From: Tichowtungia aerotolerans
GTDB lineage: Bacteria; Verrucomicrobiota; Kiritimatiellia; Kiritimatiellales; Tichowtungiaceae
Direction: 5' to 3'
DNA length: 64,000 bases
Assembly: GCF_009905215.1 (NCBI RefSeq)
Contig: NZ_CP047593.1
Location: forward strand, 2,608,900 to 2,672,899
The position numbers and the translations under genes are program-made. This document shows positions 1 through 64,000 of this stretch, piece after piece (position 1 is the first letter of the stretch; each line of letters opens with the position of its first letter). The notes under the pieces are model-generated. The model saw only the letters and a list, made by a program, of their open reading frames with translations, was not told the origin of the DNA and did no database searches.

Positions 1-1560
1 TTCATCCTCGAAGTACTTCATGGTGGACATCACCGGGTTCGGTGCCGTCTGGCCGAGGCCGCAAAGTGAGGCTTTGCGCATGGCGTGTCCAATGTCTTTC
101 AGCTTCTGCAGGTCTTCGACTTCACCTTTGCCTTTGCTGATGCGGTCAAGGATGTTGTAGCAGGTGCGTCCGCCGATACGGCAGGGGGCGCATTTTCCGC
201 AGGATTCATCCACGGTGAATTCGAGGTAGAACTTGGTGACGTCGATCATGCAGTCGTCTTCGTCCATCACGATCATTCCGCCGGAACCCATCATTGAGCC
301 GATGGACATCAGGCTTTCGTAGTCGATTGGGGTGTCGAGGAACTGCGGGGTGATGCAGCCGCCGGAGGGACCGCCGGTCTGCGCCGCTTTGAACGGCTTG
401 CCGCCGGCGATGCCGCCGCCGATATCAAAGATGATTTCACGCAGGGTGGTGCCCATCGGAACTTCGATCAGGCCGGAGTTGTTGATTTTGCCGGTCAGAG
501 CGAACACTTTGGTTCCCTTGGAGGTTTCGGTTCCGATGCTGTTGAACCATTTGGCGCCTTTCAGAAGGATCACCGGAATGTTGGCCCAGGTTTCAACGTT
601 GTTAATGACCGTCGGTTTGCCCCACAAACCTTTAACAGCCGGGAAGGGCGGACGGGGAATCGGCATTCCGCGTTTTCCTTCGATGGACGCGAGCAGCGCG
701 GTTTCCTCTCCGCAGACGAACGCACCGGCGCCGAGACGAAGCTCGATATCGAAGCTGAAGTCTGTGCCGAGAATGTTGTCGCCGAGCAGGCCGTATTCCT
801 TGGCCTGAGCGATCGCCAGGTTGAGGCGGTCAATGGCGAGCGGGTATTCCGCGCGAATGTAGATGAACCCTTTGGAAGCGCCGACGGTATAACCGGCGAT
901 GGCCATGGCTTCGAGAACGGAGTGGGGGTCCCCTTCGAGAACGGAGCGGTCCATGTAGGCGCCCGGGTCCCCTTCGTCCGCGTTACAGACGATGTATTTC
1001 TGGTCGGCTTCAACCCCTTTGGTGAAGCCCCATTTGGTGCCGGTCGGGAAACCGGCTCCGCCGCGGCCGCGCAGGCCGGAATCTTTGATTTCCTGAAGAA
1101 CATCGTCCGGGCTCATTTCGAACAGTGCTTTTTCAAGAGCACCATACCCGTCGCGAGCGATGTATTCATCGATGATTTCCGGATTAATGACCGCACAGTT
1201 GCGCAGTACGATACGGAACTGTTTGCGATAGAAACCGATATTGTCGGTGTCGACCGGAGTTTTGTCGGAGGAGGGTTCTTTGTAAATCAGGCGGTCAACC
1301 GGACGTCCTTTAACGATGTGTTCGGCAACGATCTCTTTAGCATCCTCCGGCTTGACCTTTACGTAGAAGGTTTCGTCGGGGAGGATTTTTACAATCGGAC
1401 CCTGCTCGCAGAAACCGAAGCAGCCGGTTTTAACGAGCTGAGCTTCTTCCTCAACACCAGCGGCTTTGAGTTCAGCATTCAGGTTTTCGTAGAGTTGTCC
1501 GGCCTTACTGGATTCGCATCCGGTGCCGGTACAGACCATAATGTAGTTTTTGTATGCCAT
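1..1560 (-). CDS. hndC: NuoF-like NADH-binding subunit of an NAD(P)-dependent (bifurcating) hydrogenase, 3' end off window
   Basis: This is the flavoprotein subunit that would pass electrons between NAD(P)H and the hydrogenase through FMN and iron-sulfur clusters in the cytoplasm. The visible 520 residues begin at the ATG complement at 1558-1560. They show an N-terminal thioredoxin-like [2Fe-2S] domain (Cys10, Cys15, Cys47, Cys51), the NuoF glycine-rich FMN/NADH segment RGRGGAGFPTG near residue 160, the CGEET motif, and a C-terminal SCGKCAPCRIG 4Fe-4S motif. This is longer than plain NuoF and typical of HndC/HydB. A GGGGAC ribosome site lies just upstream and the preceding hndB-like gene ends 11 bases away, so the four genes form one operon. 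The last residues and the hydrogenase gene expected after it are outside the window. Family assignment is firm; the exact electron-bifurcating role is inferred from the operon. Confidence 0.93.
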   Translation of the reverse strand, partial: MAYKNYIMVCTGTGCESSKAGQLYENLNAELKAAGVEEEAQLVKTGCFGFCEQGPIVKILPDETFYVKVKPEDAKEIVAEHIVKGRPVDRLIYKEPSSDKTPVDTDNIGFYRKQFRIVLRNCAVINPEIIDEYIARDGYGALEKALFEMSPDDVLQEIKDSGLRGRGGAGFPTGTKWGFTKGVEADQKYIVCNADEGDPGAYMDRSVLEGDPHSVLEAMAIAGYTVGASKGFIYIRAEYPLAIDRLNLAIAQAKEYGLLGDNILGTDFSFDIELRLGAGAFVCGEETALLASIEGKRGMPIPRPPFPAVKGLWGKPTVINNVETWANIPVILLKGAKWFNSIGTETSKGTKVFALTGKINNSGLIEVPMGTTLREIIFDIGGGIAGGKPFKAAQTGGPSGGCITPQFLDTPIDYESLMSIGSMMGSGGMIVMDEDDCMIDVTKFYLEFTVDESCGKCAPCRIGGRTCYNILDRISKGKGEVEDLQKLKDIGHAMRKASLCGLGQTAPNPVMSTMKYFEDE

Positions 1561-1571
1561 ATCCAGTCCCC

Positions 1572-1964
1572 TTAGTCCTTGATGATGTCTGTTGAGGGTT
1601 TGTCAAAAATGTGATCGCTGACCAGTGTCTTGTTTTTCAGGTGGTCGCGAACAATGCGGCGGGCGGTGTCTTCGTCGACGTTTCCGTAAACCACATCGGG
1701 CATGCCTTCCATTTTGACTTCCACGGTCGGTTCGGAGAAGCACAGTCCCATACAGCCGGTTTGTTTGATGGTCGCATGGGTGACGCCCGTTTTATCCATT
1801 TCGTCGAGAAATGCGTCAAATGCAGCTTTTGCGCCGGCCGCAATGCCGCAGGTTCCCATTCCGATAATTACCTGCGCAGTTTTGCCTTCTGCATCGCGCT
1901 GGTTCATCGCCTGTTTCTTTTCATCGCGCAGTTTGCGCAAATCGTCCAGTGTCAGCTTAGCCAT
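1572..1964 (-). CDS. hndB: (2Fe-2S) ferredoxin-domain protein, HndB-like hydrogenase subunit
   Basis: A 130-residue protein with a short charged N-terminal helix (residues 1-25) followed by a thioredoxin-like [2Fe-2S] ferredoxin fold. Candidate cluster ligands are the Cys in GMGTCG and the two in TGCMGLC. Length and motif spacing fit HndB, the small electron-transfer subunit of NADP-reducing [FeFe] hydrogenases. It lies between the HATPase gene and the NuoF-like gene with gaps of only 3 and 11 bases, so it is cotranscribed with them. The first of the four usual ferredoxin cysteines is not obvious, as is common for HndB. The family call is good; the electron path is inferred from known hydrogenases. 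Confidence 0.88.
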   Translation of the reverse strand: MAKLTLDDLRKLRDEKKQAMNQRDAEGKTAQVIIGMGTCGIAAGAKAAFDAFLDEMDKTGVTHATIKQTGCMGLCFSEPTVEVKMEGMPDVVYGNVDEDTARRIVRDHLKNKTLVSDHIFDKPSTDIIKD

Positions 1965-1967
1965 AAT

Positions 1968-2516
1968 TTATCCTGCCTTTCTTAAATCTTCTTCCTGTGA
2001 ACAGATATAGGTTTTCATCAGCATCAGGTTCTGCGTGTCGTTCAGGTCCCCGAGGGTTTCTTCGAGCTCGGTGCGTGAAAGCGTGTAGCGGTCGCTGTCG
2101 ATTTCGCGGGCAATTCGCAGCTCGAAGCTGCCAGCCTGCGAGATCATCATCGTTGCCGCCGCGGCGAAGTCGCCGAAGGGCGGCAGGTCCACATGATCTG
2201 CCGCGGCCCGAAACTCAACCAGAGTTCCGCGGCCTTCTTCGCTTTCAACTGTCGCGCGGCCGCCGACCGCATCAGCGGTCTGGAACAGAAAGGGCAGACC
2301 TAGGCCAACGCGACGATGCGCGTGCTTTTTCCCGTCGCTGTAGAACGGGTCTGTTGCCTTTGCCTGAACGTCTCTGCTCATTCCCTTGCCGTTGTCTTTC
2401 ACGCTGAACGCAATCTGTTTCCCGGTTTCCCGCACGGTCAGTTCAACCTCGGAGGCTCCCGCCTCAACAGAGTTTTGAACCAGGTCCATGATCAGATCGC
2501 AGAGTGTTGCATGCAC
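1968..2516 (-). CDS. Histidine-kinase-like ATPase domain protein in the hydrogenase operon
   Basis: A 182-residue protein consisting almost entirely of a GHKL/HATPase_c fold. It has an N box (LIMDLVQNSVEAG), the G1 box DNGKGMS near residue 58, and a G2-like VGLGLPFL. No histidine phosphoacceptor or sensor domain is present, so it is not a complete kinase. It resembles the anti-sigma or kinase-like ATP-binding proteins often encoded between the NuoE-like and HndB-like subunits of [FeFe]-hydrogenase operons. Their job is not established. It is spaced 4 bases from hndA and 3 bases from hndB, so it is coexpressed. Fold assignment is confident; function is unknown. Confidence 0.82.
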   Translation of the reverse strand: MHATLCDLIMDLVQNSVEAGASEVELTVRETGKQIAFSVKDNGKGMSRDVQAKATDPFYSDGKKHAHRRVGLGLPFLFQTADAVGGRATVESEEGRGTLVEFRAAADHVDLPPFGDFAAAATMMISQAGSFELRIAREIDSDRYTLSRTELEETLGDLNDTQNLMLMKTYICSQEEDLRKAG

Positions 2517-2520
2517 CTGA

Positions 2521-2988
2521 TTAGCCTTCGAAGCGTTCCAGGATTCCTTTGAGTTCTTTGGTCTTTACGTTACCGAATACTTCGCCGTTGACGGTCATCA
2601 CCGGAGCCAGGCCGCAGCAGCCGATGCAGCGGACCGCTTCAACGGAGAATTCACCATCGGCGGTTACGGTATTGAGACCCACACCCAGAAGGCGTTCGAG
2701 TTCGAGGATCAGATCCTCGCCGCCTTTGAGGTAACAGGCGGTCCCCATGCAGACCGCAATCTGATTGCGTCCCGGCTTGTTGAGTTTGAACAGGTGGTAA
2801 AAGGTGATTACTCCGTAGATTTTGGCAACTGGAACATCCAGCAGGTCTGCCACTTCAAAAGCGGTTTCACGCGGAATGTATCCAAAGTGTTCCTGCACTT
2901 TGTGTAGAACCATAATCAGGTTGCCCGGCTTATCTTTCCATTCACTGATAAATCCGGTCAGTTCGGCCGGTAATGTATTCTCAGACAT
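2521..2988 (-). CDS. hndA: NuoE-like [2Fe-2S] subunit of NAD(P)-dependent hydrogenase
   Basis: First gene of the hydrogenase operon. The 155-residue product has the NuoE/HydC architecture: an N-terminal helical region (residues 1-75, with GYIPRE and YGVITFYHLF) and a thioredoxin-like [2Fe-2S] domain whose ligands are in CMGTAC and CIGCC. It would shuttle electrons between the NuoF-like flavoprotein and the hydrogenase. A good ribosome site (GGAGGAAA) lies upstream of the ATG. The intergenic region is shared with the divergent redox regulator rex, so control by NADH/NAD ratio is likely. Length is normal for the family. Confidence 0.93.
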   Translation of the reverse strand: MSENTLPAELTGFISEWKDKPGNLIMVLHKVQEHFGYIPRETAFEVADLLDVPVAKIYGVITFYHLFKLNKPGRNQIAVCMGTACYLKGGEDLILELERLLGVGLNTVTADGEFSVEAVRCIGCCGLAPVMTVNGEVFGNVKTKELKGILERFEG

Positions 2989-3288
2989 ATGTTTCCTCCA
3001 AATTGAAGTTGGCAGGGTACTTAAGCTAAAAGGACAGACAACTAAAATGTCATTTATCTGTTATTTTAGATGACATATAGGTAATATTTTTAACATAAAA
3101 AACGCATTTTTGGCAAAGATATGTGAATGTTGTAACAATAAATTGCTTGGCAGAACCCGCATGAATGGTGAGTATTGCGTATTTCGTATTGTATTAGAAT
3201 AATTTGCGATGTCTGGGAAAAGCCATGCTGGAAATTCCAGAGCTTGAAAAATTGCATGTTTGTCAATGTGCAGTAAGGAGTCGCCCTC
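2989..3288. promoter_or_regulatory. Divergent hydrogenase / rex control region with two dyads
   Basis: This AT-rich 300-base space separates the hydrogenase operon and rex. Visible dyads are ATGTCAT (3047-3053) facing ATGACAT (3070-3076) with a 16-base spacer, and a perfect 13-bp palindrome CTGGAAATTCCAG at 3228-3240. The rex start has a TAAGGAG ribosome site. No exact match to the classical Rex operator was found, so which dyad (if either) binds Rex is open. Known Rex proteins repress fermentative hydrogenase genes when NADH is low, which makes this the obvious place for its operator. Confidence 0.5.
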
Positions 3289-3912
3289 ATGAAAACCAAT
3301 GAAGAGATCATTAACCGGCTGATTCGCTACCGCAATGTGCTTCAGAAAATGAAAGGCCTCGGTTTTGCCCGTGTCTTTTCTGATAATCTGGCCGATGCGG
3401 TCGGGGTCTCTCCGTCGCTGGTTCGGAAGGATTTTTCCATGTTCGAGCTGACCGGCAATAAGCGGGGAGGGTATCAGTTGCAAACCCTTTTAGACCGTTT
3501 GAGTCAGCTGCTCGGGAAAGACAAGAAACAGAATATTATTGTGGTCGGGTGCGGAAAGATCGGCCGGGCACTCATGAACTACAATGGATTTCCAAGGGTT
3601 GGAATCCGCGTGGTTGCCGGGTTCGACAGCGAGCCCGCCTTGCTTTCGCCTGATGCGCCGATCCCGATCCTTCATGTGAGAAAGATGAAGCAGTACATTG
3701 CCGATAACGATATTAAGGTTGCGGTTTTGACTGTTCCCGAGCCGTCTGCGCAATCCATTCTCGACTCGCTCATGAAAGCGAACATTCGCGGCGTCGTAAA
3801 CTTTGCTCCTATTACCTTAAAGGGTAGCGAGTCGTGCTTTATTCACAACATCAACATTGAGCAGGAGTTTGAAAAACTCTTTTACCGTATTCAGTTTGCC
3901 GAGCAGCAATGA
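3289..3912 (+). CDS. rex: Redox-sensing transcriptional repressor Rex
   Basis: A 207-residue protein with the Rex layout: an N-terminal winged helix (residues 1-80; the SPSLVRKDFSMF segment is the recognition region) and a Rossmann NAD(H)-binding domain starting at VVGCGKIGRAL near residue 86, followed by the swapped C-terminal helix. Rex senses the NADH/NAD ratio and releases DNA when NADH binds. It is transcribed divergently from the hydrogenase operon, a common arrangement for genes that dispose of reducing power as hydrogen. The ATG has a strong ribosome site eleven bases upstream. Length matches the family. Confidence 0.95.
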   Translation: MKTNEEIINRLIRYRNVLQKMKGLGFARVFSDNLADAVGVSPSLVRKDFSMFELTGNKRGGYQLQTLLDRLSQLLGKDKKQNIIVVGCGKIGRALMNYNGFPRVGIRVVAGFDSEPALLSPDAPIPILHVRKMKQYIADNDIKVAVLTVPEPSAQSILDSLMKANIRGVVNFAPITLKGSESCFIHNINIEQEFEKLFYRIQFAEQQ

Positions 3913-3937
3913 TGATTGAGCGGTGTTTGTGCGGCGT

Positions 3938-4438
3938 ATGAAAATCTCAAAAATTGTTTCGGGTGGGCAGACCGGGGCGGATCGGGCGGCACTTGATGCG
4001 GCAATTGCCTGCGGAATTCCTCATGGCGGCTGGTGCCCGAAGAGGCGCCGCGCGGAAGACGGCCCGATTCCGTTGCGATATAATCTGAGTGAAACCGAAT
4101 CAGCTGATTATGCTGACCGGACCCGGGCGAATGTTGTCGACTCGGATGTCACATTGATTTTCAGCCACGGTCCGCTGAGGGGCGGATCGCTGTTAACGCA
4201 GCAGTTTGCTCAGGAATTTGGAAGGCCGTTTGTATGCATTGATTTGGATGAGATCTTCCCGTCTTCAGAAGACAGGGGCGACGATGACCTTTCGGTTTTC
4301 CGGATATTGGAAAAAAATCTTTCAGACCTTGGAGACACAGTGCTGAACGTCGCTGGCCCCCGTGCCTCCGCTGATCCGCAGATCTATGATGCGGTTTATA
4401 GAGAAGTTTGTGATATTTTGGCTCATTTTGGCGGTTGA
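3938..4438 (+). CDS. Putative molybdenum carrier / SLOG-fold nucleotide-binding protein
   Basis: About 166 residues starting from the ATG at 3938; a GTG at 3923 is an alternative start. The N-terminus carries the glycine-rich IVSGGQTGADRAALDAA loop, then WCPKRRRAEDG and a conserved YADRTRANV segment. This is the pattern of proteins annotated as putative molybdenum carriers, which belong to the SLOG (Rossmann-like) superfamily. Biochemical evidence for molybdenum transport is tied only to distant members, so a nucleotide-related role is equally possible. It follows rex by 25 bases and precedes the sensor kinase by about 50 bases. Family call is good, function uncertain. Confidence 0.75.
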   Translation: MKISKIVSGGQTGADRAALDAAIACGIPHGGWCPKRRRAEDGPIPLRYNLSETESADYADRTRANVVDSDVTLIFSHGPLRGGSLLTQQFAQEFGRPFVCIDLDEIFPSSEDRGDDDLSVFRILEKNLSDLGDTVLNVAGPRASADPQIYDAVYREVCDILAHFGG

Positions 4439-4491
4439 TTGATTTCGGGTTTCTGGTACAAACTGTCGCAGTTGTTTTTTTGGAGAGGCCT

Positions 4492-5673
4492 ATGAAATCA
4501 AGGTTTTTGGATAAACTGATCGATCGGCTGGATCGGATGGACTCCGATGCGGTTCAGACACAGTTTTTGCATTTGGCACGCGAAAAAGGGCTGTTGGAGA
4601 CCATTTTTCAGGCGATTCAGGAAGGCATCGTGGTGGTCGGATCGGGTGCAAGCATCCGTTATGCAAACCGTATGGCGGAAAGCCTGTTCGGCTTTAAGCT
4701 TGATGATGCAGAGGGGCAGCCGATCGCACGCTACATTCGGGACATTGACTGGGAAAAGGTGTTGAGTCTGGATGGGGATGAGTGGGAGAAGCTGGTCCGC
4801 CGGGAAATTGAGGTGACCTATCCTGACCACTGTTTTGTGGAATTTTATGTGGTGCCGCTTTCGACGGTGGAAGAGGGGAAGCAGGGTGCGGTGGTTATTT
4901 TCCGTGATGTAACCCGCGACCGAGCCAGCGCCGAGGAATCGCTTGAGTCCGAGAGAATGAAAGCGCTGACGTTACTGGCGGCGGGCGTGGCACACGAGAT
5001 CGGGAATCCCCTCAATGCGGTGACGATTCACCTTCAGCTGATGGAGCGGGAGCTCGAAGAGGTCGCGGATCCGGCTTTGCGGGAGAGCCTTGCGGAGCTG
5101 GTGGATGTTTCCAAACGCGAGGTGCATCGGCTCGACCGGATTATTACACAGTTTCTGCGCGCGATTCGTCCATCCCTGCCGGACCGGAAACCGGTGAAGA
5201 TGGAGCGGATACTCGATGAGACGCTGGAGCTGATGAAGCACGAAATTTCGAATCGCCGTATTTTGGTGGAGCGTAAGAGTGTAAAGAACGTACCGACGGT
5301 GCCGGCGGACGAAACGCAGGTGAAGCAGGCGTTTTTCAATATCATCAAAAATGCGCTGCAGGCGATGGAGAGCGAAGGGATTTTGAAAATTTCGATCGAG
5401 GTGAGCTCGCGGTTTGTGAGTGTGTGTTTTGAAGATAACGGTCCGGGGATTTCATCGGAAGATCTGGGATCTATCTATGAGCCTTATCGCACGACGAAAG
5501 AGGAGGGGTCGGGGCTTGGCCTGATGATTGTTCAGCGAATCCTGCGCGATCATGGCGGCGAGATTGAAATCAGCTCAACTCCGGAGCACGGCACGACCTT
5601 TACGCTGCATTTCCCGCGCGATGATGTGCGAATGGCGCTTTTGGAGGCTCCGAATACAAAGGGTGAGTTATGA
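4492..5673 (+). CDS. PAS-domain sensor histidine kinase (NtrB-type)
   Basis: The ATG at 4492 is preferred because GGAGAGG lies just upstream; the frame also stays open to a TTG at 4435. The 393-residue product has a PAS sensor domain (about residues 40-140, AIQEGIVVVGSGASIRYANR), a dimerisation and phosphoacceptor helix with the H box VAHEIGNPLNA near residue 168, and a HATPase domain with N (FFNIIKNALQAM), G1 (DNGPGIS) and G2 (GSGLGLMI) boxes. No membrane segment is present, so it is cytoplasmic. Its stop overlaps the start of the sigma-54 response regulator (ATGA), which makes the two a cotranscribed pair. The signal sensed is not visible. Confidence 0.93.
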   Translation: MKSRFLDKLIDRLDRMDSDAVQTQFLHLAREKGLLETIFQAIQEGIVVVGSGASIRYANRMAESLFGFKLDDAEGQPIARYIRDIDWEKVLSLDGDEWEKLVRREIEVTYPDHCFVEFYVVPLSTVEEGKQGAVVIFRDVTRDRASAEESLESERMKALTLLAAGVAHEIGNPLNAVTIHLQLMERELEEVADPALRESLAELVDVSKREVHRLDRIITQFLRAIRPSLPDRKPVKMERILDETLELMKHEISNRRILVERKSVKNVPTVPADETQVKQAFFNIIKNALQAMESEGILKISIEVSSRFVSVCFEDNGPGISSEDLGSIYEPYRTTKEEGSGLGLMIVQRILRDHGGEIEISSTPEHGTTFTLHFPRDDVRMALLEAPNTKGEL

Positions 5674-7028
5674 GTGATAAACCAGTGATTCTTGTTGTCG
5701 ACGATGAGAAAAATACGCGCGAGGGATTGGCGCGGGCGTTAAAGCGGTCGTATGCAGTTCATACGGCAGAGAGCGGTGCTGCTGCGCTGGAGATTCTGAG
5801 CGAAAATCATGTGGATGTGATGCTGAGCGATCTGCGTATGCCGGTGATGGATGGCATGACACTGATACAGCGTGCTCTGGCGTCTTCACCCGAGCTGGTT
5901 TGTATTCTGCTTACGGCATACGGCAGTATGGAGACGGCGGTGGAGGCGATGCGTCATGGTGCGACGGATTTTTTGACAAAACCGGTGAACCTGAAGGAGC
6001 TCGAGCTGGTGCTGGAGCGCGTTTTGCGGTCGCGGCAGGCTGAGACGGAAAATCGCCAGCTCCGTGAACAGCTCGATTCCAAGTTCGGAATGGAAAACAT
6101 TATCGGCAATTCGCCACAGATGCAGGAGGTGTTCGATACGGTGCGTCAGGTGGCTGCGTCGCGGGCGACGGTTTTGATTCAGGGAGAGAGTGGAACCGGA
6201 AAAGAGCTGGTGGCGAAAGCGATTCATCAGCTCAGCAGCCGCAATAAGGCGACATTCGTTCCCGTGCACTGCGCGGCGCTTTCATCGACGCTTCTTGAAA
6301 GTGAGCTGTTCGGGCATGAGAAGGGGGCGTTTACCGGAGCTACGGAGCGGCGCAAGGGGCGCTTTGAGATGGCGGACGGCGGGACGCTGTTCCTTGATGA
6401 GATCGGAGAAATCGACTCGAGTGTGCAGGTGAAAATCCTGCGTGCGCTGGAAGAGAGAACGTTCGAACGGGTCGGCGGGCAGGAGACTGTAGAGGTGGAT
6501 GCCCGGCTGGTGGCTGCGACCAATCGGGATTTGAAGCAGATGGTGGCGGATGGCGATTTTCGTGAGGATTTGTTTTATCGCTTGTATGTGGTGGCAATCA
6601 CTCTCCCGCCGCTTCGTGAGCGGGTTGGCGATATTCCACTGCTTCTGAAGCACTATCTGGATGAGTTTAATGCAGAAAACGGCCGGGATATCGAAGGGTT
6701 TGCTCCGGAAGCACTGGATTTGCTGACATCTTACAACTGGCCCGGCAATGTGCGCGAACTGCGTAATGTGGTGGAGCAGACCGTCGTGTTATCCCGTGGG
6801 AAGCGGATTGGTGCACGTGACCTTCCTGTGCATATTCGTGAAGTCAGTTCGGAGGGGCCGGTTGTGTCTTTGGGTAATGGTACGCTGGAGGATTTAGAGA
6901 AGCAGGCGCTTATGCAGGCCCTGAAGGCCTGTGCCGGCAACCGAACCCGCGCAGCGGAACAGTTGGGGATCAGTCGGAGGACACTGCACCGTAAAATTGC
7001 CGAGTACGGGTTTGAGGAACTTAAATGA
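5670..7028 (+). CDS. NtrC-family sigma-54-dependent response regulator
   Basis: The 452-residue protein has an N-terminal receiver domain with acidic pocket DDE (11-13) and phosphoacceptor Asp54 in LSDLRMP. A central AAA+ domain follows, with Walker A GESGTGKE, the sigma-54 contact loop GAFTGA and Walker B GTLFLDEIGE. The C-terminus is a Fis-type helix-turn-helix (TRAAEQLGISRRTLHRKI). It activates sigma-54 promoters after phosphorylation by the partner kinase encoded immediately upstream with a 4-base overlap. Length is typical. Target genes cannot be told from the window. Confidence 0.95.
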   Translation: MSDKPVILVVDDEKNTREGLARALKRSYAVHTAESGAAALEILSENHVDVMLSDLRMPVMDGMTLIQRALASSPELVCILLTAYGSMETAVEAMRHGATDFLTKPVNLKELELVLERVLRSRQAETENRQLREQLDSKFGMENIIGNSPQMQEVFDTVRQVAASRATVLIQGESGTGKELVAKAIHQLSSRNKATFVPVHCAALSSTLLESELFGHEKGAFTGATERRKGRFEMADGGTLFLDEIGEIDSSVQVKILRALEERTFERVGGQETVEVDARLVAATNRDLKQMVADGDFREDLFYRLYVVAITLPPLRERVGDIPLLLKHYLDEFNAENGRDIEGFAPEALDLLTSYNWPGNVRELRNVVEQTVVLSRGKRIGARDLPVHIREVSSEGPVVSLGNGTLEDLEKQALMQALKACAGNRTRAAEQLGISRRTLHRKIAEYGFEELK

Positions 7029-7050
7029 GTTTTGGGTTGAACAACAAGAG

Positions 7051-7073
7051 GCCTTCAAGGATGCTTTGAAGGC
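7051..7073 (+). terminator. Hairpin after the response regulator gene
   Basis: An 8-bp perfect stem (7051-7058 with 7066-7073) and a 7-base loop lie between the regulator stop and the next gene. Only a weak T-rich stretch follows, so it may terminate inefficiently or attenuate transcription into the membrane protein gene. Confidence 0.5.
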
Positions 7074-7097
7074 TTGTTATCCGATCGGGAGAAATCA

Positions 7098-8927
7098 ATG
7101 GCGAAAGAACAAAAACAACCCTTTGAGTCGACACTTCAGGACCTGGTATACAGTCTGGATGCCGGTGCCGGTCTGAAACTGATTCGCATGCTTCTTTTCT
7201 GTTTTGTTACGCTGGTTATCATTGTGATTTTCACAGGGAATCAGTTCCGCGGATTTAATTCCGAAGCCGCAATGGACTCTGCCCAGCTGGGACGGAATCT
7301 GGCCGAAATGAACCGCTATGTCACCCAGACCGTCCGGCCCGCCTCAATTGCTCAGGTGTCGGCCCATACATTTGATGGAGATGCCCGAATCGGATTTCAC
7401 CCCGAGCTGATTCGCCCCCCGGCCTATCCGGCCATACTGGCTGTGGCCTTTAAGTTTTTTAATCTGGTCGGTGTTGATTTATTTCCAACCAGTGAAAAGT
7501 TCCAGGGGATGCAGATTTATCCGGCCGAGCAGTGGGTGATTGTTCCGATCAACCATTTGTTTGTTCTTTTGACAGGGGTGATGTTGTATCTGCTGGGAAG
7601 GATGCTGTTTTCACAAAAGATCGGTCTGCTTAGTGTTATAACCTATTTTCTGTCTGCCATGGTATGGCAGGACAGTATTTACGGTTCCGGGATTCCGGTT
7701 CTGTCTTACTTTGTGATCTCTGCATTTTATTTTATTGTGCTTGCGATGAATTTTCGCCGAGAGCGGCGGTCGAATGTGCAGTGGATGTCACTGTTTCTGC
7801 TTTCGGTTCTTTTTTCCGCGGCCGCGTTTTTGACGCATTATGCTGCGCTTGCGGTGCTGCCGGGAATTGCTCTTTTTGTTTTGATCATGGGGACGCGCGC
7901 CCAGCGGACTGAGCATCTGGCTTTCTTCTATCTGGTCTTTGTGCTGCTGGTGGTCTCGCCATGGTTGCTGCGCAATTATCAGATCAGCGGGAGTCCGTTG
8001 GGAATGGCTCCGCATCTTGCGTTAACCGATACTGCAAAATACCCCGCTGATACGCTGATGCGCACTTTGAGCCCGAAGTTCAACTTGATTTCTGACTTCG
8101 CTGCGGTTCGTGCAAAGTGCGCAGAAAATTTTAATCGGCTTTATACAGGGAATCTGACCGCCCTCGGCGGTGGATTGCTGATGGCGTTTTTCGTTGTGAC
8201 CTATTTTTACCGGTTTGTTCGGGTTCATGTGCACAAGCTGCGCTGGGGAATCGGATTATCGATGCTGCTGTTCTTTATCGGAGCCGGTTGTTTCGGCGGT
8301 GACAGCATGCGGCTTTATCACATTTTCTGGCCGTTTGTAATTCTCTACGGATTGGCTTTTTTCTCGATTCTGCTCGACCGGCTCGATATTACGATCGATT
8401 TGTATAAAATGGGCCTGACTGGATTTGTGATTGCCCTGACGGCATTACCTTTGTTCATTACCATCTTCCTTGCTCCGGCTCCGAAATCGACCTATCCGCC
8501 GTATTATGTGCCCTTTGTGATGAAGGTCAGTGAGTTGTTGAAGCCGACGGAACTTATGTGCTCGGATATGCCCTGGGCGACTGCGTGGTATGGTCGACGT
8601 GTATCCATCCTGCTGCCGAAAGAGCTGGAGGATTACTACGAAATCAACGACTACCGGAAATATATCAGTGGGTTGTATATTACAACGCTGACGAAAGACC
8701 GGCCGATGGTTTCTGGTTTGCTGAATGGTTCTGAGAAAACCTGGTTCCCGGTTGCCATGGGACAGCTGCCCAAAGACTTTCCTCTGCGTCATGGCTTTCA
8801 GCTGAATGAGCAGGATCAGCTTTTCCTGACAGACAGTGTTCGCTGGGGGGCTGGTGATGTTCAGAAAAGAGAGGGTGAGGCGGCAGAAGGCGGCGCAGCA
8901 GCTGCCGCTCAGCCGGCTGCACAATAA
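7098..8927 (+). CDS. Large multi-pass membrane protein, glycosyltransferase-39/ArnT-like
   Basis: The ATG at 7098 has GGGAGAAA upstream; an in-frame TTG at 7074 overlaps the preceding hairpin and is less likely. The 609-residue product has a first membrane helix near residues 32-55, a long outside loop, then about nine further hydrophobic segments up to residue about 470, and a soluble C-terminal tail ending in an Ala/Gln-rich stretch. The layout resembles lipid-linked-sugar glycosyltransferases (GT39/ArnT-like), including an early acidic outside loop and the RPPAYPA segment. No catalytic motif is certain. It precedes fmt by 14 bases, so the two may be cotranscribed. Substrate unknown. Confidence 0.6.
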   Translation: MAKEQKQPFESTLQDLVYSLDAGAGLKLIRMLLFCFVTLVIIVIFTGNQFRGFNSEAAMDSAQLGRNLAEMNRYVTQTVRPASIAQVSAHTFDGDARIGFHPELIRPPAYPAILAVAFKFFNLVGVDLFPTSEKFQGMQIYPAEQWVIVPINHLFVLLTGVMLYLLGRMLFSQKIGLLSVITYFLSAMVWQDSIYGSGIPVLSYFVISAFYFIVLAMNFRRERRSNVQWMSLFLLSVLFSAAAFLTHYAALAVLPGIALFVLIMGTRAQRTEHLAFFYLVFVLLVVSPWLLRNYQISGSPLGMAPHLALTDTAKYPADTLMRTLSPKFNLISDFAAVRAKCAENFNRLYTGNLTALGGGLLMAFFVVTYFYRFVRVHVHKLRWGIGLSMLLFFIGAGCFGGDSMRLYHIFWPFVILYGLAFFSILLDRLDITIDLYKMGLTGFVIALTALPLFITIFLAPAPKSTYPPYYVPFVMKVSELLKPTELMCSDMPWATAWYGRRVSILLPKELEDYYEINDYRKYISGLYITTLTKDRPMVSGLLNGSEKTWFPVAMGQLPKDFPLRHGFQLNEQDQLFLTDSVRWGAGDVQKREGEAAEGGAAAAAQPAAQ

Positions 8928-8941
8928 TCGGAGGCATTCCT

Positions 8942-9880
8942 GTGCGTATTGTTTTTTTTGGATCTGCATCCATCGGGTTCCCCTTGCTGGATGCGTTGCT
9001 TGCCAGTCCGTTGGATGAGGTTGTTGCAGTCATCACCCAGCCGGACCGCCCGGTTGGTCGCAAGTTGAAGCTGACTCCCTGTCCGGTCAAAGATTATGCT
9101 CTTGAAAAAGGCCTTCCAGTCTATTCGCCTGAAAAAGTCGGTGATCAGGACAGTGTCAGCCGGCTCAACGCTCTGAACGCCGATTTGTTTGTGGTGGTGG
9201 CCTATGGACAATATATCCCGCAGTCGGTGTTGAGCTTGCCGCCAAAGCGGGCCATCAATCTCCATCCGTCTTTGCTGCCGAAATATCGCGGTTCGTCGCC
9301 GATCCAGTGGGCTCTGGCCAATGGAGACACGGTTACAGGCGCAACGATTCTGTATGTCAGCGAAAGAATGGATGCGGGTGATATTATTTTGCAGAGTGAA
9401 GTTTCGATTGGGCCGGAAGACAATGCGGTGACGATGGAAAAACGTTTGTCTCAGGTCGGAGCGGAGCTCCTGATGCAGGCGATCGATCAGATTCGATCAG
9501 GCACGGTTGACGCAAGGCCGCAGGATGATGCCTCTGCCACGGAGGTGCGCAAGCTGGTTAAGGAAGACGGTCGTCTTGACTGGACGCTTCCTGCTGAAGT
9601 GCTCAACAACCGCATTCGCGCTTTTGTTTCCTGGCCGGGTTGTTTCTGCGAAGCTCCATCAAGATCCGGATCACTGAGGGTTAAGGTTTTCCGCGCTCAG
9701 GTTGAGGCCGGTTCCGGTGCTCCGGGAGAGGTGCTGGATGTTTCGGGGGACGGACCGCTTATTGCAACGGGGCGGGAAGCCCTCCGGTTGCTGGATGTTC
9801 AGCCTGCCGGAAAAAAAGTTATGGATGGTTCGGCGTATCTGCGGGGGTATCCGCTGGCTCCGGGCAGTCATCTGGCTTAA
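8942..9880 (+). CDS. fmt: Methionyl-tRNA formyltransferase
   Basis: A 312-residue enzyme that formylates initiator Met-tRNA using 10-formyltetrahydrofolate. It starts at GTG 8942 behind GGAGG. It has the N-terminal Rossmann-like formyltransferase domain with VVAYGQYIPQ, the folate/catalytic segment INLHPSLLPKYRGSSPIQWA (catalytic Asn, His and later Asp in MDAGDI), and the C-terminal OB-like tRNA-binding domain from about residue 205. Length is normal. Its last 62 bases overlap the 3' end of the convergent TPR lipoprotein gene. A deformylase gene, its frequent partner, is not seen nearby. Confidence 0.96.
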   Translation: MRIVFFGSASIGFPLLDALLASPLDEVVAVITQPDRPVGRKLKLTPCPVKDYALEKGLPVYSPEKVGDQDSVSRLNALNADLFVVVAYGQYIPQSVLSLPPKRAINLHPSLLPKYRGSSPIQWALANGDTVTGATILYVSERMDAGDIILQSEVSIGPEDNAVTMEKRLSQVGAELLMQAIDQIRSGTVDARPQDDASATEVRKLVKEDGRLDWTLPAEVLNNRIRAFVSWPGCFCEAPSRSGSLRVKVFRAQVEAGSGAPGEVLDVSGDGPLIATGREALRLLDVQPAGKKVMDGSAYLRGYPLAPGSHLA

Positions 9881-11942
9881 CAGACTTTTGTTCGATTCGC
9901 TCAATCAGTTGTGTATCTTCCGGCGAAAGGTCTACTGCTTTCTTCCAGTGTTTGATGGCCGCACAGGGATCGCCCAGCTTTAGGTAGGTGTCTCCGATAT
10001 GCTCCCAGATGACAGGATCGTCATGGATCTGTTCGCTCGCTTTTTTCAGTTGCGCCAGAGCTTTCGCGTAGTCGCCCTTCATGTAATAAATCCATCCGAG
10101 TGTATCAATGAAGGCGGCGTTGTCGGGATCGATATTCAGCGCCTGCTGAACCAGTTCCAGTCCCATGTCCAGTTTCTCCCCGCGTTCAGCCCACATGTAT
10201 GCAATGTAATTCTGCGCGGAGGCCACAGTGGTTGGCGTTCCCTGATCAATGGCTTTGCGAAACTGTGTTTCCGCTTCTTCAAGCTGGCCGGTTCGTTCGA
10301 GGATAATGGCGTATTGGTAGTAGAAGAACCCGTTCAGCAGGTTGGTCGGTCCGCCATTGCTGGCGAGGGTCTCGAACTGGCGGGCATTGAGCAGGGCATC
10401 GTCGTAGTTTTTCTGATCGGCCTGAAGGATGGTCAGGTAATAAAACGGTTCGGCGGTATCAGGCTGAAGCTGCTGAAGCTGTTTGAGCAGGGCAATGGCT
10501 TCCTGGGTTGAAACCGGAGGTCGATCAGAAAACAGCATCTGCATATATCCAGCCAGGACGGCGAGATCGTTTTTTGAAGCAAGATCCAGCACATTTGCCG
10601 CTTCTTCTGTTCGGCCGGTTTTTTGGGCCGCAGTGATAAGGCTGAGAGTAAAGAACGGAGCGTGAGTCCAGTCGACATCCGGTGTGTTTTGCAGTACATC
10701 ACTGAAAACCGTATAGGCCTCTTCGTATCGTTCCTGCCGAACGCGCAGGTAACCTGTAATGGTTTGCAGTCGTTTGTCTTCCGGATAGGCCGCTGCCGCT
10801 GCGCTCAGAACATTTTCAGCTTCTTCAATTCGATTCAGGTCCAGATAAATCGAACCGAGCTGGATATGATAGAGAACCGGCGCATCCGAGTGGTCAGTGA
10901 TATAGTTCTGCAGATAAGATGCCAGTTCGCTTCGTTTGTCCTTTGGAAGCTTTTCGCTGAGATACTGCGTCCACAGCTCCGGATCGGTGCGGGTCTGGCG
11001 AATCAGTTCGTCGCACATCGCCAGGGCCGCTTCAATTTTACCTTCCTGGATGTAAATATCGAGCAGCTGCCGGGCAATCAATACATCGCCGGGATCCAGC
11101 GCGTAGGCCTTTTCAAAGGCCTTTTTCACTTTTTCGAAGTCCTGTATGGCGAGGTAGGCATAGCCCAGCTGTTGCCATTGACGGGGATTGTCGGGTGCCA
11201 GATCCAGTGCCTGCTCCAGCAGGGTGATGCCCTTCAGAACCGCCGTCCTGATTTTCGCATCGTCCTTCAGATCGCGGGCCCGCTCGATATAAAGGGTTCC
11301 CAGCAGGTTCAGGATTTCTGAGTTCCCGTTGTCCTGTGCCGCCATACGCTCCAGAACCGTAATCGCTTCTTCGCTTTTATTTTGTGCCGCCAGAAAGCGT
11401 GCAAGTGCCAGTTGACTTTCCGGGGTCTGGGGGAAATCCTGGGCCGCTTTGCGAAAAAGGATGTCTGCTTCTTTCGGGTGATCGGTCAGCACGCATACCT
11501 GTGCGTGGAGAAGGATCGGATAAAGAGTGTTCGGCTTCTTTTTTTGAAGCTCTCTGCACAGGTCCAGGGCCTGTTCGCTTCGCTTCAGTCGCAAGGCGCT
11601 GGCGATGGCGGGGGGGTAGAGTTCTTCTTCGCCGGGGTCGATCTGGATGGCTTTCAGAAAATGATCCAGGGCGGCATCCAGGGTGCCGGATGTTTCCGAA
11701 AGAAGGGCAAAACTGAAATGCGCCAAAGCCTCAGCCTGGTCGTTGACACTCAGCTGAGGCTTCAGGTCGGGAGTTGGTGAGGTGCATCCGGCAATGCAAA
11801 GCAGGACGCCCAGTTGAAAAACTCTGCGAATCCATGCCTTGCGGGATGTATCCACGACAACCCCCTTAAAGGAATCCACTGAAACCCGGTTCATGGAATA
11901 CTGAAGATAACGGCTTCGTTCAGTATTCCATAAATCCGACAT
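9819..11942 (-). CDS. TPR-repeat lipoprotein
   Basis: A 707-residue protein made of about fifteen tetratricopeptide repeats from residue 65 to the end (for example the unit ending LGYAYLAIQDFEKVKKAFEKAYALDPGD). The N-terminus has a hydrophobic stretch ending LLCIAGC, a lipobox, so it is probably a lipid-anchored periplasmic or outer-membrane-facing protein. The ATG at 11942 precedes the signal by an unusually long basic region; an in-frame ATG at 11894 would give a more normal signal peptide. TPR proteins act as protein-protein scaffolds; the partner is unknown. It follows the small basic protein gene by 11 bases. It overlaps fmt tail to tail. Confidence 0.85.
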   Translation of the reverse strand: MSDLWNTERSRYLQYSMNRVSVDSFKGVVVDTSRKAWIRRVFQLGVLLCIAGCTSPTPDLKPQLSVNDQAEALAHFSFALLSETSGTLDAALDHFLKAIQIDPGEEELYPPAIASALRLKRSEQALDLCRELQKKKPNTLYPILLHAQVCVLTDHPKEADILFRKAAQDFPQTPESQLALARFLAAQNKSEEAITVLERMAAQDNGNSEILNLLGTLYIERARDLKDDAKIRTAVLKGITLLEQALDLAPDNPRQWQQLGYAYLAIQDFEKVKKAFEKAYALDPGDVLIARQLLDIYIQEGKIEAALAMCDELIRQTRTDPELWTQYLSEKLPKDKRSELASYLQNYITDHSDAPVLYHIQLGSIYLDLNRIEEAENVLSAAAAAYPEDKRLQTITGYLRVRQERYEEAYTVFSDVLQNTPDVDWTHAPFFTLSLITAAQKTGRTEEAANVLDLASKNDLAVLAGYMQMLFSDRPPVSTQEAIALLKQLQQLQPDTAEPFYYLTILQADQKNYDDALLNARQFETLASNGGPTNLLNGFFYYQYAIILERTGQLEEAETQFRKAIDQGTPTTVASAQNYIAYMWAERGEKLDMGLELVQQALNIDPDNAAFIDTLGWIYYMKGDYAKALAQLKKASEQIHDDPVIWEHIGDTYLKLGDPCAAIKHWKKAVDLSPEDTQLIERIEQKSVKPDDCPEPADTPADTPNHP

Positions 11943-11953
11943 TTCAATTCCAC

Positions 11954-12043
11954 TTATTTCTTCTTGTGACGATCCGCGCGACGACGTTTGCGCCGTTTGT
12001 GATTCGACATTTTCGTTCTACGCCATTTTTTAATGGTACCCAT
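11954..12043 (-). CDS. 29-residue basic protein, AURKAIP1/COX24-like
   Basis: A very short gene with ATG (complement of 12041-12043), stop at 11954-11956 and GAGGAATAG upstream as ribosome site. The product is extremely basic, with a KMSNHKRRKRRR core. That composition and the KMxxHKxRKR pattern resemble the AURKAIP1/COX24 domain found in tiny bacterial proteins and in a mitochondrial small-subunit ribosomal protein. A ribosome-associated role is therefore an inference from family resemblance. It lies between hisG (22 bases upstream) and the TPR lipoprotein gene (11 bases downstream) on the same strand. At this length the evidence is the start-stop-ribosome-site combination plus the composition. 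Confidence 0.7.
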   Translation of the reverse strand: MGTIKKWRRTKMSNHKRRKRRRADRHKKK

Positions 12044-12065
12044 ATTCTATTCCTCTTGTCAGTCG

Positions 12066-12938
12066 TTACGCTACCACTTTATTCAAGCCGATTTCAATAA
12101 TTCCCTCTGCACCCGCGGCTTTCAGTTCCGGAATAATTTCGCGCACAACTGATTCTTCCACCACAGTTTCAATCGCATACCAGCCGTCATCGGACAAGCC
12201 GCTGACAGTCGGCGAATGCAGCGCCGGCAACTGGGCCTTCACTGCGTCGAGGTTTCCTTCAGACACATTCATTTTCAGCAGAACCTTGTCTGCTGCGTTC
12301 AGTGCAGCCTGCAGAAGCAGGGAAATTTTTTCGAGTTTTGCGTGTTTCCAGTCATCGGTCCAGGCGTCCTGGCTGCAGAAAAACTGGGTGTAGGACTCCA
12401 TCAGTGTGTCGACAATGCGCAGGTTATGAGCGCGCAGAGAGGAGCCGGTTTCGGTGATGTCGACAATTGCGTCAACAAACTCAGGCACTTTCACTTCCGT
12501 GGCGCCCCATGAAAATTCAACATCTGCTTTTACGCCGTTTTCGGCCAGCCAGCGTTCAACCAGTGCCACGCCTTCCGTGGCAATCCGTTTGCCCTCAAGG
12601 TCTTTCACCGACTGGATCGGGGAGTCTTCCGGCACGGCCAGCACCCAGCGAACCGGACGCTTGGTCTGCTTGGAGTAGACCATATCACAAAGCACGTGCA
12701 CATCTGAACCGTTGGCCGCAATCCAGTCGAGACCGGAAATTCCGGCGTCGAGCATGCCGGCTTCAACGTAGCGGCTCATTTCCTGCGAACGCAGCAGGCG
12801 CAATTCAATTTCATCGTCATCGATCGACGGGAAATAAGAGCGGGAATTGCCCTTAATATGGAAGCCGGCCTTTGCGAAAAGTGCATAGGTCGACTCCTGC
12901 AGGCTGCCTTTCGGTAATCCGATGATCAATTTATTCAT
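12066..12938 (-). CDS. hisG: ATP phosphoribosyltransferase, long form
   Basis: First enzyme of histidine synthesis, condensing ATP and PRPP. The start at 12938 ([13 protein letters not shown]) is chosen because the family begins with this strand; the frame is open further upstream but that part has no homologous pattern. The 290 residues contain the two-lobed periplasmic-binding-like catalytic fold, with the PRPP-binding [15 protein letters not shown] near residue 170. A C-terminal ferredoxin-like regulatory domain (about residues 215-290) is the site of histidine feedback in long-form HisG. No HisZ partner is needed for this form. No other his genes are adjacent. Confidence 0.95.
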
Positions 12939-13076
12939 AATGTTGAAAGCCTTCCGTTTTTCAAATGAAAGCGTCGGACTATACGGAAAAGCCTCCGGAG
13001 CGTCCAACGCTATTTGGCATTTTTTTAGGAAAATACTGTCAAAAACACCGTTTCCAACGGTTGCAAAGCGCTCGGA

Positions 13077-13706
13077 TCAGTCAAATTGAGTGGGAAGCTC
13101 CGGCGTGAGGTGATGCTGGAGGAGCAGTTTTATGTGCTTCGGCAGGGTTCGGTGCTCCGAAAGCGGGGGCAGGTTCTCGACATCAAAGAACGCCGCGTCG
13201 GTAATATCGTGACACAGCTCATCCGCCTCGCCGGTCCGTTCACACAGAAACAGAAGTTTGTAAATGTGGAAAGGATGGGCGTGTTCCGGATCGTTCAGGT
13301 GCAGGTCGCGATCGAGTACAGCAGCCAGTTTGACGCATTTGACCGGATAGCCGGTTTCTTCGCGCACTTCGCGGACAATCGCCTCGGACGGCGTATCATT
13401 CACGTCCGCCCAGCCGCCGGGAAGACTCCAGCGTCCATCCTGCTGCTCCCTGGAAAGCAGCACTTTTCCGTCTTCTATCACCGCACCGCGCACATCGACT
13501 TTGGGCGTGGCATAACCGGATTCGTTCTTGAAAATGGTTTCCCAGTGAGTCTGAGTGATGTCTGAGGACGACGCCATCATCTCCGCGGCAATCTGCTGCA
13601 GTTCCTCGCAGCGCTCCTGTTCGTAAGGATCATGCGTATACGTCAGCCCTGTCTGCGCCAGCGCTGCAATGCGCCGGGCCCATTGGATTGTTTGATTTCC
13701 GGACAT
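13077..13706 (-). CDS. NUDIX hydrolase with N-terminal NUDIX_N_2 helical domain
   Basis: The ATG at 13706 (MSGNQTIQWARRIAALAQ) is preferred over an in-frame start 14 codons upstream because the known subfamily begins with this helix. The first 60 residues match the short helical domain that precedes NUDIX in ADP-ribose or nucleotide-sugar pyrophosphatases. The NUDIX box runs GGWADVNDTPSEAIVREVREETGYP with the catalytic REVREETG. Total length is 209 residues. Substrate cannot be told from sequence; related proteins act on ADP-ribose or CDP-choline. It is a single gene with no clear operon partner. Confidence 0.9.
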   Translation of the reverse strand: MSGNQTIQWARRIAALAQTGLTYTHDPYEQERCEELQQIAAEMMASSSDITQTHWETIFKNESGYATPKVDVRGAVIEDGKVLLSREQQDGRWSLPGGWADVNDTPSEAIVREVREETGYPVKCVKLAAVLDRDLHLNDPEHAHPFHIYKLLFLCERTGEADELCHDITDAAFFDVENLPPLSEHRTLPKHIKLLLQHHLTPELPTQFD

Positions 13707-13861
13707 AGTTGAGTTTGGTTGGTTTAACTGAATAAGAGGTCGTAACAATGTCTTTTGCGGCCATTATGAGACTGGCATCACCAGGGGTGCAGCCAGAATA
13801 TTCTGTTTTTCTGTGGGGCCCTGGTGAATGGATGCGTGGTTTTGAATGATTTGCTCGAAGA

Positions 13862-14470
13862 TCATGTGAAAAAGAAATGCTGAATGCCCGACATGATCAT
13901 TTGTGCGGCCAGTGCGGCGAGAACCAGTCCGGTGATTTTGCTGAGGATACCGATGCCGCGTTTGCCCAGCACCCGTTCGATTTTTGAGGCCAGAAACAAA
14001 AGGGTTCCCAGTGTGACGACCGCCATCGCCAGTGACAGGATGCCGGTGATTCTATGTTCCATATCCGGCATTTCTCCTCCGAGCACCAGCAGTGCTCCGG
14101 TCGTGGCGGGGCCGACGATGACCGGAATGGCCAGCGGAACGACCGAAATGTCCTCGTCGCTGCAGTTCGGCAGGGCGGATTCTTTTGGATAAACCAAATG
14201 CACTGCGGAGAGAAACAGCAGAGCGCCGGCGCCAACCCGGAAGGCATCCAGAGTGATGCTGAATATCGTAAAGACCACGTTGCCGAAAAAGAACAGTGCC
14301 ATGCAGATAATGGCTACCGCAAAGGATACCTGAATGGACAGTTTGCGCCGGGCGGTCTCGGTGTACGGCTGCGTCAGGGTGAGAAACATCGTCAGCGCAA
14401 AAAACGGCGTGAACAGGAAAAAGAAGCGCAGCCAGATGCTGAACCCGAATGCGAGACTTTCTGTATTCAT
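13862..14470 (-). CDS. MarC-family integral membrane protein
   Basis: A 202-residue protein with six hydrophobic segments. It has the family pattern of an early TPFFALTMFLTLT region, a central GAGALLFLSAVHL helix and the PLAIPVIVGPATTGALLV segment typical of MarC/YchE proteins. These are inner-membrane proteins of unresolved function; early links to multiple antibiotic resistance were not upheld. It ends 8 bases from smc on the same strand in the downstream direction, so it may be read through from smc. Family call is good. Confidence 0.88.
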   Translation of the reverse strand: MNTESLAFGFSIWLRFFFLFTPFFALTMFLTLTQPYTETARRKLSIQVSFAVAIICMALFFFGNVVFTIFSITLDAFRVGAGALLFLSAVHLVYPKESALPNCSDEDISVVPLAIPVIVGPATTGALLVLGGEMPDMEHRITGILSLAMAVVTLGTLLFLASKIERVLGKRGIGILSKITGLVLAALAAQMIMSGIQHFFFT

Positions 14471-14478
14471 AAGACAGC

Positions 14479-17400
14479 CTATTTTTTAGCGGTGTCGGAG
14501 TCCTGATAGTCGGCGAACTTCATCGACATAATGCGCGACACACCGCGATTGGGCATGGTGACTCCGTAGATGACGTCCGCCGCGGCGATGGTCTGTCGAC
14601 TGTGGGTGATCAGAATAAACTGGGACTGATCCAGGAAGTTGAGCACCATTTTAACGAAACGGCCGATATTGGCTTCGTCGAGCGCGGCATCGAGCTCGTC
14701 GAGCACGCAGAACGGGCTTGGCTTCACCTTAAAGAGGGAGAAGAGCAGGGCCACCGCGGTCATCGTGCGTTCTCCCCCTGACAGCAGCGAGATGGTCTGC
14801 AGCTTTTTGCCGGGCGGACGCGCGATGATTTCAATGCCGGATTCGAGAACATCCTCTTCGTCGACCAGTACCAGTTTGGCGGAGCCGCCGCCAAAGAGGT
14901 TTTTAAACATTTCCCCGAAATTATCGTTCACCTTGTCGAAGGTTTCCTTGAACAGGGCGGTGGTGGTCTCGTTGATCTTTTTGATCATTTCCATCAGCTG
15001 GGCTTTGGCCTTGGTCAGGTCGTCTTCCTGCTGGTTCAGGAACGCAAACCGTTCTTCGAGTTCTGCGTGTTCCTCAATGGCGACCAGATTGACCGGTCCC
15101 ATGGATTCCAGCTTGGCGCGGTATTCCGCCACCTGGGTTTCCAGTTCCTCCATATCCGGCCGTTCGTCTTCCCATTCCGGCTCCGGCTCGCGCGGCAGAT
15201 CTTCAAGCGTAATCTGCCAGGTGCTGGTCAGGCGGTCGGCGGCATTCTGATGACGCATGCGCTGCTCGGCCAGTTCCACTTCAAAACTTGTTTTCTGCCC
15301 CTGCAGTTCATCGAGCTGCTGCTGCATCACGCGCAGGCTTCTTTCCCTCTCCGCAAGTGTAACGGTCTTCACTTCGCGGACCTGACGCACTTCCGCCAGT
15401 TTGGCATCGGCCGCGGCCACGGCTTCTTTCAGGCCTTCGAGTTTTGCTTCGGCTCCGGCCGACGTTTCCTTGAGCTGGGCGACGCGCTGCTGATAAGTAC
15501 TGACGCCACGGGTGCGCTCTTCAATCACATCGCTGAGTTCTTTCAGTCGCGCCTGGAGCGGCTGGCGGCGGCTTTGCAGCGATTCCAGCCGCTGTTCGCG
15601 CTGCGAGAACTGCACGCGGCACTCAGACGTGGCGGAGAGGGCCTCGGCCCGTTTTTCTTCCAGAGCATTCAGCTCCTCGGTCTTTGTGGAAATCTGCTGG
15701 CGGGTTTTTGCCAGTTTTTCACGGGCTTCGGCGCCTTCGCGGGCAACCGCGGTGCGGCGGTCTTCGCCTTCACCTTTCTGTTCGATCAGTGTATTAAATT
15801 CAAAGGTGACCGTTTCGACCCGTTCGCGCGCGGTTTCGAGCTCCCGACTGATCACCTGCGCTTCTCCCTCCTGGACCGCGAGGGAGCGGCGGCGGGCATC
15901 CAGCTCGCCGCGGGCGATTTCAAGCGCGTCGCCAGCACCGCTTTGTTCCGTGCGCAGGGCACTGAGCCGTTCCTGTTTCGCGCTCAGTTCGTTGCTGAGC
16001 ACTTCTATTTCTCCCTGAAGCTGTTCGCGCAGGTGATGGCGTCCCAGTGGGTTGACATCGCCTTCTTCCGGTTTCCACAGTTCGCCGGCGCCTTCTGCTG
16101 TAAGCAGTTCGCCGGTTTTTGTGACGAATACAGCGCCGGCGGGCAGGGTGATTGGAATCGTCTGCAGGCTGTCGGCAATGAAGACATTGGCAAGCAGCTG
16201 GGAGGCGAGCGGAGCGACGTTGTCGCTGAAGGAAACCTTGCTGATCAGAGGAATGCCTTCGGCCTGCACCGCCGCCGGGGCGGGGGCGTCGGCGGAAAGC
16301 AGCCGCACTGAACCGTGGCCGCTGCCGGACAGCAGCGTCAGTACGCTGCGCGCACCGCTACGGCTTTTAACCACCACCGCGTCCATCCAAGGACGCAGCA
16401 CGGTTTCGAGTGCCGTTTCAAACCCTTCGCCGGCTGTAAACTGTTCGGCCAGCGGGCCGATGACGTTTTCGTCGCCGCTTTCGAGCAGATGACGTGCGCC
16501 GGGCGGAAAGCCTTCCTCCCGGTCTGCGGCAATCATTTCCAGGCGGGCGTTTTTATCGGTGAGCTGACGGTTCAGTTCAGAAACTTCATTTTCCAGGATC
16601 TGGATCTGCTCCGCCAGCGTCGTGCGCTGAGTGCGCAGATCGTTCAGGGTCTGTTCCTGGACGGCGACAGCCTGGCGAAGGCCCTCAACCTGAGCGGCCA
16701 TTTCCTGACGGCGTTCTTCGTAGGAGGCCAGCGAGCGTTCCAGTCCGCTTTTTTCGGCGGCGAGCTGTTCCTTGCGGATCACGCTGGCGCGCTCTTTGGC
16801 ATCGATTTCCGACAATTCGTTCTGAAGTCGGCCGATCCGGCTGTCGAGTTCCATCGATTCAGAGCGCATGCGGTTGAGTTCTTCGCGTCCGGCGTGGACC
16901 AGCGCCTCGGTTTCCCGCTGTGCGGCCGTTGTTCTTTCCAGTTCTGCGGCGGCCTCTTTTTTTTCTGTCTCGGCGCTTTCAATCAGGCGAAGCACTTCTT
17001 CAAGCGAATCCCGGTGCTGTTGGAGACGGTTTTTTGCCTCTTCAGATTCTTTGGTGTTCTGCTGGGCCAGCGATTCCAGTTCGGCGACGCGTTCAGTGTT
17101 GGTGCGGATGGTCTGCATGGCCCGTTCGAGCTCGTTTTTAACACGCATGGACTCATCCATTGTGTTGCCGATTGTCTGCTCGAGTTCGTGCAGCTCGGCC
17201 CGCAGCCCGTCCGTCTGGCCGTTGGCGGCTTCGATGCCGTTATGCGCTTCGTCCACTTTCAGGCGCAGTTCTTCCAGTTTGGCGCGGATTTCCTGAATGC
17301 GGGTTTCGAGCTCAGAGAGGCGGGTCCGGGTGACGTAGATGTCGAGAACACGCAGGCTGGCCTGAATTTCCTTGTAGCGCTGGGCTTTTCCGGCCTGGCG

Positions 17401-18018
17401 CTGCAGGGAGATGATCTGCCGTTTGACTTCGCGGATCACATCGGCCAGACGCAGCAGGTTGGCTTCGGTCTGCTCCAGTTTGCGCAGTGCCTCTTTTTTG
17501 TCTGCCTTGTATTTCGTGATGCCGGAGGCCTCTTCAAACACCGCGCGGCGGTCGTCGGGTCGCGAAGAGAGAATCTGGTCGATTTTTCCCTGTTCGAGCA
17601 CTGAGTAGGAGTTGGTCCCGACCCCGGTATCCATGAACAGGCGCTGGATATCTTTGCGGCGGCACGCTTTTTTATTAATGAAATAGTCGCTTTCGCCGGT
17701 GCGGAACACGCGGCGGGTAATGCTTACCTCGTTCAGGCCGATCTCCAGGGTTTCATCGCAGTCTGCCAGGGTCAGCGTCACTTCCGCCATTCCCAGCGGT
17801 TTGTGGGAATCCGTTCCGTTGAAGATGCAGTCCTCCATGGTGGCGCCGCGCAGCGCACGCGCGCGCGATTCGCCGAGGACCCAGCGGATGGCATCAGAAA
17901 CATTGCTTTTTCCGCAGCCGTTCGGGCCGACAATCGCCGTCATGCCCGGTTCAAACTCCAAGTGAGTCTTTTCTGCGAAACTTTTGAAGCCTACGATATC
18001 TACGGATTTCAAATACAT
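14479..18018 (-). CDS. smc: Chromosome segregation protein SMC
   Basis: An 1179-residue SMC ATPase, normal length. The N-terminal head starts MYLKSVDIVGFKSFAEKT with Walker A GPNGCGKSN near residue 32. Two long coiled coils (about 165-490 and 660-1000) flank a hinge around residues 500-650 with glycine-rich turns. The C-terminal head has the signature LLSGGERTMTA and Walker B FCVLDELDAALDEAN. It forms the ring that compacts and segregates the chromosome with ScpA and ScpB, whose genes are not in this window. Long open frames on the opposite strand are shadows of its biased codon use. Confidence 0.97.
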   Translation of the reverse strand: MYLKSVDIVGFKSFAEKTHLEFEPGMTAIVGPNGCGKSNVSDAIRWVLGESRARALRGATMEDCIFNGTDSHKPLGMAEVTLTLADCDETLEIGLNEVSITRRVFRTGESDYFINKKACRRKDIQRLFMDTGVGTNSYSVLEQGKIDQILSSRPDDRRAVFEEASGITKYKADKKEALRKLEQTEANLLRLADVIREVKRQIISLQRQAGKAQRYKEIQASLRVLDIYVTRTRLSELETRIQEIRAKLEELRLKVDEAHNGIEAANGQTDGLRAELHELEQTIGNTMDESMRVKNELERAMQTIRTNTERVAELESLAQQNTKESEEAKNRLQQHRDSLEEVLRLIESAETEKKEAAAELERTTAAQRETEALVHAGREELNRMRSESMELDSRIGRLQNELSEIDAKERASVIRKEQLAAEKSGLERSLASYEERRQEMAAQVEGLRQAVAVQEQTLNDLRTQRTTLAEQIQILENEVSELNRQLTDKNARLEMIAADREEGFPPGARHLLESGDENVIGPLAEQFTAGEGFETALETVLRPWMDAVVVKSRSGARSVLTLLSGSGHGSVRLLSADAPAPAAVQAEGIPLISKVSFSDNVAPLASQLLANVFIADSLQTIPITLPAGAVFVTKTGELLTAEGAGELWKPEEGDVNPLGRHHLREQLQGEIEVLSNELSAKQERLSALRTEQSGAGDALEIARGELDARRRSLAVQEGEAQVISRELETARERVETVTFEFNTLIEQKGEGEDRRTAVAREGAEAREKLAKTRQQISTKTEELNALEEKRAEALSATSECRVQFSQREQRLESLQSRRQPLQARLKELSDVIEERTRGVSTYQQRVAQLKETSAGAEAKLEGLKEAVAAADAKLAEVRQVREVKTVTLAERERSLRVMQQQLDELQGQKTSFEVELAEQRMRHQNAADRLTSTWQITLEDLPREPEPEWEDERPDMEELETQVAEYRAKLESMGPVNLVAIEEHAELEERFAFLNQQEDDLTKAKAQLMEMIKKINETTTALFKETFDKVNDNFGEMFKNLFGGGSAKLVLVDEEDVLESGIEIIARPPGKKLQTISLLSGGERTMTAVALLFSLFKVKPSPFCVLDELDAALDEANIGRFVKMVLNFLDQSQFILITHSRQTIAAADVIYGVTMPNRGVSRIMSMKFADYQDSDTAKK

Positions 18019-18210
18019 CCGGTCTTGATACCATGCGCAGGCCGGCGGGGCAATCCTGCAAGGGCCAAAACTCGCTTTTCAATGCTTGTTTGTGCGCGGT
18101 CTGTGCCCGGGACCCTCGGCGGAAATCATTGGGCCTGTTCCCGCTCATTTCGAGTGTGTCGATCGGGACAGAATGAGGGCTGTTATCAGAAATGCCTCCG
18201 CTGAGGTATA

Positions 18211-18245
18211 AAAAGACCCGCCCGCGGGAGAACTGAGGGCGGGTC
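18211..18245 (-). terminator. Rho-independent terminator of the htrA-like gene
   Basis: A perfect 9-bp GC-rich stem (18215-18223 with 18237-18245) is followed on the minus strand by five T residues, directly after the stop codon of the protease gene. The rest of the 234-base gap up to smc (18019-18210) shows no gene or clear motif. Confidence 0.85.
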
Positions 18246-18252
18246 CGGCGGC

Positions 18253-19662
<1,410 letters not shown>

Positions 19663-19796
19663 TGCAAATCTCCTGTAACGGTTGAGTTTGTTTATCCATG
19701 TGACGCCCCTTTGCGTCGTTCGTTCATTTTTAGTCGATTTTTTTTTAGTCGCAATGATTTTGAAACAAAACCGGATGTGCTTTAATCGCCCGCCTT

Positions 19797-20426
19797 ATGG
19801 AAAAGCAGCTGTTGATTTTTGATTTAGACGGGACGCTGGCTGAAACCCGACAGGATTTGGCCTCCGGAATTAACCTGATGCGGGCCCATTATGGACTGGC
19901 GCCGCTGGATGTGGAAACCGTGACCGGCTACATCGGCGACGGCATCCGCAAGCTGGTGGAGCGTTCGCTGCAGGGGCTGGATGTGGATATTGACGAGGCG
20001 GTTGCGCTCGACAAAAAGTTTTATGCCGAGCACATGTTTGATGAAACCCGGCTTTATCCCGGGGCGGAAGAGGGGTTGAAGGCACTGTCCGCCCATGCGC
20101 TGGCTGTGCTGAGCAATAAGCCGGGCGATCCGACCCGGGCCATCCTGAAACATCTGGGTGTGGATGGGCTCTTTTTCCGAATGCTGGGCGGCGGCGATCT
20201 GCCGAATCTGAAGCCGTCGCCGGACGGAATCGAGGCGCTGCTGGCCGAGTCCGGGATTTCAAAGGAAAACACGTGGATGATCGGCGACCATCACACAGAC
20301 CTGGAAGTGGCGCATAATGCCGGAGTCAAAAGCGGGTTTGTGACCTACGGCCTTGGACATGCCGGAGAGTTTTCTGCCGACCAAACCTGGAGCACGTTTG
20401 GCGAGCTGGTCGATTTTTTTAGTTAA
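19797..20426 (+). CDS. gph: HAD-superfamily phosphatase, phosphoglycolate-phosphatase-like
   Basis: A 209-residue HAD hydrolase with motif I DLDGTLAETRQD near residue 9, motif II as LSNKPGDP, the Lys in PNLKPSPDG, and motif IV as MIGDHHTDLEVA. The cap domain is the small helical type of subfamily IA, as in Gph and PpaX. The most likely role is dephosphorylating 2-phosphoglycolate formed during DNA repair, but specificity cannot be fixed from sequence. It lies 13 bases ahead of queF on the same strand, suggesting cotranscription. Confidence 0.85.
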   Translation: MEKQLLIFDLDGTLAETRQDLASGINLMRAHYGLAPLDVETVTGYIGDGIRKLVERSLQGLDVDIDEAVALDKKFYAEHMFDETRLYPGAEEGLKALSAHALAVLSNKPGDPTRAILKHLGVDGLFFRMLGGGDLPNLKPSPDGIEALLAESGISKENTWMIGDHHTDLEVAHNAGVKSGFVTYGLGHAGEFSADQTWSTFGELVDFFS

Positions 20427-20439
20427 AACGAGGTGAATT

Positions 20440-20850
20440 ATGAAAAGTCATACAGAAGGACTGACCCTGTTGAAAAAGGGCGAGATGAATTATCCGCAGG
20501 CGCCTGACGCATCGATTCTGGAAACGTTTGAGAACTCAAATCCGCAGCGAAACTACTGGATTCAGTTTGAGACGGATGAGTTTACGTCGCTCTGCCCCAT
20601 TACCGGCCAGCCCGACTTCGCGCGCATCACGATCGAGTACGTTCCCGATCAGCTGTGCGTTGAAAGCAAGTCGCTCAAGCTGTTCCTGTTTTCATTCCGC
20701 AATGAGGGATCGTTCTACGAGGACGTCACAAACCGCATTTACACCGATCTGTTTGGCCTGCTGAAACCGCGGCACCTGATCGTGACCGGCGACTTTACCG
20801 CCCGCGGCGGGATCCGTTCCAGTGTGCGGGTGGACTCTGCAGACGCTTAA
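20440..20850 (+). CDS. queF: NADPH-dependent 7-cyano-7-deazaguanine reductase (preQ1 synthase)
   Basis: A 136-residue unimodular QueF with the thioimide-forming Cys in SLCPITGQPDFA and the diagnostic ESKSLKLFLFSFRNEGSF motif that binds NADPH and substrate. It reduces preQ0 to preQ1 in queuosine synthesis. The gene has an AACGAGGTG ribosome site and is convergent with the queE-queC-queD-protease operon, so together with queA the pathway from GTP-derived precursor to epoxyqueuosine is nearly complete here. Two short palindromes lie just beyond its stop. Confidence 0.95.
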   Translation: MKSHTEGLTLLKKGEMNYPQAPDASILETFENSNPQRNYWIQFETDEFTSLCPITGQPDFARITIEYVPDQLCVESKSLKLFLFSFRNEGSFYEDVTNRIYTDLFGLLKPRHLIVTGDFTARGGIRSSVRVDSADA

Positions 20851-20870
20851 GTGCAGTCCGCCTGAGCAGA

Positions 20871-20917
20871 TTTCCAGACTCTGGAAAAAGGAGATTTATT
20901 TTTCCAGGGTTTGGAAC
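20871..20917. repeat. Two copies of the TTTCCA-N5-TGGAAA palindrome
   Basis: Copy one is 20871-20887 with spacer GACTC. Copy two starts at 20901 with spacer GGGTT and right arm TGGAAC. They are 30 bases apart at the convergent end of queF and the protease gene. The second encodes the last residues of the protease (FQTLEK). Confidence 0.85.
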
Positions 20918-22398
20918 ACATTCTCGTAGACGTTTGTGTTTTCCTGCAGATCGCTGGAGCGGTCGGCGGGAATTCGGTAGGTGGCAAGAATTCGCGGCTG
21001 TTCCTGCCGGACTTTTTCCCGGTCCAGGACCATTTCCAGGCCGATGGTGTTTTCGAAGGTGATGAATTCATTGCCGGCGCCGGCTTCAATCAGGGAAATC
21101 ATCTGTTTGAGGTTGCGCACTTTCTGTCCGTCGACCGACTCAATCTGCCAGTAATTTTCGTTCTGGTATCCCTGGTTGACGTCGGCGGCGAGGACGCGGA
21201 GCGCCAGCACAACCTCATCGGTTTCCCTGGGGCGCAGGTTGTTGCTCATGCGCGCAATCAGTTCTTTCGGGGCGTTATTGTACCAGTTCTTTCCCCACAT
21301 CTGCAGCAGGTTCTTCGTGAGCGGAACGAAAACGACTCCGCCGTAGATGTAGTAACTCGGCAGTATGTCATACTGCTCCATCGGAATCAGCCAGTTGTCA
21401 TCAAAGGTGTGCGAGAGGGGGATATCGAGCGGCAGGAGCTGATTGTTGCGCAGCACTTCGACCTTTAAATGATCGCCGATCTGGTTTTCCTGCACATAAT
21501 AAAGAAACAGGGTGCGTTCTTTGGGGCGAAACTCAACCGTGCCGTCGTCGGCAACAGGGTGGCCCTTGACGCTCAGTAGAACATCGCCGGTTTGCAGGAC
21601 CCCGTCTGCGGCGGATTTATGAGCAATACCTGTAATCAGCATTCCGGTCTGCCCGGGTGCCATGCCGTATCGCCGCCGCATATCGGGGTTTTCCATTTTC
21701 TGCCAGTTGATTCCAAGGTCTGGAACGCCGTCCTGCCGGTTGTTCTGAATATCCTTCAGAAAATGCTGCACGACCGGAACGGGAATGATGTAGCCGATAT
21801 TATCCGCCTGCGTCATTCCCTGCATGGCGACACCGACCAGCTGGCCGTCTACAATGGCCGGGCCGCCGGAGTTGCCGGGGTTGATGGCCGCATCGATCTG
21901 CGCCGCCAGCAGGTTGAGAGAGCTATGGGAATACGTCTGATGCTCAATGCGTGAGATCACGCCTTCGGTAATGCTCAGCGTATCGCCGCCCATCGGAAAG
22001 CCGTAAACATGTACATCCTGCTGGGTTTCCGGAAGTCCGCCCAGCGGGACAGGGTCGATGCCGTCAAAAAACGCCGGATCGTCAACCGTCAGCAGCGCAA
22101 GGTCAGCCTGATGGGATACAAAAAGCACGTGTGCCTGATAGCGCCGCGACTCCCCAAACCGGCGCACCTGAACAAAGGTCTGGTCGCGCACCACATGGCC
22201 GTTGGTGAGAATCCGGTTGCCGCTGATGATGCATCCCGAACCGGTCGAGCTCTGCGGGCCGCGCATGTTCCACGGATTGTAGTAATCCGGGATGTTGTGA
22301 ACGGTATAGATCTTAACAATCGCCTCGCGGACATCCTGTGCGGCGGCGGTGCCGGCGATCAGAATGCAGAACAGAACGGCAGGTATCCATCGTTTCAT
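20896..22398 (-). CDS. Secreted trypsin-like serine protease with PDZ domain
   Basis: The start at 22398 is chosen because it begins a clear signal peptide (MKRWIPAVLFCILIAGTAAAQ); the open frame upstream only shadows queD. The 500-residue product has a trypsin-like fold with catalytic His in ILTNGHVV, Asp in ADLALLTV and Ser in NPGNSGGPAI, then a PDZ-like region (about 250-350), and a C-terminal part of unknown type. It probably acts in the periplasm. It starts 8 bases after queD, so it is the last gene of the queE-queC-queD operon, although a link to queuosine is not expected. Its C-terminus is formed by a dispersed palindrome. Confidence 0.85.
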   Translation of the reverse strand: MKRWIPAVLFCILIAGTAAAQDVREAIVKIYTVHNIPDYYNPWNMRGPQSSTGSGCIISGNRILTNGHVVRDQTFVQVRRFGESRRYQAHVLFVSHQADLALLTVDDPAFFDGIDPVPLGGLPETQQDVHVYGFPMGGDTLSITEGVISRIEHQTYSHSSLNLLAAQIDAAINPGNSGGPAIVDGQLVGVAMQGMTQADNIGYIIPVPVVQHFLKDIQNNRQDGVPDLGINWQKMENPDMRRRYGMAPGQTGMLITGIAHKSAADGVLQTGDVLLSVKGHPVADDGTVEFRPKERTLFLYYVQENQIGDHLKVEVLRNNQLLPLDIPLSHTFDDNWLIPMEQYDILPSYYIYGGVVFVPLTKNLLQMWGKNWYNNAPKELIARMSNNLRPRETDEVVLALRVLAADVNQGYQNENYWQIESVDGQKVRNLKQMISLIEAGAGNEFITFENTIGLEMVLDREKVRQEQPRILATYRIPADRSSDLQENTNVYENVFQTLEK

Positions 22399-22406
22399 AA
22401 CGGTTC

Positions 22407-22784
22407 TCAGCGGGTGGGTTCGGGGCCGCGATAGATGCAGCCGGAGGTTTCGGTTTCTTTGATAACCAGCTGATAAAGCAGGGGCAGCTGCGGTTTCAGA
22501 ATGTTCCACAGCCAGACGCTCATGTTTTCGCTGGTCGGATTCTCCAGCCCCTCGATTTCGTTGAGAATCGCGTGGTCGAGCTGCTGGAGAACCGGCGTAC
22601 ACACCTTGGACAGGTCTCCGAAGTCCATTACAAAACCGGTTTGCGGGTCGACTTCGCCTTTCAGGTGAACTTCGATCTCGAAGCCGTGTCCGTGCATCGC
22701 GGAGCATTTGTGGGTATCCGGTACGCCGGTCAGTCGGTGCGCGGCATCAAACCGCAGTGTTTTATAAATCTGCATTTCAGGCAT
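22407..22784 (-). CDS. queD: 6-carboxytetrahydropterin synthase
   Basis: A 125-residue member of the 6-pyruvoyl-tetrahydropterin synthase fold. Zinc-binding histidines are in DAAHRL and MHGHGFE, the catalytic Cys is in HKCSAMHG, and the later Asp/His pair is in QLDHAIL. QueD turns dihydroneopterin triphosphate into 6-carboxytetrahydropterin, the second step of queuosine synthesis. Its position between queC and the protease gene on the same strand supports QueD rather than a eukaryote-type PTPS role. GTP cyclohydrolase, which makes its substrate, is not in the window. Confidence 0.93.
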   Translation of the reverse strand: MPEMQIYKTLRFDAAHRLTGVPDTHKCSAMHGHGFEIEVHLKGEVDPQTGFVMDFGDLSKVCTPVLQQLDHAILNEIEGLENPTSENMSVWLWNILKPQLPLLYQLVIKETETSGCIYRGPEPTR

Positions 22785-22877
22785 AGGAATTCCTTTCTGA
22801 AAGATGAACTATGAAGGCGGTGTTTTTTCAACTAAAAAGGCCAACGCCGTTTGAGTTCCTGTTTCATCTTTCATCTT

Positions 22878-23570
22878 TTACATTTCATATTTTCTAGGAT
22901 CTTTGGTTCCGGCTTCTTTAAATCCTTTGAGGCGCAGGCGGCAGGAATCGCAGGTGCCGCAGGCTTTGCCGTCCGGCGCCGGGTCGTAGCAGCTGGTGGT
23001 TTGTCCGTAGTCGACGCCGAGCTCCAGCCCGGTTGTGATAATCTGCGCTTTCGTCAGATCGATCAGCGGCGCATGGATGGTCAGTTTCTCCTCGCCGGTC
23101 ACGCCCGCCCTGGTGGCGAGGTTGGCCATTTTTTCGTAGGCGGTGATGAATTCGGGTCTGCAGTCGGGATAGCCGCTGTAGTCGAGGGCATTCACGCCGA
23201 TGAAAATGTCGGTGCAGCCGAGCACTTCCGCCCATGCGAGTGCGTAAGACAGGAAAATGGTGTTGCGCGCCGGAACGTATGTGATCGGGATTTCATCCTC
23301 ATCACCCGCCTCGTGCGGCACATCAATGTTGGTGTCGGTCAGCGCCGACCCGCCGAAGGCGCCGAGATCAATCTCAACGGTGCGGTGCTCCACCGTCTTC
23401 AGCATTTTGGCAACTTGGGATGCGCATTCCAGCTCGACCATATGACGCTGGCCGTACCGGAAGGAGAGGGCATAGCAGTCAAACCCTTCCGCTTTGGCCA
23501 TCGCCAGCGCCGTTGCAGAGTCCAGTCCGCCACTCAGCAGGACCACTGCTTTTTTCCGGTTTTTCATCAA
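22878..23570 (-). CDS. queC: 7-cyano-7-deazaguanine synthase
   Basis: A 230-residue ATP-dependent enzyme that converts 7-carboxy-7-deazaguanine to preQ0. The PP-loop [11 protein letters not shown] lies near residue 14, and the zinc site [17 protein letters not shown] near residue 195 has the expected four cysteines. It lies 30 bases after queE and about 90 bases before queD on the same strand. The gap before queD holds only a T-rich TTTCATC-type low-complexity stretch. Length and motifs match the family. Confidence 0.96.
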
Positions 23571-23600
23571 TCCATCACTCCTGTATTCGTCATTCCGTTC

Positions 23601-24374
23601 TCAAAGAAGCCCCATCAATTTATGGCTTTGAGGAATAATGCGCACGGTTTTTTTCAGCGAACATGCCATTTCGGACTGCCAGTGAAGGATCTGCTGCGCC
23701 GTGGGTATCCGATCGGTTCTCGATGCCGCCGTCATCGGCTGCAGAACCACATCGGCCTCCGTCTGGGTCGCGGTAATCAGCTCGATCGCCTCGACCAGGT
23801 CTTCCTCTGCCGTGTCGGCGCTCACCACCAGTTTGATGGTTGTGCTGATGCGGCGGGCACGGATGGCTTCCATAAAATGCTGATGCTGCAGCCACGTCTC
23901 CGGCTCTCCGGTCACGCTGGGCAGTTTAATGTCCATCAGTACATGGTCGATATACTCGGCAATGCTTTCAAATTCTTCCACCAGATCGCCGCTGGTTTCC
24001 AGATGGACCGGCAGGGCAAACTCTTTTTTGGCCTGCGGCAGGAATTCTTTCAGGAACTTTGCGTGCAGCAGTGGCTCGCCGCCGGTTAGGAACAGGTCGT
24101 CATGAACGCAGACAACGCTGTACAGCAGCTTCAGAAGCTTAATCAGTCCTGCGCAGTCCAGCGGGTTGGAGAACTCTTTGAACGTTCCGCTGCCCGGAAC
24201 GGTTTCAATGCGCACGGAATCGGTGCGCTGGAACGGCGTGTCGCAGTAAAGACAGTTGCGGTGGCATTCGCAGAAACGCACAAAAAGCTGGCGGCGGCCG
24301 ATGTTGACGCCCTCGCCCTGCGCGGAACTGAAAATTTCGCTCACAAATGCGGATGGTTGGTTTTTCTGGGTCAT
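23601..24374 (-). CDS. queE: 7-carboxy-7-deazaguanine synthase (radical SAM)
   Basis: The ATG at 24374 gives 257 residues; an in-frame TTG at 24398 is an alternative. The first part shows the QueE pattern SEIFSSAQGEG and the 4Fe-4S/SAM cluster motif C-x3-C-x2-C (CHRNCLYCDTPF). GGEPLL, the SAM-binding GGE motif, follows near residue 110. The protein rearranges 6-carboxytetrahydropterin to the 7-deazapurine ring. It is the first gene of the queE-queC-queD-protease operon and is divergent from queA across an unusual GGAAT-rich region. Confidence 0.94.
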   Translation of the reverse strand: MTQKNQPSAFVSEIFSSAQGEGVNIGRRQLFVRFCECHRNCLYCDTPFQRTDSVRIETVPGSGTFKEFSNPLDCAGLIKLLKLLYSVVCVHDDLFLTGGEPLLHAKFLKEFLPQAKKEFALPVHLETSGDLVEEFESIAEYIDHVLMDIKLPSVTGEPETWLQHQHFMEAIRARRISTTIKLVVSADTAEEDLVEAIELITATQTEADVVLQPMTAASRTDRIPTAQQILHWQSEMACSLKKTVRIIPQSHKLMGLL

Positions 24375-24425
24375 TTCCTTCGATTCCTGAATGTTCAAAG
24401 CGGGAGCATACCTGAAGGCGGCGCC

Positions 24426-24529
24426 GGAATGGAATAATGGAATGGTGGAATAATGATAAGGATATAGAAGATTCCTGTGATTCTGGTTTCCAAGACTCCA
24501 AGATTCCAGTATTCCAATAGCCCATTCCC
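24426..24529. repeat. Inverted arrays of degenerate GGAAT repeats in the queE/queA gap
   Basis: The left half (24426-24455) reads GGAAT units on the plus strand. The right half (24471-24529) contains ATTCC units, which on the minus strand are TGGAAT-type units spaced about 8 bases apart. The two halves could pair. The array fills almost the whole divergent promoter region of queE and queA, and queA has no visible ribosome site after it. Confidence 0.7.
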
Positions 24530-25567
24530 ATGAAAGTAGACCTTTTTGATTTTGATTTGCCCCGGCAGTACATCGCGGACCATCCGGCCAGCCCGCGCGA
24601 TTCCGCGCGCCTGCTCGACCTGACCGGCGACGGCTTTGCCGACCGCGTCATGCGCGACCTGCCGGACTGCCTGCAGCCCGGCGACCTGCTGATCGCCAAC
24701 AACACCAAGGTTATTCCCGCGCGGCTCGACGGCCTGCGCGACGCCGTAAAAATCGAGGCCACGCTCCATATGCGCACCGGCAACGACGAATGGCTCGCCT
24801 TCGCCAAGCCCGGCAAGCGCCTCAAGGTCGGCCAGCGCGTCGACTTTGCCGACGGGTTCTGGGCCGAAGTCGCCGAAAAGCTCGACGGCGGCGACATCCG
24901 CTTCCGCTTCAACTGCGGCGGAGATGAACTTTTCCAATGTTTGGAAAAATACGGACGCATGCCGTTGCCGCCCTACATTCAGCGCAAGTTGGAATCCACC
25001 GAAAACGCCACGGACCGCAATGATTACCAAACACTCTTCGCCAAAGAAGAGGGGGCAGTCGCCGCGCCGACCGCCGGACTTCATTTTACGGAGAAAATTT
25101 TCCAGGGTTTGGAAAAAAGCGGCGTGAGTTTTGAAACCGTTACGCTGCACGTCGGCGCCGGCACTTTCCTGCCGGTCAAAGTGGACGACACCGAAGAGCA
25201 CAAAATGCATTCCGAGTGGGGGACGCTTTCGCAGAAAACCGTCGAGTTAATCAACGCGACCCGCATGGCGGGAGGCCGAATCGTCGCCGTCGGTACCACG
25301 TCACTGCGTCTGCTCGAAAGCGCCGCGATTGCGCCGGGAAGCATCAAACCCTTCACCGGAGAAACCGACATCTTCATTACGCCCGGCTACCAGTTCAAGA
25401 TCGTGGATCTGCTGCTGACTAATTTCCATCTGCCGCGCTCAACCCTGTTCATGCTCGTCTCCGCCTTCGCCGGCCGCGAACGCATGCTTGCCGCCTACGA
25501 ACACGCCAAGGCCGAAAGCTATCGCTTCTATTCCTATGGCGATGGTTGCCTGCTCAAGCGGCGCTGA
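24530..25567 (+). CDS. queA: S-adenosylmethionine:tRNA ribosyltransferase-isomerase
   Basis: A 345-residue QueA that transfers and isomerises the ribose of SAM onto preQ1 in tRNA, giving epoxyqueuosine. Family landmarks are DFDLPRQYIADHPASPRDSARLL at the start, MPLPPYI near residue 145, GAVAAPTAGLHFT, VTLHVGAGTFLPV and NFHLPRSTLFMLVSAFAG near the end. Two TTTCCA-N5-TGGAAA palindromes fall inside it and encode FQCLEK and FQGLEK at positions where other QueA proteins have unrelated but compatible residues. The gene ends right where a group II intron remnant begins. The tRNA-guanine transglycosylase gene is not in the window. Confidence 0.96.
   Translation: MKVDLFDFDLPRQYIADHPASPRDSARLLDLTGDGFADRVMRDLPDCLQPGDLLIANNTKVIPARLDGLRDAVKIEATLHMRTGNDEWLAFAKPGKRLKVGQRVDFADGFWAEVAEKLDGGDIRFRFNCGGDELFQCLEKYGRMPLPPYIQRKLESTENATDRNDYQTLFAKEEGAVAAPTAGLHFTEKIFQGLEKSGVSFETVTLHVGAGTFLPVKVDDTEEHKMHSEWGTLSQKTVELINATRMAGGRIVAVGTTSLRLLESAAIAPGSIKPFTGETDIFITPGYQFKIVDLLLTNFHLPRSTLFMLVSAFAGRERMLAAYEHAKAESYRFYSYGDGCLLKRR
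24931..24947. repeat. TTTCCA-N5-TGGAAA palindrome inside queA
   Basis: Perfect arms with spacer ATGTT. In frame it encodes FQCLEK, just before the conserved MPLPPYI of QueA. Confidence 0.85.
25099..25115. repeat. TTTCCA-N5-TGGAAA palindrome inside queA
   Basis: Perfect arms with spacer GGGTT. In frame it encodes FQGLEK, just before the conserved VTLHVGAGTF of QueA. It lies 168 bases from the other copy in this gene. Confidence 0.85.
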
Positions 25568-26030
25568 CGACCAGCGTTACTCGGAGCGGGCGGAATCCGC
25601 GATAGAGTGAATGCGATGGTGTTTTTCAATGTTCGGAACTTTCTGGAACGCAGGCTGAAGCTGACGGTCAATGAGACCAAAAGCAAAGTCGCGTCTCTGG
25701 ACGAATGCACATTCCTCGGGTTCCAGATCAAACATGGACGGATTCGATGGAGCCAAAAGTCCGAAAAGGAGTTCAAGCGGCGCATCAAGGAACTCACCGG
25801 CCGAAGCTGGGGTGTTTCGATGGCGTACCGACTGAAGAAACTGCGGCAGTATATGCGCGGCTGGATCGGATACTTCGGTATCAGCGAATACTACCAACCC
25901 ATTCCACTGCTCGACCAATGGATACGCCGCCGCGTGCGGATGTGCTACTGGAAGATGTGGAAGCGACCTGCAAAGCGGTTCCGCGAACTGCTCAAGCTGA
26001 ACGTTAATATTCGGCAGATCAAAATGGTCG

Positions 26031-27472
26031 GGTAGTGTCCAGAATCTTTCGCACTTTCGTTTTGGAGTTCTCCATAAATTCTGTTGTTCGGGGCGGCCTC
26101 TGGGCTTCGGGCCAACGAGAATGGGTCATATAACTCGTCGGAGTTGGGTCGAAGCCCGAGGCCGCCTATGCGGCATTCTTCTTGAGTTGTTCCAGTTCGT
26201 AGAGTCGGGTCATGTTCAGGTAGCGGCGCGTCCCCCATTTGGTGCCTGCGATGTGGCGTAGACGAGCTGCGACCAGCATCAGCGCGGACTGTCCGTCAGG
26301 AAAGCTGCCGACTACGCGGGTACGTCGCCGGATCTCGCGCATAATCCGCTCCAACGGATTGTTGGTGCGGATGCGCCGCCAATGCTCCTCGGGATAGCTC
26401 ATATAGCTCAGTGTTTCGTCTACGGTTCGTTGCACGTGATCGGCCGCTTTGTTCAGCTTCATGCCTTTTAGCTTTTCTACGACTGCCTGAGCCTTTTCCA
26501 AGGCCGCTTCGCGGTCTTCCTGGGCATGAATTGCTTTGAGCATGGCAGCGACTGCTTTGACTTTCTGGCGCGGTACATTCTGGAAGATGTTGCGGTACCA
26601 GTGAACCACGCAACGTTGCCAGTCGGCGGATGGATAAACCTCGGCGACCGATTCCACCAACCCAAGGCATTTATCGCTGACGATCAAGCGAACCCCTTTG
26701 AGCCCCCGCTCCTTCAGATCGCGCAAGAATGCTTGCCATCCGGCCTTGTCTTCCTTCTCGCCTTCGGCGGCACCAAGAATCTCTCGATAGCCTTCCGCAT
26801 TGACTCCAATAGCGACCAGAACCGATACGTTCTTCACTTCGCCGCCCCAGCTGCGCTTCAGGCAGATCCCGTCGAGATAGACGTACGGATACTCGCCATC
26901 AATCGGGCGTGTCCGCCACTTCTCGATGCGTTCATAAACTTTTTGGTTCAGGTTACTGACCGTTCCCGGGCTGACTCGCGTGCCCCACAGTGCCTGCGTA
27001 ATATCTTCAACACGGCGAACCGACACCCCGGCCAGATACATCTCCATCAACGCTTCTTCGACGGAGCTTTCACGACGACGATAGCGTTCAATGATCTGTG
27101 TCTCAAAGGGAATGCTGCGAAGCTTGGGTACTTTGAGCTTCACACTGCCGGCTTGTGTCTCCAGTCCACGCTCGTAATGGCCCGCACGAGAATCCACCCG
27201 ATCCGGGCTTCGCTCATAGCGTTTTGCTCCGCACAGGGTATCCGCTTCGGCATCCAGCAGGCCGTTGAGCGTCTCCTCAACGGAGCCTCTCACCAGCTCC
27301 TGCAGATGTCCCCGCACAGCCGAGTCGTCAATTTCGATGATCTTTTTCGTGGTATCTTCCGTCGTCTTTTGGTCTCTATCCATTTGGTTCTCCTTGTGTT
27401 TGCTGACACACGGCTGGTTTTACCAGCCGGGAGAACCCCAATTCAAATGTGCGAAAGATTTAATACGCTATC
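26031..27472 (-). mobile_element. IS256-family insertion sequence with 8-bp target duplication
   Basis: A 1442-bp element bounded by imperfect inverted repeats of about 30 bp; both ends read AATCTTTCGCAC about ten bases in. It is flanked by the direct repeat AATGGTCG at 26023-26030 and 27473-27480. It carries a single transposase gene on the minus strand. The target is the maturase gene of the group II intron remnant, so this insertion came after the intron. Perfect duplications suggest a fairly recent event. Confidence 0.93.
26166..27383 (-). CDS. IS256-family (mutator-type) transposase
   Basis: A 405-residue transposase with the MULE/IS256 arrangement. There is an N-terminal region with VRGSVEETLNGLLDAEAD, the motif GVSVRRVEDI before the catalytic domain, the first catalytic Asp in YVYLDGICLK, the second in LIVSDKCLGL, the CxxH-like QRCVVHWYRN, and the final Glu region near NNPLERIMREIRRRTRVVG. 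Length is normal for IS256 and the frame is intact, so the enzyme may still be active. It occupies most of the element at 26031-27472. Confidence 0.95.
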   Translation of the reverse strand: MDRDQKTTEDTTKKIIEIDDSAVRGHLQELVRGSVEETLNGLLDAEADTLCGAKRYERSPDRVDSRAGHYERGLETQAGSVKLKVPKLRSIPFETQIIERYRRRESSVEEALMEMYLAGVSVRRVEDITQALWGTRVSPGTVSNLNQKVYERIEKWRTRPIDGEYPYVYLDGICLKRSWGGEVKNVSVLVAIGVNAEGYREILGAAEGEKEDKAGWQAFLRDLKERGLKGVRLIVSDKCLGLVESVAEVYPSADWQRCVVHWYRNIFQNVPRQKVKAVAAMLKAIHAQEDREAALEKAQAVVEKLKGMKLNKAADHVQRTVDETLSYMSYPEEHWRRIRTNNPLERIMREIRRRTRVVGSFPDGQSALMLVAARLRHIAGTKWGTRRYLNMTRLYELEQLKKNAA

Positions 27473-27768
27473 AATGGTCGTTAGCAGCCGCAAGGCGTAT
27501 TGGAAGCTGGCACGCACGCTGGCAACCAATATGGGTATGGGAAACGACTGGCTTGCCGAGCAAGGGTTAATCAGTCTCCCGAAGCGCAGCGAAGATAATT
27601 TCCGAAGGAAATAGTGACCGAAGGGAGCGGTTCACGAACAATGGTCTCGGATACATTATCCGGCTCAATAGAGTCGGCCGATGCCTTTCGAACCGCCGGA
27701 TGCGGACCCGCATGTCCGGTGGTGTGGGGAGGGGGAGCTAGACACTCCCCTTTACCCGATTTCTGAAA

Positions 27769-28800
27769 TTATTTAATTAGCTTGGTTGTGAAGATCGCAA
27801 GGGCAATGTCAAACAGGGCTGTCAGAATTATTTTTGACCAGAGACGAATGAGCTTCTTTTTGTTTTCTCCTGCTTTTTCCTCCTGCTGGTTTTTGTCCCC
27901 ATTGGTGAAATTAAAGTAATGGCCTTCGCCGTATCCTGATAAGCTTTTAAACACGGAAGATGACACTTTTTCACCGATTTTCCCTGCAATTGAGATCACA
28001 AAAATTGAGATCAAGAGCCAAAGAAACAGCCATTTGCTTGCAGAGACTGTAAGGGGGTCTGTGCAGTTTCCAATTTCGCAACGATAAAACATTAGAGCGC
28101 AAGCTAGAGCTCCAGTGAGTAATGGGATTGAGTAATGGATTGATTGCGAAAAAATGCGACGTTGTTTTGAGACCACTTGCATGAATCGCCCAATATGTTT
28201 GACCTTCCTTTTTCCTTTGTACCAATCGTTAACAAGGTTGACTAGTTCTTGGCCTAGAGACTGATTGATGAAATCAACTCTGCAGTAAACAGGACTCATC
28301 TCATTTTCTAAATTTTCCCAATTGTTTAGTGTCTGGCCTCCTCCGAATAGCGCATTGAGGACGTGAGCAGGTTTAATTTCATTGGCAATGCGTAATGTCA
28401 TTGTGTGCCGTTGCGGGACTTCAAAGTTAGGCATATCAACCATGAAATCCCACTTAACAAATATTGTCTCTGTGACCTCTGGTCGTTTCCAGTTGTGTGT
28501 TTGAAATTCTGCCCAAGTTGAGAACTCTTTAACCGTGTTGTTTCTATAGTTGATTGTTATGGAAGTAATACACCCTTCAACATGATGAGTTCTTAGTTTG
28601 TCCTGAACGGCATTGTTTAAATCCTCAATATCTGATGGGCCAACTATAATCGGGTTTGAGAAAAATTTTACTGTGCTGTCGGGTTTGCCAGATAACAGAT
28701 AAAACCAGGACTTAAATTCATCCTTAGGAATTGAGGCAACCAAGTCCTCGCGTTTGGCAATGGACATGCCGTCACTTTTTTGGATTTCGTTTTCTTTCAT
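27769..28800 (-). CDS. Unknown protein with three C-terminal membrane segments, candidate integron cassette gene
   Basis: A 343-residue protein not recognised from sequence. The first 210 residues are soluble and mixed alpha/beta. Hydrophobic segments follow at about residues 223-243, 256-276 and 322-342. It is on the minus strand leading away from the integron integrase, as cassette genes do. It is flanked by the inverted pair TTCTGAA (27761-27767) and TTCAGAAC (28817-28824), which could be the core boxes of a cassette. Codon use is more AT-rich than the neighbouring housekeeping genes, which fits horizontal origin. No function is proposed. Confidence 0.7.
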   Translation of the reverse strand: MKENEIQKSDGMSIAKREDLVASIPKDEFKSWFYLLSGKPDSTVKFFSNPIIVGPSDIEDLNNAVQDKLRTHHVEGCITSITINYRNNTVKEFSTWAEFQTHNWKRPEVTETIFVKWDFMVDMPNFEVPQRHTMTLRIANEIKPAHVLNALFGGGQTLNNWENLENEMSPVYCRVDFINQSLGQELVNLVNDWYKGKRKVKHIGRFMQVVSKQRRIFSQSIHYSIPLLTGALACALMFYRCEIGNCTDPLTVSASKWLFLWLLISIFVISIAGKIGEKVSSSVFKSLSGYGEGHYFNFTNGDKNQQEEKAGENKKKLIRLWSKIILTALFDIALAIFTTKLIK

Positions 28801-28816
28801 GTTTTATCCTTATTAC

Positions 28817-28883
28817 TTCAGAACGTCAAAAGTGAGCTTCGGAAAAGGCCGTGCCGACTTCCGCTCCGTGCGAACATGTGATT
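28817..28883 (-). other. attC-like recombination site between two candidate cassettes
   Basis: The roughly 60 bases between the two minus-strand genes contain an imperfect hairpin (GAGC and GGAA arms facing TTCC and GCTC with a small bulge, 28833-28866) and end in GTTCTGAA on the minus strand. The length and the bulged stem suit an integron attC site, but the box departs from the usual GTTRRRY and its partner box is not obvious on the far side. Confidence 0.4.
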
Positions 28884-29246
28884 TTAAAAATCATCACCGG
28901 GGTTTTCCGTAAGTTCAACTTTCTGGTTAGACTTTTTATTTTGTTTTAGCCTCAACTTCATCCGGCAAAGGGAAACCTGAAACAATATCCACCCTGTTAT
29001 CAATGCTACCAGCAGGAAAACTCCAGTAGGAATACTGTTTCGCAAGTCCGTGAAAATATAAACCTCAAGAGCAATGATGGGGACTATCACGTAAAGACCT
29101 TTCTTATACCACTCAGCCTTATAGAAAATTAGCCTAGCATCGCATTCTGGACATTTGATCGGTGTGAACCACGAATGGCGCATTATTTTCCAGTATGAAA
29201 TACCTGCGTCACACAAAGGACATTTTGATTTACTAATTTTTTTCAT
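28884..29246 (-). CDS. Zinc-ribbon protein with two membrane segments, candidate integron cassette gene
   Basis: The start at 29246 (MKKISKSKCPLC) gives 120 residues; an in-frame ATG at 29276 would extend into the presumed recombination site and is less likely. Two CxxC pairs (CPLC and CPEC) about 25 residues apart form a zinc ribbon. Two adjacent hydrophobic segments (about residues 52-68 and 74-92) and a charged lysine-rich tail follow. The gene starts 7 bases after a GTTAGAC core site on the minus strand, exactly as in a first integron cassette. No function is recognised. Confidence 0.68.
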   Translation of the reverse strand: MKKISKSKCPLCDAGISYWKIMRHSWFTPIKCPECDARLIFYKAEWYKKGLYVIVPIIALEVYIFTDLRNSIPTGVFLLVALITGWILFQVSLCRMKLRLKQNKKSNQKVELTENPGDDF

Positions 29247-29252
29247 CTTAAT

Positions 29253-29332
29253 GTCTAACAGTGGATTAGGTCGCATTGTTTGCGACCTATTTTTTCTTTA
29301 AACAAGTATTGTTTGTGTGATAGGTAGCTTAC
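29253..29332. promoter_or_regulatory. Candidate attI core site and intI operator region
   Basis: On the minus strand GTTAGAC (29253-29259) matches the integron core-site consensus GTTRRRY. Next to it an 8-bp perfect inverted repeat AGGTCGCA (29268-29275) and TGCGACCT (29281-29288) is followed by six T residues on the plus strand. A dyad AAACAA-N3-TTGTTT lies at 29300-29314, directly ahead of the integrase start, and could be a repressor operator. Confidence 0.5.
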
Positions 29333-30712
29333 GTGTCTGACTTTTTTATTAAAAGAAAAATGACGAGGAAAGAATCCGTATTTTGGGGTCGTTATGCTGA
29401 TTTAGTGAATAAACACGGCCTTTCGGGATATGCGGCGGAATGGACGGTGCATCGTGCTCAGCAGTTTGTATATGGTCTTGAAGGGCGCAAATTGCGTAAC
29501 GTAGATGCGACCTATCTCGATCAGTACCTGAATGTGTTAGGTCGCAATGACTCTCTGCAGGACTGGCAGATGATTCAGGCGATCAACGCATTAAAAATTC
29601 TACTGGTTGATGTAGTTAGTCTGGATTGGGCGGTGACGTACGACTGGGATGCGAGGCTGAGCGCCTGCCGCGATCTGGAGCCGACACATCCGACTCTGGC
29701 CAGAGAAGCACCACTGATGCGTGATGTTCATAGGCAGGAAGCGTGTGCATTGACTCCGGCGGCCGAGGCGCAGCTCGAACGAATCAAAGAGGTGGTTCGG
29801 ACGCGTGCGATGTCGATTCGCACAGAGCAGACGTATGTGGAATGGGCGCGACGTTTTGTGGACTATTGCGGAGGGACTTTTCCTGAGGGACCGGCGAAAG
29901 TGCGGGATTTTCTGGAGTATCTGGCTCTTGTGCGCAAGGTCGCTCCGTCAACACAGTCCCAGGCGCTGAATGCACTGGTTTTCCTTTACGGTCAAGTGCT
30001 GAAGGTGGAGCTGGGTGATTTGGGGGAATATCGGCGTCCGGCCCGGAAACGGCGGCTGCCGGTGGTATTGTCGCCGGGTGAGGTGCAGTTGTTGCTGGCG
30101 GCTATGAGTGGGCGCAATAAATTAATGGCGTCTCTCCTTTACGGAGCCGGAATGCGTCTGATGGAATGTATTCGGTTGCGGGTACAGAATATTGATTTCG
30201 ACAACGGATATATTCTTGTGGTTGACGGGAAGGGAGGAAAAGACCGGCGGGTTCCGTTGCCGGTAAAGCTGGTTCCTGAGTTGAAGGCGCATTTGACCGC
30301 GATGAAAGCGCAGCATGACGCGGACTTGACGGCAGGATTTGGAGAGGTCTTTCTTCCGGAAAGTTTGGCGCGGAAGTATCCAAATGCTTCAAAAGAGTGG
30401 ATTTGGCAGTATGTTTTCCCGGCAGCCCGGCTCAGTACGGATCCGCGGAGCGGTCGGCGCAGGCGGCATCATGTCAGTGAGAAGAATTTACAGAAAGTGG
30501 TTAAGTCCAGTGCGGTTAAGGCGGGGATTCCCAAGCGGGTGACCTGTCACACGCTGCGTCACAGTTTTGCGACCCATTTGCTGGCTCGCGGCTCTGATAT
30601 CCGTACGGTTCAGGAACTCCTGGGTCATGCGGATGTGTCGACTACAATGATTTACACCCATGTGCTGAATCGGTCCGGAGTTTCCGGGCAAAGCCCGCTC
30701 GATACGCTGTAG
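29333..30712 (+). CDS. intI: Integron integrase (tyrosine recombinase) with long N-terminal extension
   Basis: A 459-residue tyrosine recombinase starting at GTG 29333, or ATG 29351 in the same frame. Catalytic residues are present: Arg in [12 protein letters not shown], Lys in [23 protein letters not shown], and [15 protein letters not shown] with the nucleophilic Tyr. The insertion [18 protein letters not shown], between the Lys and the HxxR box, is the helix unique to integron integrases. The usual length is 320-340 residues; here about 125 extra residues precede the SAM-like core-binding domain and look like a second such domain. It faces away from two candidate cassettes on the opposite strand, the standard integron arrangement. 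Confidence 0.93.
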
Positions 30713-30789
30713 AAAAGTTTTGCTGGTCTGATTCTGCCGCTGGGGGGGGGCGGGAATCCGCGTCTGCGGGTTTGGGCAGGTTGCTGTGG

Positions 30790-30852
30790 ATGCGGTCGTT
30801 GACCGCATTCGTGAGAACGTCTGAGCAAGTTGAAAAACCTCCGGGTTTTCAA
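30790..30852 (+). terminator. Hairpins downstream of intI
   Basis: The 286-base gap 30713-30998 has no gene. It holds a run of nine G at 30742-30750, a perfect 8-bp hairpin ATGCGGTC/GACCGCAT at 30790-30808, a second stem TTGAAAA/TTTTCAA at 30830-30852 followed by TTTC that looks like a terminator, and a 9-bp stem at 30951-30972 that could end the convergent porin gene. Confidence 0.55.
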
Positions 30853-30998
30853 TTTCGGTTAATCAGTTAAAAGGGATTGGTTGTCAGTGAAACGTTTGGC
30901 ACGGCAATCGGTTGCATAAATTACAGTTGATCGTTAATAAATCACCGTCTCGCAAACCCAAAGGGGTTTGCGGGAGGCTCGTTTGTTGATCGGTTTCT

Positions 30999-32168
30999 CT
31001 AGAAATCCCAGCCGGCACCGATGGTGAGGCTGTTCTGATACATGCTGATTGTGGTTCCTGCGGCCATCGGGCCCAATGGCCCTGCGTCATTTCCGTTGGC
31101 GGTCTGTTCGGTTTTAAGAGCATGCACATAGGCGAGATCGATATGGAAATTATCGAACCGGTAGGAAAGTCCGGTCGCCAGATGGGTTTCCATGATGGCG
31201 GGGAACAGCGAGTTGCCGAAGGCCGCGTCGGAATCGATGGGGGAGTTGCCGTGCGAAATCCCGCCGCGCAGGGTGAGACGGTCGTTGAGGTCCCAGGTGA
31301 GTCCGGCTTTGACAATGTTCTGATCTTCCCAGCCAAACTGGTCGCCCAGCGTGTCGAGTTTGTTCCAGCCGATCCAGCGGTAGTCCAGAGCCACTTCAAC
31401 ATTGGACAGAATGTCATAGGCCAGTCCCACGGTCAGCTGTTGCGGCAGATTCAGGGAATCGTCGAGCAGCTGGTTGTAGGTGTCGAACTCGGTCATGAAC
31501 TGCTCGGTGATGTAGCTTCCGCCGATCGAGAGTTTGTCGGTAACTTTCTGGTTCACTCCGAAAATGAATCCGGCTCCGACGGCCGTATCCCATTTGTTGT
31601 TCTGGGGAACGCCGGCGGCATTAAACATGTCTGTGCGGAAGCGGGACAGCACAAAGATCGGTCCGGCACCGACGCTGAGGCCGCTATCGAATTTTTGGGC
31701 GTAGGTGACGGTGAGTTTTGCAATCGACAGTTGAGTCTGCCGGTCAAACGACGTCTGAGCCCCCGGCGTACCTATTCGTCCGTAATCGTAGTCCACGCCC
31801 ATGCCGCTGGTTCCGTAGATCCCGATTCCGAGGTAGCCGTTGTCGCCGTGGCAGCATCCGAAACTGGTGCTGATTGAAGGGATGAAAAATGCTGAATCGT
31901 CGGTTTGCTTACCCGCTCCCCCGCTTAAGGTTGAGTTGATTGTTCGGTTTGGCGCAAATAACTGGATCGAGGCATCGGCGCCGCGTTCCAGATCGGTGAG
32001 GCCGGCCGGGTTGAGCAGCAGCCAGGTGGAATCTTTGGCGGAGGCAACCCCGGCGCCGGCTGTTCCCTGCTGGATCGGACCGATCCCGATTAAATTGATT
32101 CCCTCGGTTCCGAAGGCGGCGGCGCCGCTCAGCAGGAATGAGAGTATGATGGCCAGATTTTTATTCAT
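30999..32168 (-). CDS. OmpP1/FadL-family outer membrane transport protein
   Basis: A 389-residue protein with a clear signal peptide (MNKNLAIILSFLLSGAAAFG). The FadL-type N-terminal hatch follows (GTAGAGVASAKDSTWLLLNPAGLTDL, where the NPAGL motif is diagnostic), then alternating beta strands ending in an aromatic residue (AGWDF), as expected for an outer membrane barrel. FadL proteins let hydrophobic molecules such as long-chain fatty acids or aromatics cross the outer membrane. A strong AAGGAG ribosome site precedes the ATG. It is divergent from an ArsR regulator, which may also control it. A Gram-negative-type envelope is implied. Confidence 0.9.
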   Translation of the reverse strand: MNKNLAIILSFLLSGAAAFGTEGINLIGIGPIQQGTAGAGVASAKDSTWLLLNPAGLTDLERGADASIQLFAPNRTINSTLSGGAGKQTDDSAFFIPSISTSFGCCHGDNGYLGIGIYGTSGMGVDYDYGRIGTPGAQTSFDRQTQLSIAKLTVTYAQKFDSGLSVGAGPIFVLSRFRTDMFNAAGVPQNNKWDTAVGAGFIFGVNQKVTDKLSIGGSYITEQFMTEFDTYNQLLDDSLNLPQQLTVGLAYDILSNVEVALDYRWIGWNKLDTLGDQFGWEDQNIVKAGLTWDLNDRLTLRGGISHGNSPIDSDAAFGNSLFPAIMETHLATGLSYRFDNFHIDLAYVHALKTEQTANGNDAGPLGPMAAGTTISMYQNSLTIGAGWDF

Positions 32169-32308
32169 GATTTCTCCTTACATTGATTGGGGGTTTAAAA
32201 AGTGTGAAAGGAGAAAACCAGAAGTCCCGCAGAGTGGCAACACTAAAAAGTTATAAAAATGATCATGTATTGCATGTATAGGCTTGATTCGCGCGAAAGC
32301 GGTTTTAT

Positions 32309-32360
32309 TTGACATTTTCATAATATTATAATTACCTAATGTTTTATTCGGAGACGCACT
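32309..32360 (+). promoter_or_regulatory. Promoter and palindrome ahead of arsR-type gene
   Basis: A perfect -35 TTGACA at 32309-32314 is followed by the palindrome ATAATATTAT at 32320-32329 and an A/T-rich -10 zone; GGAG precedes the ATG at 32361. A repressor bound at the palindrome would block this promoter, as in autoregulated ArsR-type genes. Also in the gap is a CATGTA direct repeat at about 32264-32278. Confidence 0.5.
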
Positions 32361-32666
32361 ATGCAGGAAAAAGAACGGGAATTGGCGGCAGAGGTATTGA
32401 AAGCGATGGCACACCCCATTCGTCTGGGGGTGATTGAACAGCTGGCAGACGGGGAGAGAACCTGTACCGAGCTTTATCAGGAACTGGGATGCAGTCAGTC
32501 GATGCTTTCTCAGCAGCTGCGAACGCTCTGCCAGTATGGACTCGTGTCGATTCGGAAAGAGGGGGCCACAAAGTACTGTGCCCTTCAGAATTCCGATTTC
32601 CTGAAGCTGTTTGACTGTATGCATCGGCATTTAAGGACGTTTCTGCATTTTGAAAATGAGGAGTAA
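32361..32666 (+). CDS. ArsR-family transcriptional regulator, possible persulfide sensor
   Basis: A 101-residue winged-helix repressor. The ArsR pattern is AMAHPIRLGVIEQLADGERTCTELY, recognition helix SQSMLSQQLRTLCQYGLV, then the wing RKEGATKYCAL. Several cysteines are present, notably one in RTCTEL and one in the last helix (DCMHRH). Their positions resemble the two reactive cysteines of SqrR/BigR persulfide sensors rather than a metal site. The gene ends 3 bases before a persulfide-handling fusion enzyme, which supports that reading. The regulator family is sure; the signal is inferred. Confidence 0.88.
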   Translation: MQEKERELAAEVLKAMAHPIRLGVIEQLADGERTCTELYQELGCSQSMLSQQLRTLCQYGLVSIRKEGATKYCALQNSDFLKLFDCMHRHLRTFLHFENEE

Positions 32667-32669
32667 TCA

Positions 32670-35120
32670 ATGGATCAAAAGAAAATTGTGATTGTTGGCG
32701 GAGTGGCCGGCGGTGCAAGCGCCGCAGCGCGGGCGCGGCGCCTGAGCGAAGAGGCTGAAATTATTCTGTTGGAGCGCGGTCCGTATATTTCCTTCGCAAA
32801 CTGCGGACTGCCGTATCATATCGGCGGCGAGATCGCGGAACGCGATCGGCTGCTGGTGACTACGCCGGAACTTCTGCGCACCCAGTTTCGGATCGATGTG
32901 CGCACCCGCAATGAAGTGATGTCGATTGATCCGGATCAGAAGGAGGTGGAGATCAAAAACCTCGAGACCGGAGAAGTCTACAAAGAATCCTATGACTCCC
33001 TTGTTCTCAGCCCCGGCGCCGATCCGGTGCGTCCGCCCATTCCCGGGATTGAGAGCAACCGCGTTCTTTCGCTCCGCAACATGGAGGATATGGACCGCAT
33101 TATTTCCGAATTGAAAGGCCGCGAGCACGCCTCCGTCATCGGCGGCGGTTACATCGGCCTCGAAATGGCTGAAGCGCTGCGCCGCCGCGGTATCGCAACC
33201 ACGCTCGTGGAGCTGGCGCCTCAGGTGATGGGGCCGGCCGATCCGGAAATGGTTTCCATTCTGCATCAGGAGCTGGAAATCAACGGCGTCGATTTGCGCC
33301 TCGGCACATCCGTCAGCGGTTTTGAGGAAACCGAAAAAGGATTGAAACTGACTCTGAGTTCCGGCGAAGCGCTGGAAACGGGTCTGGCGATCCTTGCCAT
33401 CGGCGTAAAGCCGGAAACCACGCTGGCAACGGGAGCAAACATTGTGCTCGGTCCGCGCGGCGGCATTAAAGTGAACGATCGAATGCAGACGTCTGTGCCG
33501 GATATCTACGCCGTTGGCGATGCCGTGGAGGTGATCGATTTTGTTACCCGTGAACCTGCGCTCATTCCGCTGGCCGGACCGGCCAACCGGCAGGGGCGTA
33601 TCGCCGCCGACAATATTTTCGGACGATCCTCACGCTATAAGGACACGCAGGGAACGGCTATCTGCAAAGTATTCAACCTTGCGATCGGCATGACCGGGCT
33701 CAGCGAGAAGGCGGCGAAGCACGCGGGTGTGGCCTATGAAAAAATCTATGTTCATCCGGCCAGTCACGCATCGTACTATCCCGGCTCCGCCGCACTCAGC
33801 ATGAAGATGCTGTTTGATCCGGAAACGGGCAAAGTGCTCGGCGCACAGGTGGTCGGTGCCGACGGCGTCGACAAGCGCATTGATGTTTTCGCGGTGGCCA
33901 TTCGCGCCGGTCTCACGGTTTATGACCTCGAAGAGCTTGAGCTGTCCTATGCTCCGCCGTTCGGCTCTGCCAAGGACCCCGTCAATTTCGCCGGGTTTGT
34001 TGCCGCCAACATCCTGCGTGGTGATGCAAAAATCTGTCAGGTTGAAGATGTTATCAATCCGGCGGCCGGTCAGAAGGTGCTGGATATCCGTACTCCGGAT
34101 GAGGTTTCCACCGGAACCATTCCGGGGGCAAAAAACATTCCGCTCGATGATCTGCGCGATCGTCTCGATGATCTGGATAAGGAAAAGGAATATCTCATTT
34201 TCTGCCGGGTTGGGCTGCGCGGCTACCTCGCATGCCGAATCCTGTCCCAGAACGGCTTCAACTGCCGGAACCTGACCGGCGGCTATATTACCTATCAGCG
34301 CACGGTCGGGATGGCTGCCGACGAAATGCCGGAGGACCACAAACCGGAGAGCGATTCCGACTACCAAGATGTTAAAAAGGAGACCCCGATGAATTTGGTG
34401 AAAACGATTAACGCCTGCGGTCAGCAGTGTCCCGGCCCGATCCTTCAGCTTAAAAACGCCATTGATGAGGTGAATGAAGGCGAGGCGGTTTGCATCAGCG
34501 CCACCGATCCCGGTTTTGTTGCCGATGCGCCGGCATGGTGCCACAGCACCGGCCACGAACTCGCCTCCATGGATCCCGGGGAAGGCGGGTCCTACCGTGC
34601 AACGGTCATCAAGCGCGCAGGGTCCCGCGGCGGCGTTTCAATGTCTGGAAAACGCGCCATGACCAACGTTGTCTTCTCGAACGATTTCGATAAAGCAGTG
34701 GCTGCGTTCATCATTGCTAACGGCGCCGCCGCCGCGGGCTATGATGTGACGCTGTTCTTCACCTTCTGGGGCATTAATATGCTGCGGAAATCCGGTCCGG
34801 TCGTGGCGAAGAAAAACCTGATCGAAAAAATGTTCGGAATCATGATGCCTAAGGGCGCCGACAAGCTGGCGCTGTCTCAAATGAACATGGGCGGCATGGG
34901 GCTGGCGATGATCAAAGGCATCATGAAAAAGAAAAACGTCATGACGCTTCCGGAATTGATCGGTCAGGCCAGAATGAGCGGTGTCAAGCTGGTGGTCTGT
35001 ACCATGAGCATGGATCTGATGGGTATCAAAAAAGAGGAACTCATCGACGGAATTGAAGAGGGCGGTGTGGCGATGTATGTGGATCATCTCACGCAGAGCA
35101 ACGCCAACCTGTTCATTTAG
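32670..35120 (+). CDS. CoA-disulfide/persulfide reductase fused to rhodanese, TusA and DsrE-like domains
   Basis: An 816-residue four-part protein. Residues 1-445 form a FAD/NAD-dependent CoA-disulfide reductase (FAD loop GGVAGGASAAAR, redox Cys45 in FANCGLPY, NAD loop VIGGGYIGLE). Residues about 455-550 are a rhodanese domain with catalytic Cys in IFCRVGLRGY. Residues about 570-645 are a TusA domain with NACGQQCPGPIL. The last 165 residues are a DsrE/DsrE2-like domain. All four domains handle protein- or CoA-bound persulfide sulfur, so the enzyme probably reduces and relays sulfane sulfur in the cytoplasm. It follows the ArsR gene by 3 bases. A degenerate palindrome at about 34636 lies in the TusA-DsrE linker. 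Confidence 0.92.
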   Translation: MDQKKIVIVGGVAGGASAAARARRLSEEAEIILLERGPYISFANCGLPYHIGGEIAERDRLLVTTPELLRTQFRIDVRTRNEVMSIDPDQKEVEIKNLETGEVYKESYDSLVLSPGADPVRPPIPGIESNRVLSLRNMEDMDRIISELKGREHASVIGGGYIGLEMAEALRRRGIATTLVELAPQVMGPADPEMVSILHQELEINGVDLRLGTSVSGFEETEKGLKLTLSSGEALETGLAILAIGVKPETTLATGANIVLGPRGGIKVNDRMQTSVPDIYAVGDAVEVIDFVTREPALIPLAGPANRQGRIAADNIFGRSSRYKDTQGTAICKVFNLAIGMTGLSEKAAKHAGVAYEKIYVHPASHASYYPGSAALSMKMLFDPETGKVLGAQVVGADGVDKRIDVFAVAIRAGLTVYDLEELELSYAPPFGSAKDPVNFAGFVAANILRGDAKICQVEDVINPAAGQKVLDIRTPDEVSTGTIPGAKNIPLDDLRDRLDDLDKEKEYLIFCRVGLRGYLACRILSQNGFNCRNLTGGYITYQRTVGMAADEMPEDHKPESDSDYQDVKKETPMNLVKTINACGQQCPGPILQLKNAIDEVNEGEAVCISATDPGFVADAPAWCHSTGHELASMDPGEGGSYRATVIKRAGSRGGVSMSGKRAMTNVVFSNDFDKAVAAFIIANGAAAAGYDVTLFFTFWGINMLRKSGPVVAKKNLIEKMFGIMMPKGADKLALSQMNMGGMGLAMIKGIMKKKNVMTLPELIGQARMSGVKLVVCTMSMDLMGIKKEELIDGIEEGGVAMYVDHLTQSNANLFI

Positions 35121-35126
35121 GTTGGT

Positions 35127-35143
35127 TTTCCAATGCCTGGAAA
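35127..35143. repeat. TTTCCA-N5-TGGAAA palindrome, intergenic
   Basis: Perfect arms with spacer ATGCC, seven bases after the stop of the persulfide fusion gene and ahead of the U32 gene. Confidence 0.85.
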
Positions 35144-35182
35144 CTTGCAGAGCGGCCGAAGGCAGGATAGCTTTTCGACCGC

Positions 35183-37456
35183 TTGAATGATTCCCTTCCA
35201 GAACTGCTGGCTCCGGCCGGAACGCCGGATGCCGCATGGGCGGCGCTGGCGTACGGCGCGGATGCTGTTTATGTCGGCCTGCCGCGCTTTTCCGCGCGCG
35301 CCGAGGCCGGCAACGTTACGCCCGAGCTGCTCGACGAGCTGATCGGCTACGCGCACCACCTCGGCCGCCGGGTTTACATCACCTTCAACACGCTCGTTCA
35401 GCAGCACGAGCTGAACGAGGCGCTCGAGATGCTGGGGCAGATTCGCGACCTCAATGCCGACGGAGTGATTGTTCAGGATATGGGCATGGTCCACCTGATC
35501 CGTCGGCATTTTCCGCAGATCCGCCTGCACGCCAGTACGCAGATGGCCGTGCATAATCTGGCCGGCGCACAGCAGCTCGCGTCGCTTGGTTTCAAACGGG
35601 TCGTGCTGGCGCGTGAGCTGGGCCTGAAGGCCATCGAGCACATCAGCCGTCATTGCGGCATAGAAACTGAAACCTTTATTCATGGCGCGCTTTGCTATTC
35701 CTACAGCGGGCTCTGCCTCTTTTCCTCGCACCTGCTCGGGCGCAGCGGAAACCGCGGACGCTGCGCCTACTGCTGCCGCCAGGCATTTGAAAGCGGCGGA
35801 GAAAAATCGCTGCCGTTTTCAATGAAGGATTTTGCGGCGGCAGATCATTTGGACGACCTGCTTCGGACAGGCGTTGCGTCGCTCAAAATTGAAGGCCGCA
35901 TGAAAAGCCCGCTCTATGTCGCGGCGGTTTCCGATTTTTACCGTAAGGCGCTGGACGGCAATCTGACCGATCCCGAGCTGCTGCTGTCCGACATCCAGAC
36001 CATCTTCGGCCGGCCGTCTACGGATCTTTATCTCGACAACGAGCAGAATACACCGGTGGATCCGGTCAACGACGGACATCGCGGCGCACAGATCGGAGCC
36101 GTCAGAAAAGTTTTGGGCCCGTGGCTGATTCTGCACAGCAACCGCGCACTGCAAAAGCATGACGGACTGAAAGTTGAAATGCCGGGGCAAACCAGTGCCT
36201 ATGGATTTGCTGCCGATCAAATGCGGCTGGCTTCCGATCCCGATGGAAAACGCCGTTTTGAGCTGCCCGCGAATGCAGAGATTGCGCTGAAGCTGCCGCC
36301 GGATCATCCAGGCCTTGGAAAAGGCGCTGCAGTTTATTGCTCCTATTCGCAGGCCGTGCGTCAGCGTTACGAATTCACGGCTCCCCGGCCCGGGCAGTTC
36401 CGCCAGCGCCGTCCGCTGAAGGTTGATATTTTCCAAACCTTGGAAAAACTGCGGATTACGGCCTCCGCCGACGGTATGCAGCGTGAGCTCATTCTGGACG
36501 GACCGTTTGAGCCGGCAAAAAATCCGGAAAAATCCACGACGGCATTTCAAAAAGCCTTTGGGAAACTGGGCGACACCGACTGGCGGCTCGATCAGCTGAC
36601 GCTCAACGGTCCGGTGGTATTCGTTCCGGTCTCCGCTCTCAACGATGCCCGCCGTCGCCTGATTGCTGATTTTTCGTCGGAAGTTTCCTCCGCCAGAAAA
36701 CGTCCACACCTTGGACGTTTCCCGGCACAACCAATTTCAGAGACCGTTTTCTGGTCTGTCAAATTGCGGGTTTTTCATCCTCTGGAAGCCATCGATGAGT
36801 TTGTTCTGGAGGTCGATCCGGCGCGCCCGGAAGATCTTGAAAAAGCGCAGGAGTTCTATGGAGACCGTTTGCGGCTGGCGTTGCCGGTGGTCATTCGCGA
36901 TGAAGATGTCGAAGCATACCGTGTGCTGACGGATACTGTTTCTGGTCATCAGAAATGGGAGGCAGCGAATGTCGGGGCGTTGAACCTGTTGTGTGGCAAA
37001 AAAGATGTTTCGGCGGACTGGTCGTTGTATACGCTCAATTCGCAGGCGGCGCTGGAGTGGAATGGGCAGGGCGTTGAGCATTTTGTTCTGTCGCCGGAAG
37101 ATGATGCAGAAAATCTGTTTTCCCTGATTGAAGAGTTGGGCGATGCTGCGATCGTTCCGGTGTTTCAGCATACACCGCTGATGATTTCCGCCACGCGCCC
37201 GGAAGCCTCCGGTTCGGCGCTGGCCGACCGCTCGCACCGCACGTTTCGTGTCGAGCAAACCGGTCACGAGTTTGTGCTGCTGAATGAAGAACCGTTTTCG
37301 CTGACCGATCATTTGACCGAGTTGAAAGAGCGCGGCGCCCGGCATTTCCGGATTGATCTGTGTTACGGAGAATATTCCGCCGATCTGGTGCAGAAGATTA
37401 TTTCCGGCGGTTCTGTGCCCGGTTCCTCTGCCAATTTTTTACGCGGGCTTTTGTAA
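35183..37456 (+). CDS. U32-family peptidase-like protein (RlhA/YdcP type with DUF3656)
   Basis: A 757-residue protein that appears to start at TTG 35183 (MNDSLPELLAPAGTPDAAWAAL); no in-frame ATG lies near. The N-terminal 330 residues are the U32 TIM-barrel-like domain with ELLAPAG, GADAVYVG and the four-cysteine iron-sulfur signature spread over GALCYSYSGLC and RGRCAYCCRQ. The C-terminal half matches the DUF3656-containing type, as in RlhA, which hydroxylates a cytidine of 23S rRNA. Many members carry the misleading peptidase name. Two palindromic repeats occur inside the coding region (36430 and 36698). Confidence 0.88.
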   Translation: MNDSLPELLAPAGTPDAAWAALAYGADAVYVGLPRFSARAEAGNVTPELLDELIGYAHHLGRRVYITFNTLVQQHELNEALEMLGQIRDLNADGVIVQDMGMVHLIRRHFPQIRLHASTQMAVHNLAGAQQLASLGFKRVVLARELGLKAIEHISRHCGIETETFIHGALCYSYSGLCLFSSHLLGRSGNRGRCAYCCRQAFESGGEKSLPFSMKDFAAADHLDDLLRTGVASLKIEGRMKSPLYVAAVSDFYRKALDGNLTDPELLLSDIQTIFGRPSTDLYLDNEQNTPVDPVNDGHRGAQIGAVRKVLGPWLILHSNRALQKHDGLKVEMPGQTSAYGFAADQMRLASDPDGKRRFELPANAEIALKLPPDHPGLGKGAAVYCSYSQAVRQRYEFTAPRPGQFRQRRPLKVDIFQTLEKLRITASADGMQRELILDGPFEPAKNPEKSTTAFQKAFGKLGDTDWRLDQLTLNGPVVFVPVSALNDARRRLIADFSSEVSSARKRPHLGRFPAQPISETVFWSVKLRVFHPLEAIDEFVLEVDPARPEDLEKAQEFYGDRLRLALPVVIRDEDVEAYRVLTDTVSGHQKWEAANVGALNLLCGKKDVSADWSLYTLNSQAALEWNGQGVEHFVLSPEDDAENLFSLIEELGDAAIVPVFQHTPLMISATRPEASGSALADRSHRTFRVEQTGHEFVLLNEEPFSLTDHLTELKERGARHFRIDLCYGEYSADLVQKIISGGSVPGSSANFLRGLL
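36430..36446. repeat. TTTCCA-N5-TGGAAA palindrome inside the U32 gene
   Basis: Perfect arms with spacer AACCT. In frame it encodes FQTLEK. A partial relative (ATCCA-GGCCT-TGGAA) lies upstream at about 36306-36320. Confidence 0.85.
36698..36720. repeat. Variant palindrome with changed outer arms inside the U32 gene
   Basis: Core CCA-CACCT-TGG as in the main family, but the outer arms read AAACGT and ACGTTT, so the nine-base arms still pair perfectly. It encodes RPHLGR in another frame than the usual FQxLEK. Confidence 0.7.
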
Positions 37457-37486
37457 TGCTGTGCGCCTCTGCGAGAGAATGATTAT

Positions 37487-38137
37487 TCAGTGTACGTGAA
37501 AATCTTTGGGCAGGTCTTCTTTGCGGATGAAGAGCAGGGGGAAGACGATGTCGCTGAGGCAGCAGGGGATCCAGACTGCGACAAACAGAAAGAGTCCGAC
37601 TGCGAGTCCCTGAAGGATACTGAACGGTTCGGCCTGTGCGCGCAGGATGTGGAACAGCGAGGCGGCCATGCTGAGCAGGACGTGACCGGTGTGCGGAAAA
37701 TGGGTTTTCGGATACCAGTAGGCAAAGCTGATTCCAAACAGTGCCGCAAAGTTGATAACAACCGGCATTTCAATGACGCCGAGGTGGGCATGGGCGTGTT
37801 CCATGCCGAGCAGCTTTTCGCCCCAGAACGGAATGAGGCAGTCGCTGAGTGTGGCGATGCCGATAGAACCGAAGTAGCCGACCAGGATGACGGTCAGGGT
37901 TCCGGTCTTGCTGTGGCCGGTTTTGGAACGGTAGTTGCGGTAGAGCGCAGCGGTCACCATTGCGCTGAGTACAACGTGCATGGGGTGCGAGAACTCGAAC
38001 AGGCCTTCTGCCCGTTCGGTGGATAGAAAGTTTGGGGCAAAGTTTCGGATCAGCATCATGGCCGCGACGCTTGCCAGTGCTCCGAGCAGGGTAAAGGGGC
38101 CGTGGTGACGAAGCTCTTTAAGCACAATGGATTTCAT
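37487..38137 (-). CDS. Unknown multi-pass membrane protein
   Basis: The start at 38137 (MKSIVLKELRHHGPFTLLGAL) gives 216 residues; the frame is open far upstream, but that part overlaps the helicase gene and its promoter and is a shadow. Five or six hydrophobic segments are visible, with a histidine-rich loop GMEHAHAHLGVIEMP near residue 105 and a CC pair in the last segment. The histidines suggest a possible metal link, but no family is recognised. It converges on the U32 gene with a 30-base gap. Confidence 0.72.
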   Translation of the reverse strand: MKSIVLKELRHHGPFTLLGALASVAAMMLIRNFAPNFLSTERAEGLFEFSHPMHVVLSAMVTAALYRNYRSKTGHSKTGTLTVILVGYFGSIGIATLSDCLIPFWGEKLLGMEHAHAHLGVIEMPVVINFAALFGISFAYWYPKTHFPHTGHVLLSMAASLFHILRAQAEPFSILQGLAVGLFLFVAVWIPCCLSDIVFPLLFIRKEDLPKDFHVH

Positions 38138-38203
38138 GAATGATCTTGTAACAGCTTCAATGCTGAGGGGGCAAGTTCGGTTTGCTTCGTTCGCGGATGG
38201 CCC

Positions 38204-38232
38204 TTGACTTTCGCAGTCGATGCGTCTACAAC
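38204..38232 (+). promoter_or_regulatory. Sigma-70-type promoter of the helicase gene
   Basis: TTGACT (38204-38209), a 17-base spacer, then TACAAC (38227-38232). It would give a 5' leader of about 90 bases before the ATG at 38330, consistent with the long leaders common on cold-responsive helicase genes. Confidence 0.6.
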
Positions 38233-38329
38233 CCCCGCTCACTTGATCCGCGTTTCGCGCGGCACCTTCTTTCCCTGCACCGTCCGCATGGCTTAGAGTT
38301 TTTACAGTTTGGACGGGAAAGAAGAACCC

Positions 38330-39589
38330 ATGAAACAGAATAACGCATTCGCGGCTCTGATGGAGCCGCTGCAACGCGCTGTGGCCGAAGAGGGCTACAC
38401 AACACCAACTCCCATTCAGCAGCAGGCGATTCCCCATCTGCTGGAAGGCAAAGACCTGCTCGGCTGTGCACAGACCGGAACCGGCAAGACCGCCGCGTTT
38501 ACACTGCCGCTGCTGCAGGAGATGAGCCAGACTAATATTACGCCGCCCAAAGGACGCCCGCGTGCACTGATCCTGTCGCCGACGCGCGAGCTGGCCGCCC
38601 AGATCGGCGACAGCATTACCACCTACGGCCGCCATGTGCGTGTGTCGCACACCGTCATTTTCGGCGGCGTCGGTCAGAATCCGCAGGTGAAGGCACTGCA
38701 GCGCGGCGTCGACGTGGTCGTTGCCACGCCGGGCCGTTTGATTGATCTGATGGATCAGGGATATATCCATCTGGATCGCATTGAGCTGTTTATTCTCGAT
38801 GAAGCCGACCGCATGCTCGACATGGGATTTATCCCGGCTGTTCGCAAGGTGATTGCGAAGCTTCCCAAAAAGCGCCATTCGCTCTTTTTCTCAGCCACGA
38901 TGCCGGCGGCGGTTGAAAAGCTGGCGATGGATATGCTGCGCAATCCGGTAAAAATCACGATTGATCCCGGACAGCCGACCGTCGAACGGATTACTCAGAA
39001 AATGATGTTTGTCGATAAAGGCCATAAAGACGCACTGCTGATCGATCTGATCGATGAGCACGATATGGACAAGGTGATTATCTTTTCCCGCACCAAGCAC
39101 GGCGCGAATAAGGTGGTCAAAAAACTCGAGGCGGCCGGCATCAGCTCTGCGGCTATTCACGGCAATAAATCACAGACCGCCCGTACGAATGCGCTGGCCG
39201 GCTTTAAATCGGGAAAGTTGCGTGCGCTGGTTGCCACCGATATCGCCGCGCGCGGCATCGACGTCGATGGAATTACGCATGTGGTGAACTACGACCTGCC
39301 CGAAGAACCGGAAACCTACGTTCATCGGATCGGCCGCACCGCGCGCGCCGGAACGGACGGCGATGCAGTCTCATTCTGTTCCGCCCGCGAGCGCGACTGG
39401 CTGCGGCAGATTGAAAAAATGATTTGCAAAGAAGTGCCGGTGGATTTGACGCATAAATATCATTCTGAAACGGCACGTCGCGCGACCGGCTCCGATGCTC
39501 GGCCCGAGCCGAAGGGGCGTCAGGGTCGCCGTCGATCCGGCGGTCGTCCTTCCGGCGGCGGAAACCGCCGCCCGTCGCGCCGCCGCTAG
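38330..39589 (+). CDS. rhlE: DEAD-box RNA helicase, RhlE type
   Basis: A 419-residue helicase starting at the ATG at 38330. The conserved series is complete: Q motif [10 protein letters not shown], Walker [33 protein letters not shown] ([11 protein letters not shown]), SAT, then the second RecA-like domain with [14 protein letters not shown] and [10 protein letters not shown]. The last 45 residues are a basic Arg/Gly/Ser-rich tail that would hold RNA. RhlE proteins remodel structured RNA in ribosome assembly and in the cold. Two dispersed palindromes follow its stop. Confidence 0.95.
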
Positions 39590-39596
39590 GTCGCGT

Positions 39597-39654
39597 TTTC
39601 CAATGTTTGGAAAAAGATGGTTGTCCGGCGGTCAATTTTTCCAGGCATTGGAAG
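39597..39654. repeat. Two copies of the TTTCCA-N5-TGGAAA palindrome after rhlE
   Basis: Copy one is 39597-39613 with spacer ATGTT and perfect arms. Copy two starts at 39638 with spacer GGCAT and right arm TGGAAG. They are 41 bases apart in the gap between the convergent helicase and lipoprotein genes and could act as a bidirectional stem-loop. Confidence 0.85.
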
Positions 39655-39668
39655 AGCGGGAGGTCCCT

Positions 39669-40013
39669 TCATCTGTGCTGGTCGGAGGTGCTGGCCGGGC
39701 TTTTCAGTTTTTCTTTGGCCCGGTATGCGTATTCGGAGTCCGGGAACTGTTCGGTGAGGTAGAGGAAGATGCCCTGTGCTTCATCTTTTCTGCCCAGTTT
39801 TTCCAGGGCGATGGCTTTCAGATATGCGAGTTCTGATTTCAGTTCCGGTGTCGGGGTCTTGTATGACTCTGACATTGCAACGAGGCTGATGACGTCTTCG
39901 TAGTCACGCTTTTCGTAATTTTTATACGCCCGGACGAGAGCCCCTTTTTGGGCCATGGAAGCGCACCCGCACAGTAATAAAGCGATGATTGCTGCTGATA
40001 TGTATTTCATCAT
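39669..40013 (-). CDS. Small TPR-like lipoprotein
   Basis: A 114-residue protein with a lipoprotein signal (hydrophobic run ending LLLCGC, Cys near residue 17) and two tetratricopeptide-like helix pairs. The pairs include ELAYLKAIALEKLGRKDEAQGIF and the C-terminal FPDSEYAYRAKEKL, which resembles the outer-membrane BamD/YbgF type of TPR. It is probably a periplasmic lipid-anchored scaffold; its partner is unknown. Start may be the first or second ATG (40013 or 40010). It lies downstream of the rpmI-rplT terminator and has its own unit. Confidence 0.75.
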   Translation of the reverse strand: MMKYISAAIIALLLCGCASMAQKGALVRAYKNYEKRDYEDVISLVAMSESYKTPTPELKSELAYLKAIALEKLGRKDEAQGIFLYLTEQFPDSEYAYRAKEKLKSPASTSDQHR

Positions 40014-40091
40014 GATGACTGTCTCCTGTTAGTGCCGCGTGTTGCGGGGATATTGTAGTCGCAGGAGCGGGGATTGTCATCAGGTAAATAA

Positions 40092-40137
40092 AAAACCCCG
40101 GCGCATGAGCACCGGGGTTTTGCAACTCCACGTGGAG
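40092..40137 (-). terminator. Rho-independent terminator of rpmI-rplT
   Basis: A symmetric stem AAAACCCCGG (40092-40101) with CCGGGGTTTT (40112-40121) is followed by more T residues on the minus strand. A perfect 12-bp palindrome CTCCACGTGGAG at 40126-40137 lies between it and the rplT stop. Confidence 0.9.
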
Positions 40138-40143
40138 GACGTT

Positions 40144-40500
40144 TTACGCAACAGCCGCTTTGGCGGTTTCAACCAGTTTGGTGAAACCCGCCTCGTCAAA
40201 GATTGCGATCTCTGAGAGCATTTTGCGGTTGATGGTGACGTTCGCTTTGGCCAGTCCGTCGATGAAACGGCTGTAGCTGATGCCGTTGGTGCGGCAGGCG
40301 GCGTTGATGCGAACGGTCCACAGGCGGCGGAAGTTGCGCTTTTTCTGTTTGCGATGGACGTAAGCCATCGCCTGAGCGCGGTCAACTGCCTCGGTTGCCT
40401 GACGGAAAAGTTTGCTGCGTGAGCCGCGGAATCCTCGGGCGAGTTTCAGGCGGCTTTTGTGACGGCGACGACTCGCCGGGGAATTAGTTGCTCTTGGCAT
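40144..40500 (-). CDS. rplT: 50S ribosomal protein L20
   Basis: A 118-residue L20 with the expected basic N-terminus (RRRHKSRLKLARGFRGSRS), the LWTVRINAACRTNGISYSRFI segment that contacts 23S rRNA, and the usual helical C-terminus. L20 is an early assembly protein of the large subunit. It follows rpmI by 24 bases and is followed by a strong terminator. The infC gene that normally starts this operon is not upstream. Confidence 0.97.
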   Translation of the reverse strand: MPRATNSPASRRRHKSRLKLARGFRGSRSKLFRQATEAVDRAQAMAYVHRKQKKRNFRRLWTVRINAACRTNGISYSRFIDGLAKANVTINRKMLSEIAIFDEAGFTKLVETAKAAVA

Positions 40501-40524
40501 GGTCGTTACTCCTTAAATAAGCGC

Positions 40525-40722
40525 TTACGCGTAAGGGATGGTTTTAGCAATACGTTTCTGGTCAGCCTTGTCCACAATGGACTGACTGCCGAGACGACGT
40601 TTCTGTTTGCGGTTTTTATTGGTCAGAATGTGGCTGCCACCCATGTGGGAATACTTCAGTTTTCCGGTGGCCGTTTTCTTAAAACGTTTGGCCGCAGTCT
40701 TTTTGGTTTTCATTTTCGGCAT
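40525..40722 (-). CDS. rpmI: 50S ribosomal protein L35
   Basis: A 65-residue L35 starting [21 protein letters not shown], with the diagnostic [16 protein letters not shown] segment. It has a GAGGAGTG ribosome site and a promoter 40-60 bases upstream. It is the first gene of the two-gene operon rpmI-rplT, which here lacks infC. Length and sequence are normal. Confidence 0.97.
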
Positions 40723-40756
40723 AATGCACTCCTCGAAATGGTCTTAAAAGCGGAGA

Positions 40757-40785
40757 AATATAGGGCTGTGCCCCTGACGAGTCCA
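40757..40785 (-). promoter_or_regulatory. Promoter of rpmI-rplT
   Basis: On the minus strand TGGACT (40780-40785 complement), a 17-base spacer, and TATATT (40757-40762 complement) lie in the 85-base gap after cysE. This explains expression of the pair without infC. Confidence 0.55.
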
Positions 40786-40807
40786 GTCTTTTCACGGCTT
40801 TTTTAAG

Positions 40808-41752
40808 CTAAATGCCGAGACCGCCCAGAAGGTGGGTTGTATCTTTGGTCCGGACACTGGCTCCTTCGCCTGTTTTGGTTACAAAACTGTGGGGCGGAAC
40901 ACTGTCCATTAGAAAGACGTTGCCGCCGATGACCGAATCGTGCCCGAGGACCGTTTTCCCGCCCAGAACGGTGGTGTTGGAGTAGATGATGACGTTGTCT
41001 TCCACGGTTGGGTGGCGCTGGATATGTTTGATCGGATTGCCGTGTTCGTCGAGCGGGAAGCTTTTGGCCCCCAGCGTGACGCCCTGGTAGATTTTGACGT
41101 CTTTGCCGATGTTTGCGGTTTCTCCGATCACCACGCCGGTGCCGTGGTCGATGAAAAAGCCGCGGTCAATGGTCGCGCCGGGATGGATGTCGATTCCGGC
41201 CTTGGCGTGCGTCCATTCGTTCATCACGCGCGGAATGATCGGCACGTCGAGAGAGTACAGCTCGTGCGCGATGCGGTGCGATGCAATGGCAAGGACGCCG
41301 GGATAGGCCACTTTGACTTCGGCATAGCTGAGTGCGGCCGGGTCGCCGTTATAGGCGGCTTTTACGTCGTCAATCAGCATTTCCCGAATGAACGGCAGTT
41401 TCCTGAGGAAAGCGTTCAGGATGCGTACTGTTTCCGCAGGTACATCGTCAAGGACCGGCGGGTTCGTATTGCACATGGCGGCAGATTGCCAGCGAAAGGG
41501 AACTGCGCGTTCGATTTCCGGGCCGAGGAGGGCGCTTACTTCATCGAGCTGTTGTTCAAAATGTTTTTCCAGATTGCTTTCCGATGCCGGAGCCAGTCCG
41601 GGGAACATGATGCGGATCAGAATTTTCAGCGCTTTTACCACCTGGTCGGCGGCCGGATAATTCCAAAGTACATTTTCAGGGCGGTCGGTATGTTCGGTCG
41701 AGTACAGGCTGGACAGTTTTTCTGCAATTTTCTGGGTGGGTGTTTTCTGCAT
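40808..41752 (-). CDS. cysE: Serine O-acetyltransferase
   Basis: A 314-residue enzyme making O-acetylserine for cysteine synthesis. An N-terminal helical domain (about 1-170) is followed by a left-handed beta-helix of hexapeptide repeats. The active-site pattern is KAGIDIHPGATIDRGFFIDHGTGVVIGETA, with catalytic Asp and His, and GVTLGAKSF. The long form with an extended N-terminus resembles the EpsC/SAT group found in anaerobes. The C-terminal tail that would bind cysteine synthase ends in GLGI; a terminal Ile is the usual contact residue. No cysK is adjacent. Confidence 0.93.
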   Translation of the reverse strand: MQKTPTQKIAEKLSSLYSTEHTDRPENVLWNYPAADQVVKALKILIRIMFPGLAPASESNLEKHFEQQLDEVSALLGPEIERAVPFRWQSAAMCNTNPPVLDDVPAETVRILNAFLRKLPFIREMLIDDVKAAYNGDPAALSYAEVKVAYPGVLAIASHRIAHELYSLDVPIIPRVMNEWTHAKAGIDIHPGATIDRGFFIDHGTGVVIGETANIGKDVKIYQGVTLGAKSFPLDEHGNPIKHIQRHPTVEDNVIIYSNTTVLGGKTVLGHDSVIGGNVFLMDSVPPHSFVTKTGEGASVRTKDTTHLLGGLGI

Positions 41753-41820
41753 AACATGAGCAGTTAAATCGGGATTGATTCATGATTCAAGCTCCCTTTA
41801 AGCTTTCTTTCAATCTCCCG

Positions 41821-41849
41821 TTGACCGGAAGCGGGGTGCGTGCTAGCTT
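41821..41849 (+). promoter_or_regulatory. Promoter of tRNA-Pro
   Basis: TTGACC (41821-41826), a 17-base spacer, and TAGCTT (41844-41849) end 19 bases before the mature 5' end of the tRNA. Confidence 0.55.
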
Positions 41850-41868
41850 CTTGCGCTTTGAAAATGTC

Positions 41869-41944
41869 GGGGCGTAGCTCAGTCTGGTAGAGCGCTACGC
41901 TGGGGGTGTAGAAGTCGCAGGTTCGAATCCTGTCGCCCCGACCA
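41869..41944 (+). tRNA. tRNA-Pro (anticodon GGG)
   Basis: A complete cloverleaf of 76 bases including the encoded CCA. The acceptor stem is GGGGCGT with CGCCCCG, the D arm GCTC/GAGC, the anticodon stem CTACG with TGTAG, and the anticodon loop CTGGGGG giving GGG. The T arm is GCAGG-TTCGAAT-CCTGT. An ISL3-type element has landed 9 bases after its 3' end and pushed away its terminator. Confidence 0.96.
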
Positions 41945-41953
41945 ATCATTTTT

Positions 41954-43242
41954 GGCTCTTCCCCAAAGACGGGGGTAAGGGCGAATTTTTATTAACCACA
42001 CATCACAATTACTCTCAATCTGTAATTGCTGAAATTCCTAAAGCCGTAGGCTCTCCTTTGAATCAGCTCCATCTTGGTATGGAAGCCTTCTGTAATGCCG
42101 TTGTTGCGGGTGAACCTCCACATCCGGGCGATCTCATCGCGCCAGGAACTCAATGTGGCCCCCAGCGTGCGCAACGGCTCGAATGGACTGTTGCGCAGCT
42201 GATCGATCCAGTACAGCAGGCGTGAGATTAGCGGCCGGCAGTCCTTTTGTGTTCGATGCTTCTGGTTAAGCAGTTCGCATAGCTCCTCTTTGGCCTTGTA
42301 CACCATACCAATCGCTGGGTTCTGCTCAAAATATCGCTCCAGACGGGCCTGTTGGTCTGGATGAAGATTGCCGCTTTTTCGGCGCATCAGCGATAGCAGC
42401 CCACGGTTTTTACGCCCTACAGGGTCAAGTAGCTTCCATGTGTCGAGGAAATGGCGGATGACGGTTCGCACCACATGGAACCGATCGCTGACGATCAATG
42501 CATTCGGGAAATACTTCCGAGCCAAGCTGCGATAGCTTGATGAAAGGTCGATACAGACCACCTGAACGCGCTCTCGGCCTTTCATTCGCATCAGAGCGCT
42601 ATGCAGGGAGTGCTCTGATCGTCCCTTGGCTACCTCGAATATCCGATGCTTCTGCAGGTCACAGAAGGTCGTTGCGTATCCCTGCTTCTTGGTGAAGAAG
42701 TGTTCATCAATACCCAGAACCGTCGGGCACAACCGGCTGGAAAACATCTTCTCTTTAAGCTCCAGATGGTCATGAAACCACCGCTCGACAGTAGCGGATC
42801 CGATCCGCCGGGTGCGGTGCAGCTGTTGCTGGCTGATGCCGTCACGGTGATCCATAAAGATCTCCTGACGGAACATCTCGGTACTGCGCCGGTACGGCAG
42901 CAGGCCGGGCACTCGGGCCCTAAAATAGCGTCTGCAGTCTTCGCAGCGATATTTACGCAGCGTCAAGTACAGCCAGGTGTTTTTCGTTCCAATGCTTTCA
43001 TGACGCAGCTTCCGTACAAATCGATCCTTAGTGCGCAGCTGCTCTGAACTGCATTGCGGACAGGCCACCGGGCCAACGTACTCGGCATGAATCATCACGC
43101 CACCGTGGCGGACTACGGAATGAACCTTGATGCCGGGGCCGACCAGGTCTATCTTCTCTTGGGGCATAGCGATCTCCTTTTTATTCCAACTGCTACCTTA
43201 GCAGTCAGGGATCGCCCTTGCCCCCGCCTTTGAGGAAGAGCC
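41954..43242 (-). mobile_element. ISL3-family insertion sequence with 8-bp target duplication
   Basis: A 1289-bp element whose ends begin GGCTCTTCC and match over about 30 bases as inverted repeats (41954-41984 and 43212-43242, with three or four mismatches). It is flanked by the direct repeat TCATTTTT at 41946-41953 and 43243-43250. The insertion lies between tRNA-Pro and a terminator hairpin. It carries one transposase gene on the minus strand. Confidence 0.93.
41992..43167 (-). CDS. ISL3-family transposase
   Basis: A 391-residue transposase with an N-terminal zinc-finger region (CPQCSSEQL and CEDCRRYF). The first catalytic Asp is in VLGIDEHFFTKKQGYAT, the second in VVCIDLSSSYRSLARKYFP, and DRFHVVRTVIRHF and the C-terminal NNGITEGFHTKMELIQRRAYGFRNFSNY follow with the catalytic Glu. 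A strong AAAGGAGAT ribosome site precedes the ATG. The frame is intact, so the enzyme may be active. It is a different subgroup from the ISL3-type transposase at 52143, with low visible similarity. Confidence 0.95.
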   Translation of the reverse strand: MPQEKIDLVGPGIKVHSVVRHGGVMIHAEYVGPVACPQCSSEQLRTKDRFVRKLRHESIGTKNTWLYLTLRKYRCEDCRRYFRARVPGLLPYRRSTEMFRQEIFMDHRDGISQQQLHRTRRIGSATVERWFHDHLELKEKMFSSRLCPTVLGIDEHFFTKKQGYATTFCDLQKHRIFEVAKGRSEHSLHSALMRMKGRERVQVVCIDLSSSYRSLARKYFPNALIVSDRFHVVRTVIRHFLDTWKLLDPVGRKNRGLLSLMRRKSGNLHPDQQARLERYFEQNPAIGMVYKAKEELCELLNQKHRTQKDCRPLISRLLYWIDQLRNSPFEPLRTLGATLSSWRDEIARMWRFTRNNGITEGFHTKMELIQRRAYGFRNFSNYRLRVIVMCG

Positions 43243-43250
43243 TCATTTTT

Positions 43251-43287
43251 ACGGCGAACTCACACAGGGTTCGCCGTTTTCATTTTT
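43251..43287 (+). terminator. Displaced terminator of tRNA-Pro
   Basis: A perfect 9-bp stem ACGGCGAAC (43251-43259) with GTTCGCCGT (43269-43277) is followed by TTTTCATTTTT. Removing the ISL3 element puts it about 10 bases after the tRNA, the normal place for its terminator. The following stretch to 43528 shows nothing else recognisable apart from the start of the next transposase element. Confidence 0.85.
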
Positions 43288-43528
43288 ACGCGCAAATACC
43301 TTAATAAATGCGTGGTGGGTACGAAAACTAATCGGGAATCGATTTGCCTGAAAATAAAGGGCGAAGTGAATGATTTTGGAGAAAAAGATGTCCGGGGAAA
43401 GCTCGGAAGTGATAGATAATGACGGTGTTTAAGCAGAAAATAGTCGATTTTATGCAGTCAGGGCGCGGCGGATCAACCGTTCATCTGGAACGGAAAGGTG
43501 TGCTCTGATGATAGCCGCCGCGACAGCG

Positions 43529-44626
43529 TCAGGCAGCTTCGCGGTGGTACCACGAAATGACTCCGCCCAAGCGTTGTTCCCGCTTGATATCGCCTTCGCT
43601 TGTCGGCGAAAAGTCCGGCCTGAGAACCTTGTTCCCAATGTCTGTTCCCTGATGCGGTCTGTGCTCATTGTAATACGCCAACCATTCACGATTGATGTAA
43701 TCTAACTGATCAAGGCTCACGCATACAAAATGATTCAGGCATTCACGCTTTATTTTTCCAATAAAGCACTCGCAGTACCCGTTTGCTTTGGGCGAGCGCA
43801 CTGGAGTCCGAAGGCATTTAACCTGTTCGCTATTCCAGAACGCTCGAAACCGTTGACTGTATTTGCTGTCGCGATCATGGATCAAATAACGAATCTTAAT
43901 GCCCATGTCCTCAAAGCGCATCGCCGCATTGCGGGACTGTTGCAGAGCCCAATCTTCCGTGGGATTAAATGTTGCCGGACTCATGAAAACCCGTCGGCTG
44001 CCCAGATGAATAAACACAAGTACATAGGCATCAACCCATCCACGCCACGTCAGAACGGGTTTAGTGAAGAAATCGCTGGCGACGAGTGTGTCCATATGCG
44101 AGTTGATAAACTGTTTCCATTGGCCCGGCGGGCGACTGCTGCCTTTGCCGGGGATAGGGGGGTGTCCCTCTCGCTTGAGAATATCACTGATGGTCGTGGC
44201 TCCAATGCTGATACCCAGTTTCTTCAATTCACCCTGAATGCGCTCGTATCCCCACGTAAGATTTTCAACGGCAATCCGCATGACCAGATTGATCGTCGTC
44301 TGTGGAGTTCCAAGGCGACCGGGTTTCTTTGGTTTTGGACCTTCCTGCGACCTCAACCAGCCTCGGTAGGTGCCCTGTTTAACCACAAGCAGTACATCGT
44401 CAACATCATGGTCAAGCTCTGCTCCGATTCGGATAAGCTCCGCCCGCTCTTCCGGTCGTGTGTAAATTCGATCCGTACCAATTCGGGATCGCAGCATTTC
44501 AATTTGGTAAGCCATCAGTTGAAGCCGGGCATTGTACCTGCGACGATATCTGGCTTCAAAAAACTGCTCAAATACCTGAAACATCCTCAAAAATCCATTC
44601 ATATATCCTCGAACCCCATTGATCAA
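43529..44626 (-). CDS. rve-type DDE transposase (IS481/IS3-like)
   Basis: A 365-residue single-frame transposase. The N-terminal 130 residues hold helix-turn-helix-like segments (TWGYERIQGELKKLG, then TISDILKREG). The integrase core follows with Asp in VASDFFTKPV, Asp in YLIHDRDSKY and Glu in ANGYCECFIGKIKRECL, and the typical AYYNEHRPHQG close to the end. The single reading frame, without an OrfA, fits IS481-like elements better than classical IS3. Clear terminal inverted repeats were not found, so the element limits are uncertain. A degenerate 55-bp repeat lies beyond its 5' side. Confidence 0.88.
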   Translation of the reverse strand: MINGVRGYMNGFLRMFQVFEQFFEARYRRRYNARLQLMAYQIEMLRSRIGTDRIYTRPEERAELIRIGAELDHDVDDVLLVVKQGTYRGWLRSQEGPKPKKPGRLGTPQTTINLVMRIAVENLTWGYERIQGELKKLGISIGATTISDILKREGHPPIPGKGSSRPPGQWKQFINSHMDTLVASDFFTKPVLTWRGWVDAYVLVFIHLGSRRVFMSPATFNPTEDWALQQSRNAAMRFEDMGIKIRYLIHDRDSKYSQRFRAFWNSEQVKCLRTPVRSPKANGYCECFIGKIKRECLNHFVCVSLDQLDYINREWLAYYNEHRPHQGTDIGNKVLRPDFSPTSEGDIKREQRLGGVISWYHREAA

Positions 44627-44811
44627 ATCCTTCTCAAAATCAACACGTTAGGTGAGCTGACATGTTTCCGTACCCCTTGGAAAAGCAAAGAGTTGGTGAA
44701 TCTAGCGAAACGGCGTGGAGGCAGCGATCCGAAAGCGGGATTTTGGAACGAAATAATCACATCTGGCGGCTTCGAATTGATGGTTTACCTATTGGGGACG
44801 AAAACAGGACT

Positions 44812-44893
44812 GAGTTCGCATTGCCATCAAGATCGACACCGTTCTTGATGGAGAGTGGTTTTAGAGAAGTTCGCATTACCATCAAGCCGGACC
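44812..44893. repeat. Two units of a degenerate 55-bp repeat at the broken start of the GH38 gene
   Basis: Units begin with AGTTCGCATT at 44813 and 44868. The first forms a perfect hairpin CCATCAAG/CTTGATGG. The second ends at GACCGACCA, exactly where homology to the mannosidase begins. Related units are at 53457-53653. Confidence 0.75.
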
Positions 44894-47311
44894 GACCACG
44901 GAACGGTCGTTATCGAAGATTACCTAAATGCCCGCCCGCAGAACGAAGAGCGCCTGCGCGCACTGATGCAGGCCGGGCGAATTCAGACGGTCATGTGGTA
45001 CACGCTGCCGGAAATGTCGTCCGTCGCGCCGGAAGCGCTCATTCGCAACCTGCTCATCGGCAAGGGCATGGCCGACGGATTTGGCGGCGCGATCAATGCG
45101 GGATACACGGCCACCTCTTACGGCCAGATTTCCCAGCTCGCGCAGATCTACGCCGGTTTCGGCATGAAATCCGCACTGTCTTATCGCGGCACCAACAAAC
45201 AGCAGGTTCCGCCGGTCTGCCGGCTTGAAAGTCCGGATGGCACGCAGATCTTCCATTTGCGCTGTTTTGACGAAGTCACCCGTACCAACTGGTTCTTCTT
45301 TCCGCACTACAAGCTCGTGCTCGGCAAGCACCCGCGCGACCTGAGTACGAAATGGAAGGATTCAGACTGGCCGGTGCACATGGCCGATGCCGGCCTCTAC
45401 GAAACCGCCTTCCAGCTCAAAAACGAAAGCATGGATTTCAATGCGGACCCCGAAGCGGTCCGCGAAGCAATCCGCATGCTCGGTGCACAGGCAGAGCCGC
45501 AGATGGTCAACAACCAGCTGCTTGCGCTCGACATGGAAGACAACGCGGTGCCTTACGAAAAGCTGCCCGAACTCATTGCCGCCTGTAATGCCGCGCAGGG
45601 TGAATACCGGATTCAGCAGGCGGGTATCGATGAATATGTCGACGCCTGTCTCGACGGCATCGATCCCGAAACCATCCCGGTACAGCACGGGGAAATGCGC
45701 TACACGCTGGTCGAGGCCGGCTTTAACGGCCTGCTCGGCGCAACGCACTCTTCGCGCATGGATCTGAAGCTCGAGAACGATCTCGCCCAGCGCGAACTCA
45801 TCAGTGTCGCCGAACCGCTTTCTGCCATGAGTGCGCTCTGCGGCGGCTCCTACGAAAGCGCACTGATCAACCGCGCATGGCTCTACCTGCTCAAAAACCA
45901 CGCGCACGACAGTATTTGCGGGGCGGCCATCTCGCAGGCGCATGAAGATAATCCGTTCCGCTTTCGCGCCACCACGTCGATTGCCCTGGAATGCTCGCGC
46001 AAAGCGTCTGAAGAGCTCTGGACGAAGATCGACACCGCCGGCGCCTTCGAGGACGGTGATCTCACGCTGACCTTCTTTAATACGATGCCGGTATTGCGCA
46101 GCCGGATCGAGTCGGTGGTTGTCGACACCCCGCGTCCGAACTTTGGAAACTTCAAGGTCGAAACCTGCACCGGTGTCGGTCCGATCGTCGAAGGATTCGA
46201 GCCCGACAAAATGCTCACCTTCCAATACTTCGACCTCATTGACGAAGAAGGGAACAAGGTTCCCTACACGATTCTGCAGCGCGAAGACATTGATATGGAA
46301 GTCGAACGCAAGCTCGACGCCAACGCCGCCGTCTACGATATTCTGCGCAACCGGCTCCTTATCGAGGTCGAGCTGCCGCCGATGGGCTGGCGCACCCTCG
46401 CGGTGCGTCCGCGCCTGCGTGAATACGAGCCGAATCCGCGGCCCAACGGGGAACGTTCCTTCATCGCTGCGCAGAACGGTACGCTCGAAAACGAGTTTCT
46501 CCTCGCGCAGATCAAGCCGAACGGCACGCTGGATCTCACCGACAAACAGACCGGGCGGAGCTCGCAGGGGCTTCACGTCTGGATCGACGAGGCCAGCACC
46601 GGCAATGCGCACAAGCACAGCGGAGTGTTGCGCGACACCACGGTTAGCAGCCTGTGCGAATCCGTGCACCTGACGCTGATCGAAAACAATGCGCTGCGCG
46701 CGACCTGGCAGATGGATCTGACGCTTCCGGTTCCGGAGTGTGCTCAGGGCAGCGACCGTTCGCAGAACACGGTTCCGGTTTCGATTTCAACCCGCATCAC
46801 GCTGGCCCGGGGCGCGCGGCGGCTGGAGTTCAAAACGGTTATTGATAACAAGGCAAAGGATCATCGCCTGCGCCTGCTGTTTCCGACCGGCATTCAGAGC
46901 GACTTCGCCTATGCCGACAACCCGTTCGATGTGGTGGAGCGGTGTGTGCTTTGGAACGACACCAAAGACAACATGGAGCCGCATCATCCGTTCCAGCCGA
47001 TGCAGCGCTTTGTTACGGTCAGCGATGGCCAGACCGGCTTCAGCTTCATGAGCAAGGGCGTTGGCGAATATGAGGTGTTCGATGATGCCGACCGCACGCT
47101 GGCCGTTACGCTGCTGCGCACGACGCGCGTTTCGATGAAAGCCAACCGCGGTAAAATGACGCCGGAAGAGCTGGAGCGCAGCAACGGCCATCAGCTGCAG
47201 GGCCGTTACGAATACGAATACGCTGTGACGCTGCATGACGGAAACTGGAATGACGCCGCAATCCATCTGGAGGCGGATGACTTCCGCACGCCGGTGCGGG
47301 TGTTGCAGGGG

Positions 47312-47328
47312 GTTCCAAAGTCTGGAAC
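47312..47328. repeat. Variant palindrome GTTCCA-AAGTC-TGGAAC in the GH38 gene
   Basis: Outer base changed on both sides (G and C), so the arms still pair perfectly. It encodes VPKSGT. Confidence 0.7.
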
Positions 47329-47478
47329 TCTTGCGCCGAAACTCTCCCTGCTGGAAATCGCCGAAGAGCGCAGCATTCAGGTTTCGGCGCTGTACCGCGC
47401 GGAAGACGGGGCGACGGTTCTGCGGCTCTGGAACAGCGCATCGGAGCCGGTCGAAACGGCGCTGACGCTGCACGGAAC

Positions 47479-47547
47479 TTTCCAAACCCTGGAAAAAATC
47501 AATCTGGACGAATCGCCGGCCGGCGAGGAATTTCCAATCTCTGGAAA
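47479..47547. repeat. Two TTTCCA-N5-TGGAAA palindromes near the end of the GH38 gene
   Basis: 47479-47495 has spacer AACCC and encodes FQTLEK. 47531-47547 has spacer ATCTC and encodes FPISGN in another frame. Both have perfect six-base arms and are 52 bases apart. Confidence 0.85.
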
Positions 47548-47611
47548 CGGAACGGTTGTGACGTTCCGTCCCCGGGAAATTCTGACGCTGCGGGCTAAAT
47601 AAAGGGTTCCA

Positions 47612-49405
47612 ATGATGAAGAAGCTGTTTTTAGTTTTATGTCTGTCGGCGAGCGCGTTTGCTGAGTCATCACGCTGGTGGCCGGAGCAGGCGATGCCGAA
47701 GGGGCTGGTGACGGTTGAAACGTCTGATATGAAACCGGTGATGGAGCCGTGCGGCAAGAGCGTGACGTCGCTGAATATGGGCCCGGAGCATATGATGGTT
47801 CAGTCGCTGGCCGGCCTGGCGGCGCAGGCGGTGAATGACGGGCGCGGCGACGAGATGGTTTATGTGAATCTCTGGGACAACACCGATTACAACCTGTGGC
47901 GGACCCGTGTGCTGGAGTATCCCGGGATTGAAGATCGCGGGGTTTCCAAACCCTGGAAGCTGGTTGAGCGGTATGCGCGATTGGGAATCGTTAAGGGCTA
48001 TATCCTTTATTCGTGGGATTTTTCGGAAGGCGATATTACGACGCGCCGGGACAACAGTGACGAGTCCTGCAATGTGGCGACGACGCTGGCCGGACTGCTC
48101 GGGGGAATCATTGTTTCCGAAGGGCAGGAAGCACAGGCTAAGGCATTCGGGCTGACGTGCCTGGCGGATGTGCGCGATAAAACGGAGCAGTGGGTGTTCG
48201 ATACCTATCGTTCAGAGCTGAATTCCAAGTCGGTTCTGCTGCAGGACCCGGCCGTGCCGAACAACCGGGCGATAGCGGTGGCGCACCGGATGATGACGAT
48301 GTACGGGCTGGAGGAGCCGACGGATCAGGTTTTCCAATGGTTGGAAAAACCGGGGCTGGTGTTCGGCTGGAACGACGGTCGCAAGGAGGGGGAGTCTGTT
48401 TCGCAGCTGTCGCGGCAGGGGCATATCATTGTGCCGTCGAACTGGGCACTGAACCTGCCGGTGCTTTCGCTGCTGCGCACGGATGAGCCGCAACAGCCGT
48501 TCCATCGGTTCGACCCGAAGACGATTGATTTTTCCGACCATTCGCCGGCTGTTGCTTTTTATATGAGCGATGGCGACAACGTGCAGTGGATGCTGGGCGG
48601 GTTTGCTCATCATCCATTCTACTGGGGTTCGCGCCTGAACGGCGCCTATCCGCTGGGCTGGGGGATGCCGTTTGCGGATCTGATGCAGGTCGGCGTGGAG
48701 CCGTATCGCTACCTTCAGGAGACGCAGCCGCAGAACACCTCTGTGGTGCTGATGCCGGGCTATTTCTTCCCCGATGCGCTGGGCGACGATTTGCCGAAAG
48801 AGCAGCGGTTGGCGCTTCTGAAGCAGCATTCCGCCCGGATTGAACATTATTTGAAAGCTGCTGGAACCGGGCTGTTCTCTTTTATCTCCATGAATTATGA
48901 CTCGCCGGCCGCTCTGGAGGCGTATGCGATGTTTGCCGAAAATATTCCGTCGCTGACCGGCATGATGGTGATTGATTATTCGCCGTATGAGGAAGGCAAC
49001 GGGCAGATCTTCTGGATGAAGAATGCAAACGGGATTGACATTCCGGTGGTCTCCGCCAAGTACGCACTGTGGGCTAATCAGAATCACGAACACTCCGGCA
49101 CGCCGGTGAAAGTCGCCCGCCTGATCAATGAAGAATCCGCGGCGGCAACTGAGCCGTTCTACGCGTGGACCATTATTCATGCATGGTCTGGATTCTATGA
49201 AAACTGGGCTGCCGATGAAGACGAAGAGAGCGGGGCGTTCGGTCGCGACGGAACTCAGGCCGGCGTGGCTCCGGCCTATTGGTGCGTGAAACGGCTGAAC
49301 CCTTCGGTGCGGGTTGTGACCCCGGATGAACTGATCTGGCGCATCCGCATGGCCTATCGTCCGGAACAGACGAAGAGCGTTTTGAAATTACACACTGACA
49401 ACTAA
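47612..49405 (+). CDS. Secreted GxGYxYP-type putative glycoside hydrolase
   Basis: A 597-residue protein with a signal peptide (MMKKLFLVLCLSASAFAES). It shows features of the GxGYxYP family: an N-terminal domain with YVNLWDNTDYNLW, then a TIM-barrel-like C-terminal part with the marker VAFYMSDGDNVQWML, FFSFISM-type strands (here GLFSFISMNYDSPAA) and a closing IHAWSGF segment. Catalytic activity has not been proven for the family. It lies 9 bases after the GH38 remnant and 20 before a sodium symporter, so it belongs to a carbohydrate-use operon. Two palindromic repeats (47943, 48331) lie in its coding region. Confidence 0.65.
   Translation: MMKKLFLVLCLSASAFAESSRWWPEQAMPKGLVTVETSDMKPVMEPCGKSVTSLNMGPEHMMVQSLAGLAAQAVNDGRGDEMVYVNLWDNTDYNLWRTRVLEYPGIEDRGVSKPWKLVERYARLGIVKGYILYSWDFSEGDITTRRDNSDESCNVATTLAGLLGGIIVSEGQEAQAKAFGLTCLADVRDKTEQWVFDTYRSELNSKSVLLQDPAVPNNRAIAVAHRMMTMYGLEEPTDQVFQWLEKPGLVFGWNDGRKEGESVSQLSRQGHIIVPSNWALNLPVLSLLRTDEPQQPFHRFDPKTIDFSDHSPAVAFYMSDGDNVQWMLGGFAHHPFYWGSRLNGAYPLGWGMPFADLMQVGVEPYRYLQETQPQNTSVVLMPGYFFPDALGDDLPKEQRLALLKQHSARIEHYLKAAGTGLFSFISMNYDSPAALEAYAMFAENIPSLTGMMVIDYSPYEEGNGQIFWMKNANGIDIPVVSAKYALWANQNHEHSGTPVKVARLINEESAAATEPFYAWTIIHAWSGFYENWAADEDEESGAFGRDGTQAGVAPAYWCVKRLNPSVRVVTPDELIWRIRMAYRPEQTKSVLKLHTDN
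47943..47959. repeat. Palindrome TTTCCA-AACCC-TGGAAG
   Basis: One mismatch in the outer arm. It encodes SKPWK, not FQxLEK, showing the element occurs in more than one reading frame. Confidence 0.7.
48331..48347. repeat. TTTCCA-N5-TGGAAA palindrome in the GxGYxYP gene
   Basis: Perfect arms with spacer ATGGT. In frame it encodes FQWLEK. Confidence 0.85.
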
Positions 49406-49425
49406 CAATCCCGAACTGAGAAATT

Positions 49426-51426
49426 ATGACCGGTTACTTTAATACCTTCGACTATGTCTTCATGTGCCTCTACTTCATCGTCCTGGTGGCGATGGGTCTC
49501 TATCTGAAAAGCCGCGCCTCGGAGTCGATCGAGGACTATATTGTCGGGGGCAATAAGCTGCCGTGGTGGGCAATCGGAATTTCCGGGATGGCCAATTTTA
49601 TGGATCTGACCGGAACGGCGGTGATTGTTTCCTTTCTGTTTCTGCTCGGGCCGCGCGGGTTGTTCATTGAGTTTCGCGGCGGGGCCTGCCTGATTATGGC
49701 GTTCATGATGCTGTGGACCGGGAAGTGGCATCGCCGGTCAAAATGCCTGACTGGTGCGGAATGGAATATTTTTCGTTTCGGCGATACCTGGGGCGGGCGG
49801 TTTGCCCAGCTCTCCGCAGTGATTGCGCAGATTCTTGGAACAGTGGGGATGGTGTCCTACCTGATTTTCGGCGTCGGGCAGTTTCTCTCGATGTTCCTGC
49901 CGTTCCCTCCTATGACCTGTGCGCTGATTCTGGTCGGGGTGGCAACGGTCTATACAATGGTTTCCGGTTTTTACGGCGTCGTGTTTACGGATATTTTCCA
50001 GTCCGGCATCATCATTGTCGCCACACTCTACATCTGCACGATTGCGTTCATGAAAGTCGGCAGCGCCGGCGAACTGCAGAACTTGGCTCTGGAGGTAACC
50101 GGGAATCATGAGTGGATGTCCGCATCTGCTCAGTGGAACACAAATATGCCGGAAGGATACACGGCCTATCAGCATCTTGCGCTGTTTGCCTTTTTCTATC
50201 TGCTGCGCAACATTTTTCAGGGAGCCGGTTCCGGCGCCGACCCGAAATATTTCGGAGCGCGCAATGACCGGGAGTGCGGAACCCTTTCCTTCCTCTGGAC
50301 GTCTCTGATGACCGTGCGCTGGCCTCTGATGATGGGGATTGCCGTGCTGGGAATTTATCTTGTTGCGTCGCTTTTCCCAGAGTTGGCTGCCGTGAAAGAT
50401 GCCGTCGAACTGATCCGGCAGCATTATCCGGATGTGACGCAAAGCGGCTGGGGCGGGCTGGTTTCAAACATTGCCAACACGCCCGACACGTTCCCGGCGG
50501 AGCTGATCGCCGGCCTGAAAGCGCTGCTTGGGCCCGAGGACTTTGCGGATAAGGTCAAACTGCTCGGGTTCAGCGGAACAGTTAATCCGGAGCGCATCCT
50601 TCCGTCCGTGCTGATTCTCTGCACAATTCCCGGATTGCGAGGGCTGGTGCTGATTGCATTGATTGCCGCATCAATGTCCACTTTTGACAGCAACATCAAC
50701 CTGGCATCCGGACTGATGGTTCGCGACCTCTATCAGAAGTACATTCGCCCGAAAGCGTCCAACAAAGAACTGGTCTATGCCGGTTGGGTCTCCGTTGTGT
50801 TACTGGTCCTCGGCGGATTCGGCTTCGCCGCTTCGGTCAAGAGCATTAACGATATCTGGAGCTGGATTATCATGGGATTCGGCGCCGGACTGCTGGCGCC
50901 GGGAATTCTTCGCTTCTACTGGTGGCGGTTCAACGGGGGCGGCTATGCGGTCGGCACGCTTTGCGGAATGCTCTCGGCCGTTTTCCAGCGGATCGTCGAT
51001 CCTGGGATGGAAAAACTGTGGTTCTTCCGGATTGCTCCGCAATACAATGAGCTCATCCTGTTCGTCTTTGTGTTCATGATCGGGACGCTGGGCTGCGTTA
51101 TCGGTTCGTTTATCATGAAACAGACCGACCCGGCCGTGCTTGAAGATTTTTACCGGAAGACCCGGCCGTTTGGATTGTGGAAAAAGATGAAAGACCTGCT
51201 GCCGGCTGACGAGCGGGGGCTGGTTACACAGGAGCATCGCAACGATCTGATTGCGCTGCCGTTTGCGCTGCTCTGGCAGGTCAGCATGTTCATGATGCCG
51301 ATGCTGCTGATTACCCACAGCTGGGGTTCCTTTTTCAAGTGGGGGGTGGCGTTTGCGATCGGCCTCTACGGTGTTTACCGCTTCTGGTACCGCCACCTCC
51401 CGAAAACCAATAACTACGAGTCTTAA
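49426..51426 (+). CDS. Sodium:solute symporter family transporter
   Basis: A 666-residue inner-membrane protein with about 14 hydrophobic segments. It has the SSS landmarks: an early ESIEDYIVGGNKLPWW with GISGMANFMDLTGTAV, the GFYGVVFTDIFQ segment in the fifth-sixth helices, and LVLIALIAASMSTFDSNINL around the eighth helix, where sodium is bound. It imports a sugar, sugar acid or similar compound with sodium. It is flanked by the GxGYxYP gene (20 bases) and a HAD phosphatase remnant (2 bases), so it probably takes up the product of the secreted enzymes. Confidence 0.92.
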   Translation: MTGYFNTFDYVFMCLYFIVLVAMGLYLKSRASESIEDYIVGGNKLPWWAIGISGMANFMDLTGTAVIVSFLFLLGPRGLFIEFRGGACLIMAFMMLWTGKWHRRSKCLTGAEWNIFRFGDTWGGRFAQLSAVIAQILGTVGMVSYLIFGVGQFLSMFLPFPPMTCALILVGVATVYTMVSGFYGVVFTDIFQSGIIIVATLYICTIAFMKVGSAGELQNLALEVTGNHEWMSASAQWNTNMPEGYTAYQHLALFAFFYLLRNIFQGAGSGADPKYFGARNDRECGTLSFLWTSLMTVRWPLMMGIAVLGIYLVASLFPELAAVKDAVELIRQHYPDVTQSGWGGLVSNIANTPDTFPAELIAGLKALLGPEDFADKVKLLGFSGTVNPERILPSVLILCTIPGLRGLVLIALIAASMSTFDSNINLASGLMVRDLYQKYIRPKASNKELVYAGWVSVVLLVLGGFGFAASVKSINDIWSWIIMGFGAGLLAPGILRFYWWRFNGGGYAVGTLCGMLSAVFQRIVDPGMEKLWFFRIAPQYNELILFVFVFMIGTLGCVIGSFIMKQTDPAVLEDFYRKTRPFGLWKKMKDLLPADERGLVTQEHRNDLIALPFALLWQVSMFMMPMLLITHSWGSFFKWGVAFAIGLYGVYRFWYRHLPKTNNYES

Positions 51427-51428
51427 CC

Positions 51429-51944
51429 ATGATTAACGTCGATGCATTAATTTCTCTGGAACAGACGACGGACGGCGGCTTCCATTGCGGCCGGGGTGAG
51501 GTCGTTTCCGTAAAAACACCGGATGACCGCAAAGTGGAGTTCGTCACGTTTGAAGACGGCAGACAGCTGGCGCTGGTGAACTCGGCGATGGGCTATCCGG
51601 CCTATTATCCCGTGCAGGATGTGAAGATCGAAAAACCGCTGAAAGCGGTTCTGATGGATCTCGATGGAACGACGGTGCACAGCGAGCACTTCTGGATCTG
51701 GATTATTGAAAAAACCACTGCCAGTCTGCAGGGCGATTCAAAATTCAGACTTGAAGCCGCTCGTTTTCGGCCAACGGGAATAAAACAGATGGCAGGTTCC
51801 ATCGTCATCGCGGACCATCGAGGCTCCCCAGATATGGAAATCCGGGTCGGTGAAAATGGATGCGGATGGAACCGCCTCAAGGATAAAGTGCTTTGGTTTT
51901 TTCATACACAGGAGTCTTCTCTATTTGAGGAAACATGTTGCTAA
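51429..51944 (+). pseudogene. HAD-superfamily phosphatase, truncated
   Basis: The 171-residue frame begins with about 75 residues of a small N-terminal domain, then the HAD motif I VLMDLDGTTVHSEHFW. Homology stops around residue 105 (FRLEAAR), after which the sequence no longer resembles a HAD cap and core; motifs II to IV are absent. The rest of the frame and the following 100 bases are unrecognised sequence. The break lies about 300 bases before an ISL3-type element, so it was probably caused by insertion and deletion. It starts 2 bases after the symporter stop, so it was once the last gene of that operon. Confidence 0.72.
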
Positions 51945-52048
51945 AAAGGATTCTTGTAGAGCAACGAAAGACTAGTTGAACCGGTTTAACAGCCCCGCTG
52001 TGCCTTGGCGTTTAAGGTTCGTTCTGGCTCTACAGGTGGGCTTTTTTT

Positions 52049-53367
52049 GGGTTCATGACCCATTTTCGGGGGACGAGGAGTCATAACGGAATTTTTGGTA
52101 TCTTGCTTTTGCGAGAAACAACTACCAAAAGGAGATTCCGTTATGACCGCTCAAAAGATACTCAAAATTCTCGGTGAATGGGAAGGGTTCCGTGTCGGCA
52201 CAGTGGGGCCGGCCCCAGGGGATCCGTCCGAAGTGTGGATCGAGTTGACAGCAGAAAATGGCTCTGGCCGTTGCAGTGGTTGCGGGTCGCTATCTCACAC
52301 GGTCCATGACTCAACCATCCGGTGGATACGTGAACTTCCGGTCTTCGGGAAGACAACATGGCTGATGATTACACGACGGCGAATGCTTTGCCCCGCATGT
52401 GGCCCCAAGCTGGAAGCGCTCACTTGGCTGGACCCTTATTCGCGCTTTACCCGGCGCTTTGAAGAGTCCGTGGCTCGGTTATGCAAAGTCGCAACACACA
52501 AGCATGTTGCCGCTGAGTATGGGATTAACCGCAAGACGGTTAAAAATATTGAAAAGCGCTATCTGCAGCGTGAACTGGGGCCGATCAATCTCGCGGGAGT
52601 CGAGCTGTTGGCCATGGATGAGTTTGCGATCCAGAAAGGACATCGCTATGCCACGGTCATCGTCGATCCGACCTGCAAGAGGGTGCTCTGGATCGGTCGG
52701 GGCCGTACTCGTGCAGCAATCCATCCATTCTTCAAGTTGCTTGGCGAAGACGGCTGCAAACAGATCAAGGCCGTCGCCATGGACATGAACAGCTCGTATG
52801 AGCAGGAAGTTTGGGAGCACTGCCCGGACGCAGATATCGTCTATGACCTGTTCCATGTTGTCGCGAAGTATGGACGCGAGGTTATCGACCGGGTACGGGT
52901 GGATGAAGCCAACCGCCTACGCGATGACAAGCGCGCGCGCAGGGTCGTAAAAGGATCGCGCTGGTTACTGTTGCGCAATCGAGACAACATTACCAAGCCA
53001 AGTGATCAGGTACGTCTGGATGAATTACTGGAAGCCAATCGGAATCTGGCCACCGTATACGTGATGAAGGCCGATCTGAAAGAGCTTTGGAGCTTTCGCG
53101 ATACCCGGCAGGCGCAATCGTTCTGGGATCAGTGGTACGAACGGGCGGTTCAAAGCTCCATCGAGCCTCTCATAAAGTTCGCGAATCGTCTTGCCGGATA
53201 CATCAAGGGAATCATCTCCCATGCCCGCTGGCCGTTGCACACCAGCCTGCTCGAAGGTATCAACAACAAGATCAAAGTGCTCAAGCGAATGGCCTATGGC
53301 TACCATGATGATGAGTTCTTCTTCTTAAAAATCAGGCAAGCCTTCCCCGGAAATGGGGCATGAACCT
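52049..53367 (+). mobile_element. ISL3-family insertion sequence, second type
   Basis: About 1319 bp bounded by imperfect inverted repeats beginning GGGTTCATG on the left and, on the complement, AGGTTCATG on the right, similar over about 24 bases. Flanks are T-rich (CTTTTTTT and TTTTTTAT) and not an exact duplication. A GCCC-type stem and T run just upstream (about 51998-52048) resembles a terminator that served as target. Confidence 0.8.
52143..53363 (+). CDS. ISL3-family transposase
   Basis: The ATG at 52143 follows AAAGGAG; the frame is open 16 codons further up but that part has no family pattern. The 406-residue enzyme has the zinc-binding region CSGCGSLSH and CPACGP, a helix-turn-helix near residue 135, the first catalytic Asp in LLAMDEFAIQKGHRYAT and the second in AVAMDMNSSYEQEV. 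YDLFHVVAKYGREVIDRVR follows, with catalytic Glu in LEGINNKIKVLKRMAYGY. The frame is intact. It differs clearly from the transposase at 41992. Confidence 0.95.
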   Translation: MTAQKILKILGEWEGFRVGTVGPAPGDPSEVWIELTAENGSGRCSGCGSLSHTVHDSTIRWIRELPVFGKTTWLMITRRRMLCPACGPKLEALTWLDPYSRFTRRFEESVARLCKVATHKHVAAEYGINRKTVKNIEKRYLQRELGPINLAGVELLAMDEFAIQKGHRYATVIVDPTCKRVLWIGRGRTRAAIHPFFKLLGEDGCKQIKAVAMDMNSSYEQEVWEHCPDADIVYDLFHVVAKYGREVIDRVRVDEANRLRDDKRARRVVKGSRWLLLRNRDNITKPSDQVRLDELLEANRNLATVYVMKADLKELWSFRDTRQAQSFWDQWYERAVQSSIEPLIKFANRLAGYIKGIISHARWPLHTSLLEGINNKIKVLKRMAYGYHDDEFFFLKIRQAFPGNGA

Positions 53368-53447
53368 TTTTTATGCCTAGACTTGATGGGGGCCGAAACG
53401 AAACTCGCGATGAAAGAGATGAGATGATGTGTTGGCAGTTGGGTGGA

Positions 53448-53653
53448 TAAATGCGGGAGTTCGCATTTCTATCCAGTAGGTGGTCCGAACTGGATAAGCG
53501 TGTAAAGATAGAAAATGGAGGGAAATTGAGCCGTTTTTGCGAGATGTTTTGTAAAAACGGAGACTGGAAAGTTTTAAGTTCATATTTCCTTCTCGATCAA
53601 CACCTGACTGGACGGAGAATGGTTTTAGAGAAGTTCGTAATTCCATCAAGCCG
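53448..53653. repeat. Degenerate 55-bp repeat units next to the broken membrane-protein gene
   Basis: Units start at 53457 (AGTTCGCATT, followed by a perfect hairpin TATCCAGT/ACTGGATA), 53577 (AGTTCATATT) and 53632 (AGTTCGTAAT). About 45 bases ending in CCATCAAGCCGGACCGACCA are nearly identical to the junction at 44851-44893. The stretch 53368-53447 shows nothing else recognisable. Confidence 0.75.
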
Positions 53654-53969
53654 GACCGACCAGCCGCACCGCACCGTCATCAGAATCGTCCACCCGCTCC
53701 GCTGTCAGCGCGGAGAAAAAGCGGCGCAGATGTTTCAGTACGCCGCCTGTAAACCAGATAGTTGTGACCACGCCCGTGCCCAGCGGGAGGACAACGGCCG
53801 CCCACCACCAAAAGCGGGACCAAACCTCTTCAGTCCACGGCGTAATCAGGTTTGAATGGTTCCAACAACCATAACGCCGACCCACATCATCCCTCAGCTG
53901 AAAACGCCAATGGCCACACACCGGTCCAAAACCGAGAACTTGTCGGTAATGCCAAGGATCCGGTACCAA
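53646..53969 (-). pseudogene. C-terminal fragment of a membrane protein, possibly a sodium symporter
   Basis: A 107-residue minus-strand frame. Its middle part (TEEVWSRFWWWAAVVLPLGTG, then TIWFTGGVLKHLRRFF) is a single membrane helix followed by a basic cytoplasmic tail with DDGAV. That is a pattern seen at the C-terminus of some PVC-group sodium:solute symporters. The frame ends inside the repeat at 53653, so the natural end is lost, and no body of the transporter is present upstream. Identification is tentative; it may also be another membrane protein. The 300 bases beyond it (53970-54277) contain no clear gene. Confidence 0.4.
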
Positions 53970-54286
53970 TGGAACCGCTTTTCTGTTTCTTCTTGTTTTT
54001 CAACCTTGTCCGTCTTCGACGGAGTATTTCCCGCGGTGCAGTAGGCGATCCATGTTGAAATCTTTTTTACAGGTCAGTAGAGAAACAATTACATAGACTG
54101 TAATAGCTGTGGCCGCCGCCGGACAGAAAGCGCCGACCACGGATGGCCGGGTTTTTGCGGTTTTCCTCTTTTCTTTGGCCTCAGCCTGCCCTGGTAAGTG
54201 TTCTGCATGGATAGCGGCAGGTCATAATAATGCTGATGATAATGCTACGCAATATTCCGATTTGGTGATAAGTTTATATGTTTCAA

Positions 54287-54301
54287 CAATTTTATGCACA
54301 T
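54287..54301. promoter_or_regulatory. Candidate LacI operator in the lacI leader
   Basis: CAATTTTATGCACAT here is the exact reverse complement of 57409-57423, upstream of the beta-helix gene. It lies 18 bases before the preferred lacI start, suiting autoregulation. Confidence 0.55.
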
Positions 54302-54319
54302 TTTGGCGGGGTGAAATTT

Positions 54320-55366
54320 ATGAGGAGTCCTACTCAGCAGGAGATTGCCGATCGGCTGGGAATTTCCCGAGCGACGGTCAGCCGTGTTCTGCGTAATGCG
54401 GCCGGACCGAAGTCGAGTACGGCGGCGCGGATTATCGAAACGGCCCGCGAAATGGGGTATCGTTTGCCGGCGACGGCGAATACGGCGGCCCGGAAGGGGG
54501 CAGGTCGCCAGAAAGAAACGGTTTTGGGGTTGCTGCTTTGTACGCCGGATGAGCGCACGTCGGAGACCTCGGAGGTACCGATGCGAATCTTGCGCGGGGC
54601 AACGGATGCTGCCAGGGAACGCTGTCTTTTGCTTCACGTGGAATACATTACGGAGAGTTGTGCGGCAGCAATTGTTTCTCCGGAAGATGTTCCGGTGGCT
54701 TTTCGTAAGAAATCGGTTTCCGGGGTATTGCTTTCCGGTCGGTTAGAGGTTGAAACCGTTCGGCTGATTCAATCGCGACGACCCTGTGTGCGACTGAATC
54801 AGTCTGATCCCGGTATTCAGATGGATATTGTCGGACAGGATGATCGTACGGCGGTTCGCGAGCTCGTCATGCGCCTGAAAGAGCAGGGACATCGCAGGAT
54901 CGGTTATTATTGCAGAGAGCCAAAAGCGAGTTATGCGCTTTCCCGTTTTGCCGGGTATGTCGAGGCTTTGGCGATGATGGGGCTGATTTATGAGCAGTCT
55001 GCAACGATTAATGTTTGGGAGCCGAGTGGGGAACAGGCTGTGGAGCGGGCTGTGGATGCGGTACGGGATGGAGTTTCTGCCTGGATTTGTGCCCATGATG
55101 GGTGCGCTTTTGATCTGGTGAGGCGTTTTCATAAGGAAGGAATTCGTGTTCCTCAGGATGTCTCGGTCTGTGGTTTTGACCATCTTCCGGCTCCTGCCGG
55201 TATGCCTGAGTTGATGACCATTGACTGGCCGCTGGAAGATATTGCCGCAGCCGGGGTTGATATGCTGCTGCAGCGAATTAATGAGCCGGCTCGTGCTCCG
55301 GCACAATTGGGATTTTGGGGGCGCGTCATTGATGGGCAGTCAACGGGGCCGGTGTCCGGGTTGTAG
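54320..55366 (+). CDS. LacI-family transcriptional regulator
   Basis: The ATG at 54320 (MRSPTQQEIADRLGISRATVSRVL) is preferred; an earlier in-frame ATG at 54278 would run through the presumed operator. The 348-residue protein has the LacI helix-turn-helix and hinge helix (residues 1-55), then a periplasmic-binding-like sugar-sensing domain with RILRGATDAARERC, DIVGQDDRTAVRELV, HRRIGYY and VSVCGFDHLPAP. It would respond to a sugar from the glycan handled by the neighbouring genes. A 15-bp sequence shared with the upstream region of the beta-helix gene makes that gene a likely target. Confidence 0.92.
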   Translation: MRSPTQQEIADRLGISRATVSRVLRNAAGPKSSTAARIIETAREMGYRLPATANTAARKGAGRQKETVLGLLLCTPDERTSETSEVPMRILRGATDAARERCLLLHVEYITESCAAAIVSPEDVPVAFRKKSVSGVLLSGRLEVETVRLIQSRRPCVRLNQSDPGIQMDIVGQDDRTAVRELVMRLKEQGHRRIGYYCREPKASYALSRFAGYVEALAMMGLIYEQSATINVWEPSGEQAVERAVDAVRDGVSAWICAHDGCAFDLVRRFHKEGIRVPQDVSVCGFDHLPAPAGMPELMTIDWPLEDIAAAGVDMLLQRINEPARAPAQLGFWGRVIDGQSTGPVSGL

Positions 55367-55617
55367 GCTATTTATGGATACGCGTTGCTGTACATTGTCT
55401 GCCTTTTGGCGCTGCAATGGGTTGTCTTGCTGGCCCCGTGATCCAAAGGCGGTTTAAAAAATGATGCAGTTGTTCATGCTTTCCGTGATGCTGGTCGTTT
55501 CCTGAAGATCGTGAACGAGAGCTTCGTGTTTGTTGATGTGGGCGCGCAAACAGTTCGGATCATTACGTTCTTAAAAAACGGGAGATCCGTGGCTCAGTCA
55601 TTCGGTCTATAGGATGT

Positions 55618-57342
55618 TTATTCGCAGTTCAGCGATGGCTGTTGTCTCTGATGATATCGGGAATGTGCTTCCTTGTTGATCTCAACAGAGAGTCCGGGCG
55701 CCTGGATATCTGCGTTACGGCAGGCGTCGAGTGTGATATGGGCGTTCATTCTTCCGGTTGGCTGATACGAGTTGCTCGATTGAATGGTATTGCCGGCAAA
55801 GACCAGTCCGTCGACGGATCGGGCGTAGAGGATGCCGGGATCAAATGTTCGAAAGGTGTTGTTTTCAATTCGGATGTTGCGGTGGTAGCACTCGGTGTTT
55901 TTCCAGGGGGTGGCGATTTCGGGGTCGATGTCGATCGCGGTGCGGCCCCATGGCGCCGGGCCGTAACAGCAGTCGCCAAACTGGTTGTTGCGGATAATCA
56001 CATCCTGTACGGCTCCGGACTCAAACCAGTAGTTGGCATCACCGCTGATTTTTACGCCTGCGCCGGCGGCCGAAATGTCATTGTTTTCGAGGATGATTTT
56101 CCCGGGGCTGGAGAGCAGATATCCACGGGCGCGGTTGTTGGCGCTGGTGCATCCGCTGATATGGACATCGGCGGTCCAGCTAAGGTTGTCAAGAATGTCG
56201 CCGGGGCGCCGGCTTTTCGGTAATGGTTTTTTAAAAACGATTTTGAAGAGTTGCGGGTTGAGCTCTTTTGTCGCCTTAACCGTCAGTCGGTCGTATGTGA
56301 GCTGGTCGTCGTGGTGGGCAATTCCCATAATGTCGCCGGGAAATGCAACTTCCACTCCGTGCTGTTCGGGGTGAACCCGTTCGGTGATTACCGTGAAATC
56401 ATCCAGTGTTTCTTTGATACGTGTGTTGATGCCGTGCACGTTGGCCGGATCATCCATCTGACTGGAGAAGTATGAATCTTTGATGCGTATAAGGCCTTTG
56501 CAGTTTACAAAATGGCATGCGTCAACGGTGACTGAAAACAGGCGGTCTGTGCCGGGGGGCGGGCAGACGCTGCATCTGTCGACTGTAATGTTTTCCGAGA
56601 ATTGGGCAATCAGGCCCATTCCGCCGCAGTGATGCAGTGTCACGTTGTTTATAATAACATTGCGGCTTTGTTTTATGTGAATGCCTGGGCAGAGACGCGG
56701 GTAATGGCGCAATAACAAAATATTTCCTATGGTTGGGCGGTGCGGAAAGCGGTTGTTGAACCGGATCCGGTTGGGCCCGATCTCCTGCGGGCAGAGGGTG
56801 CGCGGGTTGTGGTTGCCAAGATTGTCACCGCTCAGATAGGCCGGTCCGCCGGTGCGCGGGTCCATTTCGAAAATGCCTTCATGAAAGCCGTGCGACCATC
56901 CTTCGCCGTCAAACAGCAGAGTCCCGCCGCTTTCAAAGTGGTAGGGATACTGTTTGCGGTCGATTTCCACTTCGACACCGTTGTTGTCTGCTGCGGTGAT
57001 GACGCCCTGTGAGTAGAAAGGACGTTGCCAATCGATTGAAAAGTTTTCCAGTGTTGCGTTTTCGCTCTGTTCAATAATGAACGGGACGATTTCGCCGTGG
57101 AAGATGAAGCGGGATCCGCCGCCGTCAATGGTTATGTTTTTCTTTCCGATAATTGGAAAGGCGACCCGTTTGAGGCTGTGGCGGTTGTTGGAGATGTAAT
57201 AATACTTCTCAAATGCCTGATCCGGACGGAAATGGTATTCGTCCAGAGGGAATTTCAGCACCGTCCCGTCGTCTGCGTTTTTTAGTGCCTGGAAAACGAT
57301 CGGGGTCATATCGTCGGTTTTTTGCAAGTAAATCTCAGTCAT
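55618..57342 (-). CDS. Right-handed beta-helix protein, GH110-like glycosidase
   Basis: A 574-residue protein without an obvious signal peptide. From residue about 70 on it shows repeated beta-helix coils (for example NVIINNVTLHHCGGMGLIAQ, IRIENNTFRTF, LVFAGNTIQSS). It has SQMDDPANVHG in the middle, a motif close to the acidic region of GH110 alpha-1,3-galactosidases. Family members cleave galactose from blood-group or red-algal galactans. A second beta-helix protein with a similar DDxxNV motif is encoded at 59584. The gene is convergent with lacI (251-base gap without visible genes) and has a candidate operator 67 bases upstream of its start. Confidence 0.65.
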   Translation of the reverse strand: MTEIYLQKTDDMTPIVFQALKNADDGTVLKFPLDEYHFRPDQAFEKYYYISNNRHSLKRVAFPIIGKKNITIDGGGSRFIFHGEIVPFIIEQSENATLENFSIDWQRPFYSQGVITAADNNGVEVEIDRKQYPYHFESGGTLLFDGEGWSHGFHEGIFEMDPRTGGPAYLSGDNLGNHNPRTLCPQEIGPNRIRFNNRFPHRPTIGNILLLRHYPRLCPGIHIKQSRNVIINNVTLHHCGGMGLIAQFSENITVDRCSVCPPPGTDRLFSVTVDACHFVNCKGLIRIKDSYFSSQMDDPANVHGINTRIKETLDDFTVITERVHPEQHGVEVAFPGDIMGIAHHDDQLTYDRLTVKATKELNPQLFKIVFKKPLPKSRRPGDILDNLSWTADVHISGCTSANNRARGYLLSSPGKIILENNDISAAGAGVKISGDANYWFESGAVQDVIIRNNQFGDCCYGPAPWGRTAIDIDPEIATPWKNTECYHRNIRIENNTFRTFDPGILYARSVDGLVFAGNTIQSSNSYQPTGRMNAHITLDACRNADIQAPGLSVEINKEAHSRYHQRQQPSLNCE

Positions 57343-57408
57343 ATTTGGCCGGTTGTTGGATTTTTAGAAACAGCTCTCGTGTTGTTTTATTAAGATAGTT
57401 TTAATCAT

Positions 57409-57460
57409 ATGTGCATAAAATTGCAACAAGATGTATTGCTAAAATGCAGTAAAACTGCAT
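57409..57460. promoter_or_regulatory. Candidate LacI operator and palindrome upstream of the beta-helix gene
   Basis: 57409-57423 matches the lacI-leader sequence over 15 bases in inverted orientation. A perfect palindrome ATGCAGT-AAA-ACTGCAT lies at 57444-57460. Both are in the 241-base divergent space between the beta-helix gene and the LamG-like gene, which is otherwise AT-rich promoter-like sequence. Confidence 0.55.
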
Positions 57461-57583
57461 GTTTAAGGCCTTTATTGTTTTTGTTGATAAAAAAGTTGAG
57501 AAAAAATAATTTTAGTGGGATGGTGTGGTTCTGATAGGTTGTGCTTTGTTTGGAAACGGTACGTTGAAAGAAAGGGTGCAAAG

Positions 57584-59338
57584 GTGAAACAGTGGTTCGT
57601 GATCGTGACGGTGTTGGTTGCCGCCGGATTGGCTGATGCGGGGGTTATTTATTCAAATGACTTCGATGAAGCCTCAGGAACTGCGGCAAGTGAAACCCAG
57701 CCAGATACGACAATCGGTTCTTTCATATCGGCTTCGAGCGTCAGTATCATTACTGATGGCGGAGGGCGGTTGTACTGTTCTGCTCCCGGATATAATGAAA
57801 ACTATCGGTTTCGGGTCGATCCGAACCCTTATGCTCTGAAAGCGTGGGATGGAATGAAGTTCACGGTTCGGCTGCGCGTTCCCTCAACTGCAGAATGGAT
57901 TGGAATCGGATTTCATGGGGCTAACCGAAACGGGCTGCTGACTTCAGAGGTTAATTCCGGCCCATGGCTTCAGGTTGGCAGAAGTTATGTGAAGATTCGG
58001 GGCGGACATTCCACTTCAGGGACAGGTCAAATATTTGCCGACACTTATGAAGCCGGAACGACAAACACTCTGGAATTTACTTATCACTTTGATAATACGG
58101 TTGATTTGTCGGTTAACGGCACAATATTGACCAACGGGATGCCCGTTGAGCATATTAATGAGGGCGAGACTGAACCATCGGATCCGGTAATCGGCTGGCT
58201 TCAAATACAGTTCCGTCAACAGGACACGGTCGAAAACGGAGGAGCATTTGTTGACGACCTGACCGTTGAGACCCTTGATTATGTTCCGCAGGTGACCGGT
58301 GATGTCATTTATGACGATGATTTTTCCGGTTTGGCCGGAACTGCGCTGGCAAACAGTATTCCTGAGACCTCCCCGGATGGATATGCGATGAAATCCCTCA
58401 ATATGGCTTTGGATGGAGCCGGACATGTGGCTTCGATGAATGGGACAACATCGGATGGATTTTGTATTAATCTGGGAGGGGCTCCGCTCAGTGATGACCC
58501 TCTTGTTGAAGCCGTAAAGCTGACCGCCAGATTGAAGACCCCGACAGCGAATTGGGTGGGGATTGGTTTTGCTGGAATTCATATTAACGGGCTGTTGCAT
58601 CCGGATGGCAATTCCGGCCCGTGGGTCAAGGTGAACCCGACCAGTGTTCAGATTATTGGCGGGAACAGTACGGCTGGCGGATGGAGTACCTATTTCGATA
58701 CACATGTTGCCGGAGAAGTGATCTTCGTTGAATTGACCTATTATCCGCACAGCCGGCTGGCGGACTTTGCTGTTAACGGAGTTGTGGCTGCCACCAACAT
58801 TGAGATTGTTCATGAGTATCCGGCCGGAACGACAAATGCACCGGTTCTTCAGTGTTTATCCAGCACGTTCTTTTCCCAGCCGACGGTTGCTGCGGGAGGA
58901 CCATATATTGACCAGTTGCGGGTGGAGACCTTTGAGATTTTGGATCCGTATGCGGCATGGGCGGCAACGTATGGACTGGATTTTTCAGAATCCGGAAAAA
59001 GTGACGACCCGGATGGGGACGGCATGGACAATTTTCTGGAATATGCGATTGGCGGTAACCCTGCATTTTCTGATGCATCAGGTGTTCGACCCTTTGCTCA
59101 AATTGAAAATGATGAGGTGATCTATATCTATAAGCGTCGTCTGGATGCGGTTTCTCGCGGCTTGACCTATTCGGTTCTGGTGAGAACGGATCTGGAGACC
59201 GGTTCGTGGACGAATATCGGCACATCGGCCGAAACCGGTTCCGGGGCGGTGGATGCGGATTATGAATCTGTGACGAACAGTATTCCCGCAACAAACCGGA
59301 CCGGGTTTGCTTCACTGAAAGTGACAGGAGCTGAATAA
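57584..59338 (+). CDS. Secreted protein with two LamG-like repeats and a calcium-binding type-3 motif
   Basis: The start at GTG 57584 gives a signal peptide (MKQWFVIVTVLVAAGLADAG) behind GAAAGAAAGG. The 584-residue product contains an internal duplication: two beta-sandwich units of about 200 residues (from VIYSNDFDEASGTA and from VIYDDDFSGLAGTA, each with a NSGPW motif). DPDGDGMDNFLEYAIGGNP follows, a thrombospondin-type-3-like motif common in exported proteins of this phylum, and a C-terminal beta-rich end. It is probably a surface or secreted glycan-binding protein. No enzyme motif is seen. It is followed by the second beta-helix gene, so it belongs to the same locus. Confidence 0.72.
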   Translation: MKQWFVIVTVLVAAGLADAGVIYSNDFDEASGTAASETQPDTTIGSFISASSVSIITDGGGRLYCSAPGYNENYRFRVDPNPYALKAWDGMKFTVRLRVPSTAEWIGIGFHGANRNGLLTSEVNSGPWLQVGRSYVKIRGGHSTSGTGQIFADTYEAGTTNTLEFTYHFDNTVDLSVNGTILTNGMPVEHINEGETEPSDPVIGWLQIQFRQQDTVENGGAFVDDLTVETLDYVPQVTGDVIYDDDFSGLAGTALANSIPETSPDGYAMKSLNMALDGAGHVASMNGTTSDGFCINLGGAPLSDDPLVEAVKLTARLKTPTANWVGIGFAGIHINGLLHPDGNSGPWVKVNPTSVQIIGGNSTAGGWSTYFDTHVAGEVIFVELTYYPHSRLADFAVNGVVAATNIEIVHEYPAGTTNAPVLQCLSSTFFSQPTVAAGGPYIDQLRVETFEILDPYAAWAATYGLDFSESGKSDDPDGDGMDNFLEYAIGGNPAFSDASGVRPFAQIENDEVIYIYKRRLDAVSRGLTYSVLVRTDLETGSWTNIGTSAETGSGAVDADYESVTNSIPATNRTGFASLKVTGAE

Positions 59339-59363
59339 TTCATCCCGCATTTCTTTTAATATT

Positions 59364-59409
59364 TTCATGCCCCGGAAAGAATCGTGACTGATTTTTTCAG
59401 GGGCATGAA
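59364..59409. terminator. 10-bp inverted repeat in the gap before the second beta-helix gene
   Basis: TTCATGCCCC at 59364-59373 faces GGGGCATGAA at 59400-59409 with a 26-base loop, followed by TTAAAAAAC. It could end the upstream transcript or be an operator. The rest of the gap to 59583 shows only the GGAGAAAAAT ribosome site of the next gene. Confidence 0.45.
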
Positions 59410-59583
59410 TTAAAAAACAGTCTCGCGGGTTTGTTTGCTGGACGGTTATGCAGAAACTGACGGAAACCGGAGATCAGTTTAAGTCGAGAATGATATATAT
59501 CAAACAATGGAGTTATCCAGTCGGAGAAACAGGGACTGTTATTTATGAAGACTAGAGTTAGTGATCGCCATACGGAGAAAAAT

Positions 59584-61347
59584 ATGCGGGAAGGAATGGG
59601 GAGATCTGTAGCTGCTCTTTCGGTCCTGATGGCCCTTTCTGCCGGTTCGGAGGATTTTTCGGAGACGGCTGATCCTGCAGCAGAACTGGTGCAGCAAATC
59701 CTGTCGGTGCGGGGGGAGCCCCTTCGGGATTTGCCCGGTCTGCGGGTTGTGCATGTTCGTGATTTCGGTGCGGTCCCCAACGACGACATTAATGACTTCG
59801 CGGCCATACAGGCGGCCGTTCAAGCTTTGGGAACAGGGAATGCGGAACTGCGCTTTGAACCCGGTGTGTATGACGTCGACCCCGGCGGAGGCGACTATTC
59901 GCAGAAAGAGCGGCCGATCCTGTTTTTCCAGGATTTGGAAAATGTTGTGGTGGACGGGCAGGGCGCACAGATCCTGATTAAACGTCCCAGCGTTGGGCTG
60001 TCTCAATCGCATGGATGCAGGAACATGATTGTGCGCAATCTCAGCATCGATTATGACCCGCTTCCGTTTTCCCAAGGGACCGTTATGTCCGTCAATCCGG
60101 CGGAAGGATGGATTGAAGTTAAAACCGACGACGGCTTTCCGGATCTGGACGATTCCCAGTTTGTGTCATACGGGTCATGGGGTATGCTGAAGGACCCGGC
60201 GGTTCCCGGAAAACTCAAGGATGGTGCACCGAATGTGTTGTTTCGGTCATCCTGCGAAAAGGTCGGTGAAGACCTGTTCCGAATCGTGCTGACCAATCCG
60301 TTTGATGAATTCCTGGCTGCCGGAGATCGGTATGCACAGATTTCCCGAGCGTCCGGTGGCTGCGAATATTACAACAGCGAAAACATAACGTTCGAGAACA
60401 TCACTTTTTATGCCATACCGGGCTCGCTGTTTGTCGGTGCGGATACATCCCGGCTGAATGTGCTGAACTGCCGCGGGACGCTGAAAGACTGCCGGATGCT
60501 GGTGAGCGGCGCTGACGGAGTGCACTGCCAGGCCGCGCGGATCGGGCCGTGGATCGAAAGATGTGAGTTTGAGGGCCTTTCCGACGACTGCCTGAATGTC
60601 TACAGCCTGCCGTTTTATGTGCTGCAGGTTCACGGTCCTAAAACGCTTCGGATCACCCGCCCTGAGAGGATTCGCAAAGGCGATCCGCTGGTGTTTTTCC
60701 GCCCGCAGACCGGAGAAATCCTTGTCGAAACAGAAGTGGTCTCTCTGGAAAAGGATGTGGTGACACTGAGGGATGAAGTGCCCGAACTGAACCTGGCTGC
60801 AAAAGAAACAGAATACGATCAGCGCGGCTGGAAAATCTATGATCACGCCTACAATCCGAATGCAACCGGTAATTATTTTGTTTATCGCAATAACTATATG
60901 CATGACGGCCGTCGTTTCGGCGGGTTTATAAAAGCATCTTATGGACTGATTGAGAACAATCGTTTTGAACGGCTCTCCGATAACGGGCTGATGGTTCAGA
61001 ATGAGCCGGATTGGCCCGAGGGATTCTGGGCTAATAATCTGGTGATACGCAATAATCGGATTCTGGACTGTGCCTTTATGAAGACCCGTATTCCGATGGA
61101 AATGGACTGGGGCATGCTGGGGCATCGATCCGCCGGCGGTTTTGAGCATCAGAATATCTTTTTTACGAGCAATACGGTTCGCGCTGTTGCCGGTCCGGCA
61201 GCACGGTTCAATTGCATTGATGGCCTGACTCTGGTCGGTAACACATTTCAAAGCGGCAGTGTGTCTGGAATGCTTGTGTCTGGAACCAATACGAGGGTTC
61301 GTGAGAATCGGGACAATACCCCGCAGAGCCGTATTGTGTTTGAATAG
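59584..61347 (+). CDS. Secreted right-handed beta-helix protein, GH110/polygalacturonase-like
   Basis: The ATG at 59584 has GGAGA upstream and begins a signal-like stretch (GRSVAALSVLMALSAG); an ATG at 59545 is an alternative. The 587-residue product starts with the pectate-lyase-type motif VRDFGAVPNDDINDFAAIQAAV, then runs of parallel beta-helix coils. It has GLSDDCLNVYS in the centre, similar to the DDxxNV site of the beta-helix protein at 55618. It is likely a glycosidase or lyase acting outside the cytoplasm. It is followed 13 bases later by the sulfatase gene. A dispersed palindrome at 59935 lies in the coding region. Confidence 0.7.
   Translation: MREGMGRSVAALSVLMALSAGSEDFSETADPAAELVQQILSVRGEPLRDLPGLRVVHVRDFGAVPNDDINDFAAIQAAVQALGTGNAELRFEPGVYDVDPGGGDYSQKERPILFFQDLENVVVDGQGAQILIKRPSVGLSQSHGCRNMIVRNLSIDYDPLPFSQGTVMSVNPAEGWIEVKTDDGFPDLDDSQFVSYGSWGMLKDPAVPGKLKDGAPNVLFRSSCEKVGEDLFRIVLTNPFDEFLAAGDRYAQISRASGGCEYYNSENITFENITFYAIPGSLFVGADTSRLNVLNCRGTLKDCRMLVSGADGVHCQAARIGPWIERCEFEGLSDDCLNVYSLPFYVLQVHGPKTLRITRPERIRKGDPLVFFRPQTGEILVETEVVSLEKDVVTLRDEVPELNLAAKETEYDQRGWKIYDHAYNPNATGNYFVYRNNYMHDGRRFGGFIKASYGLIENNRFERLSDNGLMVQNEPDWPEGFWANNLVIRNNRILDCAFMKTRIPMEMDWGMLGHRSAGGFEHQNIFFTSNTVRAVAGPAARFNCIDGLTLVGNTFQSGSVSGMLVSGTNTRVRENRDNTPQSRIVFE
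59935..59951. repeat. TTTCCA-N5-TGGAAA palindrome in the second beta-helix gene
   Basis: Perfect arms with spacer GGATT. In frame it encodes FQDLEN. Confidence 0.85.
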
Positions 61348-61360
61348 GAGTTTTGCGGGA

Positions 61361-62872
61361 ATGGATAAAAAATTAAATGTTCTGCTGATCACCAGTGACC
61401 AGCAGCATTGGAATACATTGGGATTTCTGAATTCGGAAATTCATACACCGAACCTGGACCAGTTGGCTGCTCAAGGGATGGTGTTCAGTCGGACCTACTG
61501 CCCGAATCCAACCTGTACGCCGACGCGGGCGTCGATGATCACCGGCCAGTATCCAAGTCAGCACGGGGCCTGGTCCCTGGGTACGAAGCTGATGGACGAT
61601 GTGCATACGGTGGGTGAGGATTTTGCCGCGGCGGGGTATCGTACTGCACTTGTCGGCAAGGCTCATTTCCAGCCGCTGGCTTCCACGGAGGAGTTTCCGT
61701 CTATGGAGGCATATCCGATTCTCCAGGATCTGGAGTTCTGGAAGGAGTTCAACGGTCCGTTTTACGGTTTTGAGCACGTCGAGCTGGCACGGAATCATAC
61801 AGACGAGGCGCACGTCGGGCAGCATTATGCGCTGTGGATGGAGGAGAAGGGGTTTGCGAGCTGGCGGGATTCTTTCCGGACCCCGACGGGTACCCAGGAC
61901 GCGCAGGAATATAGCTGGGATCTTCCGGAAGAGTTTCATTATAACACGTGGATTTCAGACCGTACCACTGGTCTGCTGGAAGATTACCAGCAGAACGATG
62001 AAAACTTTTTTCTATGGGCCAGCTTTTTTGATCCGCATCCCTCCTATCTGGTTCCGGAGCCGTGGGCATCCATGTATGATCCGGCTGCATTGACTTTGCC
62101 GGGACAACGAGATGAAGAGCATCGGGATAATCCGCTGCATTATCGGAAGACTCAGGAAAAGAACCCCGATTTTTCGATGTATGAAGAGCCGGGTGGGAAT
62201 GTCTGCCATGGATTCGAATCACATCTTAGAACCGAAGAACAGCTGCGAAAGGATCTGGCCTGTTATTACGGAATGGTGTCCTGTCTCGACAAATATATTG
62301 GTCGTATTCTGGATCGGTTGGATGAACTGGGGCTCGCCGAAAATACGCTTGTGATTTTTACAACGGATCACGGGCATCTCTTTGGTCAGCACGGATTGGT
62401 TGCCAAGGGTGCATTCAACTATGAAGATCTTATCAGAATCCCGTTTATCGCCCGTCTGCCGGAAAGTATTGCTGCTGCATCGCAGAGTCCGGCGATGCAG
62501 TCGCTGGTTGACCTGGCTCCGACGATACTCGATTTCTGTGGCCTGCCGATTCCCCGCACGATGACAGGAATCAGCCAGAAGCCGGTCTGGCTGGGTGAAG
62601 CAGGTGGGGTTCGTGATCGCATTATGGTTGAAAATCGTCATCAGCCGTTTTTGGTGAACAGCAAAACCTATGTTGACCGACGATATAAGCTGACTGTCTA
62701 TTGCGGCTCAGATGAGGGAGAGCTGTTTGATCTGCAGGAGGACCCGGGAGAATTCTATAACCGCTGGAAAGATCCGGGGTGCCGCGAATTAAGGAGCGAA
62801 CTGATGCTGAAACTGATTCAGGCGGAAATGCAAAAAGAACCGATGCCCATGCCGCGGATTTCGATGGCTTAA
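61361..62872 (+). CDS. Type I formylglycine sulfatase
   Basis: The ATG at 61361 follows the previous stop by 13 bases; the open frame further upstream overlaps the preceding gene and is a shadow. The 503-residue enzyme has the metal-binding Asp13 in ITSDQQH, the sulfatase signature C52-T-P-T-R-A-S whose Cys is converted to formylglycine, TGQYPSQHGAW, and the second metal site TTDHGHLFGQHGL. No signal peptide is seen. It removes sulfate from a sugar, probably in the same locus as the beta-helix glycosidases. The maturation enzyme is not in this window. It is followed 14 bases later by the symporter gene. Confidence 0.93.
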   Translation: MDKKLNVLLITSDQQHWNTLGFLNSEIHTPNLDQLAAQGMVFSRTYCPNPTCTPTRASMITGQYPSQHGAWSLGTKLMDDVHTVGEDFAAAGYRTALVGKAHFQPLASTEEFPSMEAYPILQDLEFWKEFNGPFYGFEHVELARNHTDEAHVGQHYALWMEEKGFASWRDSFRTPTGTQDAQEYSWDLPEEFHYNTWISDRTTGLLEDYQQNDENFFLWASFFDPHPSYLVPEPWASMYDPAALTLPGQRDEEHRDNPLHYRKTQEKNPDFSMYEEPGGNVCHGFESHLRTEEQLRKDLACYYGMVSCLDKYIGRILDRLDELGLAENTLVIFTTDHGHLFGQHGLVAKGAFNYEDLIRIPFIARLPESIAAASQSPAMQSLVDLAPTILDFCGLPIPRTMTGISQKPVWLGEAGGVRDRIMVENRHQPFLVNSKTYVDRRYKLTVYCGSDEGELFDLQEDPGEFYNRWKDPGCRELRSELMLKLIQAEMQKEPMPMPRISMA

Positions 62873-62886
62873 GGAGACCTTGTACA

Positions 62887-64000
62887 ATGAGCGAAAAACG
62901 ATTGAATCTGATGGGGATTTTTAAATATGCCATCGGAGATGGAGCCTTTTCCATCACGATGAACGGTATGAATAATTTCGCCATGATTTATCTGACCCAG
63001 ATTCTGGGCCTGAAAGCGGAATGGGCATCGCTGTCAATCAGTATTGCGATTCTGTGGGATGCGGTTACTGATCCGATCATGGGGCATATTTCTGATAACA
63101 CCCGCACCCGCTGGGGGCGGAGGCATCCGTATGTTCTGGTCGGTGGTCTGCTCGCGGCAGTCTCGTTTGTTCTGTTCTGGACCGTTCCACAGGTGCTCGG
63201 TTCGACCGGGCTGATGTTTGCCGCAGCGGTGGTGATCAATCTGATGATTCGCACTGCATTGACGATCTATGCGGTTCCTTATACGGCACTCGGCTTCGAG
63301 ATTTGCCCGGAATATGAAGATCGGGCGCGTTTGCAGGGAGTTCGTTTTTTCGTGAATCAGGTTACCAACTTTGTGTTCGGCGCGTTGGCGTGGCGGATGT
63401 TTTTTACCGAACGGTTGAATGACTCTGGAGAAATGACCGATGGATCACTGATCCCGTCAAATTATCTGATCATGGCCATTGTCCTTTCCTCGTTTATCGC
63501 CATTCTGGTTTCAGCCTGCTGCTTCGGAACGCGGCAGTTTGCGATCGATAACCGCGACGATGAGATTGAGGGAAACAACCTGAAAGAATTTTGGAACGAC
63601 TTCTCGGATATTTTCAAAGACCGTCTGGCGGTCAACGTGTTTATGTTTTTTGTCGTCGCTCAGTTTTCTATGATGCTGATGTCGCAGACCCAGATGTTCA
63701 CCTACATCTTCTACATGAAATTCAGTGCGCTCGAAAAAACCATTGTACATGGCGGCGGCATGCTGGCTTTTGCGTTCTGTTCATTGAACCTTTCGAAACT
63801 GGTTACACGTTTCGATAAAAAACCGGCAGGTTATATCGGCATGGCGCTTGCCATGTTCGGCGGACTGGGCCTGATGGTGGTTTTCCGGGGCGGGTTGATG
63901 GCGCCTCAGGCCGGACCGTTTAATATCGGTGGCGAAACGCTGCATCTTTCCATGCTGGTGTTTGCTTTTCTTCAGATGTGCTGGTGGGGCGGGTGCGGCA
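62887..64000 (+). CDS. GPH-family (MelB-like) sugar symporter, 3' end off window
   Basis: The ATG at 62887 follows AAGGAGACC. The visible 371 residues show the MFS/GPH pattern: GDGAFSITMNGMNNFAM in the first helix, the signature DAVTDPIMGHISDNTRTRWGRRHPY in the first cytoplasmic loop, AVPYTALGFEICPEYEDRARL, and at least eight membrane segments. These transporters bring in oligosaccharides or glycosides with sodium or protons. It is cotranscribed with the sulfatase, so it probably imports the desulfated product. The remaining C-terminal helices lie beyond the right edge. Confidence 0.9.
   Translation, partial: MSEKRLNLMGIFKYAIGDGAFSITMNGMNNFAMIYLTQILGLKAEWASLSISIAILWDAVTDPIMGHISDNTRTRWGRRHPYVLVGGLLAAVSFVLFWTVPQVLGSTGLMFAAAVVINLMIRTALTIYAVPYTALGFEICPEYEDRARLQGVRFFVNQVTNFVFGALAWRMFFTERLNDSGEMTDGSLIPSNYLIMAIVLSSFIAILVSACCFGTRQFAIDNRDDEIEGNNLKEFWNDFSDIFKDRLAVNVFMFFVVAQFSMMLMSQTQMFTYIFYMKFSALEKTIVHGGGMLAFAFCSLNLSKLVTRFDKKPAGYIGMALAMFGGLGLMVVFRGGLMAPQAGPFNIGGETLHLSMLVFAFLQMCWWGGCG

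Follow-up and report, generated by a model that had tools for sequence, protein, structure and literature searches.

The closest described relatives of the enzyme considered here are NADH-dependent persulfide and polysulfide reductases of the CoADR-rhodanese type. In the portions of the respective papers used here, Npsr of A. fulgidus reduces the persulfides of CoA, glutathione and cysteine as well as polysulfide with NADH, but not CoA disulfide (PMC7969121), and CoAPR of E. faecalis was found in cells to be persulfidated on the rhodanese cysteine only, its two sites, about 27 Å apart, being spanned by CoA (PMC9405070). A longer protein of Bacteroides fragilis, BF638R_0572, joins CoADR, rhodanese, TusA and DsrE domains in one chain and is, according to part of the report on it, controlled by the MarR-type regulator BmoR (PMC6158253).

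Among regulators, a survey of the ArsR family places all known ArsR persulfide sensors in its cluster 4, with cysteines in alpha-2 and alpha-5, and describes in the portion used here a peroxide sensor with two cysteines in alpha-3 (RexT), ligands from alpha-4 in CmtR and atypical arsenic sensors that use alpha-5 (PMC10509353). The sensor cysteines of YgaV are given as Cys31 and Cys98 in part of another paper (PMC9774250). Many ArsR-type proteins encoded near shdr sulfur genes are without the two cysteines and may work otherwise, as stated in part of a further report (PMC12423496).

Elemental sulfur is reduced during fermentation by Pontiella desulfatans, P. sulfatireligans and K. glycovorans; for these organisms the cited part of the describing paper reports no polysulfide reductase, other molybdoenzyme or Dsr genes, and its authors call the route unclear (PMC7356697). 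Here we analyze a locus from the same order, in Tichowtungia aerotolerans, that pairs a four-domain enzyme with an ArsR-family regulator.

Gene Arrangement and the Four-Domain Enzyme

The locus lies in a window of 64,000 nucleotides, the whole stretch of DNA analyzed, from a genome of 3.88 Mb on a single contig (Table 1). By ORF coordinates the TAA stop codon of arsR ends at 32666 and the ATG of the enzyme gene stands at 32670, leaving the three-base gap given in a sequence-only reading of this DNA. The divergent FadL-type porin of that reading was recovered as a Pfam match, and its four domains in one chain were all found in the order named, each above its Pfam cut-off, with Pyr_redox_2 and Pyr_redox_dim covering residues 5-432 and the last domain matching DrsE_2. 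The conserved domains and cysteines of the enzyme, the five cysteines of the regulator and the gene spacing are real observations, far beyond chance. Two stretches inspected by eye for attC sites near an integron integrase held nothing convincing.

Table 1. Positions, in window coordinates, of the genes, enzyme domains and candidate operator at the locus.
Feature	Position	Strand	Evidence
Divergent FadL-type outer-membrane channel	30999..32168	-	Toluene_X/FadL PF03349 63.1 bits, cut-off 29.7
Candidate operator AATATTATAATTACCTAATGTT, palindrome	32322..32343	.	Overlaps possible -10 box of arsR; genome-wide uniqueness (≤1 mismatch); similar sites 5' of arsR in relatives
ArsR-family regulator, 101 aa	32361..32666	+	Pfam HTH_5 40.3 bits; conservation in 34 relatives; AlphaFold model
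Four-domain enzyme, 816 aa: CoA-(per)sulfide reductase, rhodanese, TusA, DsrE2	32670..35120	+	Pfam, NCBIfam, structure alignments, conservation
CoADR/Npsr flavoprotein part, residues 1-445, redox Cys45	32670..34004	+	Pyr_redox_2 + Pyr_redox_dim; 3nta alignment
Rhodanese domain, residues 466-540, Cys512	34065..34289	+	PF00581 49.9 bits
TusA domain, residues 578-648, Cys587 in CPGP	34401..34613	+	PF01206 63.7 bits; 1pav alignment
DsrE2-type domain, residues 665-815, Cys777	34662..35114	+	PF13686 190 bits; 3pnx alignment

Residues 4-543 of the enzyme match the flavoprotein-rhodanese structure 3nta along the full stretch (E 2.1e-205); the next structure matches include 3icr, named CoA-disulfide reductase and presumably of B. 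anthracis type, and the CoA-persulfide reductase 8a56 (E 2.7e-168). The tail aligns with the TusA-like structure 1pav and the DsrE structure 3pnx. Across 46 full-length sequences (of 52 aligned, the window's included, 47-100% identical), the expected active-site cysteines C45, C512, C587 and C777 show no substitution, a single sequence having a gap at C45, and C624 is conserved in 45 of the 46. The CoADR fold with a single redox Cys45 and a C-terminal rhodanese Cys512 is that of Npsr/CoA-persulfide reductases, and the CPxP cysteine C587 and the DsrE2-type C777 are those of TusA and DsrE2 carriers. Two equivalog models were scored below their cut-offs: TIGR03385 for CoA-disulfide reductase (487.4 bits, cut-off 578.8) and NF047629 for DsrE2 (80.8 bits, cut-off 210).

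The likeness to rhodanese-bearing Npsr/CoAPR proteins (3nta, 3icr and the A. fulgidus and E. faecalis enzymes) covers residues 4-543 with Cys45 and Cys512, whereas the C-terminal TusA and DsrE2 domains are an addition of the window enzyme, and its regulator differs. With BF638R_0572 it shares the identical four domains in identical order, but the B. fragilis protein is, in the cited part of the report, under MarR-type control whereas the window enzyme adjoins an ArsR protein (PMC6158253). The four-domain order is also common in the phylum: 114 of 288 sampled genomes match the enzyme at 1e-120, and 82 match places, counted by hand, extend beyond residue 800 and so into the last domain. With this architecture already published for B. 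fragilis and often found in the phylum, the enzyme is of a known kind, and novelty of the four-domain chain was rejected. Given the activity of A. fulgidus Npsr, its work is likely NADH-dependent reduction of persulfides and polysulfide. The earlier idea that sulfur passes between four reactive centers without release finds no support, the close relatives being NADH persulfide/polysulfide reductases.

Conservation of the Regulator-Enzyme Pair

Named genomes scanned with the regulator alignment (best 80 of 108 relatives) yielded one group of 34 loci (L055-L088) with regulators 54-79% identical; among these best 80, the closest matches lie on contigs labelled Kiritimatiellales, Kiritimatiellaeota, Verrucomicrobia or Pontiella. 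The enzyme, or its CoADR-rhodanese form, stands directly 3' of the regulator in 30 of the 34 loci. All four domains are present in 26 of these (in L056 over broken frames), three (L073, L083, L085) have the first two domains only, and in L082 the enzyme ends at the contig end. In a class-wide search, a regulator match was found in 39 of 345 genomes, and among the 30 best loci, the window's own counted, CoADR lies 3' of the regulator in 27 and fadL is divergent in 16; this set and the set of 34 overlap in organisms and are not independent. Both families of the order have loci with divergent fadL, 14 of the 34 in total, and the seven most distant loci (L081-L086, L088) are all without it. Both the pairing and the FadL linkage are real, and the unit proposed from the single sequence is borne out as a conserved pair with the porin as a recurrent partner.

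Four loci of the group carry other genes downstream. L063 and L066 retain the regulator and divergent fadL, and downstream both have OsmC-type genes plus a membrane gene of DUF4405 type; L063 has a DUF6132-thioredoxin gene as well. Here genes of thiol type (OsmC, DUF6132-thioredoxin) take the place of the enzyme. L079 has two regulator copies followed by a DUF302 gene and a DUF4405-like gene, and in L061 an outer-membrane efflux protein and an RND pump follow the regulator; the downstream genes of these two loci have no plain sulfur link. Pfam assignments cover three L063 genes, one gene each from L066 and L079 and both L061 genes; the others are named by likeness to these. No enzyme match at 1e-120 was found in the four genomes that match the exception loci (G346, G350, G342, G361), which are 86-94% complete and give weak evidence of absence.

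Outside the order, 18 enzyme loci were fetched (L008, L010, L018-L023, L025-L034). Four of them (L019, L020, L021, L028) hold another ArsR protein in the regulator's place, which shares only the C86 equivalent among the invariant cysteines described below. Since 4 of 18 outside loci hold a different ArsR, ArsR proteins may have come to control the enzyme on more than one occasion, either anew or by replacement of one regulator by another.

A Candidate Operator at arsR

A possible -10 box ends 28 bases 5' of the arsR start codon, and the candidate palindrome overlaps this box and the promoter of arsR; the start of fadL lies some 150 bp away. The pattern AAYATTA-N8-TAATRTT occurs with ≤1 mismatch at a single place in the whole genome, the backward-read control pattern at two places; with ≤2 mismatches the window again holds a single site, yet so do 23 of 100 window shuffles. 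All five same-genus genomes have an operator-like site 5' of arsR. Of nine sister-family genomes, four have one either there or in the stretch separating arsR from the enzyme gene, and of two more distant genomes neither does; totals of the operator pattern per genome are often near those of the control.

Of 35 upstream regions, 14 contain a second pattern, AACAT-N12-ATGTT, with ≤1 mismatch; its register varies among them, and four belong to distant loci (L081-L084). The mean mismatch of this pattern, 1.83 vs 3.37 (sd 0.08) in Markov-sampled controls, overstates the case because the pattern was chosen after the sequences had been seen, and spacings of 4, 6 and 9 are likewise clearly better than their controls. 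The genome-wide rarity of the palindrome together with its placement at arsR in relatives suggests autoregulation confined to the locus and not a broad regulon, with due caution because the pattern derives from these very sequences. Inspected by eye for a shared palindrome, the fadL side of the intergenic regions shows AT-rich lineage-specific stretches; from the linkage, shared control of fadL is plausible.

Family and Cysteine Set of the Regulator

The regulator belongs to the ArsR/SmtB family by HTH_5 (40.3 bits, cut-off 22) and HTH_metalloreg (72.4 bits, cut-off 55). An AlphaFold model built on an alignment of 39 of the regulator sequences (mean pLDDT 95.1) shows the ArsR winged-helix order of alpha1-alpha4, beta wing and alpha5, and aligns with SmtB-type structures at Z up to 14.8. 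Five cysteines are present (C35, C44, C57, C73, C86). In the model the recognition helix spans 46-58, with C44 in the turn that leads into it and C57 at its end; C73 belongs to the second strand of the wing (70-75), and helix 5 (80-93) bears C86. Conservation of the cysteines in close homologs, on which the sequence-only reading depended, holds for part of the set: C44, C73 and C86 are invariant in all 34 relatives, as are N77 and H90, with D79 in 33, whereas C57 is kept in 25 and C35 in 8. In the more distant loci L089-L134, C86 is found in 42 of 46, C44 in one and C73 in none, and most of these 46 carry, by eye, an alpha-3 CVC motif of arsenic type. The window protein has T34-C35-T36 in place of an alpha-3 CXC motif, and position 35 in the 34 relatives is V in 23, C in 8 and I in 3.

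An identity with TsoR was rejected at 32.2 of the 115 bits required by NF045707; the name TsoR was not among the matches listed in a literature search. Among the papers listed in literature searches, by titles and the start of abstracts, no published ArsR subfamily with a set of the C44/C73/C86 type was found, and the present set fits none of the inducer sites given in section 4 of the ArsR survey, the section to which this comparison is limited (PMC10509353).

The helix-5 residues were compared with SmtB, whose residues 36-119 align gaplessly with regulator 9-92 at an offset of 27. At this offset the SmtB ligands, which we take to be D104, H106 and H117, fall on N77, D79 and H90, and the column of what is presumably a further ligand, E120, falls on T93. 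The alpha-5 ligand pattern, D-x-H-x10-H-x2-(H/E), is replaced by N77, D79, H90 and T93. Spaced seven and four residues apart, D79, C86 and H90 share one face of helix 5. We infer that this face corresponds to the SmtB alpha-5 ligand face, which lies at the dimer interface. C86 would then be close to the two-fold axis and could take part in an inter-protomer polysulfide. The residues N77, D79, C86 and H90 could also bind metal.

What the Regulator May Sense

The regulator cysteines had been described as SqrR/BigR-like, and a sensor of that type would form an intraprotomer tetrasulfide between alpha-2 and alpha-5. The window protein has much in common with SqrR, BigR, YgaV and HlyU (ArsR SSN cluster 4): clear sequence similarity, the ArsR fold (Z 13.7 to BigR 3pqj, 13.6 to HlyU 4k2e and 12.8 to SqrR 6o8l), a cysteine-bearing helix 5 and adjoining sulfur-transfer genes. 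However, the alpha-2 cysteine of SqrR, BigR and HlyU (the SqrR Cys41 column) aligns with E26, and the two YgaV cysteines fall on E26 (Cys31, by offset) and R92 (Cys98, by the end points of the structural alignment). Neither column holds a cysteine in any of the 34 relatives, position 26 being E in 29 and Q in 5, and position 92 being R in 27, L in 3, H in 3 and E in 1; the regulator has its own set of C44, C73, C86, N77, D79 and H90 instead. The NCBIfam BigR equivalog is scored at 46.7 bits against a cut-off of 155. Membership in the SqrR/BigR group is thus already contradicted by both cysteine positions and by the BigR model, and a sensor of this type is most improbable, although the protein could still be a functional analogue.

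Two other inducers have to be weighed. If N77-x-D79-x6-C86-x3-H90 were a modified SmtB/CzrA alpha-5 site, the regulator would be a metal or metalloid sensor, and the enzyme would be induced because thiophilic metals cause thiol stress. The fold, the gapless SmtB alignment, the invariant H90 in the H117/H97 column, structural matches to SmtB and CzrA that are as good as that to SqrR, and the RND pump of L061 agree with this, but of the SmtB ligands only the histidine is kept as such, the other ligand columns being N77, D79 and T93; that helix face bears an extra invariant cysteine, alpha-3 has no CXC motif, and no metal transporter was found immediately 3' of the regulator in any of the 30 enzyme-bearing loci. 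We regard metal sensing as quite unlikely. General disulfide, oxidant or electrophile stress, with an enzyme that mainly restores the CoA or another thiol pool, is unlikely too, if slightly less so: OsmC and thioredoxin genes stand in the enzyme's place in L063 and L066, and in B. fragilis the redox-linked BmoR controls the four-domain protein, whose loss raises diamide sensitivity in the cited part of that report (PMC6158253). Against this, the characterized CoADR-rhodanese proteins favor persulfides and polysulfide, A. fulgidus Npsr being inactive on CoA disulfide in the portion of the paper used (PMC7969121); moreover, TusA and DsrE2 are sulfur carriers, and Pontiella are strict anaerobes.

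A Model for the Locus

On balance we lean, by no great degree, toward a locally acting two-gene operon for sulfane-sulfur handling, in which an autoregulated repressor responding to sulfane sulfur (or thiol stress) through a new type of sensor site would be paired with an NADH persulfide/polysulfide reductase. Because the SqrR cysteine pair is absent, the sulfur-sensing part rests on context. Built around the observed gene order, domains, conserved residues, conserved pairing and genome-unique palindrome, the model would run as follows. The ArsR protein would bind the palindrome and repress its own promoter until rising persulfides or polysulfides modify the conserved C44, C73 and C86, which lie ahead of the recognition helix, in the wing and in helix 5, respectively; the modified protein would leave the DNA and the operon would be expressed. 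The enzyme would then reduce persulfide or polysulfide with NADH at its CoA/FAD site, fed by the rhodanese cysteine, and the TusA and DsrE2 domains may load or offload sulfane sulfur. FadL probably takes part in this response as well and may serve as a passage for hydrophobic sulfur.

A more far-reaching version, in which a further class of ArsR sulfane-sulfur sensor (C44/C73/C86 with helix-5 N-x-D-x6-C-x3-H) would control an elemental-sulfur module of the Kiritimatiellales, with FadL taking up hydrophobic sulfur and the four-domain enzyme reducing it with NADH, is tentative and on the doubtful side.

Implications for Elemental Sulfur Metabolism

The complete fadL-arsR-enzyme locus is present in P. 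sulfatireligans F21 (L078), and arsR with the enzyme gene is present in a MAG labelled P. desulfatans (L075). The genome of the window encodes one further rhodanese and three FadL-type channels above the cut-off, the copy at the locus included. A literature search at the level of titles and the start of abstracts did not name FadL as a sulfur channel, and its role as a sulfur importer is speculation on our part.

The sensor at this locus departs from the SqrR type and may represent a new one. If it does sense sulfane sulfur, it would be a second solution within the ArsR family beside the cluster-4 cysteine pair, and a test case for how ArsR proteins discriminate persulfide, peroxide and metal. 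With the same locus carried by P. sulfatireligans F21, we propose it as a candidate answer to how Kiritimatiellales reduce elemental sulfur, or else as a means of protection against the by-products of that reduction.

Mobile Elements Beside the Main Locus

The fadL-arsR-enzyme locus has an integron integrase gene as its neighbor (see table). Two minus-strand open reading frames on the far side of the integrase gene look like gene cassettes. In a Pfam search one of them had no match, and the other gave weak matches only, all below the cut-off. Inspection by eye of two stretches beside the integrase gene recognized no attC site. Also near the integrase is what is probably a group II intron split by an insertion element, because a Mutator-type transposase gene separates the maturase remnant from the intron 3′ end.

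Mobile-element features of the window
Feature	Position	Strand	Evidence or location
Group II intron maturase remnant	25607-26032	+	GIIM domain
Mutator-type transposase gene	26166-27383	-	Between maturase remnant and intron 3′ end
Group II intron 3′ end	27691-27760	+	RF00029
Two cassette-like ORFs	27769-29276	-	Far side of integron integrase from main locus
Integron integrase	29333-30712	+	TIGR02249, 422.8 bits vs. cut-off 265

Enzyme and Regulator in Other Genomes

In another family of the same class (f12), two loci (L008 and L010) encode a four-domain enzyme 80% identical to that of the window; horizontal transfer probably took place. The same regulator is missing from the position upstream of these genes; in L008, a more distant regulator relative is encoded on the opposite strand. 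In L024/L045 (G035:C10), a stop divides the long enzyme chain and the halves sit in adjacent open frames, which may represent separately encoded domains, a broken gene or a misassembled one.

Close relatives of the regulator were also found with other genes downstream. Outer-membrane efflux protein and RND pump genes follow in L061 (5001-9966), and an enzyme search of the matching genome (G361) at a threshold of 1e-120 returned no match. In L079 (2823-5072), two tandem regulator copies precede a DUF302 gene and then a DUF4405-like membrane gene. L063 (2042-4566) and L066 (4051-5893) retain the same regulator and divergent fadL, with the enzyme replaced by OsmC-type genes; a DUF4405-type membrane gene also lies behind the regulator in both, and L063 additionally has a downstream DUF6132-thioredoxin gene. 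The L063/L066 gene set would be another thiol module governed by one sensor.
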